DNA of 64,000 bases from Amycolatopsis acidiphila (GTDB lineage Bacteria; Actinomycetota; Actinomycetes; Mycobacteriales; Pseudonocardiaceae): NCBI RefSeq assembly GCF_021391495.1, contig NZ_CP090063.1, positions 434,001 to 498,000 on the forward strand, given 5' to 3'. Each line of letters begins with the position of its first letter. The first letter of the stretch is position 1. Below, piece by piece: positions 1 to 64,000 of this stretch. Below the pieces are notes generated by a model, which saw only the letters and a program-made list of their open reading frames with translations, made no database searches and was not told where the DNA came from. The translations under genes and the position numbers were made by a program.

Positions 1-1
1 C

Positions 2-85
2 GGACTGCTGTGGTGGATCCGCTACCGCAGCCGCCGTGCCACGCCCGCGGTCGCCGAGCCCGCGCCCGCACTCACGGGCAAGTAG
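2..85 (+). CDS. C-terminal end of a truncated (probably membrane) protein
   Basis: Only the last 27 codons lie in the window. The frame starting at base 2 reads GLLWWIRYRSRR and then an Ala/Pro-rich tail ending LTGK and TAG. A hydrophobic, Trp-rich stretch followed at once by a cluster of arginines is typical of a last transmembrane helix with a positively charged cytoplasmic end, so an integral membrane protein is likely. The family cannot be named from this fragment. Its stop codon directly abuts the stop of the converging reading frame on the other strand. Confidence 0.5.
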   Translation, partial: GLLWWIRYRSRRATPAVAEPAPALTGK

Positions 86-270
86 TCAGTTGCCCGGGTA
101 CGGCTGCTGCCCAGGCGCCTGCGGAGCAGGAGCAGGGGGCATCGGCGGCTGAGCCTGGCCCTGCATCACCTTCGTGACCACGCGCCGCAGGACGTGTGCG
201 CTCGGGTTGCCGCAACGCCCGCACAGATCGCCAGGTCGCGCACATAGCGACGCCAGCCGTAGATGATCAC
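86..270 (-). pseudogene. Decayed small zinc-ribbon protein gene
   Basis: Two pieces of what looks like one small protein lie in different frames. From a GTG at 270, with GGAG about 8 nt upstream, the reading is VIIYGWRRYVRDLA. It then leaves frame. The -1/+2 related frame, which has no usable start after an in-frame TGA at 275-277, continues with DLCGRCGNPSAHVLRRVVTK and then a Gln/Pro-rich tail ending QQPYPGN. From memory, an actinobacterial family of about 90 residues has the order GxRR, CxxCxNPAAH, VTKFTLFFIPLFP, a second CxxC, then a Pro/Gln tail. Here the hydrophobic segment and second Cys pair are missing and the frame is shifted. A sequencing error could explain the shift but not the missing middle. 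Confidence 0.45.
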
Positions 271-332
271 CAGGTCACTCCGACCGGTGGGGAACGACCC
301 TGTAGACGCACGACCGGCCCAGCAAGATCCAT

Positions 333-1169
333 TCAGTTCACCCCGGCCGTCTCCTGCCACCAGGACAGCACTTCCTCGGCCGCGCTCGGTGCCGCGACCA
401 GCAGCCCGTCGCCCGGCAGCGCGGTGCCCTCGCCGCGGCGGTCGAGCACCGACGCACCTGCTTCGAGCGCCAGCGCGACCGAACCCGCGACGTCGCATTC
501 GTGATAGCTGTGCAGCACCGCGGCCGACGCGTGCCCGAGTGCGACCTGCGCGATCGACAGCGCCGCCGACCCGAGCACCCGGACGCCGGCGTGCGCGGCG
601 GCAGCCCGTTCGATGAACTCGCCCATGCCCGGCCACGGTCCGCGCCGCGCGAGCTCGGTGCACACGATCGCGCCTTCGGTGATCCCGCGGTCGATCAACC
701 GCACCGGCTTGCCGTTCGCGCGGGTGCCACGGCCACGCGCGGCGGCGTAGATCTGCGCGCGGTACGGGTCGGCGACGACCCCCACGACCGGTCCGGACGC
801 GTCGATCAACGCGAGGCTGTAGGCGCACCACGGCACCCCGGCGACGTAGTTCGCGGTTCCGTCGACCGGGTCGACGACCCAGCGGTACGGCGCGTCCTCG
901 GCGCCGTGGTCCGCGCCGAACTCCTCGCCGACCACCGGAATTCCGGGGAACTCGGCGGTCAGCACGCGGCGGGTGTGCCGCTCCAGGATCCGGTCGGTGT
1001 CGGTGACCCAGTCGAAGGGCGAGTCCCTGGTGTCGGGGTGGGCGCCCCGGCCCGCGGTCGCGGTGATCACGTCGGTGGCGTCGTTGGCGAGCCGTCCGGC
1101 GACCTCGAGCGCCCGTGACAGCAGGCCGGGCTCGACCGGCTGGGACGGGCGGGCGGATAAAAGGGTCAC
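333..1169 (-). CDS. Inositol monophosphatase family protein
   Basis: A 278-residue member of the Mg-dependent inositol monophosphatase-like phosphatases. These soluble enzymes remove phosphate from inositol phosphates, histidinol phosphate or related substrates. The metal-binding signature is present as GEEFG followed by WVVDPVDGTANY around residues 80-108, and the second metal Asp lies in ECDVAGSVALALEAGA near residues 225-240. The Trp usual in the WDxAAG motif is replaced by Cys. Length is normal for the family. It is divergent from the glycosyltransferase gene at 1324, with 154 bp between them. Which substrate is used (inositol phosphate, histidinol phosphate as in HisN, or another) cannot be decided from motifs. 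Confidence 0.85.
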   Translation of the reverse strand: MTLLSARPSQPVEPGLLSRALEVAGRLANDATDVITATAGRGAHPDTRDSPFDWVTDTDRILERHTRRVLTAEFPGIPVVGEEFGADHGAEDAPYRWVVDPVDGTANYVAGVPWCAYSLALIDASGPVVGVVADPYRAQIYAAARGRGTRANGKPVRLIDRGITEGAIVCTELARRGPWPGMGEFIERAAAAHAGVRVLGSAALSIAQVALGHASAAVLHSYHECDVAGSVALALEAGASVLDRRGEGTALPGDGLLVAAPSAAEEVLSWWQETAGVN

Positions 1170-1323
1170 GCCGGTTTAGTGTGGCCGCGCTGAGTGGCCG
1201 GGACGCTACGACGAGATGAAGTGTCTACTCCGGAAGGCGTAGCTCCGAGAAGTTCCGGCACCGTTCAAGTGGCAGTTACACGGCCTTCCCCGGACGAACC
1301 GGACGCCGTGAGACGTTGACCGG

Positions 1324-2445
1324 GTGCGAGTCGCCATCGTCACCGAAAGCTTCCTCCCGCAGGTGAACGGCGTGACCAACTCCGTACTGCGAATCGTGGA
1401 GCACCTGCGCGAGCGCGGTCACGAGGTGCTCGTGGTCGCCCCTGGGCTGACCGGCCCCGCCGAGTACCGGGGCGCGCCGGTGGTCCGGATCCCCGCCGTT
1501 GACCTGCCCGTGGTCAACTCGCTGCCGATCGGGCTGCCGACCAGGACCGTGCTGACCGCGCTGGCCGGGTTCCGCCCCGACGTGGTGCACCTGGCGTCGC
1601 CGTTCGTGGTGGGCGCGCGCGGACTGGCCGCCGCCCGGCGGCTGCGGGTGCCCTCCGTCGCGGTCTACCAGACCGACATCGCCGGCTTCGCCACCGCGTA
1701 CGGCCTCGGCCTCGGCGCCCGGGCCGCGTGGCGCTGGGTCCGGCGGCTGCACTGCAAGGCGGACCGGACCCTGGCACCTTCCACCGACGCCGTAGACAAC
1801 CTGCGTACACACGGCATACCGCGCGTGTACAAGTGGGGCAGAGGTGTCGACGTGGACCGGTTCGCGCCTGGACACGCCGATCCGGCGCTCCGCGCCGAAC
1901 TCGCGCCGAACGGGGAGCTGCTCGTCGGGTTCGTCGGCAGGCTCGCGCCCGAGAAGGAGGTCGACCGGCTCATCGCGCTGGCCGGCGTCGAGGGCGTCCG
2001 CGTGGTCGTGGTCGGCGACGGGCCCGAACTCGAGCTGCTGCGCGAACGCATCCCCGACGCGGCCTTCCTCGGCGCCCGGTACGGCGGCGAGCTTTCCGCG
2101 GCGTACGCGAGCCTCGACGTGTTCGTCCACACAGGTCCGTACGAGACGTTCTGCCAGGCGGTGCAGGAGGCGATGGCCTCCGGTTTGCCCGTGCTGGCGC
2201 CGGATGCCGGCGGTCCCAAGGACCTCGTACTGCCCGGTCGCACCGGCTACCTGCTCCCTGCGGACCGGCCCGGCTTCGAGCGCGAGCTGGTCGCCAGGGT
2301 GAACGACCTGCGCGACCCGGCGCTGCGGGCGCGGCTCGGGCGGAAGGCCCGCAAGGTGGTGCTCGGACGGACCTGGCCCGCGGTGTGCGCGGAGCTCGTC
2401 GGGCACTACGAGGCCGTGACCGGCCGCGTCGCACGCGCGGCGTGA
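1324..2445 (+). CDS. mgtA: GT4 glycosyltransferase, MgtA-like GDP-mannose-dependent mannosyltransferase
   Basis: A 373-residue GT-B fold glycosyltransferase of family 4, soluble or membrane-associated on the cytoplasmic face. The N-terminal half opens with [20 protein letters not shown], the donor half carries [16 protein letters not shown] (about residues 202-217), and the catalytic E-x7-E motif is ETFCQAVQE followed by [10 protein letters not shown]. This layout fits MgtA of mycobacteria and corynebacteria, which mannosylates a glycolipid acceptor on the way to lipomannan-like polymers. The nearby menG, menJ and polyprenyl diphosphate synthase match the Rv0557 neighbourhood, which supports the name. 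Translation starts at GTG 1324. A second GT4 gene starts 3 bp after its stop, so they are probably co-transcribed. Confidence 0.75.
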
Positions 2446-2448
2446 GCG

Positions 2449-3555
2449 ATGCACATCGTTCAGCTGGCCAACTTCTACGGACCACGATCCGGCGGCCTGC
2501 GCACCGCGCTGCACCACCTCGGCGCCGGGTACGTCGCGAGCGGGCATCAGGTGACCCTCGTCGTACCCGGGAGTAGCTATCGCGAGGAGTGGCTGCCCAC
2601 CGGCGTGCGCCGGTTTTCCCTGCCCGCGCCGAAGATCCCGGCGACGGGCGGTTACCGCGCGGTGGACCCGTTCCGCGTGCAGGCGCTGCTGCGCGAGCTG
2701 CGGCCCGACCGGCTGGAGGTGTCCGACCGGCTCACCCTGCGCGGGATGGGTGGCTGGGCGAGCCGCCACGGGGTGCCGAGCGTGGTGATCTCACACGAGC
2801 GGCTCGACCGGCTGCTCGAGCAGTTCCTGCTGCCGACCCCGCTGGCCCGCCGCGTCGCGGACGCCGCGAACCGCCGGATGGCGAGCAGCTACGACAAGGT
2901 CGTCTGCACCACCGCGTTCGCCCGCGAGGAGTTCGACCGGATCGGCGTCCCGAACGTGCAGCGGGTCCCGCTCGGGGTCGACCTCGCCGCGTTCGCGCCC
3001 CGGCGCCGGGACGAGGGCTGGCGGACCGCCCTGGCCGGCGGCGCCGACGCGTTGCTGGTCCACTGCGGACGTCTATCGCCCGAGAAGCACGTCGAACGAA
3101 GTGTGGACACCGTCGCCGAGCTGACCGAGTCGGGCGACCGGGTGCGGCTGGTCATCGCGGGGGACGGGCCACGACGACGCGCCTTGGAACGGCGGGCGCG
3201 CGGCCTACCTGTGACATTCCTGGGCTATGTGTCCAGTCGCACCGAGGTGGCCCGGCTGCTCGCGAGCGCCGACGTGTCGCTCGCGCCCGGGCCGCACGAA
3301 ACCTTCGGGCTGGCCGCGCTGGAGGCGCTGGCCTCGGGTACCCCGGTCGTCGTATCCGCTTCTTCGGCCTTGCGTGAAATAGTCGGTCCCGGCTGCGGCG
3401 CCGCCGTTCCTGATCTTTCGGTGGCGTTCGCGAGCGCGGTTACCGGTTTGCTGGAAAGCCCGGAAGAAGCGCGCCGAGCGGCGGCACGGGCCCGCGCCGA
3501 AGAATTCACCTGGCCCGAGTCGGTGCGCGGAATGCTCTCCGTCATGCCGCATTGA
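2449..3555 (+). CDS. GT4 family glycosyltransferase
   Basis: A 368-residue GT-B glycosyltransferase. The N-terminal acceptor domain begins HIVQLANFYGPRSGGLRTAL, a glycine-rich loop typical of family 4. The donor domain has LLVHCGRLSPEKHVERSV near residue 200 and the E-x7-E motif ETFGLAALE followed by ALASGTPVVV near residue 285. There are no transmembrane segments. ATG 2449 lies 3 bp after the stop of the mgtA-like gene, so the two are very likely translated from one message and may act on the same glycolipid or polymannan acceptor. The sugar and linkage are not determinable from the sequence. Lower GC at third positions appears in the last 60 codons. Confidence 0.8.
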   Translation: MHIVQLANFYGPRSGGLRTALHHLGAGYVASGHQVTLVVPGSSYREEWLPTGVRRFSLPAPKIPATGGYRAVDPFRVQALLRELRPDRLEVSDRLTLRGMGGWASRHGVPSVVISHERLDRLLEQFLLPTPLARRVADAANRRMASSYDKVVCTTAFAREEFDRIGVPNVQRVPLGVDLAAFAPRRRDEGWRTALAGGADALLVHCGRLSPEKHVERSVDTVAELTESGDRVRLVIAGDGPRRRALERRARGLPVTFLGYVSSRTEVARLLASADVSLAPGPHETFGLAALEALASGTPVVVSASSALREIVGPGCGAAVPDLSVAFASAVTGLLESPEEARRAAARARAEEFTWPESVRGMLSVMPH

Positions 3556-3780
3556 CCACCCGCTTGTGAGGCGCTCGTCCCTTTCGCTAACATCTCGCTT
3601 CGGTTCAGAAGCGTAGCCAGGGAAGAGTTGCCGAGCTGGGACTTCCAGCCCGGCCGTACCGCCGTGAAGCGCTTCCTGCGTTTCAACGGTGTTGGCGGTT
3701 CAATAGATCGGGCGGGTCGGAATTGTGGAGCGGAAATCCGTGGAGGTGTTTCCGGTGGGGGCTGAGATAGTGACGAATCA

Positions 3781-3816
3781 GAAATCCAAACCACCTAATA
3801 GTGTGGTTTGGATTTC
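3781..3816. repeat. Perfect 14-bp inverted repeat in a 407-bp spacer
   Basis: Arms GAAATCCAAACCAC (3781-3794) and its exact reverse complement (3803-3816) flank an 8-nt loop. It sits 226 bp after the glycosyltransferase stop and 147 bp before the next start. There is no T-run on either side, so it is not a classic intrinsic terminator; an operator or RNA hairpin is possible. The rest of the spacer (3556-3962) shows no convincing gene and is less GC-rich than its surroundings. Confidence 0.5.
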
Positions 3817-3962
3817 GAAAACTCCGAAGATCTTGGCGCTCCGTAGTCGGACGCTATTCGGCGGCCGGGTTCGTCCCGGGCCGCACACTTCGTGCGCGCG
3901 GACCACCCCCGTGCCCGCGCGCACGAACAGAGCTGAACGAGACCTGGACCGAGGCACGAGAC

Positions 3963-4310
3963 ATGGCTGACTACCTGACTGTCACCGCACCGGGCGCGAC
4001 CTACACGCCCCACCTCATCCCGATCACGGGCGACCGGCTCATCCACCCCGCCGACGTGCCCAACGACCTGGCCCGCATCGTGCTGCGCTGGGGGAGGAGC
4101 TGGGTGCCGCAGACACTGGCCGCGCGCGACCATTTCGATGCGCTCGGGTTCGGCGACGGTGAGCCGCCGCGCTACTCGGACGAGCACGTGCGGGGCTGGC
4201 TCTTCCTGCCCGCGGAGCCGGATTCCCTGGCCGCGCAGGTGCGCAGCGGCGAGCTGGACGTCGCCACCGCCCTCTCGGTCGAGGCGGAAGCCTGGCCCGC
4301 CGTCGGCTGA
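3963..4310 (+). CDS. Hypothetical protein, 115 residues
   Basis: I do not recognise this family. The protein begins MADYLTVTAPGATYTPHLI and is soluble, acidic and without a signal peptide or membrane segment. The central part (RIVLRWGRSWVPQTLAARDH) is amphipathic. The C-terminal half is rich in Ala and Glu with a helical pattern (SLAAQVRSGELDVATALSVE). Codon use has strong GC at third positions, supporting a real gene. ATG 3963 has only a weak ribosome-binding site. The same frame is open upstream to 3801 but that part is Arg/Pro-rich and looks non-coding. It stands alone between the GT4 pair and the His-rich protein. Confidence 0.6.
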   Translation: MADYLTVTAPGATYTPHLIPITGDRLIHPADVPNDLARIVLRWGRSWVPQTLAARDHFDALGFGDGEPPRYSDEHVRGWLFLPAEPDSLAAQVRSGELDVATALSVEAEAWPAVG

Positions 4311-4462
4311 CAGGTTCGGACCACCAGTTCGAGTGGAACAGTGAAGCTGCCGCTACAGCCTCTCTCTGGGCATCGGGCGCGCTGGCGTTACAGCCGTCCC
4401 CCCTATCGAGTGCCCCCGGCAAAACGAACACTGTTGATTCGATTTCCGTTGGGTATCTTCGG

Positions 4463-4476
4463 TTCGAGGCCTCGAA
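4463..4476. promoter_or_regulatory. 14-bp palindrome upstream of the His/Asp-rich gene
   Basis: TTCGAGGCCTCGAA is a perfect palindrome 84 bp before the start of the secreted His/Asp-rich protein. The 249-bp spacer (4311-4559) is otherwise AT-richer than the genes around it and contains TTGACA at 4508-4513 without a matching -10 element. An operator role is a guess from position and symmetry only. Confidence 0.3.
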
Positions 4477-4559
4477 ACGATCAACCGGCAACAGGCGGAC
4501 TTCGACGATTGACAGTACTGCAGGCCGCCTTTCACTGTTGAAAGGGAGACAGAACAACC

Positions 4560-5408
4560 ATGTCTCTGCGCAAAAAGGTGGTGGGAGCCGGGGTGCTCGT
4601 AGCCCCCTTGTTCCTGTTCATGAGCGGCACCGGCACAGCCGGCGCCGACACCTGGCACGACTGGGGCGGAAGCTCCTTCGGTGTCTCGGGTTCCTATGCC
4701 GGGTTGGGAGGTGCCGCCACGTTCGACCAGAGTTCGAGCGCCGATGACGACGGCGCCTCGTACTCGGCCGACGGTTCGTGGGCGGGCATCGGCGGCGCCG
4801 GTGTCTTCGACCTCGCATCCAGCAGCCACGAGGACAGTGACCACGGCAACTCGTGGGCCGACACCGAATGGTTCGGTTACGGCGGTCACGACCGCAAGGC
4901 CGAACCGGCGGGCCGGCACAAGGCCGCCGAGACGCCGAAGTGCGGCGGCGGCTGTCACGACGCGGACGACAACGACCAGGACGCCACCGTCGTGTACCAC
5001 GAGTCATCCGGCTGTGGCTGCCACGACACCGACGACAACGAACACCACGCCGTGCAGCACGAGCCGGCTCACGATGAAGCCGTTGTGCACCACGACGCCA
5101 ACGATGAACACGAAAACGTTGTGCACCACGAGGCCGATGTCCCCGACACCGTCTCGGTGCACCACGATTCGGCCACCGCGGCCGGCCCTGGCGGTGCCAG
5201 CTCTCACGGCACCGGCGCGCTGGCCACCGGCGATCACTCCCGTTACCACAAGTGGAGCTACTCGGCCGGACCCGAGGGTGCGAGTGCGTGGCAGCAGTTC
5301 AGTGCCGCGGACGAAGACAGCGCGGTGTACCACGTGGACAGCTCTGCGGCTGGTCACGATGGCGCCGCGAGCTACACCAACTCCAGTGGTGCGTTCGGCG
5401 ACGACTGA
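4560..5408 (+). CDS. Secreted His/Asp-rich protein with Cys pairs, possible metal binder
   Basis: A 282-residue protein of no family I recognise. Residues 1-29 are a clear Sec signal peptide (SLRKK, hydrophobic core, cleavage at AGA|DTW). The mature part has three zones. Residues 36-110 hold two Gly/Ser/Asp-rich units (GSYAGLGGAATFDQSSSADD and GSWAGIGGAGVFDLASSS). Residues 127-203 hold four Cys (CGGGCHDADD and CGCHDTDD) and about 14 His in HH, HD and DEH clusters. Residues 230-282 return to Gly/Ser/Ala repeats like the first zone. Dense His, Asp and Cys suggest binding of Zn, Cu or Ca outside the cell, by composition only. The start has GGGAG upstream. It precedes two small secreted paralogs and is followed by an intrinsic terminator. 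Confidence 0.75.
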   Translation: MSLRKKVVGAGVLVAPLFLFMSGTGTAGADTWHDWGGSSFGVSGSYAGLGGAATFDQSSSADDDGASYSADGSWAGIGGAGVFDLASSSHEDSDHGNSWADTEWFGYGGHDRKAEPAGRHKAAETPKCGGGCHDADDNDQDATVVYHESSGCGCHDTDDNEHHAVQHEPAHDEAVVHHDANDEHENVVHHEADVPDTVSVHHDSATAAGPGGASSHGTGALATGDHSRYHKWSYSAGPEGASAWQQFSAADEDSAVYHVDSSAAGHDGAASYTNSSGAFGDD

Positions 5409-5449
5409 CCGCCGCTGGAACTGATCGCGAAACCTTCTGTTGTGGACCG

Positions 5450-5487
5450 GGCTCTGCGTCGGCTTCGTGCCGGCGCAGAGCTCTTTT
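5450..5487 (+). terminator. Intrinsic terminator of the His/Asp-rich gene
   Basis: Stem GGCTCTGCGTCGGC (5450-5463) pairs with 5469-5482 (14 bp, two G-U pairs) around loop TTCGT and is followed by CTTTT. It lies 41 bp after the stop codon, so this gene is probably monocistronic. Confidence 0.75.
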
Positions 5488-5835
5488 CAGCGCTGCCTGG
5501 CAACACGAACGGACTCCTTCCAACGCGGCGGGCACGAGCGTACTGTGGACGACAGCGGGACCGGAACTCGACACGCCGCAGCCAACCCCTTTCCCCACCA
5601 AAGGTTTCTCCTCGGAGGACAACGGAATCGGGGTAGCACAAAGATCGTCTTCGAGCCAAGCGTAAAAGTGCATGCACCCCAACGGGTGACGAAATACCCG
5701 GTCAGAGCCTTGCGGGCCGACACGATGGTGGCGCCCGGTGGATGGGTGCGGTGATGGTGGGTACTTTTGCTGCACGGGCGGGGAAAATGATCTCTCGAAA
5801 GAACAAGCCCGGTGTCCCTGAATCCGAAACTTCTT
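5488..5835. other. Spacer before the small secreted paralogs
   Basis: About 350 bp without a convincing gene. It presumably holds the promoter of the 5848 gene, but no clear -35/-10 pair or operator stands out. Short open frames here lack ribosome-binding sites and typical codon use. Confidence 0.4.
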
Positions 5836-5847
5836 GAGGAGTTCCTT

Positions 5848-6195
5848 GTGTTGAAGAAGATGGGTTTTGTGGCCGCGTCCGCGGCCGCTGGCATGCTGTT
5901 GCTGGGCGGCGTCGCGTCGGCGAGCGAATCCCACCACTACCGGGGCGGCGACGACGACCACCAGGTCGGCCTCGTCAACGTGAACAACCTCGACGCGCTG
6001 CACAACGTCAACGCCACGGTCGGCTTCTGCCACAACAACGTGAACGTGCTCGGTGTCCAGGTGCCGGTGCAGGACTCGGCCAACGGCATCGGCGTGCCGA
6101 TCCTGTCGCCGGGCCACAACGGCGCCGCGGGGGAGAACCCCGACAACTGCGCCTCCGGCGGGGTTGAAGACGGCGGCACGAGCCAGGACAACTGA
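5848..6195 (+). CDS. Small secreted protein, chaplin/rodlin-like (paralog 1)
   Basis: A 115-residue secreted protein. The start is GTG 5848, with GAGGAG 6 nt upstream, chosen because it lines up exactly with the start of the paralog at 6368 (both MLKK). Residues 1-25 form a signal peptide (cleavage VASA|SES). The mature protein has one Cys in the first half (GFCHNNVNVLG) and one near the end (PDNCASGG), flanking Asn/Val-rich stretches such as VNVLGVQVPVQ and VPILSPGH. The beta-prone Asn/Val composition and Cys pair recall Streptomyces chaplins and rodlins, which coat aerial hyphae, but there is no full domain match I can assert. A cell-surface structural role is inference. Confidence 0.7.
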   Translation: MLKKMGFVAASAAAGMLLLGGVASASESHHYRGGDDDHQVGLVNVNNLDALHNVNATVGFCHNNVNVLGVQVPVQDSANGIGVPILSPGHNGAAGENPDNCASGGVEDGGTSQDN

Positions 6196-6253
6196 CTCCA
6201 GACCGTTTCCCGGGGTGACGGTCCGCCCGAACCGTGACCTCCTTGGTCGATGA

Positions 6254-6308
6254 CGCGAGGTGGGACTGGGCCGCATGATCACTCGATCGTGTGCCCGCCC
6301 CACCTCGC
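6254..6308 (+). terminator. Possible hairpin after paralog 1
   Basis: GCGAGGTGGG (6254-6263) is exactly complementary to CCCACCTCGC (6299-6308) across a 35-nt loop, between the two paralogs. The loop is long and no T-run follows, so termination is uncertain; it could instead be an mRNA structure. Confidence 0.35.
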
Positions 6309-6367
6309 GCCCATTGGTTGTATCTCACTTCTGTTTCTGATCGTCGACATCTTCAAGGAGTTATTCA

Positions 6368-6712
6368 GTGCTTAAGAAGGTTGGCTTCGCCGCATTCGCC
6401 ATCGCCGCTGGTGCGGTCCTGTTCAGCGGCACCGCGTCCGCTTCCGAGTACGGCCACCACTACGACGGTGACACCGACCAGGCCGCGCTCGCGAACCTGA
6501 ACAACCTGGACCTGGCGCACAACGTCAACGTCACCCCCGGCATCTGCAACGACAACGTGAACGTGCTGGGTGTCCAGGTGCCGGTGCAGCACGTGGCCAA
6601 CGGCCTCAACGTGCCGGTCCTGTCGCCGGGCCACAACACCGGGGCCGGCGAGAACCCGTACAACTGCGCCTCCTCGGGCGTGGCGGACGGCGGCACCTCG
6701 CAGGACAACTGA
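6368..6712 (+). CDS. Small secreted protein, chaplin/rodlin-like (paralog 2)
   Basis: A 114-residue paralog of the preceding gene, with most mature residues identical or similar. GTG 6368 has AAGGAG 7 nt upstream. The signal peptide is MLKKVGFAAFAIAAGAVLFS with cleavage near TASA|SEY. The mature part keeps LNNLDLAHNVNV, one Cys in GICNDNVNVLGVQVPVQ, VPVLSPGH and a second Cys in YNCASSG, and ends DGGTSQDN exactly like paralog 1. A tandem duplication with conserved termini and two conserved Cys points to a short secreted structural protein. The final identity (chaplin-like, rodlin-like or separate family) needs a profile search. A strong hairpin closes the locus 60 bp downstream. Confidence 0.75.
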   Translation: MLKKVGFAAFAIAAGAVLFSGTASASEYGHHYDGDTDQAALANLNNLDLAHNVNVTPGICNDNVNVLGVQVPVQHVANGLNVPVLSPGHNTGAGENPYNCASSGVADGGTSQDN

Positions 6713-6772
6713 TCCAGGCTCCCGGCTGCCGAACGAAGGTTCCCCGTTCGCGCGCCTGCCGGTGGGTGGAGG

Positions 6773-6810
6773 GATGCGGGGCCCGGACCTACAGGTCCGG
6801 GCCCCGCATC
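6773..6810. terminator. Strong bidirectional terminator hairpin
   Basis: An 18-bp perfect inverted repeat (6773-6790 and 6793-6810, GATGCGGGGCCCGGACCT and its complement) with a 2-nt centre sits between the convergent ends of paralog 2 and the GH43 gene. GTATTT follows on the plus strand. It can serve both transcripts. Confidence 0.8.
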
Positions 6811-6815
6811 GTATT

Positions 6816-7745
6816 TCAGCCCAGTTGCGGCTTGCCGTTCTCGAACCGGACGGGCAGCGAGTACATGCCCCGTCCTTTGTGGTCCGCGGTCAGCCAGCCG
6901 TGGAAGAAGATGTGGTCCGCCACGACGTCCGCCCCACCGGGACCGTTGACCTGGTTGCCCAGCCCCGCGGTGCTGAGCAGCGGCTGGTCTGCCTTCGTGT
7001 ACGGGCCTTTCAGCGTGGTCGACGTCGCGTAGCCGGTGTGGTAGTTCGGGCTTTCGTAGGTGTCCGCGGAGTAGAACAGCACATAACCGGAGCCGATCCG
7101 CACCAGCGACGGCGCTTCGGTGTCGTTGGCCTCGGTGTCGCGGTCGGCGTGCAGGAGTGGCACGCGGCCACCGACGAGGGTGGTGCCGTCGGTGGCGATC
7201 TCCTGCAACCAGATCGTCGTCGGCATCGCGTTGCTCTTGTAGAGCAGATAGTGCGTCCCATCGGAATCTACGAAGGACTGTGGGTCGATGTCGCCGTTGT
7301 CCTCCGGCGGGCAGATCAGCGGGGCGTCGTCCGCCGGCTGGAACGGCCCGGCGGGCGACCGGGCCGTCGCGGTGCCGATGCACATCTGGTTGTTCGACGG
7401 GAGCTGGCCGGAGAAGTACATGCGGTACTGGCCGTCGTCGGTGCGTCCCACGTCGGGCGCCCAGAAGGCCCCGTCGGGCTTCGCCCAGCGGGGCGCGCGG
7501 GCGAGCGCGTCGCGCTGCACCGCCCACGGGCCGTCCGGGTCCCTGGCGAGGGCGTAGGGGATCTTCGCGGAACTGGTGCTGGTGCCGTAGGCGAAGTAGC
7601 CGCCGGTCGTCTGCAGCACGGCCGGATCCGGGAAGTCCTGGTTGATCAGCAGTTTCGGGGTGACGGGATCGACGCGCGCGGCACCGGTGGTGAGCAGGGC
7701 AGCCACCGCCGCCACGGACAGGGCCCGCAGCCGGCTCTTCTTCAT
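6816..7745 (-). CDS. Secreted glycoside hydrolase, family 43-like
   Basis: A 309-residue exported five-bladed beta-propeller glycosidase of the GH43 type, acting on arabinans, xylans or galactans outside the cell. Residues 1-23 are a signal peptide (MKKSRLRAL and a hydrophobic core). Catalytic candidates are the Asp of DFPDPAV (residues 37-43), Asp in DIDPQSF (near 154) and Glu in TEAPSLV (near 210). Propeller-type repeats include GYFAYGTST, FWAPDVGRTDDGQYRMYFS and GYVLFYSADTY. Length is short but complete for a single-domain enzyme. It starts 4 bp after the stop of the Tat-type gene upstream, so the two form an operon. The exact substrate is unknown. Confidence 0.85.
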   Translation of the reverse strand: MKKSRLRALSVAAVAALLTTGAARVDPVTPKLLINQDFPDPAVLQTTGGYFAYGTSTSSAKIPYALARDPDGPWAVQRDALARAPRWAKPDGAFWAPDVGRTDDGQYRMYFSGQLPSNNQMCIGTATARSPAGPFQPADDAPLICPPEDNGDIDPQSFVDSDGTHYLLYKSNAMPTTIWLQEIATDGTTLVGGRVPLLHADRDTEANDTEAPSLVRIGSGYVLFYSADTYESPNYHTGYATSTTLKGPYTKADQPLLSTAGLGNQVNGPGGADVVADHIFFHGWLTADHKGRGMYSLPVRFENGKPQLG

Positions 7746-7749
7746 GACC

Positions 7750-8754
7750 TCACTCGTAGACGACGTACGTCGGCGCGGGACGCAGTGCCAGCACCTCTTC
7801 TGGCTTCATCAAGGGAGTTCCGTGCCGGGTGTCCTCGTCGTAGAAGAGCTTGAACCCGGCCTGCACGTGGTCGGGTTTCTGCTTCATCACGAGGTTCCAG
7901 GTCGCGATCTTCGCCGCCGCGCTGCCGATGCCGTCGACGACCTTGATCGGCACCACGCCGTCGTGCGGCTTCAGGTCGCCTTCGTCGCGGACGACGGACG
8001 TGGCCACCTGGTGGTAGATCATCATCTTGGGCGGCAGGTTGTTCCGGCGCACCAGATCCGAGACGTAGCTGGAGACCTGGTCCAGCACGGCGCCCGAGAC
8101 GTGCCCGAACTTCTGGCCCGGCCGCACGCCGGGGTCCACCGCCCACTCCGGATCGAGCGCCAGCCCGACGTCGGGTTCGTTCAGCCATCTCTCGAAGGCG
8201 CGGACCTCGGTCGGGAAGTCGGCGTGACCCGGTTGGATGTTGAGCAGCAGCATACCTTTCAGCCTGCGCGCCTCGTCCAGATAGGACTGGATGGTGTTGT
8301 CGCTCTCGCGGCTGCGGTACATCCCGTCGGCGCCCGGGGTGGAGACCACCCGGGTCGCGATGAGCTCGACGACCGGCTGGATCGGGTGGCCGGTGTGGTA
8401 CTCGGCGATCTGGCGGGTCAGCTGGTCGCCCGCGCTCTCGAGGTTCCCCGTCATGCGGCCGAGGGCGGGGGCGTTGGGGCCACCGCAGAACCCGATCCGT
8501 AGCGGGGTGTCCGCGGTCGACCGGGCGACCGCGAGCGGGGAGGGCGACGCGAGGGAGACCGAGGGGGTGGGCGGCGGCGGGACCGGCACGGGCTTCGGCG
8601 ACGGAACCGAGACTGGGTTCGCGCGCCCGGCGACGGTCACCATCGGGCCGGCGCAGGCACTCGCCAGACCGCCGACGGCCAGGAGGAGGAACGCCCGACG
8701 GCCGACCTTTCCACTCACCCGCTCGCCACCCACGGATCGTGCCCCCTCCGTCAC
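7750..8754 (-). CDS. Tat-type exported protein of unknown family, possible lipoprotein
   Basis: A 334-residue protein. Residues 17-35 look like a Tat signal: GRRAFLLLAVGGLASAC matches RRxFLL with a hydrophobic core, and the Cys of LASAC may be lipidated, although the -3 position is Ala, so the lipobox is imperfect. A Pro/Ser/Val linker (VPVPPPPTPSVS) follows. The globular domain begins LRIGFCGGPNAPALGR and includes MLLLNIQPGHADFPTEV, LALDPEWAV and KMMIYHQVA, a strand-helix rhythm that suggests a TIM barrel with DPE as a possible acidic site. This could be a glycoside hydrolase working with the adjacent GH43 enzyme, but that is inference. It is divergent from menG. Confidence 0.7.
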   Translation of the reverse strand: MTEGARSVGGERVSGKVGRRAFLLLAVGGLASACAGPMVTVAGRANPVSVPSPKPVPVPPPPTPSVSLASPSPLAVARSTADTPLRIGFCGGPNAPALGRMTGNLESAGDQLTRQIAEYHTGHPIQPVVELIATRVVSTPGADGMYRSRESDNTIQSYLDEARRLKGMLLLNIQPGHADFPTEVRAFERWLNEPDVGLALDPEWAVDPGVRPGQKFGHVSGAVLDQVSSYVSDLVRRNNLPPKMMIYHQVATSVVRDEGDLKPHDGVVPIKVVDGIGSAAAKIATWNLVMKQKPDHVQAGFKLFYDEDTRHGTPLMKPEEVLALRPAPTYVVYE

Positions 8755-8873
8755 TGCCTGTTCACCGCATCATCCAGGTGCCCAGTTCGTGAAAACTTCA
8801 CACCTGCTGACGGTGGCTTCGCCCGATAGAAGTAGCGGGACGCCGCCCTCCGGTGACCAGCCGGAACCCCCAC

Positions 8874-8888
8874 AGCTAGTTTCTAGCT
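8874..8888 (+). promoter_or_regulatory. Palindrome abutting the menG start codon
   Basis: AGCTAG-TTT-CTAGCT is a perfect 6-bp inverted repeat whose last base touches ATG 8889. It occupies the place where a ribosome-binding site should be; no GGAG is present within 20 bp. The menG N-terminus ([10 protein letters not shown]) agrees with the mycobacterial protein, so the start is likely right. Confidence 0.35.
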
Positions 8889-9593
8889 ATGTCCCGAGCG
8901 AACCTCGACAAGGACCCGCACGAGGTCGCCGCCATGTTCGACGGCGTCGCGGGCGGCTACGACCGCGCGAACTCCTTCATGACGTTCGGCTTCGACCGGC
9001 GCTGGCGGACCACCACCGCGCGGGCGCTCGACGCCTCGCCCGGCGAGCGGGTGCTCGACCTCGCCGCCGGCACGGGAGTCTCCACCGCCGAGTACGCCCG
9101 GGGCGGCGCCTGGTGCCTCGCCGCCGACTTCTCGCTCGGCATGCTTCGCAGCGGCAAGCACCGCGGGGTACCGATGGTCGCCGCGGACGCACTGCACCTG
9201 CCGTTCGCCGACGAGAGCTTCGACGCCGCGACGATCACCTTCGGCATCCGCAACTTCGTCGACACCAAGGCCGCGCTGGTCGAGATCGCGCGCGTGGTCA
9301 AGCCCGGGGGGCGGCTGGTGATCTGCGAGGTGTCGACCCCGCCGTTCCCGCCGATCCGGTTCCTCTACCGCAGGTTCATCCTGCGCGCGATGACACTGGT
9401 GGGCCGCTTCTCCTCGACCAACCCCGAGGCCTACTCCTATCTCGCCGAGTCGATGGCGGCCTGGCCCGACCAGCGCACGCTCGCGCAGACGATCGCGTCC
9501 GCCGGCTGGCGCAGCGTGGAATGGATGAACCTCACGTTCGGCGTCGTCGCCATCCATCGCGCGATCAAGCCACCTCTAGACTCGGAGGCATGA
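8889..9593 (+). CDS. menG: Demethylmenaquinone methyltransferase
   Basis: MenG/UbiE-family enzyme, 234 residues, using S-adenosylmethionine to methylate demethylmenaquinone to menaquinone at the membrane. SAM motif I is [12 protein letters not shown] near residues 56-67. The family motif [15 protein letters not shown] and ITFGIRN follow around residues 97-121, and [10 protein letters not shown] near 139. The N-terminus [10 protein letters not shown] matches the start seen in mycobacterial MenG, fixing ATG 8889 despite a missing Shine-Dalgarno. The stop overlaps the ATG of menJ by four bases (ATGA), so both are translated from one message. Menaquinone is the electron acceptor for the complex I encoded just downstream. 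Confidence 0.93.
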
Positions 9594-10861
9594 CAGCTGA
9601 CGCCCAGGTAATCGTCGTCGGGGCAGGCCCGGCCGGGTCGACCGTGGCCACCTACCTGGCGCGCGCGGGGGTCGACGTCCTGCTGCTGGAGAAGACGGAG
9701 TTCCCGCGCGAGAAGGTGTGCGGCGACGGCCTGACCCCGCGCGGCGTCAAGCAACTGATCGACCTGGGCATCGACACCAGCCAGGAGGCGGGCTGGGTGC
9801 ACAGCCGCGGGCTGCGCATCCTGACCGGCGACCTCACCCTCGAACTCGACTGGCCGGATCTGACGAGCTACCCGCCGTACGGGGTTTCGCGCACCCGGCA
9901 CGACTTCGACGACCTGCTGGCGAAGATCGCGGTCAAGGCCGGCGCGCGCCTGCAGGAGCGGACCACGGTGACCGGCGCGATCACCGACGAGCGCACCGGG
10001 CGCGTGGTCGGTGTCGAGGCGAAGACAGGCCCGGAGAAGACGCCGGTCAGTTACCGGGCGCCGCTCGTGCTGGCCTGCGACGGGGTGTCCGCGCGGCTGG
10101 CCAGGTCGGTCGGCATCGAGACCGACGACAAGCGGCCCATGGGTGTCGCGGTGCGCCGGTACTACAAGAGCCCGCGCCACGACGACCCGTTCATCGAGGG
10201 CCACCTCGAGCTGTGGGACCGCAGCGACCCGCGGAACCCGAAGCTGCTGCCCGGCTACGGCTGGGCGTTCCCGCTCGGCGACGGCACCGTCAACGTCGGC
10301 CTCGGCATGCTGTCGACGACGAAGGCCTTCCGCAACACCGACTACCGCGCACTGCTGCGGTCGTGGCTGGACTCGACGCCCGGGGAGTGGGGCTACCGCG
10401 AGGAGAACGCCGTCGGCCGGATCGGCGGCGCCGGGCTCCCGATGGGCTTCAACCGCACCCCGCACTACCGCGACGGGCTGCTGCTGCTCGGCGACGCCGG
10501 CGGCATGGTGAGCCCGTTCAACGGCGAGGGCATCTCCTCGGCCATGGAGTCGGCGCAGCTGGCCGCCGAGTTCGTCGTGCAGGCGCTGGCCCGCCCCGAA
10601 GGGCCGTCCCGCGAACGGGCGCTGCACGGTTACCCACTGGCACTGAAGGAGCTGATGGGCGGGTACTACCGCCTCGGCAACGTGTTCGCCAAGGCCATCG
10701 GGCACCCGAAGGTGATGCGAGTCGCGACCAAGTACGGGCTGCGTGTCAACCCCCTCATTCCGCTGATCTACAAGGGTCTTTCCGGCTGTTACGACGCCAA
10801 GGGCGGCGACTCGGTGGACCGGATGATCGCTCTCGCGGCCCGGGTTACGCCCAGCGCGTGA
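9590..10861 (+). CDS. menJ: Menaquinone reductase / geranylgeranyl reductase family (MenJ)
   Basis: A 423-residue FAD-dependent oxidoreductase of the geranylgeranyl reductase family. MenJ of mycobacteria saturates the beta-isoprene unit of menaquinone. The FAD dinucleotide site is [20 protein letters not shown] (residues 7-26), the family motif [11 protein letters not shown] lies near residue 42, and the second FAD motif [19 protein letters not shown] lies near residue 298. ATG 9590 overlaps the menG stop in ATGA. In M. tuberculosis menG (Rv0558) and menJ (Rv0561c) are separated by two other genes; here they are directly coupled, which supports the assignment to menaquinone rather than to chlorophyll or carotenoid metabolism. 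Confidence 0.88.
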
Positions 10862-11004
10862 AACATCCCGCGTGGGTTACGTCACATTGACTCTCCGTGA
10901 ACACGGATGCTGCTGACGATCTTGCTCCTTTTGTCCCAGGTCGGGGCCGCTCGGGCACTTTCGCGGCCCTCGGCGAGTTAGGTCTGCCTTAAACCAAGGA
11001 CCCC

Positions 11005-11034
11005 GCGACAACGGTGTGAGCCGCGTCCTACACT
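11005..11034 (+). promoter_or_regulatory. Likely sigma-70-type promoter of the nuo operon
   Basis: GCGACA (11005-11010) and TACACT (11029-11034) are 18 bp apart, giving a predicted start near 11041, directly before the first Rex-like operator. The match to -35 is moderate (GACA) and to -10 good (TAnnnT). Located by eye. Confidence 0.5.
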
Positions 11035-11045
11035 GCCCCCATGCT

Positions 11046-11063
11046 TTGTGAACCCGTTCACAA
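11046..11063. promoter_or_regulatory. Rex-type operator 1
   Basis: TTGTGAACCCGTTCACAA is a perfect 8+8 bp inverted repeat and fits the Rex (redox-sensing repressor) consensus TTGTGAA-n4-TTCACAA of Gram-positive bacteria. It lies about 5-22 bp past the predicted transcription start of nuo. Streptomyces Rex is known to control nuo genes in response to NADH/NAD+. Confidence 0.82.
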
Positions 11064-11077
11064 CTTCGTCGGAAGGC

Positions 11078-11095
11078 TTGTGAACAATTTCACAA
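11078..11095. promoter_or_regulatory. Rex-type operator 2
   Basis: TTGTGAACAATTTCACAA is a second Rex-like site with one asymmetric base, centred 32 bp (about three helical turns) from operator 1 on the same DNA face, so cooperative binding is plausible. It ends 31 bp before the nuoA start. Confidence 0.8.
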
Positions 11096-11126
11096 TCACC
11101 GCGACGCTGCGGAAGGGGTGTGACAC

Positions 11127-11519
11127 GTGGTGTTAGCGCAGAGCGCGTCAGCGAGTCCGGCGATGTACGTGCCGCTGGTCCTGTTGTTCGTGCTGGCGGC
11201 GGCTTTCGCCGTGCTCTCGGTGCTGCTCGGTCCGCTGATGGGCCCGAGCCGCTACAACAAGGCGAAGCTGCAGGCCTACGAGTGCGGGATCGAACCGTCA
11301 CCGCAGCCACTGGTCGGCGGCGGCCGGATGCCGGTGGCTTACTACATCACCGCGATGCTGTTCATCCTGTTCGACATCGAGATGGTCTTCCTCTACCCGT
11401 TCGCGGTCTCCGCGGACTCGCTCGGCCTGTTCGGGCTGGTGGAGATCGTGTTGTTCATCGCCACGGTCGGCTTCGCCTACGCGTACGTGTGGCGGCGCGG
11501 CGGGCTGGATTGGAACTGA
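11127..11519 (+). CDS. nuoA: NADH-quinone oxidoreductase subunit A
   Basis: A 130-residue membrane subunit of proton-pumping complex I at the junction of arm and membrane domain. Three helices are evident ([47 protein letters not shown]). The family hallmarks [17 protein letters not shown] and LFDIE are intact. GTG 11127 has GGAAGGGG about 8 nt upstream; ATG 11163 is an alternative that would give the more usual length. First gene of the operon, behind two Rex-like operators, with nuoB starting 2 bp after its stop. Confidence 0.95.
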
Positions 11520-11521
11520 AG

Positions 11522-12064
11522 ATGGGTCTCGAAGAGAAGCTCCCCAACGGCATCCTGCTGGCCAGCCTGGAAGGCCTGGTCAACTGGGCGCGCAAGAACT
11601 CCCTGTGGCCTGCCACCTTCGGCCTGGCCTGCTGCGCCATCGAGATGATGACGACGGGCGGGTCCCGGTACGACATCGCGCGGTTCGGCATGGAGCGGTT
11701 CAGCGCGACCCCGCGGCAGGCGGACCTGATGATCGTCGCGGGCCGGGTGACCCAGAAGATGGCGCCGGTGCTGCGTCAGATCTACGACCAGATGGCCGAG
11801 CCGCGCTGGGTGCTAGCGATGGGCGTCTGCGCCTCCTCCGGCGGCATGTTCAACAACTACGCCGTGGTGCAGGGCGTCGACCACGTCGTGCCGGTCGACA
11901 TGTACCTGCCCGGCTGTCCGCCGCGGCCGGAGATGCTGCTCGACGCGATCCTCAAGCTGCACGCCAAGATCCAGGACGAGCCGATGGGCCCGCGCCGCGC
12001 CGCGCTCAGGGCGGGCAAGCGCACCGAGCTGATCCCCTCGTCGATCAAGTACGCGAAGAAGTGA
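11522..12064 (+). CDS. nuoB: NADH-quinone oxidoreductase subunit B
   Basis: The 180-residue peripheral-arm subunit carrying cluster N2, the last iron-sulfur cluster before quinone. The ligands are the adjacent Cys37-Cys38 ([11 protein letters not shown]), Cys103 ([11 protein letters not shown]) and Cys132 ([10 protein letters not shown]). The basic C-terminal tail is typical of actinobacteria. ATG 11522 directly follows nuoA. Confidence 0.97.
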
Positions 12065-12070
12065 TCCCAG

Positions 12071-12823
12071 GTGCCTGAAGAGAAACCCCAGACGGGCGGC
12101 GAGCAGTCCAGCGCCCAGCGGCCCGAGACCGGGCTGGAGGCCCAGGGCGTGCGCCCGGCGCAGCCGGTGGTCGCGGGCCGGGCCCGCGCCGGCATGTTCG
12201 GCGTGTCCGACAGTGGCGACACCTCCGGCTACGGTGGCCTGCGGCTGCCCGCCTACACCCCGGCGCCGGCCGAACGGCCCTACGGCGGCTGGTTCGACGA
12301 GTTCGCCGACCAGTTCTTCGCCGCGCTGGGCGAGAACGGCGTGCCCACCGAGGCGGTCCAGCAGGTCTCGGTCGACCGCGGTGAGATCACCCTGTACCTG
12401 GACAGGCAGTACCTCTTGCAGACGTGCCGGATCCTGCGCGACGACCCCGGGCTGCGGTTCGAGCTGTGCAGCTCGGTGTCCGGAGTGGACTACGGCCCGG
12501 ACGTGCCGCAGCGGCTGCACTCGGTGTACCACCTGACCTCGATGACCTACCGGCGGCGGATCAGGCTCGAGGTCGCCGTCGAGGTCGGGGACCCGCACCT
12601 GCCGTCGGTGGTGGAGGTGTACCCGACCGCCGACTGGCAGGAGCGGGAGGCCTACGACATGTTCGGCATCGTCTACGACGGACATCCGGCGCTGACCCGC
12701 ATCCTCATGCCCGACGACTGGGACGGGTTCCCGCAGCGCAAGGACTACCCGCTGGGCGGCATCCCGGTGGAGTACAAGGGCGCGGAGATCCCGCCGCCGG
12801 ACCAGCGGAGGTCGTACTCGTGA
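12071..12823 (+). CDS. nuoC: NADH-quinone oxidoreductase subunit C
   Basis: A 250-residue hydrophilic subunit of the complex I connecting module. The conserved part includes [32 protein letters not shown] (near residue 195) and [10 protein letters not shown] before the C-terminus. About 70 N-terminal residues rich in Gln, Pro and Ala precede the fold, a common extension in this phylum. GTG 12071 starts 6 bp after the nuoB stop, and the stop overlaps the nuoD start. Confidence 0.95.
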
Positions 12824-14202
12824 CCACTGAACGACTCTCGGACGTCACGACCGGAACGGACACCACGGCGCCCGGCTCGGACAGCAGCGACGACGTGAAC
12901 TACGCGGACTCCCGCGAGACCACCGAAGGCCGCATCTTCCACGTCAGCGGCGGCGACTGGGACGACGTGCTGTCCGACGCCGACCACGACGAGCGCATGG
13001 TCATCAACATGGGCCCGCAGCACCCGTCGACGCACGGCGTGCTCCGGCTCGTGCTGGAGCTGGAGGGCGAGACCGTCACCCAGCTGCGGTCGGTCATCGG
13101 CTACCTGCACACCGGCATCGAGAAGAACACCGAGTACCGGACGTGGACCCAGGGCGTCACCTTCGTGACGCGCATGGACTACCTGTCGCCGCTGTTCAAC
13201 GAGCTGGGCTACTGCCTGGCCGTGGAGAAGCTGCTGGGCGTCGAGGCGCCGAAGCGGGCGCAGCTGATCCGGGTGTTGCTCTGCGAGATCAACCGCATCG
13301 GCTCGCACCTGGTCTACATCGCCACCGGCGGCATGGAGCTGGGCGCGACGACCGCGATGACGCTCGGCTTCCGCGAGCGCGAGGAGGTCCTGCACCTGCT
13401 CGAGTACCTGACCGGGCTGCGGATGAACCACGCGTTCATCCGGCCGGGCGGGGTCGCACAGGACCTGCCGACGGACGCGCACGCGAAGATCAGCGAGTTC
13501 GTCAAGGTGATGGACAAGCGGCTTCCCTTGTACGACAAGCTGTTCACCGGTCAGCCGATCTGGCGCAACCGGCTCAAGGGCGTGGGCTACCTGCCCGTGG
13601 ACGCCTGCCTCGCGCTCGGCGTGACGGGTCCGGTGCTGCGGTCGGCCGGGCTGCCGTGGGACCTGCGGAAGGTCGAGCCGTACTCCTCCTACGACGAGTT
13701 CGAGTTCGACATCCCGACCTCGACCGACGCCGACTGCTGGGCGCGGTACCTGTGCCGGGTCGAGGAGATGCACCAGTCGCTGCGGATCATCAAGCAGGCG
13801 CTCAAGCGGCTCGACGAGCCGGGCCCTGTCATGGTCGAGGACAAGAAGATCGCGTGGCCGGCGCAGCTGTCGATCTCCAGCGACGGGATGGGCAACTCGC
13901 TCGAGCACGTCAAGAAGATCATGGGCCAGTCGATGGAGTCGCTGATCCACCACTTCAAGCTGGTCACCGAGGGCTTCAAGGTGCCGCCGGGCCAGGTGTA
14001 CGCGCCGGTCGAGTCACCTCGCGGGGAGCTGGGCTTCCACGTCGTGTCCGACGGCGGCACCAGGCCGATGCGGGTGCACGTGCGGGAACCGAGCTTCGTC
14101 AACCTGCAGTCGATGCCCGCGATGTCCGAAGGCGGGCTGGTGGCGGACGTGATCGCCGCCGTCGCCTCGATCGACCCCGTGATGGGGGGAGTGGACCGAT
14201 GA
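12820..14202 (+). CDS. nuoD: NADH-quinone oxidoreductase subunit D
   Basis: A 460-residue 49-kDa-type subunit forming the quinone pocket with Nuo[17 protein letters not shown] (near residue 65) holds the conserved His that contacts the quinone head group. [26 protein letters not shown] and [13 protein letters not shown] are also conserved. The first 60 residues are a Thr/Asp/Ser-rich extension. The GTG start at 12820 overlaps the nuoC stop (GTGA), which fixes it over the longer upstream open frame. Confidence 0.96.
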
Positions 14203-14933
14203 CGACACAGCGTACAGAGCCTCAGGCACAGATCTTCGACGCCGAAATCGTTGCCAAGGCGCAGAACCTGATCAACCGGTATCCGCAGTCGCGCTCGGCG
14301 CTGCTGCCGATGCTGCACCTCGTGCAGTCGGTCCAGGGGCACGTCAGCCAGGAGGGCATCGACTTCTGCGCCCAGCAGCTGGGCCTGTCCGAGGCCGAGG
14401 TCAGCGCGGTCGTCACGTTCTACACGATGTACAAGCGGCGGCCGTGCGGCGAGCACCTGGTGAGCGTCTGCACGAACACGCTGTGCGCGGCGCTCGGCGG
14501 GGACGCGATCTACAAGCAGCTGGGCGAGCACCTCGGCGTCGGGCACGAGGAGGTGGCCGGCGAGCCCGGCGCCCCCGGTTCGATCATGCTGGAGCACGCG
14601 GAGTGCCTGGCCGCGTGCGACCTCGGGCCGGTGCTGCAGGTCAACTACGAGTACTACGACAACCAGACCCCGGAGTCGGCTCTCGAGCTCGTGCAGGCGT
14701 TGCAACGCGGGGAAAAGCCGGCGCCCAGCCGTGGCGCGCCGCTGACCGACTTCAAGGGGGCGGAGCTTCAGCTCGCAGGCTTCTTCCCGGAGGACGAGGA
14801 AACGTACCGGTCCCATGTGGACGGTCCGTCGCAGGCGGTGGAAACCCTGCGCGGGGCCAGGATGGCCGCGGACCGCGGCTGGACGGCACCCGTGATGGAA
14901 GACGTTCCGCTGCCGGAGGTGGAGAAGAAATGA
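14199..14933 (+). CDS. nuoE: NADH-quinone oxidoreductase subunit E
   Basis: The 24-kDa-type subunit of the NADH dehydrogenase module, 244 residues, holding a thioredoxin-like [2Fe-2S] cluster N1a. Ligands are Cys91 and Cys96 ([11 protein letters not shown]) and Cys136 and Cys140 ([10 protein letters not shown]). An N-terminal helical bundle covers residues 15-75. About 70 residues after the Fe-S domain form an acidic tail, longer than in E. coli but similar to mycobacterial NuoE. ATG 14199 overlaps the nuoD stop. Confidence 0.95.
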
Positions 14934-16210
14934 CAGATCCGCTGACGCCGGTACTGACCAAGCGCTGGCTTTCGCCGAACTCGTGGCGGCTGGAGACCTA
15001 CGAGCAGCTCGAGGGCTACACCGCGATCCGCAAGGCGCTCGCGGGCACGCCCGAGCAGCTCGTGCAGCTGGTCAAGGACGCGGGCCTGCGCGGCCGCGGC
15101 GGCGCCGGGTTCCCGGCGGGGGTGAAGTGGTCGTTCATGCCGCCGAACGAGGACAAGCCGCACTACCTGGTGATCAACGCCGACGAGGGCGAGCCGGGGA
15201 CCTGCAAGGACATCCCGCTGATGATGGCGGACCCGCACTCGTTGATCGAGGGCTGCATCATCGCCGCGTACGCGATGCGCTCGCACCACTGCTTCATCTA
15301 CGTCCGTGGCGAGGCGCTGCACTGCGTCCGCCGGCTCAACGCGGCGGTGCGTGAGGCCTACGGCGCCGGCTACCTCGGCGAGAACATCCTCGGTTCGGGC
15401 TTCGACCTGGAGATCACCGTGCACGCCGGCGCCGGCGCCTACATCTGCGGCGAGGAGACGGCGCTGCTGGACTCGCTCGAAGGACGGCGCGGCCAGCCCC
15501 GGCTGAAGCCGCCGTTCCCCGCCGCCGCCGGGCTCTACGCGGCGCCGACGACGGTGAACAACGTCGAGACGATCGCCAGCGCGCCCTTCATCGTCAACGC
15601 CGGGTCCGACTGGTTCCGCAAGATGGGCCGCGAGAAGTCGCCGGGGCCGAAGATCTACTCGATCTCCGGCCACGTCGAGCAGCCCGGCCAGTACGAGGCG
15701 CCGCTGGGCACCAGCCTGCGTGAGCTGCTGGAGCTGTGCGGGGGCATGAAGGACGGCATCCCGCTGAAGTTCTGGACGCCAGGCGGCTCGTCGACGCCGA
15801 TGTTCACCGCCGAGCACCTCGACATCCCGCTGGACTTCGAGGGCGCCGCGGAGGCCGGCTCGATGCTCGGCACGACGGCGGTCCAGGTGTTCAACGAGAC
15901 CGTGTCGGTGCCCTGGGCCGTGATGAAGTGGACGCAGTTCTACGAGCACGAGTCCTGCGGGAAGTGCACGCCGTGCCGTGAGGGCACCTACTGGCTCGCG
16001 CAGATCCTCGAGCGCATGGTCGAGGGCCGGGGGACGCCGCAGGACATCGACACCCTGCTCGACGTCTGCGACAACATCCTCGGCCGCTCGTTCTGCGCGC
16101 TCGGCGACGGTGCGGTCAGCCCGATCCAGAGCGGCATCAAGTACTTCCGCGACGAGTTCCTCGCTCTGTGCGAGAGCAACAAGCGCGAGCTGGTGGGAGC
16201 ACAGGCATGA
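14930..16210 (+). CDS. nuoF: NADH-quinone oxidoreductase subunit F
   Basis: The 51-kDa-type flavoprotein, 426 residues, which binds NADH and FMN. The glycine-rich nucleotide loop is [16 protein letters not shown] (near residues 50-65), the FMN site includes [16 protein letters not shown], and the [4Fe-4S] cluster N3 is bound by [12 protein letters not shown] (near 342-353) with a later Cys in [12 protein letters not shown] 14930 overlaps the nuoE stop and its own stop overlaps nuoG. Confidence 0.97.
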
Positions 16211-18675
16211 CGATGGCGCCAGAAGAGCCCAAGACGGAGACCCCGGTTCCGGAGGGGCACGTCAAGCTCACGATCGACGGCGAAGAGGTCATCGCGCCCA
16301 AGGGCGAGCTGCTGATCCGTACCGCCGAGCGGCTGGGGACCGTGATCCCGCGGTTCTGCGACCACCCGCTGCTCGACCCGGCGGGCGCCTGCCGTCAGTG
16401 CCTGGTCGAGGTCGAGATGGGCGGGCGCCCGATGCCCAAGCCGCAGGCCTCCTGCACGATGACCGTCGCGGACGGCATGGTCGTCAAGACGCAGCTGACC
16501 TCGCCGGTGGCGGACAAGGCGCAGCAGGGTGTGATGGAGCTGCTGCTCATCAACCACCCGCTGGACTGCCCGGTGTGCGACAAGGGCGGCGAGTGCCCGC
16601 TGCAGAACCAGGCCATGGCGCACGGGCGCGCGGAGTCCCGGTTCGTCGACACGAAGCGGACGTTCCCGAAGCCGCTGCCGATCTCGACGCAGGTGCTGCT
16701 CGACCGTGAGCGGTGCGTGCTGTGCCAGCGGTGCACCCGCTTCTCCGCGCAGATCGCCGGCGACCCGTTCATCGAGCTGCTCGAACGCGGGGCGCACCAG
16801 CAGATCGGCACGGCGGAGACCGCGGACGTGCTGGACATGGCCTCGCGGACCTCGTCGGGCAAGCCGTTCCAGTCCTACTTCTCGGGCAACACCATCCAGA
16901 TCTGCCCGGTCGGCGCGCTGACCAGCGCGCAGTACCGGTTCCGCTCGCGGCCGTTCGACCTGGTGTCCTCGCCGAGCGTGTGCGAGCACTGCTCGTCGGG
17001 TTGCGCGGAGCGGACGGACTTCCGGCGCGGCAAGGTGATGCGCAAGCTCGCCGGCAACGACCCGGAGGTCAACGAGGAGTGGATCTGCGACAAGGGCCGG
17101 TTCGCGTTCCGGTACGCGCAGGCCGAGGACCGGATTCGCCGCCCGCTCGTGCGGGACTCGTCCGGTGTGCTTCGCGAGGCCTCGTGGACCGAGGCGCTGC
17201 GCGTGGCCGCTACCGGCCTGGCGAAGGCGCGTGACGCGCGCGGGGTAGGTGTGCTGGCCGGTGGCCGGCTGACCTTGGAGGACGCGTACGCGTACTCGAA
17301 GTTCGCGCGGGTTGCCTTGCGCACCAACGACATCGACTTCCGGGCCCGCGCGCATTCGGACGAGGAGCTGTCGTTCCTCGCCACCCAGGTCGTGGGCACC
17401 CCCCAGGACGACGGGGTGACCTTCGCGGCGCTCGAGAAGGCGCCGACGGTGCTGTGCGTGGCCTTCGAGCCGGAGGACGAGGCGCCGATCGTGTTCCTGC
17501 GGCTGCGCAAGGCGGCCCGCAAGCGCACCGCGAAGATCGTCCACCTGGGACAGTGGACGACGTCCTCGGTCCGCAAGACCTTCGGTGAGCTGCTGGCCTG
17601 CCCGCCCGGCGGGGAGCCCGCCGCGCTGGCGGCCCTCGCGTCGCATGCGCCCGACCTGGACGCGGCACTGACCGCCGAGGGCGCGGTGATCCTCGTCGGC
17701 GAGCGTGCCGCCGAGGTGCCGGGCCTGTTCTCCGCCGTGCACGAGCTGGCCGCGCGGACGGGCGCCAGGGTCGCGTGGATCCCGCGGCGCGCCGGCGAGC
17801 GGGGTGCGCTGGAGGCCGGCGCCGCGCCGACGCTGCTGCCCGGTGGCCGTCCGGTCACCGACGCGGCGGCTCGCGCGGAGGTCGAAAGCTCCTGGGGCGT
17901 CTCGGTTCCCGCCGAACCGGGCCGCGACACCAGCGGCATCGTCGCGGCGCTCGCGGACGGTTCGCTGAGCGGCGTCCTTGTCGGCGGCGTCGATCCGAAC
18001 GACCTGCCGGATCCCGGGCTGGCGCGACGTGCGCTGGAGCAAGCCGATTTCGTGGTGAGCCTGGAGCTGCGGCCCAGCGACGTCACGGAGCGCGCCGACG
18101 TGGTCCTGCCGATCGCGCCGGACGTCGAGAAGGCGGGCAGCTACCTGAACTGGGAGGGCCGCCGCCGCCCGTTCGACATCACGCTGGAGAACACCGGGGC
18201 GCTGCCCGACTGCCGGGTGCTCGACACCCTGGCCGTCGAGATGGACGCGGACCTGTTCACCCAGACCTCGGCCGCCGCGTACGGCGATCTGGCCCGGTTG
18301 CCGCTTTGGGTGACGCGCCCGCCGTTCGTGCCGGTCGCCGCTTCGCCCGCCGGGCGGGAGCTCGACCGCGGGCAGGTCCGGCTGGCGACCTGGCGGCAGC
18401 TGCTGGACAACGGATCGCTGCAGGCCGGCGAGCCGCACCTGGCCGGGACGGCGCGTCGCGCGGTGGCGCGGGTGTCGCCGGTCGCGGCGCGCGAGCTGGG
18501 CGAGACGGTCACGGTGTCCAACGAGCGGGGTTCGATCACGCTGCCGGTCGAGGCGGCCGACGTGCCGGACGGGGTCGTCTGGCTGCCCGCCGACTCCGAC
18601 GGTTCCCGCGTGCGGGCCACACTCGGCGCCGGGCACGGGGCAGAGGTTTCCATCGAGGCGGGAGGCGAGCGATGA
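16207..18675 (+). CDS. nuoG: NADH-quinone oxidoreductase subunit G
   Basis: The 822-residue 75-kDa-type subunit. The N-terminal ferredoxin domain binds [2Fe-2S] (RFCDHPLL, then [10 protein letters not shown]), followed by [13 protein letters not shown] and [10 protein letters not shown] for [4Fe-4S] clusters. A further four-Cys motif (CEHCSSGC and ICDKGRFAF, near residues 258-300) corresponds to N7, present only in some bacteria. The C-terminal two thirds are a molybdopterin-oxidoreductase-like fold without evident catalytic function. ATG 16207 overlaps the nuoF stop. GC-rich low-complexity Ala/Arg/Glu segments occur in the last 250 residues. Confidence 0.95.
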
Positions 18676-19997
18676 CACCGTTACTCGCGCAGGAACAGCT
18701 GACCAGGGCGGAGCTGCTGGCCGACGACCCGTGGTGGCTGATCCTGATCAAGGCCGTCGTGATCCTGCTGATCGGGCCGATCCTGACGATCCTGCTGATC
18801 GTCTGGGAGCGCAAGGCGGTCGGGCGGATGCAGAACCGTCCCGGCCCCAACCGCGTCGGCCCGAACGGCTACCTGCAGTCCCTCGCGGACGCGATCAAGC
18901 TGCCGTTCAAGGAACAGATCATCCCGGACACCGCCGACCGCAAGGTGTACTTCCTCGCGCCGGTGATCGCGGTGGTGCCTTCGCTGATCGCGCTGGCGGC
19001 GATCCCGTTCGGGCCCGAGGTGTCGATCTTCGGACAGCGCACGGTGCTGCAGCTGGTCGACCTGCCGGTCGGGGTGCTGGTGATCCTGGCCTGCTCGTCG
19101 GTCGGGGTCTACGGGATCGTGCTCGCGGGCTGGTCCTCGGGCTCGCCGTACCCGCTGCTGGGCGGGTTGCGCTCGGCGGCGCAGGTGATCTCCTACGAGA
19201 TCGCGATGGGCCTGTCGATCGTCGCGGTGGTGCTGTACGCGCAGTCGATGTCCACCGGGGACATCGTGAACGCGCAGGCGCACGGCTGGTACTTCTACCT
19301 GACGATCCCGAGCTTCGTGATCTACCTGATCTCGATGGTCGGCGAGACGAACCGGGCGCCGTTCGACCTGCCGGAGGCGGAGTCGGAGCTGGTCGGCGGG
19401 TTCCACACCGAGTACTCGTCGATGAAGTTCGCGATGTTCTTCCTCGCCGAGTACGTCAACATGGTGATCGTCTCGGCGTTCTGCACGACGCTGTTCCTCG
19501 GCGGCTGGATGTTCCCGTTCGTCGGGCTGGACTCGCCGCTGAACCAGGGGTGGCTGCCGCTGATCTGGTTCGCCGTCAAGCTGTTCGCGCTGCTGTTCGG
19601 GTTCATCTGGCTGCGCGGCACGCTGCCGCGGTTCCGGTACGACCAGTTCATGAAGCTGGGCTGGAAGGTCCTGGTGCCGGCGAACCTGGTGTGGATCGTC
19701 GTGGTCGTGGCGTTCCGCGCGATCCGGCAGAATGGCGGGCTGTCCACGTCCCAGGTCGTGATCGGCGTGGTCATCGTGGCCGTCGTCGCGATCGCCGTCG
19801 CGCTGCTCGTGCCGGACCGGCGCCCGCCCGAGGACGACCGCGTGCCGATCACCGGTGGCGGCTTCCCGCTGCCGCCGCTGGACTTGCACGTGCCGCAGGT
19901 GCCGGACCGCGCCGCCGCCGCGAAACGGAAGGGCCGGCGTGCGGTTCCGGCCGCCACAGAACCTGCGCAGGTTGGGAGTTCCGATGGGAATGTTTGA
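18672..19997 (+). CDS. nuoH: NADH-quinone oxidoreductase subunit H
   Basis: A 441-residue membrane subunit that completes the quinone chamber. About eight helices plus one extra are visible; conserved loops are [49 protein letters not shown] and [12 protein letters not shown] final helix ([19 protein letters not shown]) and a cytoplasmic Pro-rich tail of about 60 residues extend it beyond E. coli NuoH (325 residues), as in other actinobacteria. It overlaps nuoG by 4 bp and nuoI by 14 bp. Confidence 0.96.
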
Positions 19998-20550
19998 TCC
20001 CCTCAAGGGTTTCGGGGTCACTTTCTCGATGATGTTCAAGAAGGTGGCGACGGAGGAGTATCCGGAGATCGGTGCGCCTGCCGCGCCGCGCTACCACGGG
20101 CGGCACCAGCTCAACCGGCACCCGGACGGGCTGGAGAAGTGCGTCGGCTGCGAGCTGTGTGCGTGGGCCTGCCCGGCGGACGCGATCTTCGTCGAGGGCG
20201 GTGACAACACCGAGGACGCGCGGTACTCGCCGGGCGAGCGGTACGGCATGGACTACCAGATCAACTACCTGAGGTGCATCGGCTGCGGCCTGTGCGTCGA
20301 AGCCTGCCCCACGCGCTCCCTGACGATGATCAACTTCTACGAGATCGCCGACGACGACCGCCAGCGGCTGATCTACACCAAGGAGGACCTGCTGGCCCCG
20401 CTGCTGCCGGGCATGGAGCAGCCCCCGCACCCCATGCGCCTGGGCAACAGCGAGCAGGACTACTACGTCAACGGCCCGGAACTGGCTCGTGGCCGAGGGG
20501 TCCCCACAGGCGAGACAGTCGAGACGGCCCACGAGGAGGTCATCGGATGA
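19984..20550 (+). CDS. nuoI: NADH-quinone oxidoreductase subunit I
   Basis: A 188-residue ferredoxin-like subunit with two [4Fe-4S] clusters (N6a, N6b) bound by [12 protein letters not shown] and [12 protein letters not shown] (near residues 55-66 and 99-110). An amphipathic N-terminal helix ([12 protein letters not shown]) lies on the membrane. The C-terminal 70 residues are an actinobacterial extension. ATG 19984 overlaps nuoH. The stop overlaps, in ATGA, the start of an unrecognised repeat protein rather than nuoJ. Confidence 0.96.
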
Positions 20551-21131
20551 CCAGCTCGTTCGCTATGGCTGCCAGTGGCGGGGGCGGTGTTTCCCGGGGG
20601 CGCGGGTCGCTGGTTGTGCCCGCCGCTGGCTCGGGTGTGTCCGGGGCTCCCGGCTCGCTCGCTGTCACCGCCGCTGACTCGGGTGCTTCCCGGGCTCGCG
20701 GCTCGCTCGCGGTGCCCCCCGCTGGTGTGGCCGGCGTGTCCCGGGCTCGTGACCCGCTGGCTGTTACCGCCGCTGGCTCGGGTGTTTCCGGGGCTCGTGG
20801 CTCGCTCGCGGTGCCCCCCGCTGGCGTGGCCGGCGTGTCCCGGGCTCGTGACCCGCTGGCTGTCATCGCCGCTGGCTCGGGTGTTCCCCGAGTTCGTGGC
20901 CCGCTCGCTGTGCCCCCCGCTGGCTCAGGTGCCGGGATCGCGCTGGTTCGCGGCGGCTGGCCCGCGGCGGTCACCGCGGCATCCGGTGGCACGCAGGCCC
21001 TGATCGCGCGAGCGACGCGTGGCTCCGAAACGTCCCCCGTGGTAGCCGCTCCGCCTCCCGCAGTCGTCGGCGCACCCGCGTCGTCGGTGGCGACCGCCGC
21101 CGGCACCCAGATGGAGGTGGCCGGATGCTGA
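20547..21131 (+). CDS. Tandem-repeat protein of unknown function inside the nuo operon
   Basis: A 194-residue frame placed between nuoI and nuoJ. It starts at ATG 20547, four-base overlapped with the nuoI stop, with GAGGAGG about 7 nt upstream, and ends inside the nuoJ start region. Residues 14-127 are seven tandem 16-17-residue units of the type [17 protein letters not shown]; residues 128-194 are an Ala/Val/Pro/Thr-rich tail ending EVAGC. No signal peptide, membrane helix or known domain is apparent. No such gene belongs to the canonical nuoA-N set. The DNA repeats keep several frames open on both strands, so coding is not proven; overlap with nuoI and the strong ribosome site favour this frame. 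nuoJ has its own GGAGG within its 3' end. Confidence 0.5.
20586..20927 (+). repeat. Seven tandem 48/51-bp repeats between nuoI and nuoJ
   Basis: The array encodes seven units of 16, 16, 17, 16, 17, 16 and 16 codons. Adjacent units pair into a 99-bp higher-order repeat; the segment encoding [11 protein letters not shown] occurs twice almost base for base (about 20733 and 20832), a sign of recent unequal duplication. All unit lengths are multiples of three. Confidence 0.85.
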
Positions 21132-21937
21132 CCTCACTGGTTCTCGCACAGGCGATCGACCAGAGCACGTCGACCGGAGAGGCGGTCGCCTTCTGGATCC
21201 TCGGGCCCATCGCCCTCCTCGGCGCGCTCGGGCTGATCTTCGCCCGCAGCGCGGTCCACTCGGCACTGTTCCTCGCGATGACGATGTTCTCGCTCGCCGT
21301 GCTGTACATGGTCCAGCAGGCGCCGTTCCTGGGCTTCACCCAGATCATCGTCTACACCGGCGCGATCATGATGCTGTTCCTGTTCGTGCTGATGCTCGTC
21401 GGCAGGGAAAGCTCCGACTCGGTGGTCGAAGTCCTTCGTGGACAGCGGCTCTGGGCCGGCATCCTCGGCATCGGCATCGCGGGGCTGATCGTCACCGGGC
21501 TGCTGAACGCGCTGTCGAACGTCAGCCCGGCACCCGCGCCCAACGGCACCGCGGGCGGTCTCGGCCGGCTGGTCTTCACCACCTACCTGTTCCCGTTCGA
21601 GCTCACCTCGGCGCTGCTGATCACCGCCGCGCTCGGCGCGATGGTGCTGGCGTTCAACGAGAAGCGCGGCCGTCGCACGCAGAAGGAGCTGGTCGAGGCC
21701 CGGTTCCGCGGCGAGTACGAGCGGATCTCGCCGAAGCCAGGCCCCGGTGTCTTCGCGACCTCGCACTCGGTGACGACTCCCGCCCTGCTGCCCGACGGCA
21801 CGGTCGCGCAGGACTCGCTGTCCGCGATCATCGAGTCCACGCCGACCGCCCAGCTCGAAGCGGAGCGGAAGTTCGTGGAGGGCAAGGAGCCACACCCGGA
21901 CGCGCACGCGCTGACCGGTTCGGAGGAGAAGAAGTGA
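21125..21937 (+). CDS. nuoJ: NADH-quinone oxidoreductase subunit J
   Basis: A 270-residue membrane subunit with five helices; conserved segments are [39 protein letters not shown] (the key helix whose pi-bulge takes part in coupling) and [18 protein letters not shown] hydrophilic C-terminal tail of about 90 residues extends it past the E. coli length, as in actinobacteria. ATG 21125 has GGAGG 7 nt upstream, so translation does not depend on the preceding repeat frame even though it overlaps its last 7 bp. Confidence 0.95.
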
Positions 21938-22233
21938 CTCCCACCTACTACCTGCTGTTGTCGGCCCTGCTGTTCTCCATCGGCGCCGTCGGCGTGCTGG
22001 TGCGGCGGAACGCGATCGTCGTGTTCATGTGCATCGAACTGATGCTCAACGCCGTGAACCTGTCGCTGGTCACGTTCTCCCGCATCAACGGGAGCCTCGA
22101 CGGGCAGGTGATGGCGTTCTTCGTCATGGTCGTGGCCGCTGCCGAGGTCGTCGTGGGCCTGGCGATCATCATGTCCATCTTCCGGACCCGGCGCTCGGCC
22201 TCGGTCGACGACACGAACCTGCTCAAGTACTGA
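21934..22233 (+). CDS. nuoK: NADH-quinone oxidoreductase subunit K
   Basis: A 99-residue subunit with three helices, MrpC-like, carrying the two conserved membrane glutamates (in [12 protein letters not shown] and [12 protein letters not shown]) needed for proton transfer. GTG 21934 overlaps the nuoJ stop by four bases. Confidence 0.97.
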
Positions 22234-22250
22234 GGGCTAGGAGCTAGAGA

Positions 22251-24146
22251 GTGACTGCATCATCGTGGCTGCTGGTCGCGTTCCCAGCTCTGGGCGCGCT
22301 GATCCTGCTGGCCGGCGGCAGGCGGACGGATGCGTGGGGGCACCTACTCGGTTGTCTCACCGTCATCGCGTCCTTCGTGTACGGGCTGGTGCTGTTCTTC
22401 GGCAGTGACGGCAAGCCCGCCGACACGAAGATCTATTCGTGGTTCCCTGTCGGCAACCTGTCGATCGACTTCGGCTTCCGGATCGACGCGCTTTCGCTGG
22501 TCTTCATACTGCTGATCACCGGTGTCGGCTCGCTGATCCACATCTACTCGATCGGCTACATGGCCGACGACCCCAACCGCCGCAAGTTCTTCGGCTACCT
22601 GAACCTCTTCGTCGCCTCGATGCTGGTTCTGGTGCTCGGCAACAACTTCATCGCCCTCTACCTCGGCTGGGAAGGCGTCGGTCTGGCGTCCTACCTGCTC
22701 ATCGGGTGGTACACCGACCGGCCGTCGGCCGCGACCGCCGCGAAGAAGGCGTTCCTGATGAACCGGGTCGGCGACGTCGGCCTGGCCGTGGCGATCTTCC
22801 TGATGTTCAAGTACCTCGGCACGGTCAGCTACGCCGGTGTGTTCGCCAACATCGGTAGCGCCCCGCCCGGCGTGATCACCGCGATCGCGATCCTGCTGCT
22901 GCTCGGTGCGTGCGGTAAGTCCGGCCAGTTCCCGCTGCAGGCGTGGCTTCCGGACGCGATGGAAGGCCCCACTCCGGTGTCGGCCCTGATCCACGCCGCG
23001 ACGATGGTGACCGCCGGGGTCTACCTGGTGGCCCGGTCCAACCCGATCTTCAACGAGACCGCGAGCGGACGGCTGATCGTCACCCTAGTCGGCGCGGTCA
23101 CGCTGTTGATCGGGTCCATCATCGGCTGCGCCTACGACGACATCAAGAAGGTGCTCGCCTACTCCACGGTGAGCCAGATCGGTTACATGATGCTGGCCGT
23201 CGGGCTCGGCCCGTTCGGCTACGCGCTGGGCATCATGCACCTGCTGACACACGGCTTCTTCAAGGCAGGACTCTTCCTCGGCGCCGGGTCGGTCATGCAC
23301 GGCATGAACGACGAGGTCGACATGCGGAAGTTCGGCGGGCTCTACAAGCGGATGCCGATCACCTTCGTCACCTTCGGGCTCGGCTACCTCGCACTCATCG
23401 GGTTCCCCTTCCTCTCGGGCTACTTCTCCAAGGACGCGATCATCGAGGCCGCGTTCGGCCAGGAAGGCTGGCGCGGCTGGGTGTTCGGCCTCGCCGCCAT
23501 GCTGGGCGCGGCGCTGACCGCGTTCTACATGACGCGACTGGTGCTGATGACCTTCTTCGGCAAGGAACGCTGGAAGGACATCAAGTCCACCGACGGCCGG
23601 GACTTCCACCCGCACGAGTCGCCCGCCGTGATGACCGTTCCGATGATCATCCTGGCGATCGGCTCGGTCGCAGCCGGCGCCTTCTTCTCCCTCGGAGACC
23701 GGCTCTCGACGTGGCTCATGCCCTCCCTGGGTGAGCTCGGCGAGGCCGAGCACACCGCGATCCCGCACTCGCTGATCCCATGGATCACGGTCCTCCTTTC
23801 CGCACTCGGCGTGCTCGTGGCATGGCTGGTGGTCGGGCGGCGCGACACCCCGGTCGAGCGGCCGGAGAACGTGTCCGCCGTGGTCCGGGCGGCCCGTCGC
23901 GACCTGTACGGGAACGCGCTGAACGAGTCGCTGGTCGCGACACCCGGGATGTGGCTCACCCGGTTCTCGGTCTACCTGGACAGCCGCGGCGTGGACGGCG
24001 CTGTCAACGGCCTGGCCGCCGCACTCGGTGGCGGGTCAGGACGGCTCAGGCGCCTGCAGACCGGTTTCGTCCGCTCCTACGCACTTTCGATGTTGGCCGG
24101 TTCGTTCGTGCTGGTCGCGGCCCTGCTGTTGGTGAGGTTCTCATGA
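22251..24146 (+). CDS. nuoL: NADH-quinone oxidoreductase subunit L
   Basis: The 631-residue distal antiporter-like proton pump with about 16 helices and the lateral amphipathic helix near the C-terminus. Conserved motifs are [17 protein letters not shown] (Glu essential), [20 protein letters not shown] (Lys), [16 protein letters not shown] and [17 protein letters not shown] 22251 starts 17 bp after nuoK with AGGAG upstream. The stop overlaps nuoM. Confidence 0.96.
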
Positions 24147-25693
24147 CCTGGGTACTGGCGCTCATCCTGTTGCCGCTGGTCGGCGCGCTGGTCCTGTGTG
24201 GCCTGCGGAAGAACGACCGCACGGCGATGGCCGTCGGGCTGGCGTTCTCGATCGTCGAGTTCCTGCTGATGATCCCGATGTGGGCGACCTACCACCCCAG
24301 CGGCGACCGCCTGCAGCAGACGACGTCGATGGACTGGATCCCGACCTTCGGCATCCACATCGCATTCGGCATCGACGGCATCGCGTTGATCATGATCGCG
24401 GTGATCACCTTCCTGGTGCCCATTGTGATCGGCGCCCTGGGCACCGCGGACAAGTTGCCCGAGGGCCGCAGCGTCGGCGGTTACCTCGCATTGATCCTGG
24501 TGCAGCAGGCGCTGACCATCGCGGTGTTCGCGGCGATCGACGTGTTCCTGTTCTACGTGCTGTTCGAGATCATGCTGATCCCTATGTACTTCCTCATCGG
24601 CGGCTACGGCGGCGCGAACCGGCAGTACGCGGCGGTCAAGTTCTTCCTGTACTCCTTCCTCGGCGGTCTGATCATGCTCGCGTCGGCGATCGGCGCGTAC
24701 TCGATCTCCTCGGACAAGCTGGGCAAGGGCACGTTCGACTGGGCCACGCTGGTCACGGTCGTCCGGGACGCGCCGACCGGCACGCAGATCTGGCTGTTCC
24801 TCGGCTTCTTCCTCGCGTTCGCGATCAAGGCGCCGCTCGTGCCATTCCACACCTGGCTGCCGGACGCGGCCGGTGAGGCTCCGATCGGGGTCGCGGTGCT
24901 GATCGTGGGCGTGCTGGACAAGGTCGGCACCTTCGGGTTCCTGCGCTACTGCCTGCCGATGTTCCCCGCAGCCAGCAAGACGCTGGCGCCGCTGGTGCTG
25001 ATCCTGGCCGTGATCGGCGTGCTCTACGGCTCGATCCTCGCGGCGGGACAGCAGGACATGAAGCGTTTCGTGGCTTACGTGTCGATCGCGCACTTCGGGT
25101 TCATCGCGCTCGGCATCTTCGCGTTCACCCAGCAGGCCACCGTCGGCTCGGTGACCTACATGCTCAACCACAGCCTCGCGACCGGGATGCTGATCGTCGT
25201 GCTCGGCCTGGTCATCGCGCGCGGCGGCTCGACGCGGATCTCGGACTACGGCGGTATGTACAAGGTGACTCCTCTGCTGGGCGGCATGCTGCTCATCGCG
25301 GGTCTGTCCACGTTGTCCTTGCCGGGTACCAACTCCTTCGTCAGTGAGTTCCTGGTGCTGCTGGGCTCGTTCGAGACCCAGCCGGTCTACGCGATCCTCG
25401 CGTCGGTCGGCATGGTGCTCGCCGCGGCCTACGTGCTGTGGCTGTACCAGCGCGTCATGACCGGACCTGTCCGGGGCAACGCGCTCGTCGGCGCCGGCGG
25501 AGGACCGGGCACGGCCATCGCGCCCGAGCTCGGCGCGAAGAAGACCATCCGGGATCTGGGAGCCAAGGAGCTCGCGATCCTGGTTCCCATGGTCGTGCTG
25601 ATCATCGGCCTCGGGTTCTATCCGAAACCGGTGCTCGACACGGTCGGACCGTCGGTGCAGGCCACGCTTTCGGCCGTGCAAGGAGGGCACTGA
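24143..25693 (+). CDS. nuoM: NADH-quinone oxidoreductase subunit M
   Basis: The 516-residue second antiporter-like subunit, 14 helices. Conserved features are [17 protein letters not shown] (essential Glu), [20 protein letters not shown] (Lys), and [21 protein letters not shown] 24143 overlaps the nuoL stop (ATGA); the longer upstream open frame is not coding. nuoN starts 2 bp after its stop. Confidence 0.96.
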
Positions 25694-25695
25694 AA

Positions 25696-27258
25696 GTGAT
25701 CCACGTGCTGGCCCAGCAAGGGCAGATCGCTATGCCGCAGGTCGAGTACGCCGCGATCCTGCCGGTGCTGATCGTGCTCGCGGCGGGGTGCGTCAGCGTG
25801 CTGTTCGAGGCGTTCTTGCCACGGCACATGCGCTGGCCCGGACAGGTCGTGCTGAGCCTGCTGGCGCTCGTCGCCGCCGGCATCTCGCTGGCCGTCTACG
25901 TCAGTGGCTCCCCCAAGGCAGGGCTCACGACCCTGGCAGGCGCGATCTCGGTCGACAAGCCCGCCCTGTTCCTGTGGGGCACGCTGCTCGCACTGGCGCT
26001 CGGCGCGGTGTTGCTGATCGCCGATCGTTCTGTCGAGCCCGGTGGTGCCTTCGTGGCACAGGCGTCGATCCGTCCCGGCACGTTCCAGGACCGTGCGCAG
26101 GTCGGGTCGACCGGGATGCAGACCGAGGTCTTCCCGCTGACGTTGTTCGCCCTCGGCGGCATGATGACCTTCTGCGCGGCGAACGACCTTCTGACAATGT
26201 TCATCGCGCTCGAGGTGCTGAGCCTGCCGCTCTACCTCATGTGTGGTCTCGCACGGCGTCGTCGCCTCCTTTCCCAGGAATCGGCGGTCAAGTACTTCCT
26301 GCTCGGTGCCTTCTCCTCGGCGTTCTTCCTCTACGGCCTCGCTTTGCTCTACGGCTATGCGAACTCGGTCAAGCTGGCCGATATTGCCAACGCTGCGGCG
26401 GGGTCGGACCGCTCGGACACGCTGTTGTTCGCCGGGATGGGCCTGCTCGTGGTGGGCCTGCTGTTCAAGGGGTCGGTCGGGCCCTTCCACACCTGGACGC
26501 CGGACGTCTATCAGGGCGCGCCGACGCCGGTGACCGCATTCATGGCGGCTTGCACGAAGGTGGCCGCGTTCGGTGGGATCCTGCGGGTGCTCACAGTCGG
26601 CTTCGAGTCGACGAGCTGGGAATGGCGCGGGGTGCTGTGGGCGGTCGCAATCGTCTCGATGGTCATCGGCGCGATCCTCGGCCTGACGCAGACCGACGTG
26701 AAACGCATGATCGCCTACTCGTCCATCGCGCACGCCGGGTTCCTGCTCGTGGGCACGATCGCGATGACCGAGCAGGGGCTTTCGGGGACGTTGTTCTACC
26801 TCCTCGCCTACGGGTTCACGACACTCGCCGCGTTCGGTGTGGTGTCGCTGGTGCGCGACTCGTCCGGTGAGGCGACACACCTCTCGGCCTGGGCCGGCCT
26901 GGCGAAACGTTCGCCGGTGCTGGCGGGCGTGTTCACGTTCCTGTTGCTCGCCCTCGCCGGCATTCCATTGACCAGTGGGTTCGTCGGGAAGTTCGTGGTG
27001 TTCTCGGCTGCGCTGCAGGACGGGATGGCACCGCTGGTGGTGATCGCGCTGGTGTTCAGTGCGGTCGCGGCGTTCTTCTACCTGCGAGTGGTCGTGCTGA
27101 TGTACTTCTCGCAGCCGGCGACGGACGGCCCGACAGTGAGCGTGCCCGGCGCGTTCACGACAGCGGCGATCACGCTCGGCGTGATCATCACACTGCTGCT
27201 CGGCGTGGTCCCGTCATTCGCACTCGGATGGGCCGGGGCGGGCACGTTCGCCTTCTGA
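25696..27258 (+). CDS. nuoN: NADH-quinone oxidoreductase subunit N
   Basis: The 520-residue third antiporter-like subunit, 14 helices, last gene of the operon. Conserved are MFIALEVLSLPLYLMCGLAR, FKGSVGPFHTWTPDVYQGAP and KRMIAYSSIAHAGFLLVG. GTG 25696 was chosen because it follows nuoM by two bases and gives a normal N-terminus (IHVLAQQGQIAMPQVEYAAI). An intrinsic terminator follows 21 bp after the stop, closing a transcript of about 16 kb. Confidence 0.95.
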   Translation: MIHVLAQQGQIAMPQVEYAAILPVLIVLAAGCVSVLFEAFLPRHMRWPGQVVLSLLALVAAGISLAVYVSGSPKAGLTTLAGAISVDKPALFLWGTLLALALGAVLLIADRSVEPGGAFVAQASIRPGTFQDRAQVGSTGMQTEVFPLTLFALGGMMTFCAANDLLTMFIALEVLSLPLYLMCGLARRRRLLSQESAVKYFLLGAFSSAFFLYGLALLYGYANSVKLADIANAAAGSDRSDTLLFAGMGLLVVGLLFKGSVGPFHTWTPDVYQGAPTPVTAFMAACTKVAAFGGILRVLTVGFESTSWEWRGVLWAVAIVSMVIGAILGLTQTDVKRMIAYSSIAHAGFLLVGTIAMTEQGLSGTLFYLLAYGFTTLAAFGVVSLVRDSSGEATHLSAWAGLAKRSPVLAGVFTFLLLALAGIPLTSGFVGKFVVFSAALQDGMAPLVVIALVFSAVAAFFYLRVVVLMYFSQPATDGPTVSVPGAFTTAAITLGVIITLLLGVVPSFALGWAGAGTFAF

Positions 27259-27278
27259 TCGCTCGGACGCCTGCGCAA

Positions 27279-27316
27279 CGGGTGTCCACGCCGGTTATCG
27301 CCGGGGTGGACACCCG
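27279..27316 (+). terminator. Intrinsic terminator of the nuo operon
   Basis: CGGGTGTCCACGCCGG (27279-27294) pairs with 27301-27316 (16 bp, one mismatch) around a 6-nt loop and is followed by TTTG, 20 bp after the nuoN stop. Confidence 0.8.
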
Positions 27317-27323
27317 TTTGCCA

Positions 27324-27572
27324 TCATGGGGGAGGCTTCGGCCCGCCCGGTTCCGGAATGGACGCACTGAGCAGACAGATCACGTCGTCATACGAGCAGG
27401 CGTGACGATGCACTGACTGCACCTCGCATTGGCAGCTTTCTCCGACAGCTGCGCGGAGGCGACGCAGCTTCAGCGCGTGGCGCTGCGCGATCCCGTGGCT
27501 GCGGGCCTCGTTCAGTTCGAGTCGGACGAGCCGGTTCTGAGCACGACGGCCCATTATCGACGGTTCAGTCAT
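27324..27572 (-). CDS. Small basic hypothetical protein, 82 residues
   Basis: An unrecognised short frame. ATG 27572 has GGGAG about 9 nt upstream. The first half (MTEPSIMGRRAQNRLVRLEL and the following QRHALKLRRLR) is strongly basic and helical, and would suit nucleic-acid or ribosome association; the second half has three Cys (CQCEVQ, HACSY) and loses coding character toward a Pro-rich end. Codon bias is weaker than in neighbouring genes and the 3' end overlaps the terminator side of nuoN. It may be a real small gene or chance. Confidence 0.3.
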   Translation of the reverse strand: MTEPSIMGRRAQNRLVRLELNEARSHGIAQRHALKLRRLRAAVGESCQCEVQSVHRHACSYDDVICLLSASIPEPGGPKPPP

Positions 27573-28013
27573 CGGTTGGTTCTCCCTTCGGTTCTGCGTG
27601 CTCGAGAGTCACAGCTCGAGCGTGCCCCGGCGGCGACAGGCGTGGGGAACCGAATTGAATTCTGGGGATAACAGAGAGGCATGTGGACAACCTCGGTGTT
27701 CGGCGAGGTTGATGCTTGCGGAAAGCTGCGGTTTGCGGGAAGGTCGGATTCGGGTCGGTGGTGGGGTTGCGAACGTGAGTGGACGGCCGGGCCGGTGGTG
27801 GCCGGCGGCCGACACAAGCGGATGCCGACGGGCATTCGATTGTGGGAAACCATGGTGTGGCAGGAATATTGCCGGTTGATTCCGAGAATGCGGGTGGTCG
27901 AAAAGACGTCAAGATCGCTGGCTGCGAGGAAGGTGTCGCCAGGCAAGCCGTGCACGCGGAGGCTGGGAAAGCGGGTCCGAAAGGAGGTGGTGATAGCTAG
28001 GTAGCGTGGAGTG
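27573..28013. other. Spacer of lower GC without a convincing gene
   Basis: About 440 bp between the small frame and the MFS gene. Several frames are open on both strands but none has typical codon bias. A near-perfect Shine-Dalgarno (AAAGGAGGTGGTGAT, about 27979-27993, plus strand) precedes only a five-codon frame (GTG ATA GCT AGG TAG). Confidence 0.4.
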
Positions 28014-29915
28014 CTAGGAAGCGACGGGTGTCGAGGCGATGGTGTGACGGCCGGTGGACATTTCGCGGCTGTTGCTGATCAGCTCTTCCGCGATTTCGTC
28101 TACACAAGCGGTGAGGGTGGAGTCGGTGGACTCCTCCGCCAGGGAGTCGAGCAGCCAGGACCGCCATGCCCCGACCAGGCGGGTGAACGTGTCGGTGCCT
28201 AGACCGGTGAACCGGTAATGCCCGTCCGCTTCGGACAGATAGCCGAGAGTCAACAGGTGGGTTGCGGTGGGCTCGAAAATGCCTGCAGGGACGATGGTTT
28301 CCTCCGCGATCTCCTGCAGTGTGGCGTTTCCGTCGTCGACGCTGTTGCGGTAGATCTGCACCAGCAGCCAGCCCTGTGCATAGGTCAGCTGCACCCCGGA
28401 GCGAGCGAGGATCGCCGGGCCGGGGTCACCCTTTTGCTGGCGCCACAGGCTCGCGACCACCTTCTCGAGCTCCTGGCGCGAGTCGCCGGTACCGGGTTCG
28501 GAGAAGCCGCTGTTGCTGGAGGCCACCGCCTTCGTCGCGTCGCGTAGTGGGATCTCCTTCAGGAACAGGGCCACGACAAACGAAAGGATGCCGATTGGGG
28601 CGGCTAGGAGGAACATTGTGTGAATAGCGTCCACATAGGATGGAACCGTTGGTACCACGGGTAGTCGGCTGGTGAAGATAGTGCCGAACACCGCGACGCC
28701 GAACGAACTTCCCAAGGTTCGCAGGAAGCTCACTCCAGAGGTCGCGACGCCCAGGTCCTCGTAGTCGCTGGTGTTCTGCACGACGATCGTCGGCACTTGC
28801 ATGCAGCATCCGAGCCCCAGTCCGAGCACGATCATGTACCCGGAGGTGACCCAGAAGCTCGTTCCGACATCGAGCGTGGACATCAGGAACAGGCCGGCCG
28901 TCATGATCAGCGAGCCCACTACCGGGAAGATCTTGTACCGGCCGGTGCGACTGATCACGTTGCCGCTGAGCATCGCCGTGATGAGCAGCCCGACGACGAG
29001 CGGCAGCATCCGCAACCCGGACTCGGTCGCGCTCGCGCCCTGTACCCGCTGCAGGTAGGTCGGCAGATACGTGATGCCGCCCAGCATTGCGAAGCCCACG
29101 ACAAAACTCAGCACACTCGCCACCGTGAACACCCGGCCGCGGAACAGGCGCATCGGCAGCATCGGTTCCTCGGCACGGAGCTCGACCAGCACGAACAGCA
29201 CCAGCAGCACGATCGAACCGACGGCCATCCCGATGATCGTCGGGGACGTCCACGGGTACTCGGTCCCGCCCCAGCTGGTGACCAGTGTCAGGCCGGTCGC
29301 CGCCAGTGCGATCAGCAGGATGCCCAGGTAGTCGATTCGCGGGCGGGTCGTGCTCTTGACGGCCGGCAGGGCGGCCGCGGCGATCAGCACGACGACGACG
29401 CCGAGCGGGATGTTCACATAGAACGCCCACCGCCAGCTGAGCTGGTCCACGAACAGCCCGCCCAGCAGGGGGCCGGCGACCGTCGCGACACCGAACATGG
29501 CGCCGATCGCGCCCTGGTACTTGCCTCGTTCCCGCAGCGGCACGACGTCGGCGATCACGGCTGACGATGTGACCATCAGGCCGCCGCCACCGAGGCCCTG
29601 TACGGCCCGAAACGCGATCAGCCAGACCATCGAGTCGGCCCAGCCGGAGAAGAAGGAGCCCACCAGGAACAACAAGACGCTTGCGAGAAAGGCCTTCTTG
29701 CGACCGAACAGGTCCCCGAACTTGCCGATCAGCACTGTCATGATCGTCTCGGCGAGCAGGTACGCCGTGACCACCCAGGACAGATGGTTCGCGCCGCCCA
29801 GATCAGCGACGATCGTCGGTAGCGCGGTCGAGACGATGGTCTGGTCGAGCGCAGCCAACAGCATCCCGAGCATGATCGCCGCGACGATGGTGTTCTGCCT
29901 CTTCCTGCTGGTCAC
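28014..29915 (-). CDS. MFS drug exporter (DHA2, 14 helices) with C-terminal winged-helix-like domain
   Basis: About 633 residues. The first 480 form a 14-helix EmrB/QacA-type proton antiporter: motif A in LIGKFGDLFGRKKAFL, motif C in GATVAGPLLGG-like VATVAGPLLGGLFVDQ, and the D-in-helix-1 motif LAALDQTIVSTALPTIV. After the last helix (AAPIGILSFVVALFLKEIPL) about 150 cytoplasmic residues follow (LEKVVASLWRQQ, LTYAQGWLLVQIYRNS, GIFEPTATHLLTLGYLSE), with the helix-helix-wing rhythm of MarR-like domains. Such extended transporters occur in actinobacteria; the domain may sense substrate. GTG 29915 places the start just before helix 1; TTG 29939 is possible. Neither has a clear ribosome site. Substrate unknown. 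Divergent from grcC1. Confidence 0.88.
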   Translation of the reverse strand: MTSRKRQNTIVAAIMLGMLLAALDQTIVSTALPTIVADLGGANHLSWVVTAYLLAETIMTVLIGKFGDLFGRKKAFLASVLLFLVGSFFSGWADSMVWLIAFRAVQGLGGGGLMVTSSAVIADVVPLRERGKYQGAIGAMFGVATVAGPLLGGLFVDQLSWRWAFYVNIPLGVVVVLIAAAALPAVKSTTRPRIDYLGILLIALAATGLTLVTSWGGTEYPWTSPTIIGMAVGSIVLLVLFVLVELRAEEPMLPMRLFRGRVFTVASVLSFVVGFAMLGGITYLPTYLQRVQGASATESGLRMLPLVVGLLITAMLSGNVISRTGRYKIFPVVGSLIMTAGLFLMSTLDVGTSFWVTSGYMIVLGLGLGCCMQVPTIVVQNTSDYEDLGVATSGVSFLRTLGSSFGVAVFGTIFTSRLPVVPTVPSYVDAIHTMFLLAAPIGILSFVVALFLKEIPLRDATKAVASSNSGFSEPGTGDSRQELEKVVASLWRQQKGDPGPAILARSGVQLTYAQGWLLVQIYRNSVDDGNATLQEIAEETIVPAGIFEPTATHLLTLGYLSEADGHYRFTGLGTDTFTRLVGAWRSWLLDSLAEESTDSTLTACVDEIAEELISNSREMSTGRHTIASTPVAS

Positions 29916-30084
29916 AGCCGGAAGGCTAATGGCGCGCAACCCCGTCGGACGGGCTCCTCACCCGATGGTGGGCGCCGAGTTGTCACGTTCGTCACCCAGG
30001 CCCTTGCCCAGCGGCTCTCGGTGCCGTCCTGGCTTGCCATTACGCTGGTGAAGACCGCAACGGAGTGCGAGAGGGCAGGGGAAC

Positions 30085-31104
30085 GTGTCGGTTCAGAGTG
30101 GCACCATCGAGGATCTGCGCGCGAGCGTGGGCCTCCGGATCGCCGATGAGCAACTGCTGCGCACGCTCGCCGGCGGGCTCGCCGATGTCGAGAACCTCCT
30201 GCGCGAGACCGCCCGCAGCGAGGTCAAGGCCGTGAACGACGCCGCATCGCACCTGGTCGAGGCGGGTGGCAAACGTTTTCGTCCGATGTTCACCCTGCTC
30301 GCCGCCGAGTTCGGCGAGGGCAACCACAAAGGGGTCGTGACCGCGGCCGCGGCCGTCGAGCTGGTCCACCTGGCCACGCTGTACCACGACGACGTCATGG
30401 ACGAGGCCACGATGCGCCGCGGTGCGCAGAGCGTGAACGCGCGCTGGGACAACACCGTTGCGATCCTGACCGGGGACTTCCTGTTCGCGCACGCGTCACG
30501 GCTCGTCTCCTACCTGGGCACCGACGCAGCGCGGATCATCGCCGAGACCTTCGGTGAGCTGGTCACCGGCCAGATGCGGGAGACGGTCGGTCCTGATGTC
30601 GGCGAGGACCCCGTCGAGCACTACCTGAGCGTGATCGCGCAGAAGACCGGCTCGCTCATCGCGACCGCGGGTCGCTTCGGCGGCATGGTCTCGGATGCGA
30701 AACCCGAGTACATCGAGGCGCTCACTCGCTTCGGCGACATCATCGGGACCGCCTTCCAGATCTCGGACGACATCATCGACATCGCCTCCCCGTCGGACGA
30801 GTCCGGCAAGACCCCGGGCACCGACCTGCGGGAGGGCGTGCGCACCCTGCCGATGCTCCTCGCGCTGGCCGACCCCGACACCGACCCGCGGCTGGTGGAG
30901 CTGCTGGCCGGCCCGATCGCCGAAGATGCCCTGGTCGAAGAGGCCCTCGACCTGCTGCGGGCCTCCAGCGGGCTCGACCGCGCCATGGTGACGCTCTCCG
31001 ACTACGCTCGTCGCGCGAGGGTGGAGTTGTCCGCGCTGCCCGCTTCGGTCGCGCGCGACGCGTGTGAGTCCGTCGCCGACTATCTCGTCGCGCGGACGCG
31101 TTGA
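30085..31104 (+). CDS. grcC1: Long-chain polyprenyl diphosphate synthase
   Basis: A 339-residue trans-prenyltransferase that condenses isopentenyl diphosphate units, probably to make the menaquinone side chain. The first Asp-rich motif is YHDDVMDEA (near residue 92-100), preceded by GGKRFRPMFTLLAAE, and the second is SDDIIDIAS (near residue 228-236). The residue before the first motif region is large, which fits long-chain products. GTG 30085 has AGGGGAA upstream. Position near menG-menJ-nuo mirrors Rv0562 (grcC1) in M. tuberculosis. Chain length cannot be told from sequence alone. Confidence 0.9.
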   Translation: MSVQSGTIEDLRASVGLRIADEQLLRTLAGGLADVENLLRETARSEVKAVNDAASHLVEAGGKRFRPMFTLLAAEFGEGNHKGVVTAAAAVELVHLATLYHDDVMDEATMRRGAQSVNARWDNTVAILTGDFLFAHASRLVSYLGTDAARIIAETFGELVTGQMRETVGPDVGEDPVEHYLSVIAQKTGSLIATAGRFGGMVSDAKPEYIEALTRFGDIIGTAFQISDDIIDIASPSDESGKTPGTDLREGVRTLPMLLALADPDTDPRLVELLAGPIAEDALVEEALDLLRASSGLDRAMVTLSDYARRARVELSALPASVARDACESVADYLVARTR

Positions 31105-31188
31105 TCTGACTCCGCCGCGTCATGAGTGCGCCGCTTGGGTGTCACTGACAGTGGTAGTGGTGCGGTTGGGAAAGAAAGGACAGCGCGG

Positions 31189-33177
31189 ATGTCCATCTTC
31201 GGGCAGGTGTGGCTGTGGAGCGCCGCGGCCTTCGTGGTCGGTGTACTGCTGACCTGGTTGCTGCTCGTCCGGCCTGCACAGGCGCGGAGCCGTGCTCTCC
31301 AGCGCCGGCTCGAGGCGGCACAGGCTGCCGCCTCGGAGCGCCAGTCCGCGAACGCCATGCCGACGCGCACCTTCGGCAACGACTCGGCCGCGCGGCTGCA
31401 CGAGCCCACACCCGTGACCGAGCACCTTCGGCCGCTCGAGGAACCCGGGCCCGTCGCTGCGTCCGAGCCGAACTGGTACGACCGGGACAGCTTCGATGGG
31501 CGGATGCCCGACGAGTCCTCGTTCGAGCCGGAGTCGGACGCCGAGAAGACTTCAATTTTCAGGCCGCACCAGATGCCCGAGCACGGCTCGTTGTTCGACT
31601 CGAACGCTGAAATCGAGCGCGGGGCATTGTTCGACTCGAACGCGGAGGTCGAGCGGGGAGCCTTGTTCGACGCGGACGCGGAGGTCGAACGGGGGGCACC
31701 CTTCGATCCGAACGGGCCGGCCGAGCGTGGCTCGCTGTTCGGGCAGGAGGCCGAGGCCGGGCGCGGGCATCGGTACGCACCTGAGGCCGAGCCGGAGCAC
31801 GGGTCGCAGTTCGGCCAGGAGACCGCTGACGGGCGCGGGCATCGATACGCAGCTGAGGCGGACGGCGAGCAGGAGCAGCACCGTTCGCTGTTCGGGCAGG
31901 AGGCTGAGCCGGAGCGCGGGCATCGGTATGCGCCCGAGCCGGAGGCCGAGGTCGAGCGTGGCTCGCTGTTGGGGCAGGAAGGTGGGCTCGAGCGCGGGGC
32001 ATTGCTCGGGGAGCAGGCGGAACCTGAGCACGGGACGCCGTTCGGGCAGGGCGCTGGGCCGGACCATGGGGCCTCCTTCGGGCAGAAGGTAGAGCCCGAG
32101 CGTGCGGCCGCCTTCGGGCAGGAGACCGAGGTCGAGCGTGGGTCGCTGTTCGGACAGCAAGCAGAGTCCGAGCGCGGGGCGTTGCTCGGGCAGGGAGCCG
32201 GGGCCGAGGATGCGTCGTTTGCCCAGCGGGGCGAGCATGCGGCGTTCGGGCAGGGTGCCGAGACCGACGATGCACCTTTCGCACAGGGAACCGGCCGTGC
32301 GGCATTCGCGCAGGGAACCGGGGCCGGCGATGCGGCATTCGCGGAGGGAACCGAGGCCGCTGACGCGCCTTTCGGACAGGGGGCTGGGGCCGGCGATACG
32401 TCTTTCGCGCGGGGCCCCGAGGCTGACGACGTGTCTTTCGGACAGGGCACCGAGGCCGGAGATGTCTCCCATACGCGGGGCGCACCGGTCGAGGGGACGT
32501 CTTTCGCGCAGCAAAGCGCGCCCGAGGATGCTTCGTTCGGGCGAGGTGCTGAGCAGGAGCAAAGCGGCTTGGTGTTCGGGCAGCAGGCTGGGGCTGAACG
32601 TGGCCACCGGTACGCGCCCGAGCCCGAGGCCGAGCAAACTTACGGCTCGCACGCGGCTGCCGAAGACGAGCCGCCGGCTTACGCGTTCGGTGGTGGAGAA
32701 CCCGAGTCGCCGGTCGAGGAGGAGAAGGCCACCGAGACGACCGCCGTTCTGCCCAAGCGCCAGCCGCGCTCGACGCCGCCCAGCAGCTTCGAGCCGCCGC
32801 GTCCCTCGATGCGGTCGATCGAGCGTCGCGAGCCCGTGGTGGACGAAGGTGGCCGCAGTGGTTCGCTGTTCGAACCCACCGTGCGCCGCAACACTGCCCC
32901 GGGCTCCCATGCCGCGCCCGAGCCGGCGCCAGCTCCTCCGCCGCCTGCCCGCGCCCACGTGTCTGACCGCAGCGTCCCGCCTGGGCCCTTCGGCCCGGGG
33001 TCGGCGATGCCGCGTCCGGGAGGCGGCCGCCCGTCCGACGAGTTCGAGGTCAAGGCGAGCGTGACGGCTCTGCGTTACTGCACCGAGGAATCGCCGCAGT
33101 TCAACCGGATGGTGGCCGAGGTGTGGTTCCGCTCCGCTGCGGACGCCGAGCGCGTTGGATTCCGGCCGCTGGGCTGA
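31189..33177 (+). CDS. Membrane-anchored repeat protein with C-terminal sunset domain (ArfC-like variant)
   Basis: A 662-residue protein in four zones. Residues 5-27 are one transmembrane helix (VWLWSAAAFVVGVLLTWLLL) with a short outside N-terminus, then a basic, coiled-coil-like segment (residues 28-50). Residues 131-482 hold about 26 degenerate 11-12-residue units of the type ERGALFDSNAEV or EDASFGQGAEA, strongly acidic and disordered; GRGHRYAPE is interspersed four times. Residues 490-615 are Pro/Ser/Arg-rich. Residues 618-662 (VKASVTALRYCTEESPQFNR, AEVWFRSAADAERVGFRP) fit the sunset domain, used in NCBI naming for a variant of the channel accessory protein ArfC. Function unknown. ATG 31189 has AAAGGA upstream. 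Confidence 0.75.
   Translation: MSIFGQVWLWSAAAFVVGVLLTWLLLVRPAQARSRALQRRLEAAQAAASERQSANAMPTRTFGNDSAARLHEPTPVTEHLRPLEEPGPVAASEPNWYDRDSFDGRMPDESSFEPESDAEKTSIFRPHQMPEHGSLFDSNAEIERGALFDSNAEVERGALFDADAEVERGAPFDPNGPAERGSLFGQEAEAGRGHRYAPEAEPEHGSQFGQETADGRGHRYAAEADGEQEQHRSLFGQEAEPERGHRYAPEPEAEVERGSLLGQEGGLERGALLGEQAEPEHGTPFGQGAGPDHGASFGQKVEPERAAAFGQETEVERGSLFGQQAESERGALLGQGAGAEDASFAQRGEHAAFGQGAETDDAPFAQGTGRAAFAQGTGAGDAAFAEGTEAADAPFGQGAGAGDTSFARGPEADDVSFGQGTEAGDVSHTRGAPVEGTSFAQQSAPEDASFGRGAEQEQSGLVFGQQAGAERGHRYAPEPEAEQTYGSHAAAEDEPPAYAFGGGEPESPVEEEKATETTAVLPKRQPRSTPPSSFEPPRPSMRSIERREPVVDEGGRSGSLFEPTVRRNTAPGSHAAPEPAPAPPPPARAHVSDRSVPPGPFGPGSAMPRPGGGRPSDEFEVKASVTALRYCTEESPQFNRMVAEVWFRSAADAERVGFRPLG
31579..32634 (+). 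repeat. Degenerate coding minisatellite (about 26 units of 33-36 bp)
   Basis: In-frame tandem units with consensus Glu-Arg/Asp-Gly/Ala-Ser/Ala-Leu/Phe-Phe/Leu-Gly-Gln-x-Ala-Glu. The first 14 units carry ERG, the next 12 carry D/G-D-A; longer units add RGHRYAPE. Confidence 0.8.
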
Positions 33178-33178
33178 C

Positions 33179-33197
33179 ACTGGGATTTCGGCCCAGT
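33179..33197 (+). terminator. Small hairpin after the sunset-domain gene
   Basis: ACTGGG (33179-33184) and CCCAGT (33192-33197) form a 6-bp stem with a 7-nt loop, followed by TTT, one base after the stop codon. A weak intrinsic terminator. Confidence 0.4.
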
Positions 33198-33249
33198 TTG
33201 GAAGCCGCCGGTCCGGGTCCTGGAGGGGATCGGAGGGGGCTCCTGAACG

Positions 33250-33838
33250 GCGGGGAGCGGGTTCTGGCCCGAGGCGTGGACGAGACGGGCGGTGCTGGAA
33301 GGTCGGACTGACCGGTGCTCTGACAGACGGAGTCCGGCCGCGGACTTGAAGGAACTGGGGAGACTGACCGGTGCTCTGACAGACGTGGGGTCCGGCCGCG
33401 GATTTGAAAGAACTGGGAGACGGACTTTGCGTCTGTCCATTGTGGTGGAAGGCGATGGGGCCCGGCCGCTGTTGTGAAGGACGGGTGGGGCTGACCGCCG
33501 TCGTGGAGGTTGGGTCGGTCCCCGTTCTGGAAGATGTGGGGGACCGGCCCGCCGCCTTGAAAGGCCTGGGGGACTGGCCGCCGTGGTGAAGGGTGTTGGG
33601 GGAACGGTCCCGTTCGGAAAGACGTGCGGACCGGCCCTGTGAAGGACGTCGGGGATCTGTCCACTGTGGAAGCCGACGGGACGGCCGCGGGCCTGAAGGA
33701 CGTCGGGGGTCTGTCCACTGTGGAAGCCGACGGGACGACGACGGGACGGCCGCGGGACACTAGCCCCATCGTGAAGACGTCGGAGTCCGGCCGCCGTCGC
33801 GAAACACGTGAACCGGCCCCTGCAACAAAAACGACGAA
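33250..33838. repeat. Intergenic array of degenerate about 27-bp repeats
   Basis: The 700-bp spacer between convergent genes is filled with roughly 15 units of 24-33 bp, consensus near CGGCCGCCG-n3-TGAAGGACGTGGGGGAC. Two higher-order duplications are clear: CTGACCGGTGCTCTGACAG recurs 56 bp apart (33308 and 33364) and CTGTCCACTGTGGAAGCCG recurs 54 bp apart (33657 and 33711). The array runs into the korB terminator. Frames are open on the minus strand, but Pro/Ser/Arg-rich and without codon bias, so I treat it as non-coding. Confidence 0.7.
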
Positions 33839-33867
33839 AGCCGGCCCCCCGCGTGGGTGGGCCGGCT
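33824..33867 (-). terminator. Intrinsic terminator of korAB
   Basis: On the minus strand AGCCGGCCC (33867-33859) pairs with 33847-33839 across an 11-nt loop, and the transcript continues into TTTCGTCGTTTTTGTT. It lies 14 bp after the korB stop. Confidence 0.8.
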
Positions 33868-33880
33868 GTCGCTGCCTGGG

Positions 33881-34948
33881 TCAGGCGATGACTGTCCAGG
33901 TGTCCTTGCCGGTGAGCAGGGACTGCAGGTTCGGCGCCTTCGCGGTGCGGGCGTCCTCGACCTGGGCGCGGGCCTGGTCGTCGTAGGTGGGGCGGGCCAC
34001 TTGGCGGAAGATGCCCGTCGGGGTGTGGTTGAGGTTCTGGTCGCCCAGCCGGGACAACGCGAAGGCGTAGGCGGTATCGGTGATGCCCGGGTCGTGGACG
34101 ATCACGTTGTCCTCGCCGATCTCGGACACCTTGCCGACCTCGAAGCCGCCCCAGCCGGTGGTCGTGACGCCGAACTCCTGCTCCGGGCCGAAGCGGATCG
34201 GCTCGCCCGCGCGCAGTGGGATGAGCCGGGTGGCGGCTTCGTCCTTGTCCTTGAGGACGTCGAAGGCGCCGTCGTTGAAGATGGGGCAGTTCTGGTAGAT
34301 CTCGACGACTGCGGAACCGCGGTGTTGCGCCGCGGCGGTGAGCACCTCCGTGAGCCCGGCTTTGTCGCTGTCGAGGGCGCGGCCGACGAACGTGGCCTCG
34401 GCGCCCAGGGCGAGGGACACCGGGTTGAACGGGGTGTCGACCGAGCCCATCGGGGTGGACTTGGTGACCATGCCCTGCCCGGAGGTGGGCGAGTACTGGC
34501 CCTTGGTCAACCCGTAGATCCGGTTGTTGAACAGCAGGATCTTGATGTTCACGTTGCGGCGCAACGCATGGATCAGATGGTTGCCGCCGATGGACAGTGC
34601 GTCGCCGTCGCCGGTGACGACCCATACCGACAGGTCCGGCCGGGTGGTGGCCAGGCCGGTGGCGATCGCGGGGGCGCGGCCGTGGATGGAGTGCATCCCA
34701 TAGGTGTTGAGGTAGTACGGGAACCGCGAGGAGCAGCCGATGCCGGAGACGAACACGATGTTCTCGCGCTTGAGCCCGAGTGTCGGCAGGAACGACTGGA
34801 CGGTGTTGAGCACGACGTAGTCGCCGCAGCCGGGGCACCAGCGGACTTCCTGATCAGACTTGTACTCCTTGGCCTTCTGCGTCTCGTCCGTGTGCGGGAC
34901 GAGGTCGAGGCCACCAGGTACCGGCAGTCCGAGGTCGGTGGCGGTCAT
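33881..34948 (-). CDS. korB: 2-oxoglutarate:ferredoxin oxidoreductase, beta subunit
   Basis: A 355-residue thiamine-diphosphate subunit of the CoA-dependent, ferredoxin-reducing 2-oxoglutarate oxidoreductase, an alternative to 2-oxoglutarate dehydrogenase in the TCA cycle. The TPP/Mg site runs from VVTGDGDALSIGGNH to ILLFNNRIYGLTKG (near residues 120-155). An N-terminal RWCPGCGDYVVL and SGIGCSSRFPYY carry conserved Cys involved in the Fe-S cluster. ATG 34948 overlaps the korA stop by four bases, so the subunits are made together; the longer upstream frame is not coding. Known in mycobacteria as KorB with oxygen-stable activity. Confidence 0.94.
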   Translation of the reverse strand: MTATDLGLPVPGGLDLVPHTDETQKAKEYKSDQEVRWCPGCGDYVVLNTVQSFLPTLGLKRENIVFVSGIGCSSRFPYYLNTYGMHSIHGRAPAIATGLATTRPDLSVWVVTGDGDALSIGGNHLIHALRRNVNIKILLFNNRIYGLTKGQYSPTSGQGMVTKSTPMGSVDTPFNPVSLALGAEATFVGRALDSDKAGLTEVLTAAAQHRGSAVVEIYQNCPIFNDGAFDVLKDKDEAATRLIPLRAGEPIRFGPEQEFGVTTTGWGGFEVGKVSEIGEDNVIVHDPGITDTAYAFALSRLGDQNLNHTPTGIFRQVARPTYDDQARAQVEDARTAKAPNLQSLLTGKDTWTVIA

Positions 34949-36849
34949 GCGGGCACAACCCCTTCGATGATGTCGGTGAACACGTGTTGCAGCTCTTCGG
35001 CCTTGAACGGCAGGCCGGCCACCTTGGTGTAGGACTGGACGTCGGTCAGGTACTTCGCGCGCAGCAGCATCGCCAGCTGGCCGAGGTTCATCTCCGGCAC
35101 CACGACCTTGTCGTAGGAGGCCAGGATCGCCCCCAGGTTCTTGGGGAACGGGTTGAGGTTGCGCAGATGCGCCTGCGCGATCGGCATCCCGGCCTTGCGC
35201 ACCCGGCGGCACGCGGCGCCGATCGGGCCGAACGTCGAGCCCCAGCCCAGCGCCAGCACGCGCGCCTTGCCACCGGAGGGGTCATCGACCACCAGGTCGG
35301 GCACCTCGATGTTGTCGATCTTGCGTTGGCGCAGCCGGACCATGTGGTCGTGGTTGTCCGGGTCGTAGGAGATGTTGCCCTTGCCGTCGGCCTTCTCCAG
35401 CCCGCCGATGCGGTGCTGCAGCCCCGGCGTGCCCGGGATGGCCCACTCGCGGGCCAACGTCTCCGGGTCCCGCACATACGGCCAGAACTCGTCCGACCCG
35501 TCCTGCGCGTTCGGCTTCGACGCGAACTCCACCCGCAGGTCCGGCAACGTCGAGATGTCCGGGATCAGCCACGGCTCGGAACCGTTCGCGTTCGCCCCGT
35601 CGGACAGGATCAGCACCGGGGTGCGGTACTTCAACGCGATCCCGACCGCTTCCAGCGCGGCGCCGAAGCAGTCACCCGGCGACTGGGGCGCGACGATCGG
35701 CACCGGCGACTCGGAGTTGCGCCCGAACATCGCCTGCAGCAGGTCGGCCTGCTCGGTCTTGGTCGGCAACCCCGTCGACGGGCCGCCGCGCTGCACGTCG
35801 ATCACGATCAGCGGCAGCTCCAGCATCACACCCAGACCGATGGTCTCCGACTTCAGCGCGATCCCCGGACCCGAGGTCGACGTGACACCCAGCGCACCGC
35901 CGTAGGAGGCGCCCAGCGCCGCACCGATCCCGGCGATCTCGTCCTCCGCCTGGAAGGTGAGCACGCCGAAGTTCTTGTGCCGGGACAGCTCGTGCAGGAT
36001 GTCCGAGGCCGGGGTGATCGGATAGGTCCCCAGCAGCACCTTCAACCCCGACTGCTGTCCCGCCGCCACGATTCCGTAGGCGAGCGCGGTGTTGCCGGTG
36101 ATCTGCCGGTACGTGCCCGGCGCCAGCTTGGCCGGGGCCACCTCGAACGTCGTCACGAACGACTCGGTCGTCTCGCCGTAGTTCCAGCCCGCGCGGAACG
36201 CCAGGATGTTCGCCTCGGCGATGTCGGGCTTCTTCGCGAACTTCTCCCGCAGGAACGCCTCGGTGCCCTCGGTCGGCCGGTGGTACATCCACGACAACAG
36301 CCCCAGCGCGAACATGTTCTTACACCGCTCGGCGTCCTTCTTGCCCAGACCAGTGTCCGCCAGCGCACCCTGGGTCAGCGTCGACATCGCGACCTCGTGC
36401 ACCTGATACGCCGAGAGCGACTCGTCCTCCAGCGGATTGGCGTCATAGCCGACCTTCGTCAGGTTCCGCTTGCTGAACTCGTCGGTGTTCACGATCAGCG
36501 TCCCCTGGTGGGGCAGGTCCGCCAGGTTCGCCTTCAACGCCGCCGGGTTCATCGCCACCAGCACGTCCGGCCGGTCGCCCGGGGTCAGGATGTCGTAGTC
36601 CGCGAAATGGACCTGGAAGGACGACACACCAGGGATCGTGCCCTGAGGCGCGCGGATCTCAGCCGGGAAGTTCGGCAGCGTGGCCAGGTCGTTCCCGAAC
36701 GCGGCAGCCTCCGAGGTGAACCGATCACCCGTCAACTGCATGCCGTCACCGGAGTCACCGGCGAAGCGAATCACCACCCGGTCCAGCTTGGAGATCTCGG
36801 TCTGACGGGTTGCCGACAACGCACCGTTGCCATTGGCACTCGTGCTCAT
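34945..36849 (-). CDS. korA: 2-oxoglutarate:ferredoxin oxidoreductase, alpha subunit
   Basis: A 634-residue fused gamma-alpha subunit. The N-terminal gamma-type domain (residues 25-200) has VVIRFAGDSGDGMQLTGD and MNPAALKANL. The pyruvate-oxidoreductase-like alpha domain follows, with LLGTYPITPASDILHELSRH, FQAEDEIAGIGAALGASYGG and QRGGPSTGLPTKTEQADLL (near residues 275-385). The C-terminal domain has VLALGWGSTFGP and VVVPEMNLGQLA. It matches the actinobacterial KorA layout and length. The 148-bp upstream region holds no obvious operator; the first ribosome site is GAGAGAGGGA before ATG 36849. Confidence 0.95.
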   Translation of the reverse strand: MSTSANGNGALSATRQTEISKLDRVVIRFAGDSGDGMQLTGDRFTSEAAAFGNDLATLPNFPAEIRAPQGTIPGVSSFQVHFADYDILTPGDRPDVLVAMNPAALKANLADLPHQGTLIVNTDEFSKRNLTKVGYDANPLEDESLSAYQVHEVAMSTLTQGALADTGLGKKDAERCKNMFALGLLSWMYHRPTEGTEAFLREKFAKKPDIAEANILAFRAGWNYGETTESFVTTFEVAPAKLAPGTYRQITGNTALAYGIVAAGQQSGLKVLLGTYPITPASDILHELSRHKNFGVLTFQAEDEIAGIGAALGASYGGALGVTSTSGPGIALKSETIGLGVMLELPLIVIDVQRGGPSTGLPTKTEQADLLQAMFGRNSESPVPIVAPQSPGDCFGAALEAVGIALKYRTPVLILSDGANANGSEPWLIPDISTLPDLRVEFASKPNAQDGSDEFWPYVRDPETLAREWAIPGTPGLQHRIGGLEKADGKGNISYDPDNHDHMVRLRQRKIDNIEVPDLVVDDPSGGKARVLALGWGSTFGPIGAACRRVRKAGMPIAQAHLRNLNPFPKNLGAILASYDKVVVPEMNLGQLAMLLRAKYLTDVQSYTKVAGLPFKAEELQHVFTDIIEGVVPA

Positions 36850-36997
36850 AGGTCAGGGAATCCCTCTCTCCAGGCCTGCCGTGTCTGCGATGACACCTTC
36901 CGCCGGGCGCACCTCTGCCGATACCTCTACCTTACTTTGCATTTTGGGCGGCCGTCCCATGGTGTGACCCGGCTTACCTGCTACTCGATGGTAACGG

Positions 36998-37762
36998 TTA
37001 CTTTCCGCTGCTGATCCTGGCCTGCATCGCACTCAGCCGGTGGCTGAACTCCGGCGATGCGAGTGACTCCACCTGGGGCCCGAGCTCAGTCTCCACCGCA
37101 TCCGCGTGCTCGGTAAGAGGCAAGGTCAGCCGCATCGACCGCTTCGTCGTGAGTACCAGATCCCGGGGTGCGGCCGCAGCCGGCGCGGCCAGTTCGAGCG
37201 CGGCGGCCAGTAACTCTTCGTGAGTACCATCGACTGTCCGCATGGTGAGACCGGCCTGCTCCGCCCCGGCGGCGTCGAGCGACTGGCCGAACAAGGTCAT
37301 CGCCCGTGCCCGCTGTACCCCGACCGCGCGCTGCAGCATCCAGGTCATGCCCCCGCCCGGGTGCAATCCGAGCTCGAGGAACCGGGGGATGAACTTCGCC
37401 CTCGGCCCGGCGAGGCGGACGTCCGCGGCGAGCGCGAGGTTCAGACCGGCGCCCACGGCTGCCCCGCCCACCGCGGCGATCGTCGGCAGCGCGCACCGCG
37501 CCACCGCGAGGAAGCCCGCGTAGACCGCGCGAAGCCCTTGTTCCCGTGCCTCGCCCAGCGCACTCAGGTCCGCGCCCGCGCAGAACGCCGGCGGCGTACC
37601 GGTCACGATCAGCGCGTGGACGTCGCTGTCCTGCTCGGCGTCGGCCACCGCGCTCGCCAGGTCCGCCGACAGCGCGAGGGTGAGCGAGTTGCGCCGTCCG
37701 GGAGCGTCGACGGTGATCACGGCGACCTTGCCCACGCGTTCGGCCAGAATCTGTTCGGTCAT
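36998..37762 (-). CDS. Enoyl-CoA hydratase/isomerase family protein
   Basis: A crotonase-fold protein of 254 residues acting on acyl-CoA thioesters. The oxyanion-hole segments are [12 protein letters not shown] (near residue 58-69) and [20 protein letters not shown] (near 97-116). The first catalytic Glu of true hydratases is not evident at GAAVGAG, while [10 protein letters not shown] follows, so an isomerase or other crotonase activity is possible. ATG 37762 gives a normal N-terminus ([18 protein letters not shown]); ATG 37774 would overlap the Lrp-type stop as ATGA and is a good alternative. It is thus co-transcribed with the regulator. Nothing links it clearly to the arginine-type enzyme. 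Confidence 0.85.
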
Positions 37763-37770
37763 GCCGACCA

Positions 37771-38223
37771 TCATGTCCCTGGCGTCGGCGGGCGCTCCAG
37801 CAGCCTCGACAGCACGACGGTGGACACGGTCCGGTCGATGATCTCCAGCCCGCGCAGCCGTTCCAGCGCCGTCTCGAGCTGGTGGATGTCGGCGGCCCGC
37901 AGGTGCACGATCGCGTCCGCCGCGCCCGTCACCGTGTAGGCGGCCACCACCTCGGGCAGCGGTTCCAGCCGGGCGCGGATGCGCGCGGGCGGCACGTTGC
38001 CGCGGCAGTGGACCTCGACGAACGCCTCCGTGCCCCGGCCCAGCGCCTCCGGGTCGACCACCGCGGTGAAGCCGCGCAGCACCCCGGTCTCGAGCAGGCG
38101 GTCCACCCGCCGTTTCACCGCGGGCGCGGACAGGCCGACCACCTTGCCGATCTCGGCGTAGCTGGACCGCGCGTTGGTCACCAGGCACGAAACGATTCGC
38201 TGATCTAACGGGTTCACACGCAA
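37771..38223 (-). CDS. Lrp/AsnC family transcriptional regulator
   Basis: A 150-residue regulator. The N-terminal winged HTH is [20 protein letters not shown] followed by [20 protein letters not shown] (residues 25-48). The C-terminal RAM domain (residues 65-140) has the ligand-sensing pattern [19 protein letters not shown]. It lies 67 bp from, and divergent to, the dimethylargininase-like gene. In M. tuberculosis the pair Rv2323c/Rv2324 has the same make-up, so it probably controls arginine-type catabolism in response to an amino acid. Confidence 0.92.
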
Positions 38224-38252
38224 TGTTTAGCAGGTATGAGCGCAAGGAGCCG

Positions 38253-38273
38253 CGATTGATTGTCGCTGAATCG
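38253..38273. promoter_or_regulatory. Possible Lrp/AsnC operator in the divergent spacer
   Basis: CGATT (38253-38257) and AATCG (38269-38273) form an interrupted inverted repeat 17 bp before the start of the dimethylargininase-like gene and 30 bp from the regulator start. The region is AT-rich. Suggested by position only. Confidence 0.3.
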
Positions 38274-38290
38274 AGCCATACCGTAGGTTC

Positions 38291-39121
38291 ATGACTCCTC
38301 GGGTGCCGCTGACCCGCCGCTACCTCATGTGCCCGCCGCGGTACTTCGCGGTCGACTACGCGATCAACCCCTGGATGGACCCGAGTCGCCCGGTCGACGT
38401 GCAGCGCGCGCTGGCGCAGTGGACCGCGCTGCGCGACACCTACCGCCGCCTCGGGCACACCGTGGAGGAGATCGAGCCGCAGCCCGGCCTGCCCGACATG
38501 GTCTTCGCCGCGAACTCCGGCACCGTGATCGACGGACGGGTCCTCGGCTCCCGGTTCCGCGCGCCGCAGCGCGTGCCCGAGGCCGATCACTACCGCCGGT
38601 GGTTCGTCGAGCACGGCTACCGCGACGTGGTGATGCCGTCGCGGATCAACGAGGCCGAGGGTGACTTCGCGTGGACGGGTCGGATGATCCTCGCCGGCAC
38701 CGGCTTCCGGACCGACCCCGAGGCACACGGGGAGGCGCAGGAGATCCTCGGCGTGCCCGTGTTGTCACTGCGTCTGGTGGACCCGCGCTACTACCACCTC
38801 GACACGGCGCTGTTCGTGCTGAGCGAGGCGACCGAGTCCGCAGCCGCCCAGATCGCGTACTATCCGGAAGCCTTTTCCGTTGGCTCACAACGGGTTCTGG
38901 CGCGCCTGTTCCCCGACGCCGTGCTCGCCGGTGCGGCGGACGCGGAGTGCTTCGGGCTGAACGGGGTGTCCGACGGGCGCAACGTGGTGTTGCCGGTCGA
39001 GGCGACCGCGCTCGCGAAGCGGCTCGCCGAGCGGGGCTACGAACCCGTGTTCGCCGACATCTCCGAGCTGCGCAAGGCAGGCGGCGGTCCTAAGTGCTGC
39101 ACGCTGGAGATTCGCAAGTAA
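38291..39121 (+). CDS. ddaH: Dimethylarginine dimethylaminohydrolase / amidinotransferase family hydrolase
   Basis: A 276-residue guanidino-modifying enzyme (pentein fold) which would hydrolyse methylarginine or arginine to citrulline or related products. Active-site elements are [16 protein letters not shown] (residues 67-82), the acidic [10 protein letters not shown] (near 120), the catalytic His in [12 protein letters not shown] (near 165) and the nucleophilic Cys in [10 protein letters not shown] (near 270). Length is as in bacterial DDAH. The divergent Lrp-type regulator supports a catabolic role controlled by an amino acid. True substrate (methylated arginine versus arginine or ornithine cycle) is unknown. 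Confidence 0.85.
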
Positions 39122-39240
39122 CGAGATGACGTTCGGGTTGGTCGAATAATTTCCCTCGTGCCACAAGGGTTTTCGGCCAAGCCGAAGACGATGTCTCATT
39201 TCGAGATCGGAGCTGTTCGGCTCGGTCCGGCTTTGTAACA

Positions 39241-39270
39241 ACACTCCTGAACTCCCCGAATCAGGGGTGT
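39241..39270. promoter_or_regulatory. Inverted repeat upstream of the polysaccharide operon
   Basis: ACACTCCTGA and TCAGGGGTGT (10-bp arms, one mismatch, 10-nt centre) end 38 bp before the first gene of the plus-strand polysaccharide operon. It could be an operator or leader hairpin. No T-run follows. Confidence 0.4.
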
Positions 39271-39308
39271 ACGCACGCCGCGTCCGGGAGCCGAGGAGCC
39301 GATTGCCG

Positions 39309-40547
39309 ATGACCACCTGCCGACTCTGCGGTTCGACGAACATGGAAAGTGTCGTCGATCTGGGCGCGACTCCGCCCTGTGAGCGATTCCTCACTGTAGA
39401 GCAGCTGGCCGAGCCGGAGATCACGTATCCGTTGCATTTGCAGGTCTGTACCGACTGCTGGCTGGCGCAGATCCCGCCGCTGATCACGCCCGAGGACACC
39501 TTCACCGAGTACGCGTACTTCTCGTCCTTTTCGGAATCCTGGGTCGAGCACGCGCGCAGGTTCGTGCGGGACGCGGCCGAACGGGTCGGACTCGACGAGA
39601 GCTCGTTCGTCGTCGAGGTCGCCAGCAACGACGGGTATCTGCTCCGGCACGTTGTGGCACAGGGGATTCCCTGCCTGGGCGTCGAACCTTCGGTGAACGT
39701 CGGGCAGGCGGCCCGCGACGGCGGGGTGCCGACGCTGACCGCGTTCCTCAGTCCGGAGACCGGCGCGGCCGTCCGCGCGGAACACGGCCCGGCGAACCTC
39801 GTCGTCGCCAACAACGTCTACGCGCACATTCCCGACGTGATCGGGTTCACGCAGGGCCTGCGTGCGCTGGTGGCCGACGACGGCTGGGTCTCGATCGAGG
39901 TGCAGCACCTGCTCACGCTGATCGAGAAGACCCAGTACGACACCATCTACCACGAGCACTTCCAGTACTACACGGTGGAATCGGCGCGGCAGGCGCTGGC
40001 GACCGGCGGTCTGTCGCTTGTGGACGTCGAGCTGCTGCCGACGCACGGCGGGTCGATCCGGCTGTGGGCGCGGCCTGCGGAGGTCGCCGGTGCGCCCTCG
40101 CCGCGGATGGTCGACGCGCTGGCCGCGGAGAAGGCGGCCGGGCTGCACGAGCTCGCCGGCTACACCGAGTTCGCCGCCAGGGTCGCCCGGGTGCGCCGTG
40201 ACCTGCTGAAGTTCCTGGTCGCGGCCGCCGAGGAGGGCAAGACGGTCGTCGGCTACGGGGCGCCGGGCAAGGGCAACACGCTGCTCAACCACTGCGGCAT
40301 CCGGCCGGACCTGCTCGCCTACACGGTCGACCGCAACCCGTACAAGCACGGCCGGTACACCCCCGGCACCCGGATTCCCGTGCTGCCGCCGGAGCGCATC
40401 GCCGCCGACCGGCCCGACTACGTGCTGGTCCTGCCCTGGAACCTCCGGGCGGAGCTGTCCCAGCAACTGTCCTATGTGGAGGAGTGGGGCGGGAAGCTGG
40501 TGTTTCCCATCCCGCACCTGGAGATCGTCGAGGGGAAATCGTCGTGA
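39309..40547 (+). CDS. Class I SAM methyltransferase, sugar C-methyltransferase type
   Basis: A 412-residue protein with the three-part layout of nucleotide-sugar C-methyltransferases (TylC3/NovU type). A zinc-binding N-terminus has CRLCGS and CTDCW (Cys near residues 4, 7, 54, 57). The central SAM domain has VVEVASNDGYLLRH and GVEPSVNVGQAA (near residues 97-132) and NNVYAHIPDV. The C-terminal domain has VGYGAPGKGNTLLNHCGI and PDYVLVLPWNLR. It probably adds a methyl group to carbon 3 of a dTDP- or CDP-keto-sugar, giving a branched deoxysugar. ATG 39309 has GAGGAG about 12 nt upstream. First gene of a ten-gene operon. Confidence 0.85.
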   Translation: MTTCRLCGSTNMESVVDLGATPPCERFLTVEQLAEPEITYPLHLQVCTDCWLAQIPPLITPEDTFTEYAYFSSFSESWVEHARRFVRDAAERVGLDESSFVVEVASNDGYLLRHVVAQGIPCLGVEPSVNVGQAARDGGVPTLTAFLSPETGAAVRAEHGPANLVVANNVYAHIPDVIGFTQGLRALVADDGWVSIEVQHLLTLIEKTQYDTIYHEHFQYYTVESARQALATGGLSLVDVELLPTHGGSIRLWARPAEVAGAPSPRMVDALAAEKAAGLHELAGYTEFAARVARVRRDLLKFLVAAAEEGKTVVGYGAPGKGNTLLNHCGIRPDLLAYTVDRNPYKHGRYTPGTRIPVLPPERIAADRPDYVLVLPWNLRAELSQQLSYVEEWGGKLVFPIPHLEIVEGKSS

Positions 40548-41341
40548 AGGTCGTCCTGTTCTGCGGGGGATACGGCATGCGGATGCGCAGCGGTAGCGCC
40601 TCCGACGTCCCGAAGCCCATGGCCATGGTCGGGCCCAGGCCGCTCATCTGGCACGTGATGCGTTACTACGCGCATTTCGGCCACCGGGAGTTCATCCTGT
40701 GCCTCGGCTACGGCGCGCACCACATCAAGGACTTCTTCCTCAACTACGAGGAGACCACGTCCAACGACTTCGTGCTGCGCGGGGGCAAGGCGCGGCTGTT
40801 GTCGACGGACATCTCCGACTGGTCGATCTCGTTCGTGCAGACCGGAATCGAGTCGCCGATCGGGGAGCGGTTGCGGCGGGTGCGCGAGTACCTCGACGGC
40901 GACGAGATGTTCCTCGCCAACTACGCCGACGTGCTCACCGACGCGCCGTTGGCGACCATGATCGAACGGTTCGAGAAGGCCGACGCGGGTGCGTCGATGA
41001 TGGTCGTGCCGCCGCAGTCGTCCTTCCACTGCGTGGAGATGGACGAGGGCGGCCTGGTCGGCTCGATCACCGCGGTCAGCGAGATGCCGCTGTGGGAGAA
41101 CGGCGGGTACTTCGTGCTCCGCCAGGAGGTCTTCGACCACATCCCGGAGAACGGCGACCTGGTCGCGGACGGCTGCGGCGAGCTCGCCAAGCGCGGGCGC
41201 CTGCTGGCCTATCCGTACCGCGGCTTCTGGAAGCCGACTGACACGGTGAAGGAGCGCTTCGCGCTCGACGAGGGCTATACGCGTGGCGAGCGGCCGTGGG
41301 CGTTGTGGGAGAACGACCGAGTCGTGGCGAGCATCGCGTGA
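40544..41341 (+). CDS. Sugar-1-phosphate nucleotidylyltransferase (RfbF-like)
   Basis: A 265-residue nucleotidyltransferase resembling glucose-1-phosphate cytidylyltransferase. The nucleotide-binding loop is FCGGYGMRMRSGSASDVPKP (residues 5-24); further motifs are FILCLGYGAHHIKDFFLNYE, MFLANYADVLTD and WENGGYFVLRQEVFD. The product would be an NDP-sugar feeding the rest of the operon. GTG 40544 overlaps the previous stop. Whether CTP or another nucleotide is used cannot be settled by eye. Confidence 0.85.
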   Translation: MKVVLFCGGYGMRMRSGSASDVPKPMAMVGPRPLIWHVMRYYAHFGHREFILCLGYGAHHIKDFFLNYEETTSNDFVLRGGKARLLSTDISDWSISFVQTGIESPIGERLRRVREYLDGDEMFLANYADVLTDAPLATMIERFEKADAGASMMVVPPQSSFHCVEMDEGGLVGSITAVSEMPLWENGGYFVLRQEVFDHIPENGDLVADGCGELAKRGRLLAYPYRGFWKPTDTVKERFALDEGYTRGERPWALWENDRVVASIA

Positions 41342-41988
41342 TCAGCCTGGGGGCCGGCCGCCTGCGCAGTCTGGCGGTGCTGGGGGCGCACTGCGACGAC
41401 ATCGCGATCGGCGCGGGCGGCACCCTGCTGACGATCTGCTCCGCCCGGCCGGGCCTGCGGGTGGACGCATTGGTGCTATCGGGCGGTGGCAGCGAGCGGG
41501 AAGACGAGGAACGCGCCGCGCTCGCTGCCTTCTGCCCGGATGCCCGGCTGTCGGTGACCGTGCTCAAACTGCCCGACGGCCGGTTTCCCGCGCACTGGGA
41601 CGACGCGAAGTCCGCGCTGGAGGAGCTGCGCGGGCGGACCGACCCGGATGTGCTGTTCGCGCCACGCGCCGACGACCTGCACCAGGATCACCGCGGGCTG
41701 GTGAAGCTGGTGCCGACCGCGTTCCGCGACCACCTGGTGCTCGGCTACGAGATCGTCAAGTGGGACGGCGACCTGGCGAGGCCGAACGCCTACCAGCCGC
41801 TCACGCCGGTGCTGGCCGAGCAGAAGGCCGACCTGCTGCAGGAGCACTACGGCTCGCAGCGCCACCGGCCCTGGTACGACCGCGAGGCCTTCCTCGGACT
41901 GGCCAGGATCCGCGGGATCGAGTGCAACTCGCGCTACGCCGAGGCCTTCCACCTTTCCAAGCTGACTCTCGGACTAGAGGAGGGCTGA
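41338..41988 (+). CDS. PIG-L family deacetylase
   Basis: A 216-residue zinc-dependent deacetylase of the LmbE/PIG-L superfamily. The first metal motif is AVLGAHCDDIAIGAGGTLL (residues 12-30, AHxDD) and the second is DDLHQDHRGL (near residue 117). Such enzymes remove acetyl groups from GlcNAc-type or acylated sugars. GTG 41338 overlaps the preceding stop. In this operon it probably deacetylates an amino sugar or intermediate. Confidence 0.87.
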   Translation: MISLGAGRLRSLAVLGAHCDDIAIGAGGTLLTICSARPGLRVDALVLSGGGSEREDEERAALAAFCPDARLSVTVLKLPDGRFPAHWDDAKSALEELRGRTDPDVLFAPRADDLHQDHRGLVKLVPTAFRDHLVLGYEIVKWDGDLARPNAYQPLTPVLAEQKADLLQEHYGSQRHRPWYDREAFLGLARIRGIECNSRYAEAFHLSKLTLGLEEG

Positions 41989-41991
41989 CCG

Positions 41992-43005
41992 ATGCGCGTT
42001 CTGCTCACGGGACACCAGGGGTATCTGGGCACGGTGATGGCGCCGGTGCTGGCGCAGGCCGGGCACGAGGTGGTCGGCCTGGACGCGGGGCTCTTCGCGG
42101 GCTGCCTGCTGGGGCCACGGCCGCAGGACCCGCCGGGCCACGAGATCGACCTGCGCGACGTCACGCACGAGCACGTGTCCGGGGTGGACGCGGTGATCCA
42201 CCTCGCCGCCCTGTCGAACGACCCGCTCGGCGCGCTCGCGCCGGAGCTGACCTACGACATCAACCACCGCGCGGCCGTCCGGCTGGCCCGGCTGGCTCGG
42301 GATGTCGGGGTGCGGCGCTTTCTCTACGCCTCGACCTGCTCGGTCTACGGCGCTTCGGGCGGGGACGGACTGGTCACCGAGGACGCGCCGCTACGCCCGG
42401 TCACGCCGTACGCGGAGTCGAAGGTCCGGGTAGAGGACGACGTGCACCAGCTCGCCGACGACCACTTCACGCCCGTCTACCTCCGCAACGCCACCGCGTT
42501 CGGCTACTCACCGCGGCTGCGGGCGGACATCGTGCTGAACAACCTCGTCGGCCACGCGATCCTGACCGGCGAGGTGCGGGTGCTCTCCGACGGCACGCCG
42601 TGGCGGCCGCTCGTGCACGCCAGGGACATCGCGCACGCCTTCGCCGCGGCACTGGTCGCGCCGAAGGAAGCCGTGCACGACAAGGCGTTCAACATCGGCA
42701 CCGAGCGCAACAACGTGACCGTCGCCGAGATCGCCGGCGAGGTGGCCGAGGCGGTGCCCGGCTCGCGGCTGGTGATCACCGGCGAGGCCGGTGCCGACCC
42801 GCGCTCGTACCGGGTGGACTTCTCTCGTTTCCGTGCGGCGGTTCCCGGGTTCGGTTGCGAGTGGACCGTCAAGGCCGGCGCGCTGGAGCTGGTCGAGGCG
42901 TACCAGAAGTTCGGCCTGACGCAGAAGGACTTCGAGGACCGCTTCACCCGCCTGGCGTGGCTGAAGCACGGCGTTCCCGTCGACGAGACCCTGCGGCGCC
43001 GATGA
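41992..43005 (+). CDS. NAD-dependent epimerase/dehydratase (extended SDR)
   Basis: A 337-residue nucleotide-sugar-modifying Rossmann enzyme. RVLLTGHQGYLGTVM (residues 2-16) is the GxxGxxG NAD site; the catalytic triad is Ser of YASTCSVYGASG and Tyr-x3-Lys in TPYAESKVRVE (near residue 142). LRNATAFGYSPRLR and AFNIGTERNNVTV are typical of sugar epimerases. C4 or C2 epimerisation, or reduction, is possible. It follows the deacetylase by 3 bp and overlaps the next gene by 4. Confidence 0.87.
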   Translation: MRVLLTGHQGYLGTVMAPVLAQAGHEVVGLDAGLFAGCLLGPRPQDPPGHEIDLRDVTHEHVSGVDAVIHLAALSNDPLGALAPELTYDINHRAAVRLARLARDVGVRRFLYASTCSVYGASGGDGLVTEDAPLRPVTPYAESKVRVEDDVHQLADDHFTPVYLRNATAFGYSPRLRADIVLNNLVGHAILTGEVRVLSDGTPWRPLVHARDIAHAFAAALVAPKEAVHDKAFNIGTERNNVTVAEIAGEVAEAVPGSRLVITGEAGADPRSYRVDFSRFRAAVPGFGCEWTVKAGALELVEAYQKFGLTQKDFEDRFTRLAWLKHGVPVDETLRRR

Positions 43006-44261
43006 CCGCCGGCGAGGAGATGCACGCTCTGGTGGAGCGGCTGTACCCGTTGTGCCGCAGCATCACGGGCGACGGGGTGCGCCGCACGCTGGAGATCGTC
43101 TCCGAGTACCTCCCGCTGGAGACCTTCGAGGTGCCGACCGGCACCGAGGTCTTCGACTGGACCGTGCCGCAGGAGTGGAACATCCGCGACGCCTACATCG
43201 CGGACGCGAGCGGCAGGCGGGTCGTCGACTTCCGCGAGTCGAACCTGCACGTCGTCGGCTACAGCACGCCGGTCGACGCCCGGATGACGCTCGAACAGCT
43301 GCGCCCGCACCTGCACACGCTGCCCGAGCAGCCGTCCCTGGTGCCGTACCGGACCAGCTACTACTCCCCGAGTTGGGGGTTCTGCCTCGCCCAGGAGGCG
43401 CTGGACCGGCTGCCCGACGGCGAATACGACGTCCGCATCGACTCCACTGTGGACGATGGGCAGCTGACCTACGCGGAGCACGTCGTGCCGGGACAGGTCA
43501 CCGACGAGGTGATCGTCTCATGCCACACCTGTCATCCGTCGCTGGCCAACGACAACCTGGCCGGCATCGCGGTTGCGGCGTTCCTGGCGCGGGAGCTGAA
43601 GAACCCTTGGTACACCTACCGCTTCCTGTTCATGCCGGGCACGATCGGCGCGATCACCTGGCTGTCGCGCAACGCCGAGCGGATCGACAAGGTCAAGCAC
43701 GGCCTGGTGCTCGCCTGCGCGGGCGACTCCGGGCAGCTGACGTACAAGAAGAGCCGCCGCGGGGACGCGGAGATCGACCGCGTGCTGCAGTACGTCTTGC
43801 GCGGGCGCACGCATGAGGTCGTCGAGTTCTCGCCGTACGGCTACGACGAGCGCCAGTTCTGCTCGCCCGGCTTCAACCTCGGCGTCGGGTCGCTCTCGCG
43901 GACCCCGTACGCGCGTTACCCCGAATACCACACCTCCGGCGACAACCCCGCCTTCGTGCTGCCGGAGGCGATGGAGGACACCCTCGCTGTCTGTCGCGAC
44001 GCGTTCGCCGTGCTCGACCGCAACCGCCGTTACCTGAACCTGAGCCCGTACGGCGAGCCGCAGCTCGGCAAGCGCGGGTTGTACGACTCGCTCGGTGGCC
44101 GCAGTGACGCCAAGCAGGCGCAGCTGGCGATGCTGTGGGTGCTCAACCTCGCCGACGGCGAGCACAGCCTGCTCGACGTCGCCGAACGGTCCGGCCTGCC
44201 CTTCGACTCCGTCGCCGGTGCCGCGCACGCGCTGCACCGCGCCGAACTGATCAAGGAGTAG
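43002..44261 (+). CDS. DUF4910-type M28-like protein with inserted DUF2172 and C-terminal winged helix
   Basis: A 419-residue protein found in polysaccharide clusters and annotated as DUF4910. The M28 aminopeptidase-like fold shows metal-ligand candidates in SCHTCHPSLANDNLAG (His and Asp, near residues 170-185), SGDNPAFV and GDSGQLTYKKSRRGD. An insert (near residues 50-130, WNIRDAYIADASGRRVVDF and SYYSPSWGFCLAQEAL) corresponds to DUF2172, and the last 80 residues form a winged helix (LAMLWVLNLADGEHSLLDVA). No signal peptide; cytoplasmic. No reaction is established that I can assert; hydrolysis of an amide on a sugar intermediate is a guess. Confidence 0.8.
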   Translation: MTAGEEMHALVERLYPLCRSITGDGVRRTLEIVSEYLPLETFEVPTGTEVFDWTVPQEWNIRDAYIADASGRRVVDFRESNLHVVGYSTPVDARMTLEQLRPHLHTLPEQPSLVPYRTSYYSPSWGFCLAQEALDRLPDGEYDVRIDSTVDDGQLTYAEHVVPGQVTDEVIVSCHTCHPSLANDNLAGIAVAAFLARELKNPWYTYRFLFMPGTIGAITWLSRNAERIDKVKHGLVLACAGDSGQLTYKKSRRGDAEIDRVLQYVLRGRTHEVVEFSPYGYDERQFCSPGFNLGVGSLSRTPYARYPEYHTSGDNPAFVLPEAMEDTLAVCRDAFAVLDRNRRYLNLSPYGEPQLGKRGLYDSLGGRSDAKQAQLAMLWVLNLADGEHSLLDVAERSGLPFDSVAGAAHALHRAELIKE

Positions 44262-44266
44262 GGGCG

Positions 44267-45580
44267 ATGTCCGCGGTCACCGAAGGGACTCCGCGCCGCG
44301 GCAGGCACCGCGCCGAAAGGCCGGGCTCGCCGTTGCGCGCGATGGCCGGGCGGCTCGGCTGGGGGCTCGGGGACCAGGCGGTGTCCAGCCTCACCAACTT
44401 CGCCGTCGGGCTGTACGTCGCGCGCTCGCTCGGGGCCACGGCGTTCGGTGTGTTCAGCCTCGCGTGGGTGACCTACGGGGTGATCATCAACATCTCCCGC
44501 GGCCTCGGCACCGACCCGCTCATGGTCCGGTTCAGCGGGGTCGCGACGCAGATCTGGCGGGCCGCCACGGCGCGGGCCGCGGGTACGGCGCTCGCGGTCG
44601 GGGTCGGCACCGGGGCGCTCAGCGTGCTCGTCGGCCTGGCGATCGGCGGGCAGGTCGGGCTCGCGTTCGTCGGGCTGGGCATCGTGCTGCCGTTCCTGAC
44701 GCTGCAGGACTCGTGGCGGTTCGGGTTCTTCGCCGCCGGTCAGGGGCACAGGGCGTTCCTCAACGACGTGGTGTGGGGGGTCGCGCTCGCGCCCGCGATG
44801 ATCTTCGCCGCCAAGCACGGCAGCGTGCTCGGCTTCGTGCTGGCCTGGGGACTCTCGGGTGGGGTCGCCGCACTCTTCGGCTGCTTCCAGACCGGCATCC
44901 TGCCGCGGCCGTCGGCGGTTCGCGGCTGGCTGCGCGACCAGCGGGACCTCGGCACCCGCTACCTGATCGAGAACGTCAGCAACAGCGGTGCCTCCCAGCT
45001 GCGCGCGTACGGGCTCGGCGCGATCGCCGGGCTCGCCGCGGTCGGCACCGTGCGGGGTGCCGAACTGCTGCAGGGACCGTTCCAGGCGGTGCTGATGGGA
45101 CTGTCCCTGGTCACGGTCGCGGAGGCGGCCAGGGTGCTGCGCCGGGCGCCGCACCGGCTGCCGCTGTTCTGCCTGCTGCTCGGCGCGGGACAGGCCGTGG
45201 CCGCGCTCGCCTGGGGGCTCGCACTGCTGTTCCTGCTGCCCGACGTCATCGGGGTGCACCTGCTCGGCTCCATCTGGTCCGGGGCACAGGCGCTGATCCT
45301 GCCGGCCACGATCTCGGTGATGGGCGCCAGCTTCTCGACCGGCGCCGCCTCCGGGCTGCGCGCGCTCGGGCTCGCCCGGCGCAGCCTGCGCTCGCAGGTC
45401 ATCGTGTCCGCCTGCTACCTCGTCGGCGGCCTCATCGGCGCGGCCGTCGCCGGTGCGGTCGGCTCGGCGTGGGGCGTCGCGATCGCCACGACCACCGGCT
45501 CCGCGATCTGGTGGGTGCAGCTGCGCGCCGGGATGCGCGAGCACTCTCATCTGTCCACCGTCGAAATGAGGCCGATATGA
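44267..45580 (+). CDS. Polysaccharide flippase (Wzx-like)
   Basis: A 437-residue integral membrane protein with about 12-14 predicted helices of the MOP/PST superfamily, which moves undecaprenyl-linked repeat units across the membrane. The first helices (ALGDQAVSSL-like WGLGDQAVSSLTNFAVGLYV) and the conserved GATAFGVFSLAWVTYG near residue 60 are typical. A basic Arg/Gly N-terminus precedes helix 1. Present once in the cluster and paired with the Wzy-like gene on the other strand. Confidence 0.85.
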   Translation: MSAVTEGTPRRGRHRAERPGSPLRAMAGRLGWGLGDQAVSSLTNFAVGLYVARSLGATAFGVFSLAWVTYGVIINISRGLGTDPLMVRFSGVATQIWRAATARAAGTALAVGVGTGALSVLVGLAIGGQVGLAFVGLGIVLPFLTLQDSWRFGFFAAGQGHRAFLNDVVWGVALAPAMIFAAKHGSVLGFVLAWGLSGGVAALFGCFQTGILPRPSAVRGWLRDQRDLGTRYLIENVSNSGASQLRAYGLGAIAGLAAVGTVRGAELLQGPFQAVLMGLSLVTVAEAARVLRRAPHRLPLFCLLLGAGQAVAALAWGLALLFLLPDVIGVHLLGSIWSGAQALILPATISVMGASFSTGAASGLRALGLARRSLRSQVIVSACYLVGGLIGAAVAGAVGSAWGVAIATTTGSAIWWVQLRAGMREHSHLSTVEMRPI

Positions 45581-46518
45581 CGACCCCGCGGTTGAGCCTG
45601 GGCTTGCCCGTCTACAACGGCGAGGAGTATCTGGCGGAGTCCCTGGACGCCCTGCTCGGGCAGAGCTTCGAGGACTTCGAGCTGATCATCTCCGACAACG
45701 CCTCCACCGATGGCACGGAAGAGATCTGCCGCACCTACCTGGCCAAGGACTCGCGCATCCGGTACGTACGGCTGGCCGAGAACATCGGGGCCGGGCCGAA
45801 CCACAACTTCGTGTTCGCCGAAGCCCGGGGCGAGCTGTTCAAATGGGCTTCGCACGACGACCTCTACGGCCGCGACCTGCTGCTGCGCTGCGTGGAAGCG
45901 CTTGACGAGCGGCCGGACATCGTCCTGGCGCACAGCTGGAACGCGATCATCGACGAGCACAGCCGGGTCACCCAGCCCTTCGACTACACCCTCGCCACGG
46001 ACTCGCCGCGCGCGCCGATCCGGTTTCGGAGCCTGCTGCTCGAGCCCGGTGGGGACGACTTCTACGGGGTGATCCGCTCCGACGTGCTGCGCCGGGTCAA
46101 GCCGCACGACAGCTACCACCACGCCGACCGGGTGTTCGTCGCGGACATCGCCCTGCACGGGCCGTTCTACCAGGTCCCCGAGCTGTTGTACTTCCGTCGC
46201 GACCATCCCGCGCGTGCGGAACGGGCCAACCCGACGCTGCGCAAGCGGTGCGCGAACCTCGACCCCAGGCGGGCGGACAAGCGGCGGCATCCGATGGTGC
46301 GGCTGCTCGGCGAGTACGTGCTCGGGTTCGTCGGCGCGGTCCAGCGGGCGCCGCTGTCGGCCGCGGACCGCCGCGAGTGCTACCGCCACCTGGGCGAATG
46401 GCTCACCGCGCGGGCCCGGCCGGGTTCCGGCGAGCGCATCGAGGACCGGCCGCCCGTCGACTTCACCGACTTCGACCTCGACGCGGTCGTGCCGGGAAGA
46501 CAGGGGAGAGTCCGATGA
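45577..46518 (+). CDS. Glycosyltransferase family 2
   Basis: A 313-residue GT-A fold transferase. RLSLGLPVYNGEEYLAESLD (residues 5-24) and LIISDNASTDGTEEIC form the nucleotide-binding half; the DxD-type site is KWASHDDLYGRDL (near residue 90). No membrane segments. A basic C-terminus (LRKRCANLDPRRADKRRH) may bind membrane phospholipids. It adds one sugar of the repeat unit. ATG 45577 overlaps the flippase stop. Confidence 0.9.
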   Translation: MTTPRLSLGLPVYNGEEYLAESLDALLGQSFEDFELIISDNASTDGTEEICRTYLAKDSRIRYVRLAENIGAGPNHNFVFAEARGELFKWASHDDLYGRDLLLRCVEALDERPDIVLAHSWNAIIDEHSRVTQPFDYTLATDSPRAPIRFRSLLLEPGGDDFYGVIRSDVLRRVKPHDSYHHADRVFVADIALHGPFYQVPELLYFRRDHPARAERANPTLRKRCANLDPRRADKRRHPMVRLLGEYVLGFVGAVQRAPLSAADRRECYRHLGEWLTARARPGSGERIEDRPPVDFTDFDLDAVVPGRQGRVR

Positions 46519-47687
46519 TCCGGGTCGGCCTGTTCGGGTTGCTCGGCTCGGGCAACCTCGGCAACGACGGCTCGCTGGAGGCCGTGCTGCGGTTCCTGCG
46601 CTCGGAGCACCCGGACGCGCGGCTGAGCGCGTTCTGCGGCGGGCCGGACCTCGTGTCCGCCCGCTACGGCATCGACGCGACCCCGCTGCACTGGTTCGGC
46701 GGCGAGTACCGGACGGCTTCGGGCGTGCGGGCGATCGCGTTGAAGGGGCTCGGCAAGTTCGTCGACGTCTGGCGCACGGCCGCCTGGGTCCGGCGCCAGG
46801 ACGTGGTGATCGTGCCGGGCATGGGGGTGCTGGAGGCGACGCTTCCGTTGCGGCCCTGGGGTTTCCCGTACTCGCTGCTGTTGCTGACCGTGGCCGGCCG
46901 GCTGCTGGGCACGAAGGTCGCGCTGGTGAGCGTCGGGGCGAACGTGATCGGTCACCGGGTGACGCGCGGCATCGTGAAGACGGCCGGGAGCCTGGCCTCC
47001 TACCGGTCCTACCGGGATGCCGGTTCCCGCGACGCGATGGCCGAGATGGGCGTCGACACCTCGGCGGACGAGGTCTACCCCGACCTCGCGTTCGCGCTGC
47101 CGGTGCCGTCCGCGGAGCGCGCGCCCGGCACCGTCGGCGTCGGGGTGATGGCCTTCCGCGGCGGGAACGACGAGCGCGCGCGGGCCGAGGAGATCTATCG
47201 GTCCTATGTGGACGGTATGAAGCGGTTCGTGCACTGGCTGGTCGACCGCGGCCGTCCGGTGTGGCTGTTCACCGGCGACCAGGTGGACGCGCCGGTGGTC
47301 GACGAGATCCTCGCCGAGTGCGGCCCGCTGGTGAGCGCTTCGGCCGCGTCCTCTTTGGACGCCATCATGCGGGAGATGGCCGCTGTGGACGTCGTCGTGG
47401 CGACGCGCTACCACAACGTGCTGTGCGCGCTGAAGGTGTGCAAGCCGACGATCTCCGTCGGGTACGCCGCGAAGAACGAGGCGCTGATGGCCGGGATGGG
47501 CCTCGGCGAGTACTGCCATCCCGCGCGGCACATCGACTTCGACCGGCTCACCGCGCAGTTCACCTCGCTGGAGACCCGGTCGGACGAGCTGGGCGCGACC
47601 CTCGCCGAGCGCAACGCCGCGTCCGAGCAACGGGTCAAGCACCAGCTCGCGGCCCTGTCCGCGGTCTTCCCCGGGGAGGTGCGATGA
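46515..47687 (+). CDS. Polysaccharide pyruvyl transferase family protein
   Basis: A 390-residue GT-B-like enzyme that ketalises sugars with pyruvate from phosphoenolpyruvate, adding negative charge. GLFGLLGSGNLGNDGSLEAV (residues 5-24) is the N-terminal signature; VVIVPGMGVLEA and VVVATRYHNVLCALKVCKPT (near residues 95 and 290) follow the CsaB/WcaK pattern. It marks the polymer as likely acidic, possibly anchoring S-layer-type proteins if pyruvylation is terminal. Start overlaps the GT2 stop. Confidence 0.87.
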   Translation: MIRVGLFGLLGSGNLGNDGSLEAVLRFLRSEHPDARLSAFCGGPDLVSARYGIDATPLHWFGGEYRTASGVRAIALKGLGKFVDVWRTAAWVRRQDVVIVPGMGVLEATLPLRPWGFPYSLLLLTVAGRLLGTKVALVSVGANVIGHRVTRGIVKTAGSLASYRSYRDAGSRDAMAEMGVDTSADEVYPDLAFALPVPSAERAPGTVGVGVMAFRGGNDERARAEEIYRSYVDGMKRFVHWLVDRGRPVWLFTGDQVDAPVVDEILAECGPLVSASAASSLDAIMREMAAVDVVVATRYHNVLCALKVCKPTISVGYAAKNEALMAGMGLGEYCHPARHIDFDRLTAQFTSLETRSDELGATLAERNAASEQRVKHQLAALSAVFPGEVR

Positions 47688-48232
47688 GAGCCGTCCCGGT
47701 GCCGGCGATCGCCGGCGCGTACCTGTTCGAACCCACCCCGCACGTGGACGAGCGCGGCTTCTTCAGCCGCACGTTCGACCGCGAGGTGGTCCGGTCGGCG
47801 GGCATCGACCCGGACTCGTTCGCCCAGGACAGCCTTTCCCGCTCCACCAAGGGCGTCGTGCGCGGGATGCACCTGCGCTCGGGTGCGGGCGAGGCCAAGC
47901 TCGTCCGCTGCTCCTACGGCGAGGTGTTCGACGTCGTGGTCGACCTCCGCCCCGGTTCCCCGACCTACCGGAACCAGGAGTACTTCGAGCTGTCCGGGCG
48001 CACGCAGGTCTCGCTCTACATCCCCGCGGGCTGCGCGCACGGCTTCCAGGCCCTGACCGATCCCGCCGACGTCTCCTACCGGATCGACCGGCCGCACGAG
48101 AAGTCCGAAGACGTCACGATCGCCTTCGACGACCCCGAACTGGCCATCCCGTGGCCCGTCCCGATCACGTTGATCTCCGAGCGCGACAAGCAGGCGCCGA
48201 CGCTCGCCGAAGCACTGAAGATGTCGAGGTAA
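47684..48232 (+). CDS. dTDP-4-keto-6-deoxysugar 3,5-epimerase family (RmlC-like)
   Basis: A 182-residue cupin epimerase. The catalytic His is in GVVRGMHLRSGAGEAKLVRC (near residues 61-80) and Asp in VFDVVVDLRPGSPTYRN; the family Tyr is in SLYIPAGCAHGFQAL. It would make an L-configured 6-deoxy-4-keto sugar from the nucleotide-sugar pool. No RmlB or RmlD homologue is encoded in the window, so the substrate may come from elsewhere in the genome. Overlaps the previous stop by 4 bp. Confidence 0.9.
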   Translation: MRAVPVPAIAGAYLFEPTPHVDERGFFSRTFDREVVRSAGIDPDSFAQDSLSRSTKGVVRGMHLRSGAGEAKLVRCSYGEVFDVVVDLRPGSPTYRNQEYFELSGRTQVSLYIPAGCAHGFQALTDPADVSYRIDRPHEKSEDVTIAFDDPELAIPWPVPITLISERDKQAPTLAEALKMSR

Positions 48233-48237
48233 CTGCC

Positions 48238-49554
48238 ATGGACACGGCTCATCCGTTGCCGCGGTCGCGCAAGGCGAACCAGCGGCTGCACTTCCTGATC
48301 CCCGGTGGCGCCCACACCTACGCCAAGGGCGACGACCAGTTCCCCGAAGGCATGGCGCCCGTCATCTCGCACGGCAAGGGCGCGCACGTGTGGGATGTCG
48401 ACGGGAACGAGTACATCGAGTACGGCGCAGGGCTCAGGTCCGTCAGCCTCGGGCATGCCCATCCGCGGGTGATCGAGGCCGTCGGGCGTGAGCTGGTGCG
48501 TGGTTCCAACTTCGTGCGCCCGAGCTTCCTGGAGATCGAAGCGGCGGAACGGTTCCTCGCGACCGTGCCGACCGCGGAGATGGTGAAGTTCGCCAAGAAC
48601 GGCTCGGACGTGACCACCGCGGCGGTGCGGCTGGCGCGGGCGGCGACCGGGCGGCGGCTGGTGGCCGTGTGCCAGGACCACCCGTTCTTCTCCACCGACG
48701 ACTGGTTCATCGGGACCACGCCGATGAACGCCGGCATTCCCGCGCGGACCACGGATATGACGGTCAAGTTCCCCTACGGCGACCTCGCGGCGACCGAGGA
48801 GGTCCTGCGCGGCGGCGATGTCGCGTGCCTGATCCTCGAAGCCGCGACGCACGCCGAGCCCGCGCCCGGCTACCTCGCGGGTCTGCGCGACCTCGCGCAC
48901 AGGTACGGCTCGCTGCTGATCTTCGACGAGATGATCACCGGCTTCCGCTGGTCGGACTTGGGTGCGCAGGGGCTGTACGGGGTGCAGCCGGACCTGTCGA
49001 CGTTCGGCAAGGCGCTCGGCAACGGGTTCGCGGTGTCGGCACTGGCCGGTCGCCGCGAGGTGATGGAGCAGGGCGGGCTGCGTGACTCGCGCGAACGCGT
49101 GTTCCTGCTGTCCAGCACGCACGGCGCCGAAACGCACTCGCTCGCCGCGGCGATGGCCGTGATGGAGACCTACGTCGAGGAAGGCATCTCGGCGCGGCTG
49201 CACGCGCTCGGCACCCGGCTCGCCGACGGGGTGCGTGCGGCCGCCGTGGGTATCGGCGTCGGGGAGCACGTGCTGGTGCGCGGGCGCGCGAGCAACCTGG
49301 TGTTCGCGACGCTGGACGAGAACCTGCAACCGTCGCCGCTCTACCGGACGTTGTTCATGCGGCAGCTGATCAGCGGCGGGGTGCTCGGGCCGTCGTTCGT
49401 GGTCAGCAGCGCTCTGTCGGACGAGGACATCGACCGCACGGTCGACGTGGTCGCGCAGGCGTGTGTCGTGTACCGCAAGGCGCTCGACTCCGGCGACCCG
49501 ACGACTTGGCTGGGCGGGCGCCCGGTGCAGCCGGTCTTCCGCCGCTACGTCTGA
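48238..49554 (+). CDS. Class III PLP aminotransferase (glutamate-1-semialdehyde aminomutase-like)
   Basis: A 438-residue fold-type I PLP enzyme. The PLP Asp is in LLIFDEMITGFRWSDLGA (near residue 222-239) and the Schiff-base Lys in LSTFGKALGNGFAVSALA (near 256-273); HFLIPGGAHTYAKGDDQFP near the N-terminus resembles glutamate-1-semialdehyde aminomutases. In sugar operons these proteins aminate keto-sugars or amino acid-like substituents. Last gene of the plus-strand operon; ATG 48238 with a short 5-bp spacer. Confidence 0.87.
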   Translation: MDTAHPLPRSRKANQRLHFLIPGGAHTYAKGDDQFPEGMAPVISHGKGAHVWDVDGNEYIEYGAGLRSVSLGHAHPRVIEAVGRELVRGSNFVRPSFLEIEAAERFLATVPTAEMVKFAKNGSDVTTAAVRLARAATGRRLVAVCQDHPFFSTDDWFIGTTPMNAGIPARTTDMTVKFPYGDLAATEEVLRGGDVACLILEAATHAEPAPGYLAGLRDLAHRYGSLLIFDEMITGFRWSDLGAQGLYGVQPDLSTFGKALGNGFAVSALAGRREVMEQGGLRDSRERVFLLSSTHGAETHSLAAAMAVMETYVEEGISARLHALGTRLADGVRAAAVGIGVGEHVLVRGRASNLVFATLDENLQPSPLYRTLFMRQLISGGVLGPSFVVSSALSDEDIDRTVDVVAQACVVYRKALDSGDPTTWLGGRPVQPVFRRYV

Positions 49555-49613
49555 GGTACTGGCCGAGATCCGCGACAGACGTCAGCCGACGGCGTCCGAC
49601 CGGTGCGCTCGCG

Positions 49614-50243
49614 CTACATCCGCGTGGAAGGAACCCTGTCGACCGCCCAGGCGGTCGGCGGCACCACCGCCAGCGCGGTGCAGAAGCCGCCGATCGCGTC
49701 GGTCGGGTAGTGCGCGCTGAGGGCGACCTCGGTCCAGCCCATGACCGCGCCCGCGAGGAGCGCCACGCCCAGGACCAGCGCGGTCCCGGCCACCGGGCCG
49801 AGTTGCAGCCGGTCGGCGGCGATCAGCGCCAGTACCAGCGCCAGCGCGGTGGCGAAAGCCGTGTGGCCGCTCGGGAAGGACAGGTAGCCGCCGTGGATCG
49901 TGCGGTCGACGACGGGTTTGAGCAGGGTCGTCACGCCGACCGTGACGCCGGACGCGACCAGCACCAGCACGGCCGACCTGCGCCGCCCGGCCAGCCAGCA
50001 GCCGCCGGTGAGCACCACGAGCAGGAGCACGGACCCGACGGGCTCGCCGAGGAAGTCGATGCCGAGCGCGATGTCCCGCAGTGACCCGCCCAGCCCGTCC
50101 ACCGGCGCGACCCACTCGCCACTGCTGTCCCCGGCGTAGGCCAGCGCCTGGACGAGCACCACGAGTGCGGCGACGACCGCCCCGACCGCGAGCGGCAACC
50201 GCAGGGCACGGGTCAACGCCGGTGGCGCGGATACGAGGGTCAC
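49614..50243 (-). CDS. PAP2-family membrane phosphatase
   Basis: A 209-residue protein with about six helices. The phosphatase motifs are partly conserved: LKPVVDRTIHG (motif 1, Lys and Arg but Thr instead of Pro), YLSFPSGHTAFA (motif 2, PSGH intact) and EVALSAHYPTD (motif 3, His and Asp kept, but the usual Ser-Arg pair before it is missing). Likely dephosphorylates undecaprenyl pyrophosphate or a related lipid; lowered activity is possible. GTG 50243. It converges on the aminotransferase gene, 59 bp between stops. Confidence 0.8.
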   Translation of the reverse strand: MTLVSAPPALTRALRLPLAVGAVVAALVVLVQALAYAGDSSGEWVAPVDGLGGSLRDIALGIDFLGEPVGSVLLLVVLTGGCWLAGRRRSAVLVLVASGVTVGVTTLLKPVVDRTIHGGYLSFPSGHTAFATALALVLALIAADRLQLGPVAGTALVLGVALLAGAVMGWTEVALSAHYPTDAIGGFCTALAVVPPTAWAVDRVPSTRM

Positions 50244-50309
50244 CTGGGGAAGTCGCGGGGGAGGCGCGCTTCGTTTCGACGGGCGGGACCTGACTCGGTC
50301 TCCCGAAGC

Positions 50310-51473
50310 TCAGCCGATCGCTGCCCGGTATCCCGACAACAACCGGTCCAGGCCGACGGACGGGGTGAACTCCTTTTCGTACCGGAGGCGGGCCGCGTCA
50401 CCCAGCTCGCGGTTGCGGGCCGGCGCCACGACGCGGCGCAGGGCCGCCGCCAGCGCGGGCGCGTCGCCTGGCGGGTGCAGCAGGCCGGTGACCTCGTCGT
50501 CGACCAGTTCCGGGAACGCGCCGTGCGCGGGGGCGACCGCGGGCACCCCGGCGGCCATCGCCTCGACGACCACCAGGCCGAACGCCTCCAGCCACACCGA
50601 CGGCGCCACCACCGCCGACGCGCGGGCCAGCAGCGCCTGGCACTCCGCCTTCGTGCGCAGGCCCAGGTACTGGACGTCGGCGCGACCGGCGGCCCACGAA
50701 GCCACCTCGTCGGACAGCGGGCCGGTGCCGGCCAGGACCAGCGGCATGCCGACGTCCGCCACCGACCAGGCGTCCATCAGCAGCCGGACGCCCTTCTCCT
50801 CCGTCATCCGCCCCAGGTACAGCACGTGCTCGCCGGGCAGTTCCCGGCGCAGCGCGGGATCGTCGACGAAGTTGTGCTTCACCACCAGGGACTCGCCGGG
50901 CATCCCGGCCGAGACCAGCAGCTCCCGCTGCGCCCCGGAGATGCAGAAGAACCGCGAGATCCCCGACCACCAGCGGCGCCGGTTGACCGCGGTCGACAAC
51001 GCCATCGGCAGCGTCGCCACGCGTGAGCCGCGGTAACAGCCGTGCCGGACCGCCGGCACCGGCTGCCCGCCGACGCACGACGTGCACACGTGCCCGTCGC
51101 GGTACAGCGTCCCCGGCGGGCAGACCATGCCGTAGTTGTGCAGGGTCGCGACCGCGGGCACCCGCGCGTCCGAACACGCGGCTACGACCGACGGCGACAG
51201 CAGCGGGAACGTGTTGTGGATGTGCACGACGTCCGGCCGATCGGCCCTCAGCTGCTCCACCAGGTACGTGCGCACCGCCGAGTTCCACGGCACGCGCAAC
51301 GGCACGGTCGCCTTCCCGACGAACGACATCGACGCGATGTCGTCGCTGCGCCGCTCGAACAACCGCACGTCGTGCCCGGCCGAGCGCAGCAGCCCGACCT
51401 CCTGGTCGACGACGTTGTTCTCCCCGCTCGGCTGCTCCGAGCGGTACCGGTTGTGGACGACGAGGACCTTCAC
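50310..51473 (-). CDS. GT4 family glycosyltransferase
   Basis: A 387-residue GT-B transferase. The N-terminus VKVLVVHNRYRSEQPSGENN contains the acceptor-side loop; VVHIHNTFPLLSPSV and CPPGTLYRDGHVCTSCVGG (near residues 82-140) follow, the Cys-rich segment being unusual for GT4 but seen in WcaI-like members. Donor half has VLYLGRMTEEKGVRLLMDAW and the E-x7-E motif EAFGLVVVE followed by AMAAGVPAVAP. GTG 51473 overlaps the ligase stop (GTGA). Adds a sugar to the repeat unit. Confidence 0.88.
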   Translation of the reverse strand: MKVLVVHNRYRSEQPSGENNVVDQEVGLLRSAGHDVRLFERRSDDIASMSFVGKATVPLRVPWNSAVRTYLVEQLRADRPDVVHIHNTFPLLSPSVVAACSDARVPAVATLHNYGMVCPPGTLYRDGHVCTSCVGGQPVPAVRHGCYRGSRVATLPMALSTAVNRRRWWSGISRFFCISGAQRELLVSAGMPGESLVVKHNFVDDPALRRELPGEHVLYLGRMTEEKGVRLLMDAWSVADVGMPLVLAGTGPLSDEVASWAAGRADVQYLGLRTKAECQALLARASAVVAPSVWLEAFGLVVVEAMAAGVPAVAPAHGAFPELVDDEVTGLLHPPGDAPALAAALRRVVAPARNRELGDAARLRYEKEFTPSVGLDRLLSGYRAAIG

Positions 51474-52672
51474 GAAACCTCCGGACGGGCGGGACGGGCC
51501 AGCAGCGAACCCGCCACGGCCAGGTGCAGCAGGTACGGCGACGCGTCGCCCAGCCCGGCCTCGGTGTAGGACGCCGAGATGCAGTAGACGATCAGGAAGA
51601 TCGCGCACGCCCGCTCCAGCGACGGCGGCCGCAGGGCCGCGACCCCGGCCAGCACCAGCAGGAACGCCGCGACCAGTGCGCACCCGACCAGACCCTGCTC
51701 GTGGAACACGGCGAGCCAGCTGTTGTCGATCGGCAGGCCGTCGTAGGACTTGTCGCCGAGGCCGATGCCGAAGAGGTTCTCCCCGACGGTCCGTGGCGCG
51801 TTCAGCAGGGCGTCCCACACCTTCGCGCGACCGGTGAGCGTCGAGAAGTTGTCCTCGGACTGCCCGCGCAGGAACCACGCCTGCAGCAGCGAGCCCAGCG
51901 CGATCACCGAGAACGCCGCGATCAGCCCGAACCACGCGAACACCCGCCGCGCCCGGGCGCTGGTCAGCCCGAGCGACAGCAGCGCGACGAGCAGCCCGAT
52001 GATCAGGCCGAGGGTGGCGGTCCGGGTGTGCGTCAGCATCAGCAACGCGATCGCCGGGATCGAGATGATCAGCGCGCTGCGCCGGTCGATCCGCTTGCCC
52101 AGCCACAGCAACAGCGCCAGCCCCGAGATGACCGCCGCGTACTGGCCGATCTGCGGCGGGGTGAGCGGCCAGATCGCGCCCGCGAGCCGCCCGCCGTAGA
52201 TGCCCGGCAACGCCTTGCCCGGGGCGATCGCGAGGCCGACCGCGACGGTCAGCAGCACCACGCCGTAGGCCTTGATGTGGAACCGGACGAAGTTCGTGCT
52301 GCCGTTCCACCACCGGGTGAGCAGCCACAGGGTGCCGACGAACACCGCGAGCCGGAAACACCGGAAGAGCGCGCCGAGCCCGGCCTCCAGGTGCGCGCTG
52401 GAGAGGATGCCGACCACCAGCAGCAGGCTGAGCAGCAGCAGGTACGCGCTCGGCCGGATGCGCAGCTTGAGGTTCACCACGAGCGCCAGCGCGAACGCGG
52501 TGATCAGTGCGCCCATCGTGACCAGCTGGATGACCGAGCGCGGCAGCGGGATGACGGTCTGGGCGCCGGTGGAGCCCAGCGTGTTGAGGATCAGCAGTCC
52601 CCACGCCACCGCGACCGCGCGTGGCGTGCGCTCGGTGGCGGTGACCTGTGGTGCGAGCTGTGTCAGCGCCAT
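51470..52672 (-). CDS. O-antigen ligase/polymerase family protein (Wzy-like)
   Basis: A 400-residue integral membrane protein with about 10-12 helices. The large extracytoplasmic loop carries the Wzy_C-type pattern FLRGQSEDNFSTLTGRAKVW and LFGIGLGDKSYDGLPIDNSW (near residues 268-320), where conserved Arg and His-like residues act in polymerisation. It probably joins undecaprenyl-linked repeat units outside the membrane. With the flippase and Wzz-like proteins it defines a Wzx/Wzy-type pathway. Confidence 0.85.
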   Translation of the reverse strand: MALTQLAPQVTATERTPRAVAVAWGLLILNTLGSTGAQTVIPLPRSVIQLVTMGALITAFALALVVNLKLRIRPSAYLLLLSLLLVVGILSSAHLEAGLGALFRCFRLAVFVGTLWLLTRWWNGSTNFVRFHIKAYGVVLLTVAVGLAIAPGKALPGIYGGRLAGAIWPLTPPQIGQYAAVISGLALLLWLGKRIDRRSALIISIPAIALLMLTHTRTATLGLIIGLLVALLSLGLTSARARRVFAWFGLIAAFSVIALGSLLQAWFLRGQSEDNFSTLTGRAKVWDALLNAPRTVGENLFGIGLGDKSYDGLPIDNSWLAVFHEQGLVGCALVAAFLLVLAGVAALRPPSLERACAIFLIVYCISASYTEAGLGDASPYLLHLAVAGSLLARPARPEVS

Positions 52673-52673
52673 C

Positions 52674-54179
52674 TCAGCCCCCCTTGGTGAACGTGCTGCC
52701 CTGGTCCTGCTGCTGGGCCCCCTGCCACTGGAAGGAGTCCAGGATCTGGCTCGTGTCGGAGCTGACGAAGGTCCACGGGCCGCTGTAGGTGTTGTCGTGC
52801 CACTGGTTGTGCTGGTTCGACGTGATGGCCTCCTGGACCACGTCGCCCTGGTACGGGGACCAGTCCGGGTAGGTGCCGTAGTTCGACAGCAGCGCCATCC
52901 GCCCGCAGGTCACCTGGCAGTTCACGACGGCGGGATCGAGCTCGAACCGGTTGTCGTGGATGTCCACGTTCTTCGTCTTCCACCGGCAGTCGCTGTACAG
53001 CGGCTCCGTCGCGATACCGGGCTGCGCGCATTTCGCCGCGTCGGGCTGGACGAGGGTGCAGGTGCCGGACGAGGTGTTCGCGGGACTGTTGCAGAACCGG
53101 TCGGCGTTCTCCCACAGTGTGATCCCGGACCAGTTGTCCTGCAGCACGTTGCCCTCGATGTCGAGGCTCGCCGTGCGGGCGGGGACGCGGGGCTCGCCGC
53201 CGGACTCGGAGATGTAGATGGTGGCGATGGGGAAGCTGTCGCCGCGGTCGGCGTACTTGCGGCCGTCGACCCAGTTGTTCCGGCGGATCGTGTTGTCGCG
53301 GATGGTCGCGTTGTAGCTGGTCTCGTACTCGATCGCGGCGCTGTCGTTGTTCTCGATGACGTTGCCCTCGATGAGGAAGTCGTTGTTGTTCGTGTCCGCC
53401 CACAGGGCGACGCCGCGGTTGTCGTGCACCCAGTTGCCGCGCACGTCGGCGCCGTTGACGGCCCAGAACTTGATGCCGCCGCTGCAGCCGCAGCCGGGGC
53501 TCTTGGTCTCCCAGTCGTCGGTGTTGTTGCCGGCGATCTCGTTGCCCTGGACGACGAGCCCGGTGATGGTGCCGTCGCCCTTGTAGGCGTTCATGCCGTA
53601 CTGGCCGTTCTCGCGCAGGCAGTTGCCGATCACCTGCTGACGGGCACCGGCCATCAGCGCGGCGCCGCTGTTGTGCTGCACCGTGTTGTCCTCGATCACC
53701 CAGCCGTCGCCGGAGTCGTGGTTGACCACGCCCTCGTCGTGCGGGGCGTCGAAGTCCTGCACGGTCAGGTGCTGGATGCGCACGTTCTGCGCGTGCCCGG
53801 TGAAGGCGTACTGGTTGACGTGCCCGCCGTCGACGATCGCGCCCGGCGCCCCCACGTAGACGTCGCCGTCCTTGGGCATGACCTGGTCGTAGTTCCCGCT
53901 GCCGAGCCGGTGGGTGCCGGGGGCGAGCCAGAACGTGGTGCCGGCCGGGCCGGCCTTCGTCTTGGCGATGAGGTCGCCGACGACGTTCGGGTCCACGGCG
54001 ACCGCGCCGGCAGGCGCGGCTGCCGGGCCCGCGCGCTCCTTGTCGCACACGGCGGCCGTCGAAGCCGAAGCCGGGGCCGCGGCGGCTGCCGCGGAGGGTT
54101 TGTCCTGTGTGGTCGATGGACTGCAGGCAACCAGCAGCAGCGGGCTCAGCACGCCGAGGAGTGCCCAGCGGATCTTCAC
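52674..54179 (-). CDS. Lipoprotein with right-handed parallel beta-helix
   Basis: A 501-residue exported lipoprotein. Signal residues VKIRWALLGVLSPLLLVAC end in a lipobox (LVAC), followed by an Ala/Ser-rich linker. The body shows repeated parallel beta-helix coils: NVRIQHLTVQDF, GWVIEDNTVQHNSGAALMAG, TGLVVQGNEIAGNN, DFLIEGNVIENNDSAAIEYE, ATIRDNTIRRNN, LDIEGNVLQDNWSGITLWEN. This fold is common in polysaccharide lyases and epimerases and in binding proteins. It is tethered on the outer face next to the polymerase, so it may bind, trim or epimerise the polymer. GTG 54179 overlaps the heparinase stop. Confidence 0.85.
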   Translation of the reverse strand: MKIRWALLGVLSPLLLVACSPSTTQDKPSAAAAAAPASASTAAVCDKERAGPAAAPAGAVAVDPNVVGDLIAKTKAGPAGTTFWLAPGTHRLGSGNYDQVMPKDGDVYVGAPGAIVDGGHVNQYAFTGHAQNVRIQHLTVQDFDAPHDEGVVNHDSGDGWVIEDNTVQHNSGAALMAGARQQVIGNCLRENGQYGMNAYKGDGTITGLVVQGNEIAGNNTDDWETKSPGCGCSGGIKFWAVNGADVRGNWVHDNRGVALWADTNNNDFLIEGNVIENNDSAAIEYETSYNATIRDNTIRRNNWVDGRKYADRGDSFPIATIYISESGGEPRVPARTASLDIEGNVLQDNWSGITLWENADRFCNSPANTSSGTCTLVQPDAAKCAQPGIATEPLYSDCRWKTKNVDIHDNRFELDPAVVNCQVTCGRMALLSNYGTYPDWSPYQGDVVQEAITSNQHNQWHDNTYSGPWTFVSSDTSQILDSFQWQGAQQQDQGSTFTKGG

Positions 54180-56104
54180 AGTGGGCGAACCTCCTGGCCG
54201 CCGAAGCGGAGCACGGTGGACAGCACGCGCGCGTGGCCGGTGCCGATGAGCGTGGTGGCGGGTTCCTTGCGGCCGAAGCCCGGCGAGTACCAGCCCAGCG
54301 GTGGCTCGGTTTCGCCGCGGTGCAGCGACCAGTTCAGCTGGTCCGGCAGCTGGAGCACACCGGTTCCGCCGTCCCAGCTCAGCCGCGCCGTGCTTCCGTC
54401 GAGCTCCACCGACACGGCGGGGCCGAGGTGGAAGGCGAGCCGCGTGCGATGCCGCCGGGGGCCGACCACCTCGTCGGCGATGTGCAGCTCGGACTCCGCG
54501 AGCTGCACCCACCGGCGGTGCACGGCGGGGGCGTAACCGTCGTGCTCGGCGGACCAGGTCTCCGGGCCCGCGGTGAGCACCCGGGTCTGCGCGTGCCGGG
54601 TCCACATGAACGGCCCGCCCGACGCGGACTGGTCCCGGTCGTCGAGCTGCAGGGTGTTGTGCCCGAGGGTGGACCGGAAGTAGGAGCGCCACGCCGGCTG
54701 GCCGTGGTAGCAGAAGGTGCCGGGATCGGCGAGGATGTCGACCCCGTTGTGCCGCACCTCGACCGAGAGCGCGTCCGCGTGGGCGTGCGCGGCGATCGAC
54801 AGGAACCCGTGCGGGCCGCCGTCGCACCGGCACCAGATCTCGCCGTCGCGCAGGATGGTGAGCCCGGCGTCGGCGAAGTGGCTCGGGCGTCGCTCGGGCC
54901 GGGCCACGGTCACCTTGGGGCTTTCCGCGAGCGCCGCGAGCAGGCTGGTCCGGACGTCCGGCCGCGGCGTTACGGGCCACCAGTCCAGGCGGCCGAACAA
55001 CGCGGCGCCGGTCGCCAGCAGGGAGGCCCAGCGGTCCGCTCCCGCGCCGTCGACGATCAGGCCGTACCCGTCGTCGGCATCCCCCTGCCTCGGCGGGCGC
55101 GACTTGTCGTCCACAATGGACGCGAGCGCGTCGGTCATCCGCAGCAGCAGCTGCCACGTCGACTCGGGCACCGGTGTGCCCGCCGCCTCCGCCTCCAGTG
55201 CCGCGGCCAGGCCCAGCTCCAGCACGAGGCCGTGGTACTCGGTCGCCAGCTCGCGGTTGAGCCCGGACTCGAAGGTGTTGCGGGCCAGGTGCTCGTCGAG
55301 CGAGCTCGTCGCCTGGGTGCGCCAGAGCATCGACTCGGGGAACCACGGGAACGCGCAGGCGGCCGCGAGCTGTCCGGCGGCCTCGGCGATCGCGTGGTTG
55401 TTCGCCGACGAGCCCCGGCTGGGAAACGCGGCCAGCCAGCGCTGGTGGTGCCAGATCTGGTGCAGGGCCTCGGGATTGTCCTCGAACAGCCCGGGCGCGC
55501 CGGCCCAGCCGTCGAGCAGCCGGCGCGTCCACACCCAGGACAGCAGCCGGATGCCCAGTTCGATCCCGCTGACCCAGTGCACCCCGCGCAGCGGCGGGTT
55601 GGCCGCCCACCACGACTTCAGGTGGTCGGCGACGCGTTCGGCGTAGTGGTCCTCGCCGGTCGACGCGTACGCGGCGGCGAGCACGGTGAGGTGCTGGTGC
55701 CGCGAGGGCTCCCAGATCTGCTTGATGTCGCCGACCGTGTCCTCGCTGCGGTAGGCGATGTCGAAGGAGTACAGGTCGGTCGGCGCGCGGCGGCCGGTCT
55801 TCGGGTCGAACGACCAGTCCGGGCCGACCATGTCGTCGCGGCTGACGCCGAAGTACTCGGCGTGCCCGTCGAACAGCCGGTCGGCCGCCGCGATCACCGC
55901 GTCCGCGGCCTCGCGCGGCACGGTGCCGAGCGCGTCCGGGGGCAGTGCCGTGGTGAAGTCGCGCTGGCCCAGCCAGGCCGCTTCGCTCGGGGCGTCGGCG
56001 ATGCGGCGCCACCGCCGCTTGCGCACGACGTCGGCGGCGCGGCCGCGGATCTCCTGCGGTCCCATCCGGGACAGCCGTCGCAGATACCAGCCGGGACCCA
56101 TCAT
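54176..56104 (-). CDS. Heparinase II/III family protein
   Basis: A 642-residue protein with the alpha-toroid plus beta-sandwich layout of heparinase II/III. The helical half contains HWVSGIELGIRLLSWVWTRR and ANNHAIAEAAGQLAAACAF; the C-terminal half has HAHADALSVEVRHNGVDIL and DPGTFCYHG with Tyr/His candidates, and STLGHNTLQLDDRDQS. No signal peptide is seen (MMGPGWYLRRLSRMGP), as usual for such proteins inside polysaccharide clusters. It may cleave or modify uronic-acid-containing glycans, but its compartment here is unclear. Stop overlaps the lipoprotein start; start overlaps the fused oxidoreductase stop. Confidence 0.85.
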   Translation of the reverse strand: MMGPGWYLRRLSRMGPQEIRGRAADVVRKRRWRRIADAPSEAAWLGQRDFTTALPPDALGTVPREAADAVIAAADRLFDGHAEYFGVSRDDMVGPDWSFDPKTGRRAPTDLYSFDIAYRSEDTVGDIKQIWEPSRHQHLTVLAAAYASTGEDHYAERVADHLKSWWAANPPLRGVHWVSGIELGIRLLSWVWTRRLLDGWAGAPGLFEDNPEALHQIWHHQRWLAAFPSRGSSANNHAIAEAAGQLAAACAFPWFPESMLWRTQATSSLDEHLARNTFESGLNRELATEYHGLVLELGLAAALEAEAAGTPVPESTWQLLLRMTDALASIVDDKSRPPRQGDADDGYGLIVDGAGADRWASLLATGAALFGRLDWWPVTPRPDVRTSLLAALAESPKVTVARPERRPSHFADAGLTILRDGEIWCRCDGGPHGFLSIAAHAHADALSVEVRHNGVDILADPGTFCYHGQPAWRSYFRSTLGHNTLQLDDRDQSASGGPFMWTRHAQTRVLTAGPETWSAEHDGYAPAVHRRWVQLAESELHIADEVVGPRRHRTRLAFHLGPAVSVELDGSTARLSWDGGTGVLQLPDQLNWSLHRGETEPPLGWYSPGFGRKEPATTLIGTGHARVLSTVLRFGGQEVRPL

Positions 56105-58269
56105 GACGGCACCTCGATTCGCACCGGAACACCCGTGGCGAGGCTGGTGTTCACCGCCAGCGTGGCCAGGGTGGTCGACACCAGGGAGTCCAGTGGCACG
56201 GGCATCGGGCCGCCGGAGGCGACGGCGTCGACGAACGCGTCCACTTCGGACTTCTGGCCCTTGTCACGACCCTTGGGGATGCGCGGGCTCGACCACTTCT
56301 TGCGCGAGAACACCGACGTGCGCAGGAAGTCGTCGAACCTGAGCACCTTGCCGTCCGCCAGCAGGTCGAGGGTCTCCTTCTGGAAGCCCGTGGAACCGCT
56401 GGTGGCGTAGGAGATCGTCGCGGTCGAGCCGTCCGGGTAGCGCAGGACGATCTGCAGGTCCTGCTGTCCCGGCGTGCCGCAGGCGTAGACCGACACCGGG
56501 TCCTCGCCGAGCAGCCAGCTCACCGTGTCGACGAAGTGCCCGCCCTCGCCCGCGAACCGGGTGCCCTCGGTGTCGGCCTGGTTGTACCAGCTGCCCGCCT
56601 CCAGCCGACCGGCGTTGACCAGGTACCGCACGGAGGCCGGCCCGATGCGCTTGCCGAACTGCGTCTTCGCCTCGTTCAGCAGTGGTGCGAAGCGGCGGTT
56701 GAACCCGACCTGCAGCCGGTCGTTGCCGGACTCCTCGATCGCGGCGAGGATCTTGCCGACCTCGGCCTCGGACAGCGCGAGCGGTTTCTCGACGAAGACG
56801 GCTTTGCCGGCGAGCAACGCCCGGCGGGTCAGCTCGGCGTGCGAACTGTGCCGCGTCACCACGAATACCGCGTCGATCGAGTCGTCGTCGAGCAACCCGT
56901 CGACGTCCGTGGTCGCTTCGGCGAAGCCGAACTTGCGGCGCGCGTTGGCCCCCGAGAGCGCGGAGGTGGTGGCGACCTGCTTCAGCTCGACGTCGCCCCG
57001 CTCGGCCAGGTGCGGCAGCAGCATCGACGAGGCGTAGTTGCCCGCGCCGACGAACCCGACCCGGACCCGGCCCATCGGATGCGCGGTGCGCACGGGGGAG
57101 GGCACCGGGGCCGAGGCCAGCACCGGTTCCGTCACGGCCGGCGCCTCCTGCGGATACCGGAACAACACGGCGACGGCCTTCAGCTCACCGTCGTTGAGCC
57201 GCTGGTACGTCTCCACCGCGGTCGAGAAGCCGGCGACGTGCGTGATCAGCGGCTCGACGTCGACGCGCCCGCGCGCCGCCAGGTCGAGGAAGCACTCGAT
57301 GTTGCGGCGCTCGGTCCAGCGCACGTAGCCGATGGGGTAGTCGCGGCCTTCGAGCTCGTACGACGGGTCGTAGCGGCCCGGACCGTAGGAGCGGGAGAAC
57401 CGGACGTCCAGTTCCTTCTCGTAGTACGCGTTCCACGGCAGGTCGAGCCGGCACTTGCCGATGTCGATCACCCGCCCGCGGTCGCGGGACAGCCGCGCGG
57501 CCAGCTCCACCGGCTCGTTCGTGCTGCCGCCCGCCGCCAGGTACACCTGGTCCACGCCGTGCCCGTCGGTCAGCTCGCCGACCGCGGTGTCCACGATCCC
57601 CGAACCCGGCGTGCTGCACACGAGTGCGCCGAGCCGCCCGGCCAGCTCGCAGCGGCCCGGGTCGGGATCGACGCCGAGGACGCGCACGCCGGACGCGGTG
57701 AGCAGTTGCACGACGAGCTGTCCGATCAGGCCGAGCCCGATCACCAGCGCGATGTCGCCCAGCTGCGGCTCGCCCCGGCGGACGCCCTGCATCGCGATCG
57801 AGCCGACGGTGCCGAACGCCGCGTGCCGCGGGTCCAGCCCGGCGGGCACCCGCGCGTAGAGGTGCTTGGGCACCCAGTTCAGCTCCGAGTGCAGCGCGTG
57901 CTCGTTGCCCGCGCACGCGACGAGGTCGCCGACCGCCACGTCCTCGATGCCGGCACCGACCTCTTCCACCACACCGGCGAGCGAGTAACCCAGCGGCGTA
58001 TAGGAGTCCAGCTTGTTCATCACCTTGCGATAGGTCGCGCCGACGCCGTTCGTGGCCACGCTCTGCATGACCTTCGCGACCTGGTCCGGGCGCGAGCGGG
58101 CCTTGCCGACCATCGACATGCTCGCCTCGGACACCTTCATCAGCTCGGTGCCCGTGGAGATCAGCGAGAAGGCGGTCCGCACCAGCACGCCACCGGGCTT
58201 GCACGCCGGCGCCGCCACGTCGAGGAGCGCCAGCTCCCCGCTCTTGTAGTTCTGCACTACCTGCTTCAC
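56101..58269 (-). CDS. Bi-domain oxidoreductase: zinc-type alcohol dehydrogenase fused to Gfo/Idh/MocA
   Basis: A 722-residue fusion. Residues 1-360 are an MDR alcohol dehydrogenase-like domain with TAFSLISTGTELMK, GYSLAGVVEEVGAG, and a Rossmann site ALVIGLGLIGQLVVQLL (near residue 177). Residues 380-722 are a Gfo/Idh/MocA NAD-dependent oxidoreductase with VGFVGAGNYASSMLLPHLAE (near 392-411), the catalytic-type motif VFVEKPLALSEAEVG and NRRFAPLLNEAK. Such fusions occur beside asnB-like and heparinase genes in polysaccharide loci. Probably acts on a nucleotide sugar or lipid-linked sugar; the reaction is not known to me. GTG 58269 overlaps the asnB-type stop. Confidence 0.88.
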   Translation of the reverse strand: MKQVVQNYKSGELALLDVAAPACKPGGVLVRTAFSLISTGTELMKVSEASMSMVGKARSRPDQVAKVMQSVATNGVGATYRKVMNKLDSYTPLGYSLAGVVEEVGAGIEDVAVGDLVACAGNEHALHSELNWVPKHLYARVPAGLDPRHAAFGTVGSIAMQGVRRGEPQLGDIALVIGLGLIGQLVVQLLTASGVRVLGVDPDPGRCELAGRLGALVCSTPGSGIVDTAVGELTDGHGVDQVYLAAGGSTNEPVELAARLSRDRGRVIDIGKCRLDLPWNAYYEKELDVRFSRSYGPGRYDPSYELEGRDYPIGYVRWTERRNIECFLDLAARGRVDVEPLITHVAGFSTAVETYQRLNDGELKAVAVLFRYPQEAPAVTEPVLASAPVPSPVRTAHPMGRVRVGFVGAGNYASSMLLPHLAERGDVELKQVATTSALSGANARRKFGFAEATTDVDGLLDDDSIDAVFVVTRHSSHAELTRRALLAGKAVFVEKPLALSEAEVGKILAAIEESGNDRLQVGFNRRFAPLLNEAKTQFGKRIGPASVRYLVNAGRLEAGSWYNQADTEGTRFAGEGGHFVDTVSWLLGEDPVSVYACGTPGQQDLQIVLRYPDGSTATISYATSGSTGFQKETLDLLADGKVLRFDDFLRTSVFSRKKWSSPRIPKGRDKGQKSEVDAFVDAVASGGPMPVPLDSLVSTTLATLAVNTSLATGVPVRIEVPS

Positions 58270-60158
58270 GACGCTCCTTGTGACGTTGCGCTCCGGTACC
58301 AGTACTCGAGGGTCAAGATGTGCCAGAGGTGCTTCGACCGGTCCTGCCGGCCGGAGGCGTCCTCGTCGACGAGCCGCTGCAACGCGTCCTGGCGCAGGAA
58401 GCCCGACCGCACGAGGACGCCGTCGTTGACGACCTCGCGCATCAGCGGCGCCAGGTCCCGGCTCATCCACGCCCGCAGCGGTGCGCTGAACAGGCCCTTC
58501 GGCCGGTACACGATCTCGCGCGGCAGGAGGCCCGACGCCGCTTCCTTCAGCGCCGCTTTCCCCTGCCGCCGCACGATCTTGCGGTTGCCGGGGATCGCGA
58601 ACGCGGCCTTGACGACCTCGACGTCGACGAACGGCACACGTACCTCCGTGGACGCCGCCATGCTGGCGCGGTCGGTGTAGGCGAGGTTGAGGCCGGGCAG
58701 GAACATCCGCGCGTCGGCCAGGCACATGCGGTTGACGAAGTCGTCCAGCCGGTTGTCGTGGTAGGTGTCGGCGTGCTCGGTCAGCACGTCGTCGACCACC
58801 GGTGCGAGATCGGGGTTGACCAGGCCCACGAGCTCGGCCTGGTCGTACATGGTGTAGCTGCGGCGGAAGGCGGTCTCCTCGGGCAGCTGCGCGAAGGACA
58901 GGAAGCGCTTGGCGAACCGGACCGACCGGTACCCGCGCTTCGCCGTCGCCACCGGAAGTCTGTCCACAAGGGACTCGACGGGCCTGCGCGCGATGCCGGG
59001 CACCCGTTGGTAACGCAGGGCCAGCAGGTTCGCCAGGTGCTTGCGGTAACCGGCGAACAGCTCGTCCGCACCCATCCCGGACAGCATCACCTTCACCCCG
59101 GCCTCGCGGGCCGCAGTGCAGATGAGGAACGTGTTGATCGCGGCGGGGTCGCCGATGGGCTCGTCGAGGTGGTAGGTCATCCGCGGCAGCAGGTCGAGCA
59201 CCTGCGGCGCGATCTCGATCTCGTGCAGGTCCACGCCGAACTTCGCGGCGACCTGCCGGGCGTAGCGCAGGTCGTCCGGCATGGCCTCGAACTTGGCGTC
59301 CTCGGCGCGGAAGCCGATGGTGTAGGCCGAGATCCCGGGTTGGTGCTTCGCGGCGAGCGCGGTCAGGTAACTCGAGTCGAGCCCGCCGGACAGGAACGTC
59401 GCGACCGGGACGTCGGCGAGCAGGTGCCTGCGCGTCGAGTCCTCGATCACCGCGTCCAGGTCCGGGAACGGCGCCTCCTGCGCGTCGGCCGCGACGTCCC
59501 GGATGGACCAGAACCGGCCCTGCTCGACCCGGCCGTCCCGGCGCATCCGCAGCCATGAACCCGGCGGCAGCTTCTCGGCCTCGCGGAACGCGCAGCGGGC
59601 GTCGGGCACCCAGTAGTAGAGCAGCGAGGCGATCATCGCGGCCTCGTCGACGTGCAGCGAACCACTCAGCTCGTTGGCCAGGGCCTTCAGCTCCGACGCG
59701 AACACGATCCCCGCGCCCCGGCGGACGAAGAACAGCGGCTTGATCCCCAGCTGGTCGCGCACCAGCACCAGGTCACCGGTGCGCTCGTCGAACACCGCGA
59801 ACGCGAACATCCCGCGCAGCCGGGGCAGGCAGTCCGTGCCCCAGCGCCGCCACGCCTCCAGCAGCACCTCGGTGTCGGAGGTGCCGCGGAACCGCACGCC
59901 CGCCGACTGCAGCTCGGCCCGCAGCTCCGGTGCGTTGTACAGCTCGCCGTTGTAGGTCAGTGCGAGCCCGTCGGACACCATGGGCTGCGCCCCGGTCTCG
60001 GACAGGTCGATGATCGAGAGCCGGCGGTGTCCCAAGTGGACTTCGCCGGAGTCGTACCGGCCCTGCCCGTCCGGGCCGCGATGGGCGAGCGTCTTGGTCA
60101 GCCGGTCGGTCAGCGGCCCGCCGTCCGGCCAGCGGAGCGCGCCCGCGATTCCGCACAT
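58266..60158 (-). CDS. asnB: Asparagine synthase (glutamine-hydrolysing), AsnB family
   Basis: A 630-residue two-domain enzyme. The N-terminal glutaminase begins MCGIAGALRWPDGG with the nucleophilic Cys2 and has RLSIIDLSETGAQPM and YNGELYNAPELR. The C-terminal synthetase has the PP-loop FLSGGLDSSYLTALAAKH (near residue 250) and LSGMGADELFAGYRKHLANL. In polysaccharide clusters AsnB homologues often amidate an uronic acid or other carboxyl rather than make asparagine, so the symbol is by homology only. ATG 60158 lies 3 bp after the Wzz-like stop. Confidence 0.9.
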   Translation of the reverse strand: MCGIAGALRWPDGGPLTDRLTKTLAHRGPDGQGRYDSGEVHLGHRRLSIIDLSETGAQPMVSDGLALTYNGELYNAPELRAELQSAGVRFRGTSDTEVLLEAWRRWGTDCLPRLRGMFAFAVFDERTGDLVLVRDQLGIKPLFFVRRGAGIVFASELKALANELSGSLHVDEAAMIASLLYYWVPDARCAFREAEKLPPGSWLRMRRDGRVEQGRFWSIRDVAADAQEAPFPDLDAVIEDSTRRHLLADVPVATFLSGGLDSSYLTALAAKHQPGISAYTIGFRAEDAKFEAMPDDLRYARQVAAKFGVDLHEIEIAPQVLDLLPRMTYHLDEPIGDPAAINTFLICTAAREAGVKVMLSGMGADELFAGYRKHLANLLALRYQRVPGIARRPVESLVDRLPVATAKRGYRSVRFAKRFLSFAQLPEETAFRRSYTMYDQAELVGLVNPDLAPVVDDVLTEHADTYHDNRLDDFVNRMCLADARMFLPGLNLAYTDRASMAASTEVRVPFVDVEVVKAAFAIPGNRKIVRRQGKAALKEAASGLLPREIVYRPKGLFSAPLRAWMSRDLAPLMREVVNDGVLVRSGFLRQDALQRLVDEDASGRQDRSKHLWHILTLEYWYRSATSQGAS

Positions 60159-60161
60159 GGG

Positions 60162-61691
60162 TCAGTCCTCCTGCGGGCCGACGGGCGCGAACCGCCGGGT
60201 CGGCAGCTCGCCGTTCACGCTGCCGTGGCCGTTTCCGTTGACCGGCACGAACTTCCTGGTCTCGTCGGACTTCGCCGCCCGGCTCGTGCGGGCGCGCAGG
60301 GCCACGTGCAGCCCGTCCCACAGCGTGCCGTCGGTGCGGTCCTTCGGGTCCGGATCGACCAGCACGACGCCGATGACGGTGATCTGGCAGTCGGCCAGCT
60401 GCCGCGCGACGGTGTGCAGCCAGGCGGTGCTCGCGTGGCCGCTGCGCACGACGAGCACGGTCTCGGTGCCCAGATGCGCCAGGTCGGTCCAGGCCGTGCC
60501 GGGCTCGACCGCGCCCACGCCGAGCCGCAGCTGCCCCGGTGCCGGCATCTCGCTCGCGTCCACGATCCGGAACTTCACGTCCCGGGCGGCGGTGGTCAGG
60601 TCTTGCCTCGGCAGGTCGTCGATCAGCACGGTCGGCACCGAGTCCGCCAGGTCCCCGGCCAGGTCGAGGGCAAGCGCGGCGGTGACCTTGGGGGCGCCGA
60701 GGTCCAGCAGCGACACCGTGCCGCCCTCGGCGCGAACCATACGCGCCAGCGTCGCGGCCACCCGCCTGCGTTCAGCGGCGGCCTTCTTCGGCCGCCACAA
60801 CCGGGCGAGCCCGCGCCGGCGTGGCGCCAGCTGCGCGATGACCGAGGCGCCGAGGTTCGCGGCGACCTCGCGCCGCAGCACCGGCCGGTCCCGCACCACG
60901 GCGGTCACCGCGGCCAGCGCGAGCCCGAGCGCGAGCCCCAGCACCAGCCCGATCCCGCCGTTGGTGGCCCCGGTCTTGAGGAACGAGTGCGGGGTGACCC
61001 TCGGCGCGTCCACGATCTGGGTGCCTGCCGCGATCTGCGGTGAGCCGATACCGGCCTGCTGCGCCTGCCCCTCGAAGTCGGAGACCTTCGAGGCCAGCTC
61101 GGCCCGGCGGCCGTAGAGGGTCTCGAGCGTCGTCGCGTTGGCCCGGCTGCCCCGCGCGGACTCCGTCGCGATCTGCTGGTCGACCTGGTTCAGGTCGCCC
61201 TGCGCCTGGTCGCGCTGGTTGATCAGCGCCTGCGCCTCGGCGTCGGCCGCGGCCTGGTTGCGCTGCACGTGGTCGGCGATGAACGCGTCGCCCAGCGCCT
61301 TGGCCTTCGCCGTCGCGTCCGCCGCGGTCTTGCCCTCCACGGTGATCTGCAGGACGTTGTTGGTCAGCCCGAGGCCCTGGTACTCCTTCATGAAGTCCTC
61401 GGCGGACTCCGTGCTGTGCAAGGACTTCAGTGCCGCGTCGGCGATCTTCGTGGTGCCCAGCACGGCAACGTCGGTGCGCATCAGCGTCCCGCTGTCGGTC
61501 GGCGAGTCGTCCTGGTGGATCACCAGCAGCTTCGTCACCGCGGTCGGCGGCGCCGGGATCACGACGGCGAGCGCGAGGCCCGCGAGCAGGCCGAGCAGCC
61601 CGGCGGCCAGCCACATCCGGCGGCGCCGGCGGATGGCCACCACGAGCCGCTGCAGATCGACCAGCGGCGGGGAGGGGTTGGTCGTCGTCAC
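60162..61691 (-). CDS. Wzz-type chain-length co-polymerase with degenerate kinase-like domain
   Basis: A 509-residue membrane protein. Residues 28-46 (MWLAAGLLGLLAGLALAVVI) and about 243-265 (GGIGLVLGLALGLALAAVTA) are the two membrane helices bounding an extracytoplasmic coiled-coil domain (QNQAAADAEAQALI-like NQAAADAEAQALINQRDQAQ). The cytoplasmic C-terminus resembles bacterial tyrosine kinases, but the expected GxxxxGK[ST] is only LDLGAPKVTAAL and the second Walker-type site is VLIDDLPR, so ATP hydrolysis is doubtful. No Tyr cluster at the end, which is instead Arg/Asn-rich (VPVNGNGHGSVNGELPTRR). Starts with GTG 61691 overlapping the previous stop. Confidence 0.8.
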   Translation of the reverse strand: MTTTNPSPPLVDLQRLVVAIRRRRRMWLAAGLLGLLAGLALAVVIPAPPTAVTKLLVIHQDDSPTDSGTLMRTDVAVLGTTKIADAALKSLHSTESAEDFMKEYQGLGLTNNVLQITVEGKTAADATAKAKALGDAFIADHVQRNQAAADAEAQALINQRDQAQGDLNQVDQQIATESARGSRANATTLETLYGRRAELASKVSDFEGQAQQAGIGSPQIAAGTQIVDAPRVTPHSFLKTGATNGGIGLVLGLALGLALAAVTAVVRDRPVLRREVAANLGASVIAQLAPRRRGLARLWRPKKAAAERRRVAATLARMVRAEGGTVSLLDLGAPKVTAALALDLAGDLADSVPTVLIDDLPRQDLTTAARDVKFRIVDASEMPAPGQLRLGVGAVEPGTAWTDLAHLGTETVLVVRSGHASTAWLHTVARQLADCQITVIGVVLVDPDPKDRTDGTLWDGLHVALRARTSRAAKSDETRKFVPVNGNGHGSVNGELPTRRFAPVGPQED

Positions 61692-63016
61692 GCTGAACCT
61701 GCCATCGCGTCACGGTCGCTGGCGACCTCGGGCTGCTGGGTGGTGGTGGGGCGAACGGGCTGGGTGAGCACGACGCCGAGCACGTCGTGGTCCGCGTCGG
61801 CGCACGCCTCGGCGATCCCGACGAGCTCCCAGGCCGTCCTGGTGCCGACGGTGAGCACGACGAGCACGCCCGCGGCGTCCGGGTCGTCGGGGACCGCCGG
61901 CCTGCCGGGCGAAACGTCGACGACGCGCAGCGAGGTGCGCGACCCGGCCGCCGCGGCGAGCTGGGTGACCGCCCGGTGCGCGGGTGCGTCGCCTTCCGGC
62001 ACGAGCACCAGCAACCGGCGCCCGGACGTGCGCAGCCGGTTGAGCACCCGGCGGTAGCGCGCGTCGCGGCTGAGCTCGTCGGCCGAGACGGACAGCTGCG
62101 GCAGGTCCCACGGCCGGTCCGCCTGCACCAGCCGGCGCAGCCGGGCACGCCAGCCCCTCGCCGCTTCCGGCGCCTGCTCCGGGATGTCGACACTGCCGAG
62201 CACCGTGGCGTTCAGCGCCGCGGCGATCTCCGGCTCGTCGCGCAGCCGCTTGTCCGCGCGGGCCGCGAGGAGGTGGCCGAAGACGCCGATCAGCAGGAAC
62301 AGCACCGCGCCACCGGCGATCAGCTGGGTCATCGTGGGCGCAGCCGGGCTGGTCGGCCGCTCGGCCGAGCCGAGCACGACCATGTTCGCCGAGCTGGTCG
62401 CCGCGTCCGCCTGGTTGAGGTTGTTGATCGCCTGCTCCAGTGACGTCCGCAGTCCTTCGAGCTGCGTGCGCACCTGCACGCTTTCCACCGTCAGGCCACC
62501 GCCCACCTGCTGCGCGAGCTCGCTGACCCGTTGCGTGGTGAGGGTGACCTGCTGGCGCAGCGACTCCCGCTGCTCCTGCGCGATCTGTGCGGCGGCGTCG
62601 GTCGAGCCGCTGATCAGCTGGGTCGAGTAGCGGACGAACTCGGCCGCCACCTTGTCCGCCAGCTGCTGCGCGTGCTCCGGGGTGCCGGCGGACGCGCTGA
62701 TCGTCACGACGTTGCCGTTGGCGACCGACGAGGACACCTCGTCCTTGAGGTCGGCGCCCGTGGTCTGCCAGCTCAACCCCGCCGCGGCCCGGTCGAGCAC
62801 CACGGAGCTGGTCGCGACCTGTGCCTCGGTGAGCAGCTCGTCGGCCTGCCGCGGCCCCTGCAGCAGCACGCTGGAGGTGGTCTCGTAGCCGGGGGAGAAC
62901 ACCAGCGAGGCACCGGCACCCACGAGCGCGCCGAGCACGGCGAGCACGGCGAGTAACCGCCAGCGGCGGCGCGCGAGCTGTCCCACCGCGGACAGGCGCA
63001 CTGTTTCGTCACTCAA
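61688..63016 (-). CDS. Second Wzz-type chain-length co-polymerase
   Basis: A 442-residue membrane protein with helices near residues 20-38 (LLAVLAVLGALVGAGASLVF) and 240-260 (LIAGGAVLFLLIGVFGHLLA). The external part is predicted coiled coil (ESLRQQVTLTTQRVSELAQQ). The cytoplasmic part has RRLLVLVPEGDAPAHRAVTQ in place of a P-loop, so this copy also lacks a usable Walker A. TTG 63016 with GAGGGGAGAAAG upstream is preferred; a frame from 63073 would add 19 residues but lacks a ribosome site. Both copies together may form a hetero-oligomer. Confidence 0.8.
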   Translation of the reverse strand: MSDETVRLSAVGQLARRRWRLLAVLAVLGALVGAGASLVFSPGYETTSSVLLQGPRQADELLTEAQVATSSVVLDRAAAGLSWQTTGADLKDEVSSSVANGNVVTISASAGTPEHAQQLADKVAAEFVRYSTQLISGSTDAAAQIAQEQRESLRQQVTLTTQRVSELAQQVGGGLTVESVQVRTQLEGLRTSLEQAINNLNQADAATSSANMVVLGSAERPTSPAAPTMTQLIAGGAVLFLLIGVFGHLLAARADKRLRDEPEIAAALNATVLGSVDIPEQAPEAARGWRARLRRLVQADRPWDLPQLSVSADELSRDARYRRVLNRLRTSGRRLLVLVPEGDAPAHRAVTQLAAAAGSRTSLRVVDVSPGRPAVPDDPDAAGVLVVLTVGTRTAWELVGIAEACADADHDVLGVVLTQPVRPTTTQQPEVASDRDAMAGSA

Positions 63017-63139
63017 CGCGGCTTTCTCCCCTCGAAAGAAATGCGGCCCATCGCGTGGATGGGCTTTCACCAACTCGTCGCCGCGATTACCGCATTGGTT
63101 ACAGGGCTGTCCGCGTCTTGTTCAAAACGCGATCGTTGC

Positions 63140-64000
63140 TTATTGCCCGGAATGGTTTCCGGACGGGTTGAAACCGTCGTATGCGGCCAGCAACGCCTTC
63201 GTGGACTCCCGCCACGCCAACGGCCCTTCGACCCGCGCCTGGCCGAGTTTTCCCATCCGGGACCGCTCTTCGGGGTCGTCGAGCAGCTGGCCGATGAGCT
63301 CGGAAAAGACCTGCTCGTCGTTCGCCGGCGCGTACAGCGCGGCTTCCCCGGCCGAAACGCGCGCCTCCTTGAGGTCGAAGGAGACGATCGGTTTGGCCAT
63401 GGCCATGTACTCCATGATCTTGTTCATGGTCGACACGTCGTTCAGTGGATTCAGCGGATCCGGTGACAGGCAGACGTCGGCGGTCGACAGATAGCGAACC
63501 AGGTCGTCGTCCGGAATACGGCCGGTGAATTCCACGTGCTCGGTGAGCCCGATTTTCCCGGAGAGCTCCACCATCGCGTCGAAAGTGTCCCCGGCGCCGA
63601 CGAAAACCGCGTGCCAGTCCGTCCGTCGTTCCCGCAGGAGCGCGAGCGATCGCAGAGCGTAGTCGACTCCGTCCTGCGGCCCCATGACACCGAGGTAGCA
63701 GAGCAGGTGCGGCTTGCCGCGCTTGAGCTCCGGCTCGGGGGGCACCTGCCGGAACCGCTCGACGGCGGGCGCGCTGCGCACCACGTACACGTCCTCAGGC
63801 CGCTTGCCGCCACGGCTGATCGCGACGTCCCGGTAGCTCTCGTTGGTCGCGATGACCACGTCGGCGGCGCGGTAGGTCTCCCGCTCCAGCGCGCACACGC
63901 CGCGGTAGAGCAGGTCCTCGCCGCGGTCGAAGCGCGACAGGTACAGCTCCGGCACGAGGTCGTGCTGGTCGAAGACGAACTTCGCACCCCGGCGCTTGAG
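63140..64000 (-). CDS. GT4 family glycosyltransferase (5' end outside window)
   Basis: The frame is open to the window edge, so the N-terminus is missing. The visible part, from FVFDQHDLVPELY, covers most of the acceptor domain and the whole donor domain: VIATNESYRDVAISRGGKR, LCYLGVMGPQDGVDYALRSL, PDPLNPLNDVSTMNKIMEYM and AMAKPIVSFDLKEARVSAGE (the usual E-x7-E has an acidic Glu in KIMEYMAM only). It resembles WcaI/WbuB-type transferases that add amino sugars to lipid carriers. 123 bp without a gene separate it from the Wzz-like gene downstream. Confidence 0.82.
   Translation of the reverse strand, partial: LKRRGAKFVFDQHDLVPELYLSRFDRGEDLLYRGVCALERETYRAADVVIATNESYRDVAISRGGKRPEDVYVVRSAPAVERFRQVPPEPELKRGKPHLLCYLGVMGPQDGVDYALRSLALLRERRTDWHAVFVGAGDTFDAMVELSGKIGLTEHVEFTGRIPDDDLVRYLSTADVCLSPDPLNPLNDVSTMNKIMEYMAMAKPIVSFDLKEARVSAGEAALYAPANDEQVFSELIGQLLDDPEERSRMGKLGQARVEGPLAWRESTKALLAAYDGFNPSGNHSGQ

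Follow-up and report, generated by a model that had tools for sequence, protein, structure and literature searches.

Why are nuoI and nuoJ, neighbouring genes of complex I, separated by 574 bp in Amycolatopsis acidiphila, and what is selected in the reading frame that fills the gap? An earlier note on this DNA, made from the sequence alone, had described a 194-residue frame in the gap, consisting of seven 16-17-residue units, coupled to nuoI by ATGA and provided with a strong ribosome site. All of these features were confirmed in the window, as the complete stretch of 64,000 nucleotides that was analyzed is called here. The frame is termed the relay ORF, after the role that it probably has. 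The parts of the junction are as follows.

19984..20550, forward strand: nuoI, with Pfam Fer4 domains; the relay start lies partly within its stop TGA (20548-20550)
20533..20539, forward strand: GAGGAGG, Shine-Dalgarno-like sequence within the end of nuoI, 7 bases 5' of the relay ATG
20547..20550, forward strand: ATGA overlap of relay start and nuoI stop; the NuoJ start in relatives without a relay
20547..21131, forward strand: relay ORF of 194 aa, from the ORF list; no Pfam match at E<=1 and no homologue found
20586..20931, forward strand: tandem array within the relay ORF, found by TRF; periods of 48 and 99 bp, multiples of 3
21113..21117, forward strand: GGAGG, ribosome-site-like sequence for nuoJ within the last relay codons
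21125..21131, forward strand: ATGCTGA overlap of nuoJ start and relay stop, 7 nt
21125..21937, forward strand: nuoJ, 270 aa, Pfam Oxidored_q3 (E=2.2e-38)

The seven units are followed by about 70 non-repeated residues, and the repeats make up only about 60% of the frame. Also as noted before, the repeat lengths are multiples of three and two stretches are nearly identical: positions 20652-20825 and 20751-20924, offset by 99 bp, agree in 90.2% of 174 bp, and a single difference falls between 20700 and 20764. The codon adaptation of the relay ORF is 0.45, versus 0.72-0.79 for four nuo genes, which themselves belong to the reference set. The description of the operon as canonical with overlapping genes requires a correction, as overlap is not uniform: nuoK ends at 22233 and the nuoL ORF starts at 22251. 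An antisense ORF at 20540-21106 (reverse strand) was rejected as a by-product of the G+C content; the reverse frames of the 17 spacers compared below hold 8, 9 and 13 stops.

The relay ORF matched 0 Pfam families at E<=1, gave no match at E<=0.01 in 18 other Amycolatopsis genomes and none at E<=10 in a large protein collection, of which 7995 candidates were scored. The earlier note had remarked that the conserved parts of complex I include no such protein. The relay ORF of the A. tucumanensis type gave no match at E<=1 among 7997 candidates scored from the collection. NuoJ relatives of 97-98% identity are present there, so relay ORFs are perhaps not called as genes, if the collection covers the genomes that carry them.

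The nuoI-nuoJ region was taken from 19 Amycolatopsis genomes, one per species. An insert of 73-574 bp is present exactly at the junction in 16 of them; the lengths, measured from the nuoI stop to the nuoJ ATG, are 574, 430, 133, 466, 274, 532, 201 (three genomes), 409, 259, 139, 154, 73 (two genomes) and 208 bp, the ATG at 259 having been used for G002, which has an alternative at 262. In every one of the 16 inserts the ATGA at the nuoI stop opens a frame, and GAGGAGG or a near variant is found 5' of this start in each. A single ORF reaches the nuoJ overlap in 13 inserts; in the related 201-bp spacers of three genomes the first ORF stops early and a second, ATGA-joined ORF reaches nuoJ. The shortest peptide has 25 aa and the longest 194. 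The overlap between the last stop and the nuoJ start measures 7 nt (five inserts), 4 nt (two) or 1 nt (nine); stop-start distances are thus -4 from nuoI to relay and -7, -4 or -1 from relay to nuoJ, all within -8 to +10 nt. Ahead of the nuoJ ATG, 15 inserts have GGAGG and the remaining one, L012, has GGGGG. Folding around the nuoJ starts of 10 of the 16 insert loci showed only that GC-rich RNA is structured. At the nuoJ-nuoK junction, which served as control, a 4-nt overlap is found in 18 of 19 congeners; L020, of the A. taiwanensis type, is the only one of the 19 whose aligned nuoK start lies 40 nt past the nuoJ stop.

The earlier note, which had one genome to go by, had named absence of the array from close relatives, together with a lack of peptide evidence, as a refutation. 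The array itself was indeed not found in the 18 congeners, but 15 of them carry another open, joined insert in the same place. Beyond the single-genome view, the slot is hypervariable in length, its open frame is kept and its repeats differ between species; what is conserved is the relay architecture, not the peptide. No relay is present in the other three genomes (G003, G010 and G013), in which NuoJ itself starts on the nuoI stop.

The latter arrangement prevails outside the genus. A tree of 80 named loci and the 19 congeners placed two named loci inside the genus clade, namely L026 (A. tucumanensis), the relay of which is that of G017, and L028 (A. taiwanensis), which is without a relay and has the NuoJ frame of G013. 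Among the 78 named loci outside the genus, 77 have NuoJ itself as the frame that begins on the nuoI stop. In 76 of these the frame extends beyond the aligned NuoJ core by 300 nt or more; that of L035 is NuoJ but broken after 35 codons. In the remaining locus, L024 (Qaidamihabitans albus), a relay of 16 codons is joined by GTGA to the upstream gene and by TGATG to the downstream one; it apparently arose independently. A nuoI match at E<=1e-70 was lacking in 4 of 200 family genomes. In five loci (L031 from Saccharomonospora piscinae, L116, L119, L122 and L133) the N-terminus of NuoJ carries a Met-Thr-Gly-rich extension, variable in length, at the same junction; this may reflect the same insertion hotspot, with the nuoJ frame maintained.

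The filler between nuoI and nuoJ is probably a translational relay, or bridge, cistron. In the ancestor, NuoJ would have started on an ATGA (or GTGA) overlapping the nuoI stop, with the two genes coupled by termination and re-initiation. In Amycolatopsis, unrelated DNA, often tandem repeats, may have been inserted or expanded directly behind the NuoJ start codon, so that the ancestral start was captured by the insert and came to open the filler frame, and nuoJ would have gained a new start downstream that overlaps the filler stop. Ribosomes ending nuoI are predicted to restart on the filler, read through it, stop, and restart at once on nuoJ; while on the filler they would also keep the transcript covered. 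If ribosomes are handed over in this way, selection would maintain openness, both overlaps and the ribosome sites, and the order of residues would be free. Architecture, frame conservation, the nearly free sequence and the empty slot in outgroups are observed; translation, re-initiation and protection from Rho are predictions of the model. In six gene pairs from E. coli and Haloferax, coupling was nearly abolished by a gap of about 20 nt (PMC10666635), and untranslated RNA is a target of Rho (PMC12548453). An untranslated gap of 574 nt should consequently uncouple NuoJ and risk polarity, both of which an open filler would avoid. The poor codon adaptation speaks against the relay model, and so does the high G+C content, which makes open frames common. 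The relay is also dispensable, since 3 of 19 congeners do without it, and the GGAGG of nuoJ makes independent initiation of that gene possible.

In a different reading, the junction is a non-coding insertion hotspot occupied by a neutral minisatellite, the frame is open owing to high G+C and low A, and nuoJ relies on its own ribosome site. At 76% G+C, openness is unremarkable for one spacer: the A. acidiphila spacer has a probability of about 0.27 of being open in dinucleotide shuffles, and the 3-5% A in the five longest spacers (409-574 bp) by itself removes stops. Only the comparison across species lifts the relay above chance. Over 17 spacers (the 16 inserts and that of Qaidamihabitans; 1415 frame-0 codons), frame 0 holds 4 stops versus about 10 expected from dinucleotide shuffles. 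One of the four is the terminal stop of the L008 relay and three belong to the 201-bp type, in which the frame shift is rescued by the second ATGA-linked ORF; none is an early, uncompensated stop. The product of the probabilities of being open is 1.3e-4 for 12 single-ORF spacers, close sisters left out, and about 6e-4 with one spacer for each of ten alignable groups, the larger probability being taken. A length of 1 mod 3 is shared by all five spacers of one group (0.012) and by five of the six distinct spacers of a second (0.054), the sole exception being the two-ORF type, and all 16 inserts finish overlapping nuoJ. Openness and length terms combine to about 9e-8, a rough value since the ends share ancestry and some spacers are related; with inherited junctions in common and some sister spacers, independence is partial. 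Taken together, these observations make the neutral reading unlikely.

A further property of frame 0, noticed post hoc after inspection of the data, is its cost. Its amino acids are cheaper than those of the other forward frames in all seven tested spacers of at least 81 codons (4.6e-4 by chance), and Trp+Cys account for 0-4% of residues in frame 0 of the long spacers versus 4-25% in the other forward frames. Of the nine shorter spacers, three have frame 0 as the cheapest, which is the chance level. Physicochemical z-scores are inflated by the repeats and were left out of the evidence.

The sequence within the slot is turned over. After removal of the final 16 bases of each spacer, all 120 pairs among the 16 were compared by local alignment against 40 dinucleotide shuffles; 12 pairs scored above all 40, and joining pairs at z>=5 gave ten mutually unalignable groups. 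Strong matches link L009, L010 and L013 (the 201-bp type), L017 and L018 (73 bp), and L016 and L019; the 73-bp spacers partly resemble the 201-bp type, and the match of L002 and L011 is marginal (21.5 versus 19.5 for the best shuffle). L009 and L011 are 97.9% identical in their flanks, yet their spacers measure 201 and 409 bp. In a nuoI+nuoJ tree of 25 rows (the 19 congeners and 6 outgroups selected from the fetched loci), Amycolatopsis forms one supported clade (99/99) inside which the spacer types are mixed. TRF rows were obtained from 8 of the 16 spacers, and the periods are divisible by 3 in 31 of 32 rows, the exception being an 8-bp row in L004.

Tandem repeats misassemble easily, and an artefact of assembly had to be considered for the A. 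acidiphila array. The genome, however, is a single contig of 8.18 Mb, the repeat copies differ by about 10%, and inserts occupy the junction in 15 other assemblies as well, all of which leaves an artefact hardly credible.

The mycobacterial MIRUs, reportedly described by Supply et al. in 1997, form one dispersed family. Dispersed genomic copies, the defining test for such elements, were not found in the three genomes searched: the A. acidiphila array matches strongly only at its own site (other own-genome matches to a 110-base piece begin at E=0.06), and for the arrays of G004 and G011 the best match elsewhere in the respective genome is not a strong one (E 0.001 and 0.008). MIRU-like dispersal was rejected for these three genomes. 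Nor is the site occupied by one sequence family in relatives, the spacers of most species being unalignable; unlike MIRUs, most Amycolatopsis species carry their own unrelated local array at one junction. The likeness is one of architecture. PMC12548453 describes MIRUs as short repeats of many mycobacteria that are apparently mobile and may exploit the same coupling trick, with a repeat-containing insert at a coupled start codon and an ORF joined to its neighbour by a 4-nt overlap; an insert ORF at a coupled start that overlaps its neighbours is likewise found in all 16 inserts. It is very unlikely that a mobile family of this kind, inserting at coupled stop-start sites, fills the slot.

Whether the peptide is selected was judged from substitutions. 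The relay ORFs of the sister pairs L009/L010 and L017/L018 differ by 18.5 non-synonymous and 2.5 synonymous changes (pN/pS 3.2), versus 8 and 46 in nuoI+nuoJ of the same pairs (pN/pS 0.06); the contrast is significant (Fisher P=3e-9), with a tiny synonymous count of 2.5 for the relay. The relay ORFs of L009/L013 and L010/L013 gave pN/pS of 0.63-1.05, and the units of the A. acidiphila array, compared with one another, 0.71. Ratios between 0.63 and about 3 suggest that residue order in the relay is nearly unconstrained; residues may be under weak constraint in view of the tiny synonymous count and of the ratios of 0.63-1.05 and 0.71.

These ratios also bear on the proposal of a lineage-specific complex I accessory protein or assembly factor, for which sequence or composition would matter. 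The location within the nuo operon, values slightly below 1 in some comparisons and the composition of the long frames (Ala+Gly+Val+Ser+Pro 71-80% in six of seven, though most are unrelated in sequence) are in its favour. A conserved sequence or domain, the mark of a complex I subunit, was not found by the Pfam and homologue searches, a homologue being absent from the matches in 18 congeners and among the scored candidates of the protein collection; there is little or no residue constraint between sister species, and the frame is missing from 3 of 19 congeners and varies from 25 to 194 aa. With no relative found and residues changing nearly freely, such a protein is thought quite improbable. 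The earlier guess of an accessory peptide thus gained no support, and those of a recent de novo frame and of a spacer tuning nuoJ translation did, the second in the sense of a spacer tied to the translation of nuoJ.

De novo genes and minisatellite (VNTR) loci are without homologues, contain low-complexity repeats and change quickly in length. The inserts share these features: no homologues were found, the slot is empty in the outgroups, and tandem arrays are present in A. acidiphila and, as TRF rows, in 8 of 16 spacers. They differ in that the frame and both junctions are preserved and the sequence is not. The stop-start overlaps of 4, 1 and 7 nt within one complex resemble termination-reinitiation coupling (PMC10666635, PMC6728339), which also requires a short distance. 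Unlike usual coupled pairs, nuoI and nuoJ can lie as far as 574 bp from each other, with a third, nearly sequence-free frame as the link. As with uORFs and nonsense-peptide ORFs (PMC12548453) and a synthetic nfORF (PMC13255528), the proposed role is delivery of ribosomes and not a useful protein; uORFs and the nfORF are short or synthetic, whereas the relays are natural, up to 194 codons long, located inside an operon and turned over between species. The insert appears to be a variant of the known relay or bridging ORF, unusual in that selection on translation seems separated from the product. A search of the open-licence literature found no paper recognizable as describing an insert at the nuoI-nuoJ junction.

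Going beyond the relay model, it is tentatively proposed, at chances just short of even, that the junction is a natural library of sequence-free relay cistrons, in which frames are repeatedly made, replaced and lost and only openness, frame, overlaps and, in long frames, cheapness are selected. If so, new genes could be born inside operons, with the frame translated before it has any function. The act of translation would appear separated from its product, as the roughly ten unalignable fillers share only what the hand-over of ribosomes needs. The junction offers natural spacer variants of 0, 73, 139, 208, 409 and 574 bp, with which the selective value of stop-start coupling in complex I becomes directly testable. 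It may also represent a route to new translated frames in operons, and ORFs of this type may escape annotation.

To look for other relays, TRF was applied to the window and to stretches totalling 1.2 Mb, or 15%, of the A. acidiphila genome, which yielded 14 strong arrays. Ten of these, all outside the window, and the array of the relay itself were inspected with a home-made ORF scorer, which is crude and misses repeat-free relays. Seven of the ten overlap a coding-like frame (score >=60), two (277438 in the first segment, 338325 in the second) coincide with ORFs of low score, and one, of period 74, overlaps no coding-like frame; no second relay bridging coupled genes was seen among these ten in the 1.2 Mb with this crude scorer. 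At 277370-278005 of G000:C1, an ORF of 211 aa, whose start lies 25 bases past another ORF on the same strand, contains eight short repeats of the unit PTGAWDPN. Three further TRF arrays are located in the window, at 31577, 32311 and 33306. A 683-aa ORF (31126-33177, forward strand) behind a polyprenyl synthetase gene, for which no Pfam family reaches the cut-off, has an apparent N-terminal membrane segment followed by long acidic Glu/Gly/Phe-rich repeats in units of 36 and 66-72 bp. The tandem repeat at 33306-33425 has a period of 58, which is not a multiple of three, and a 27-bp repeat is found at 33637-33734.
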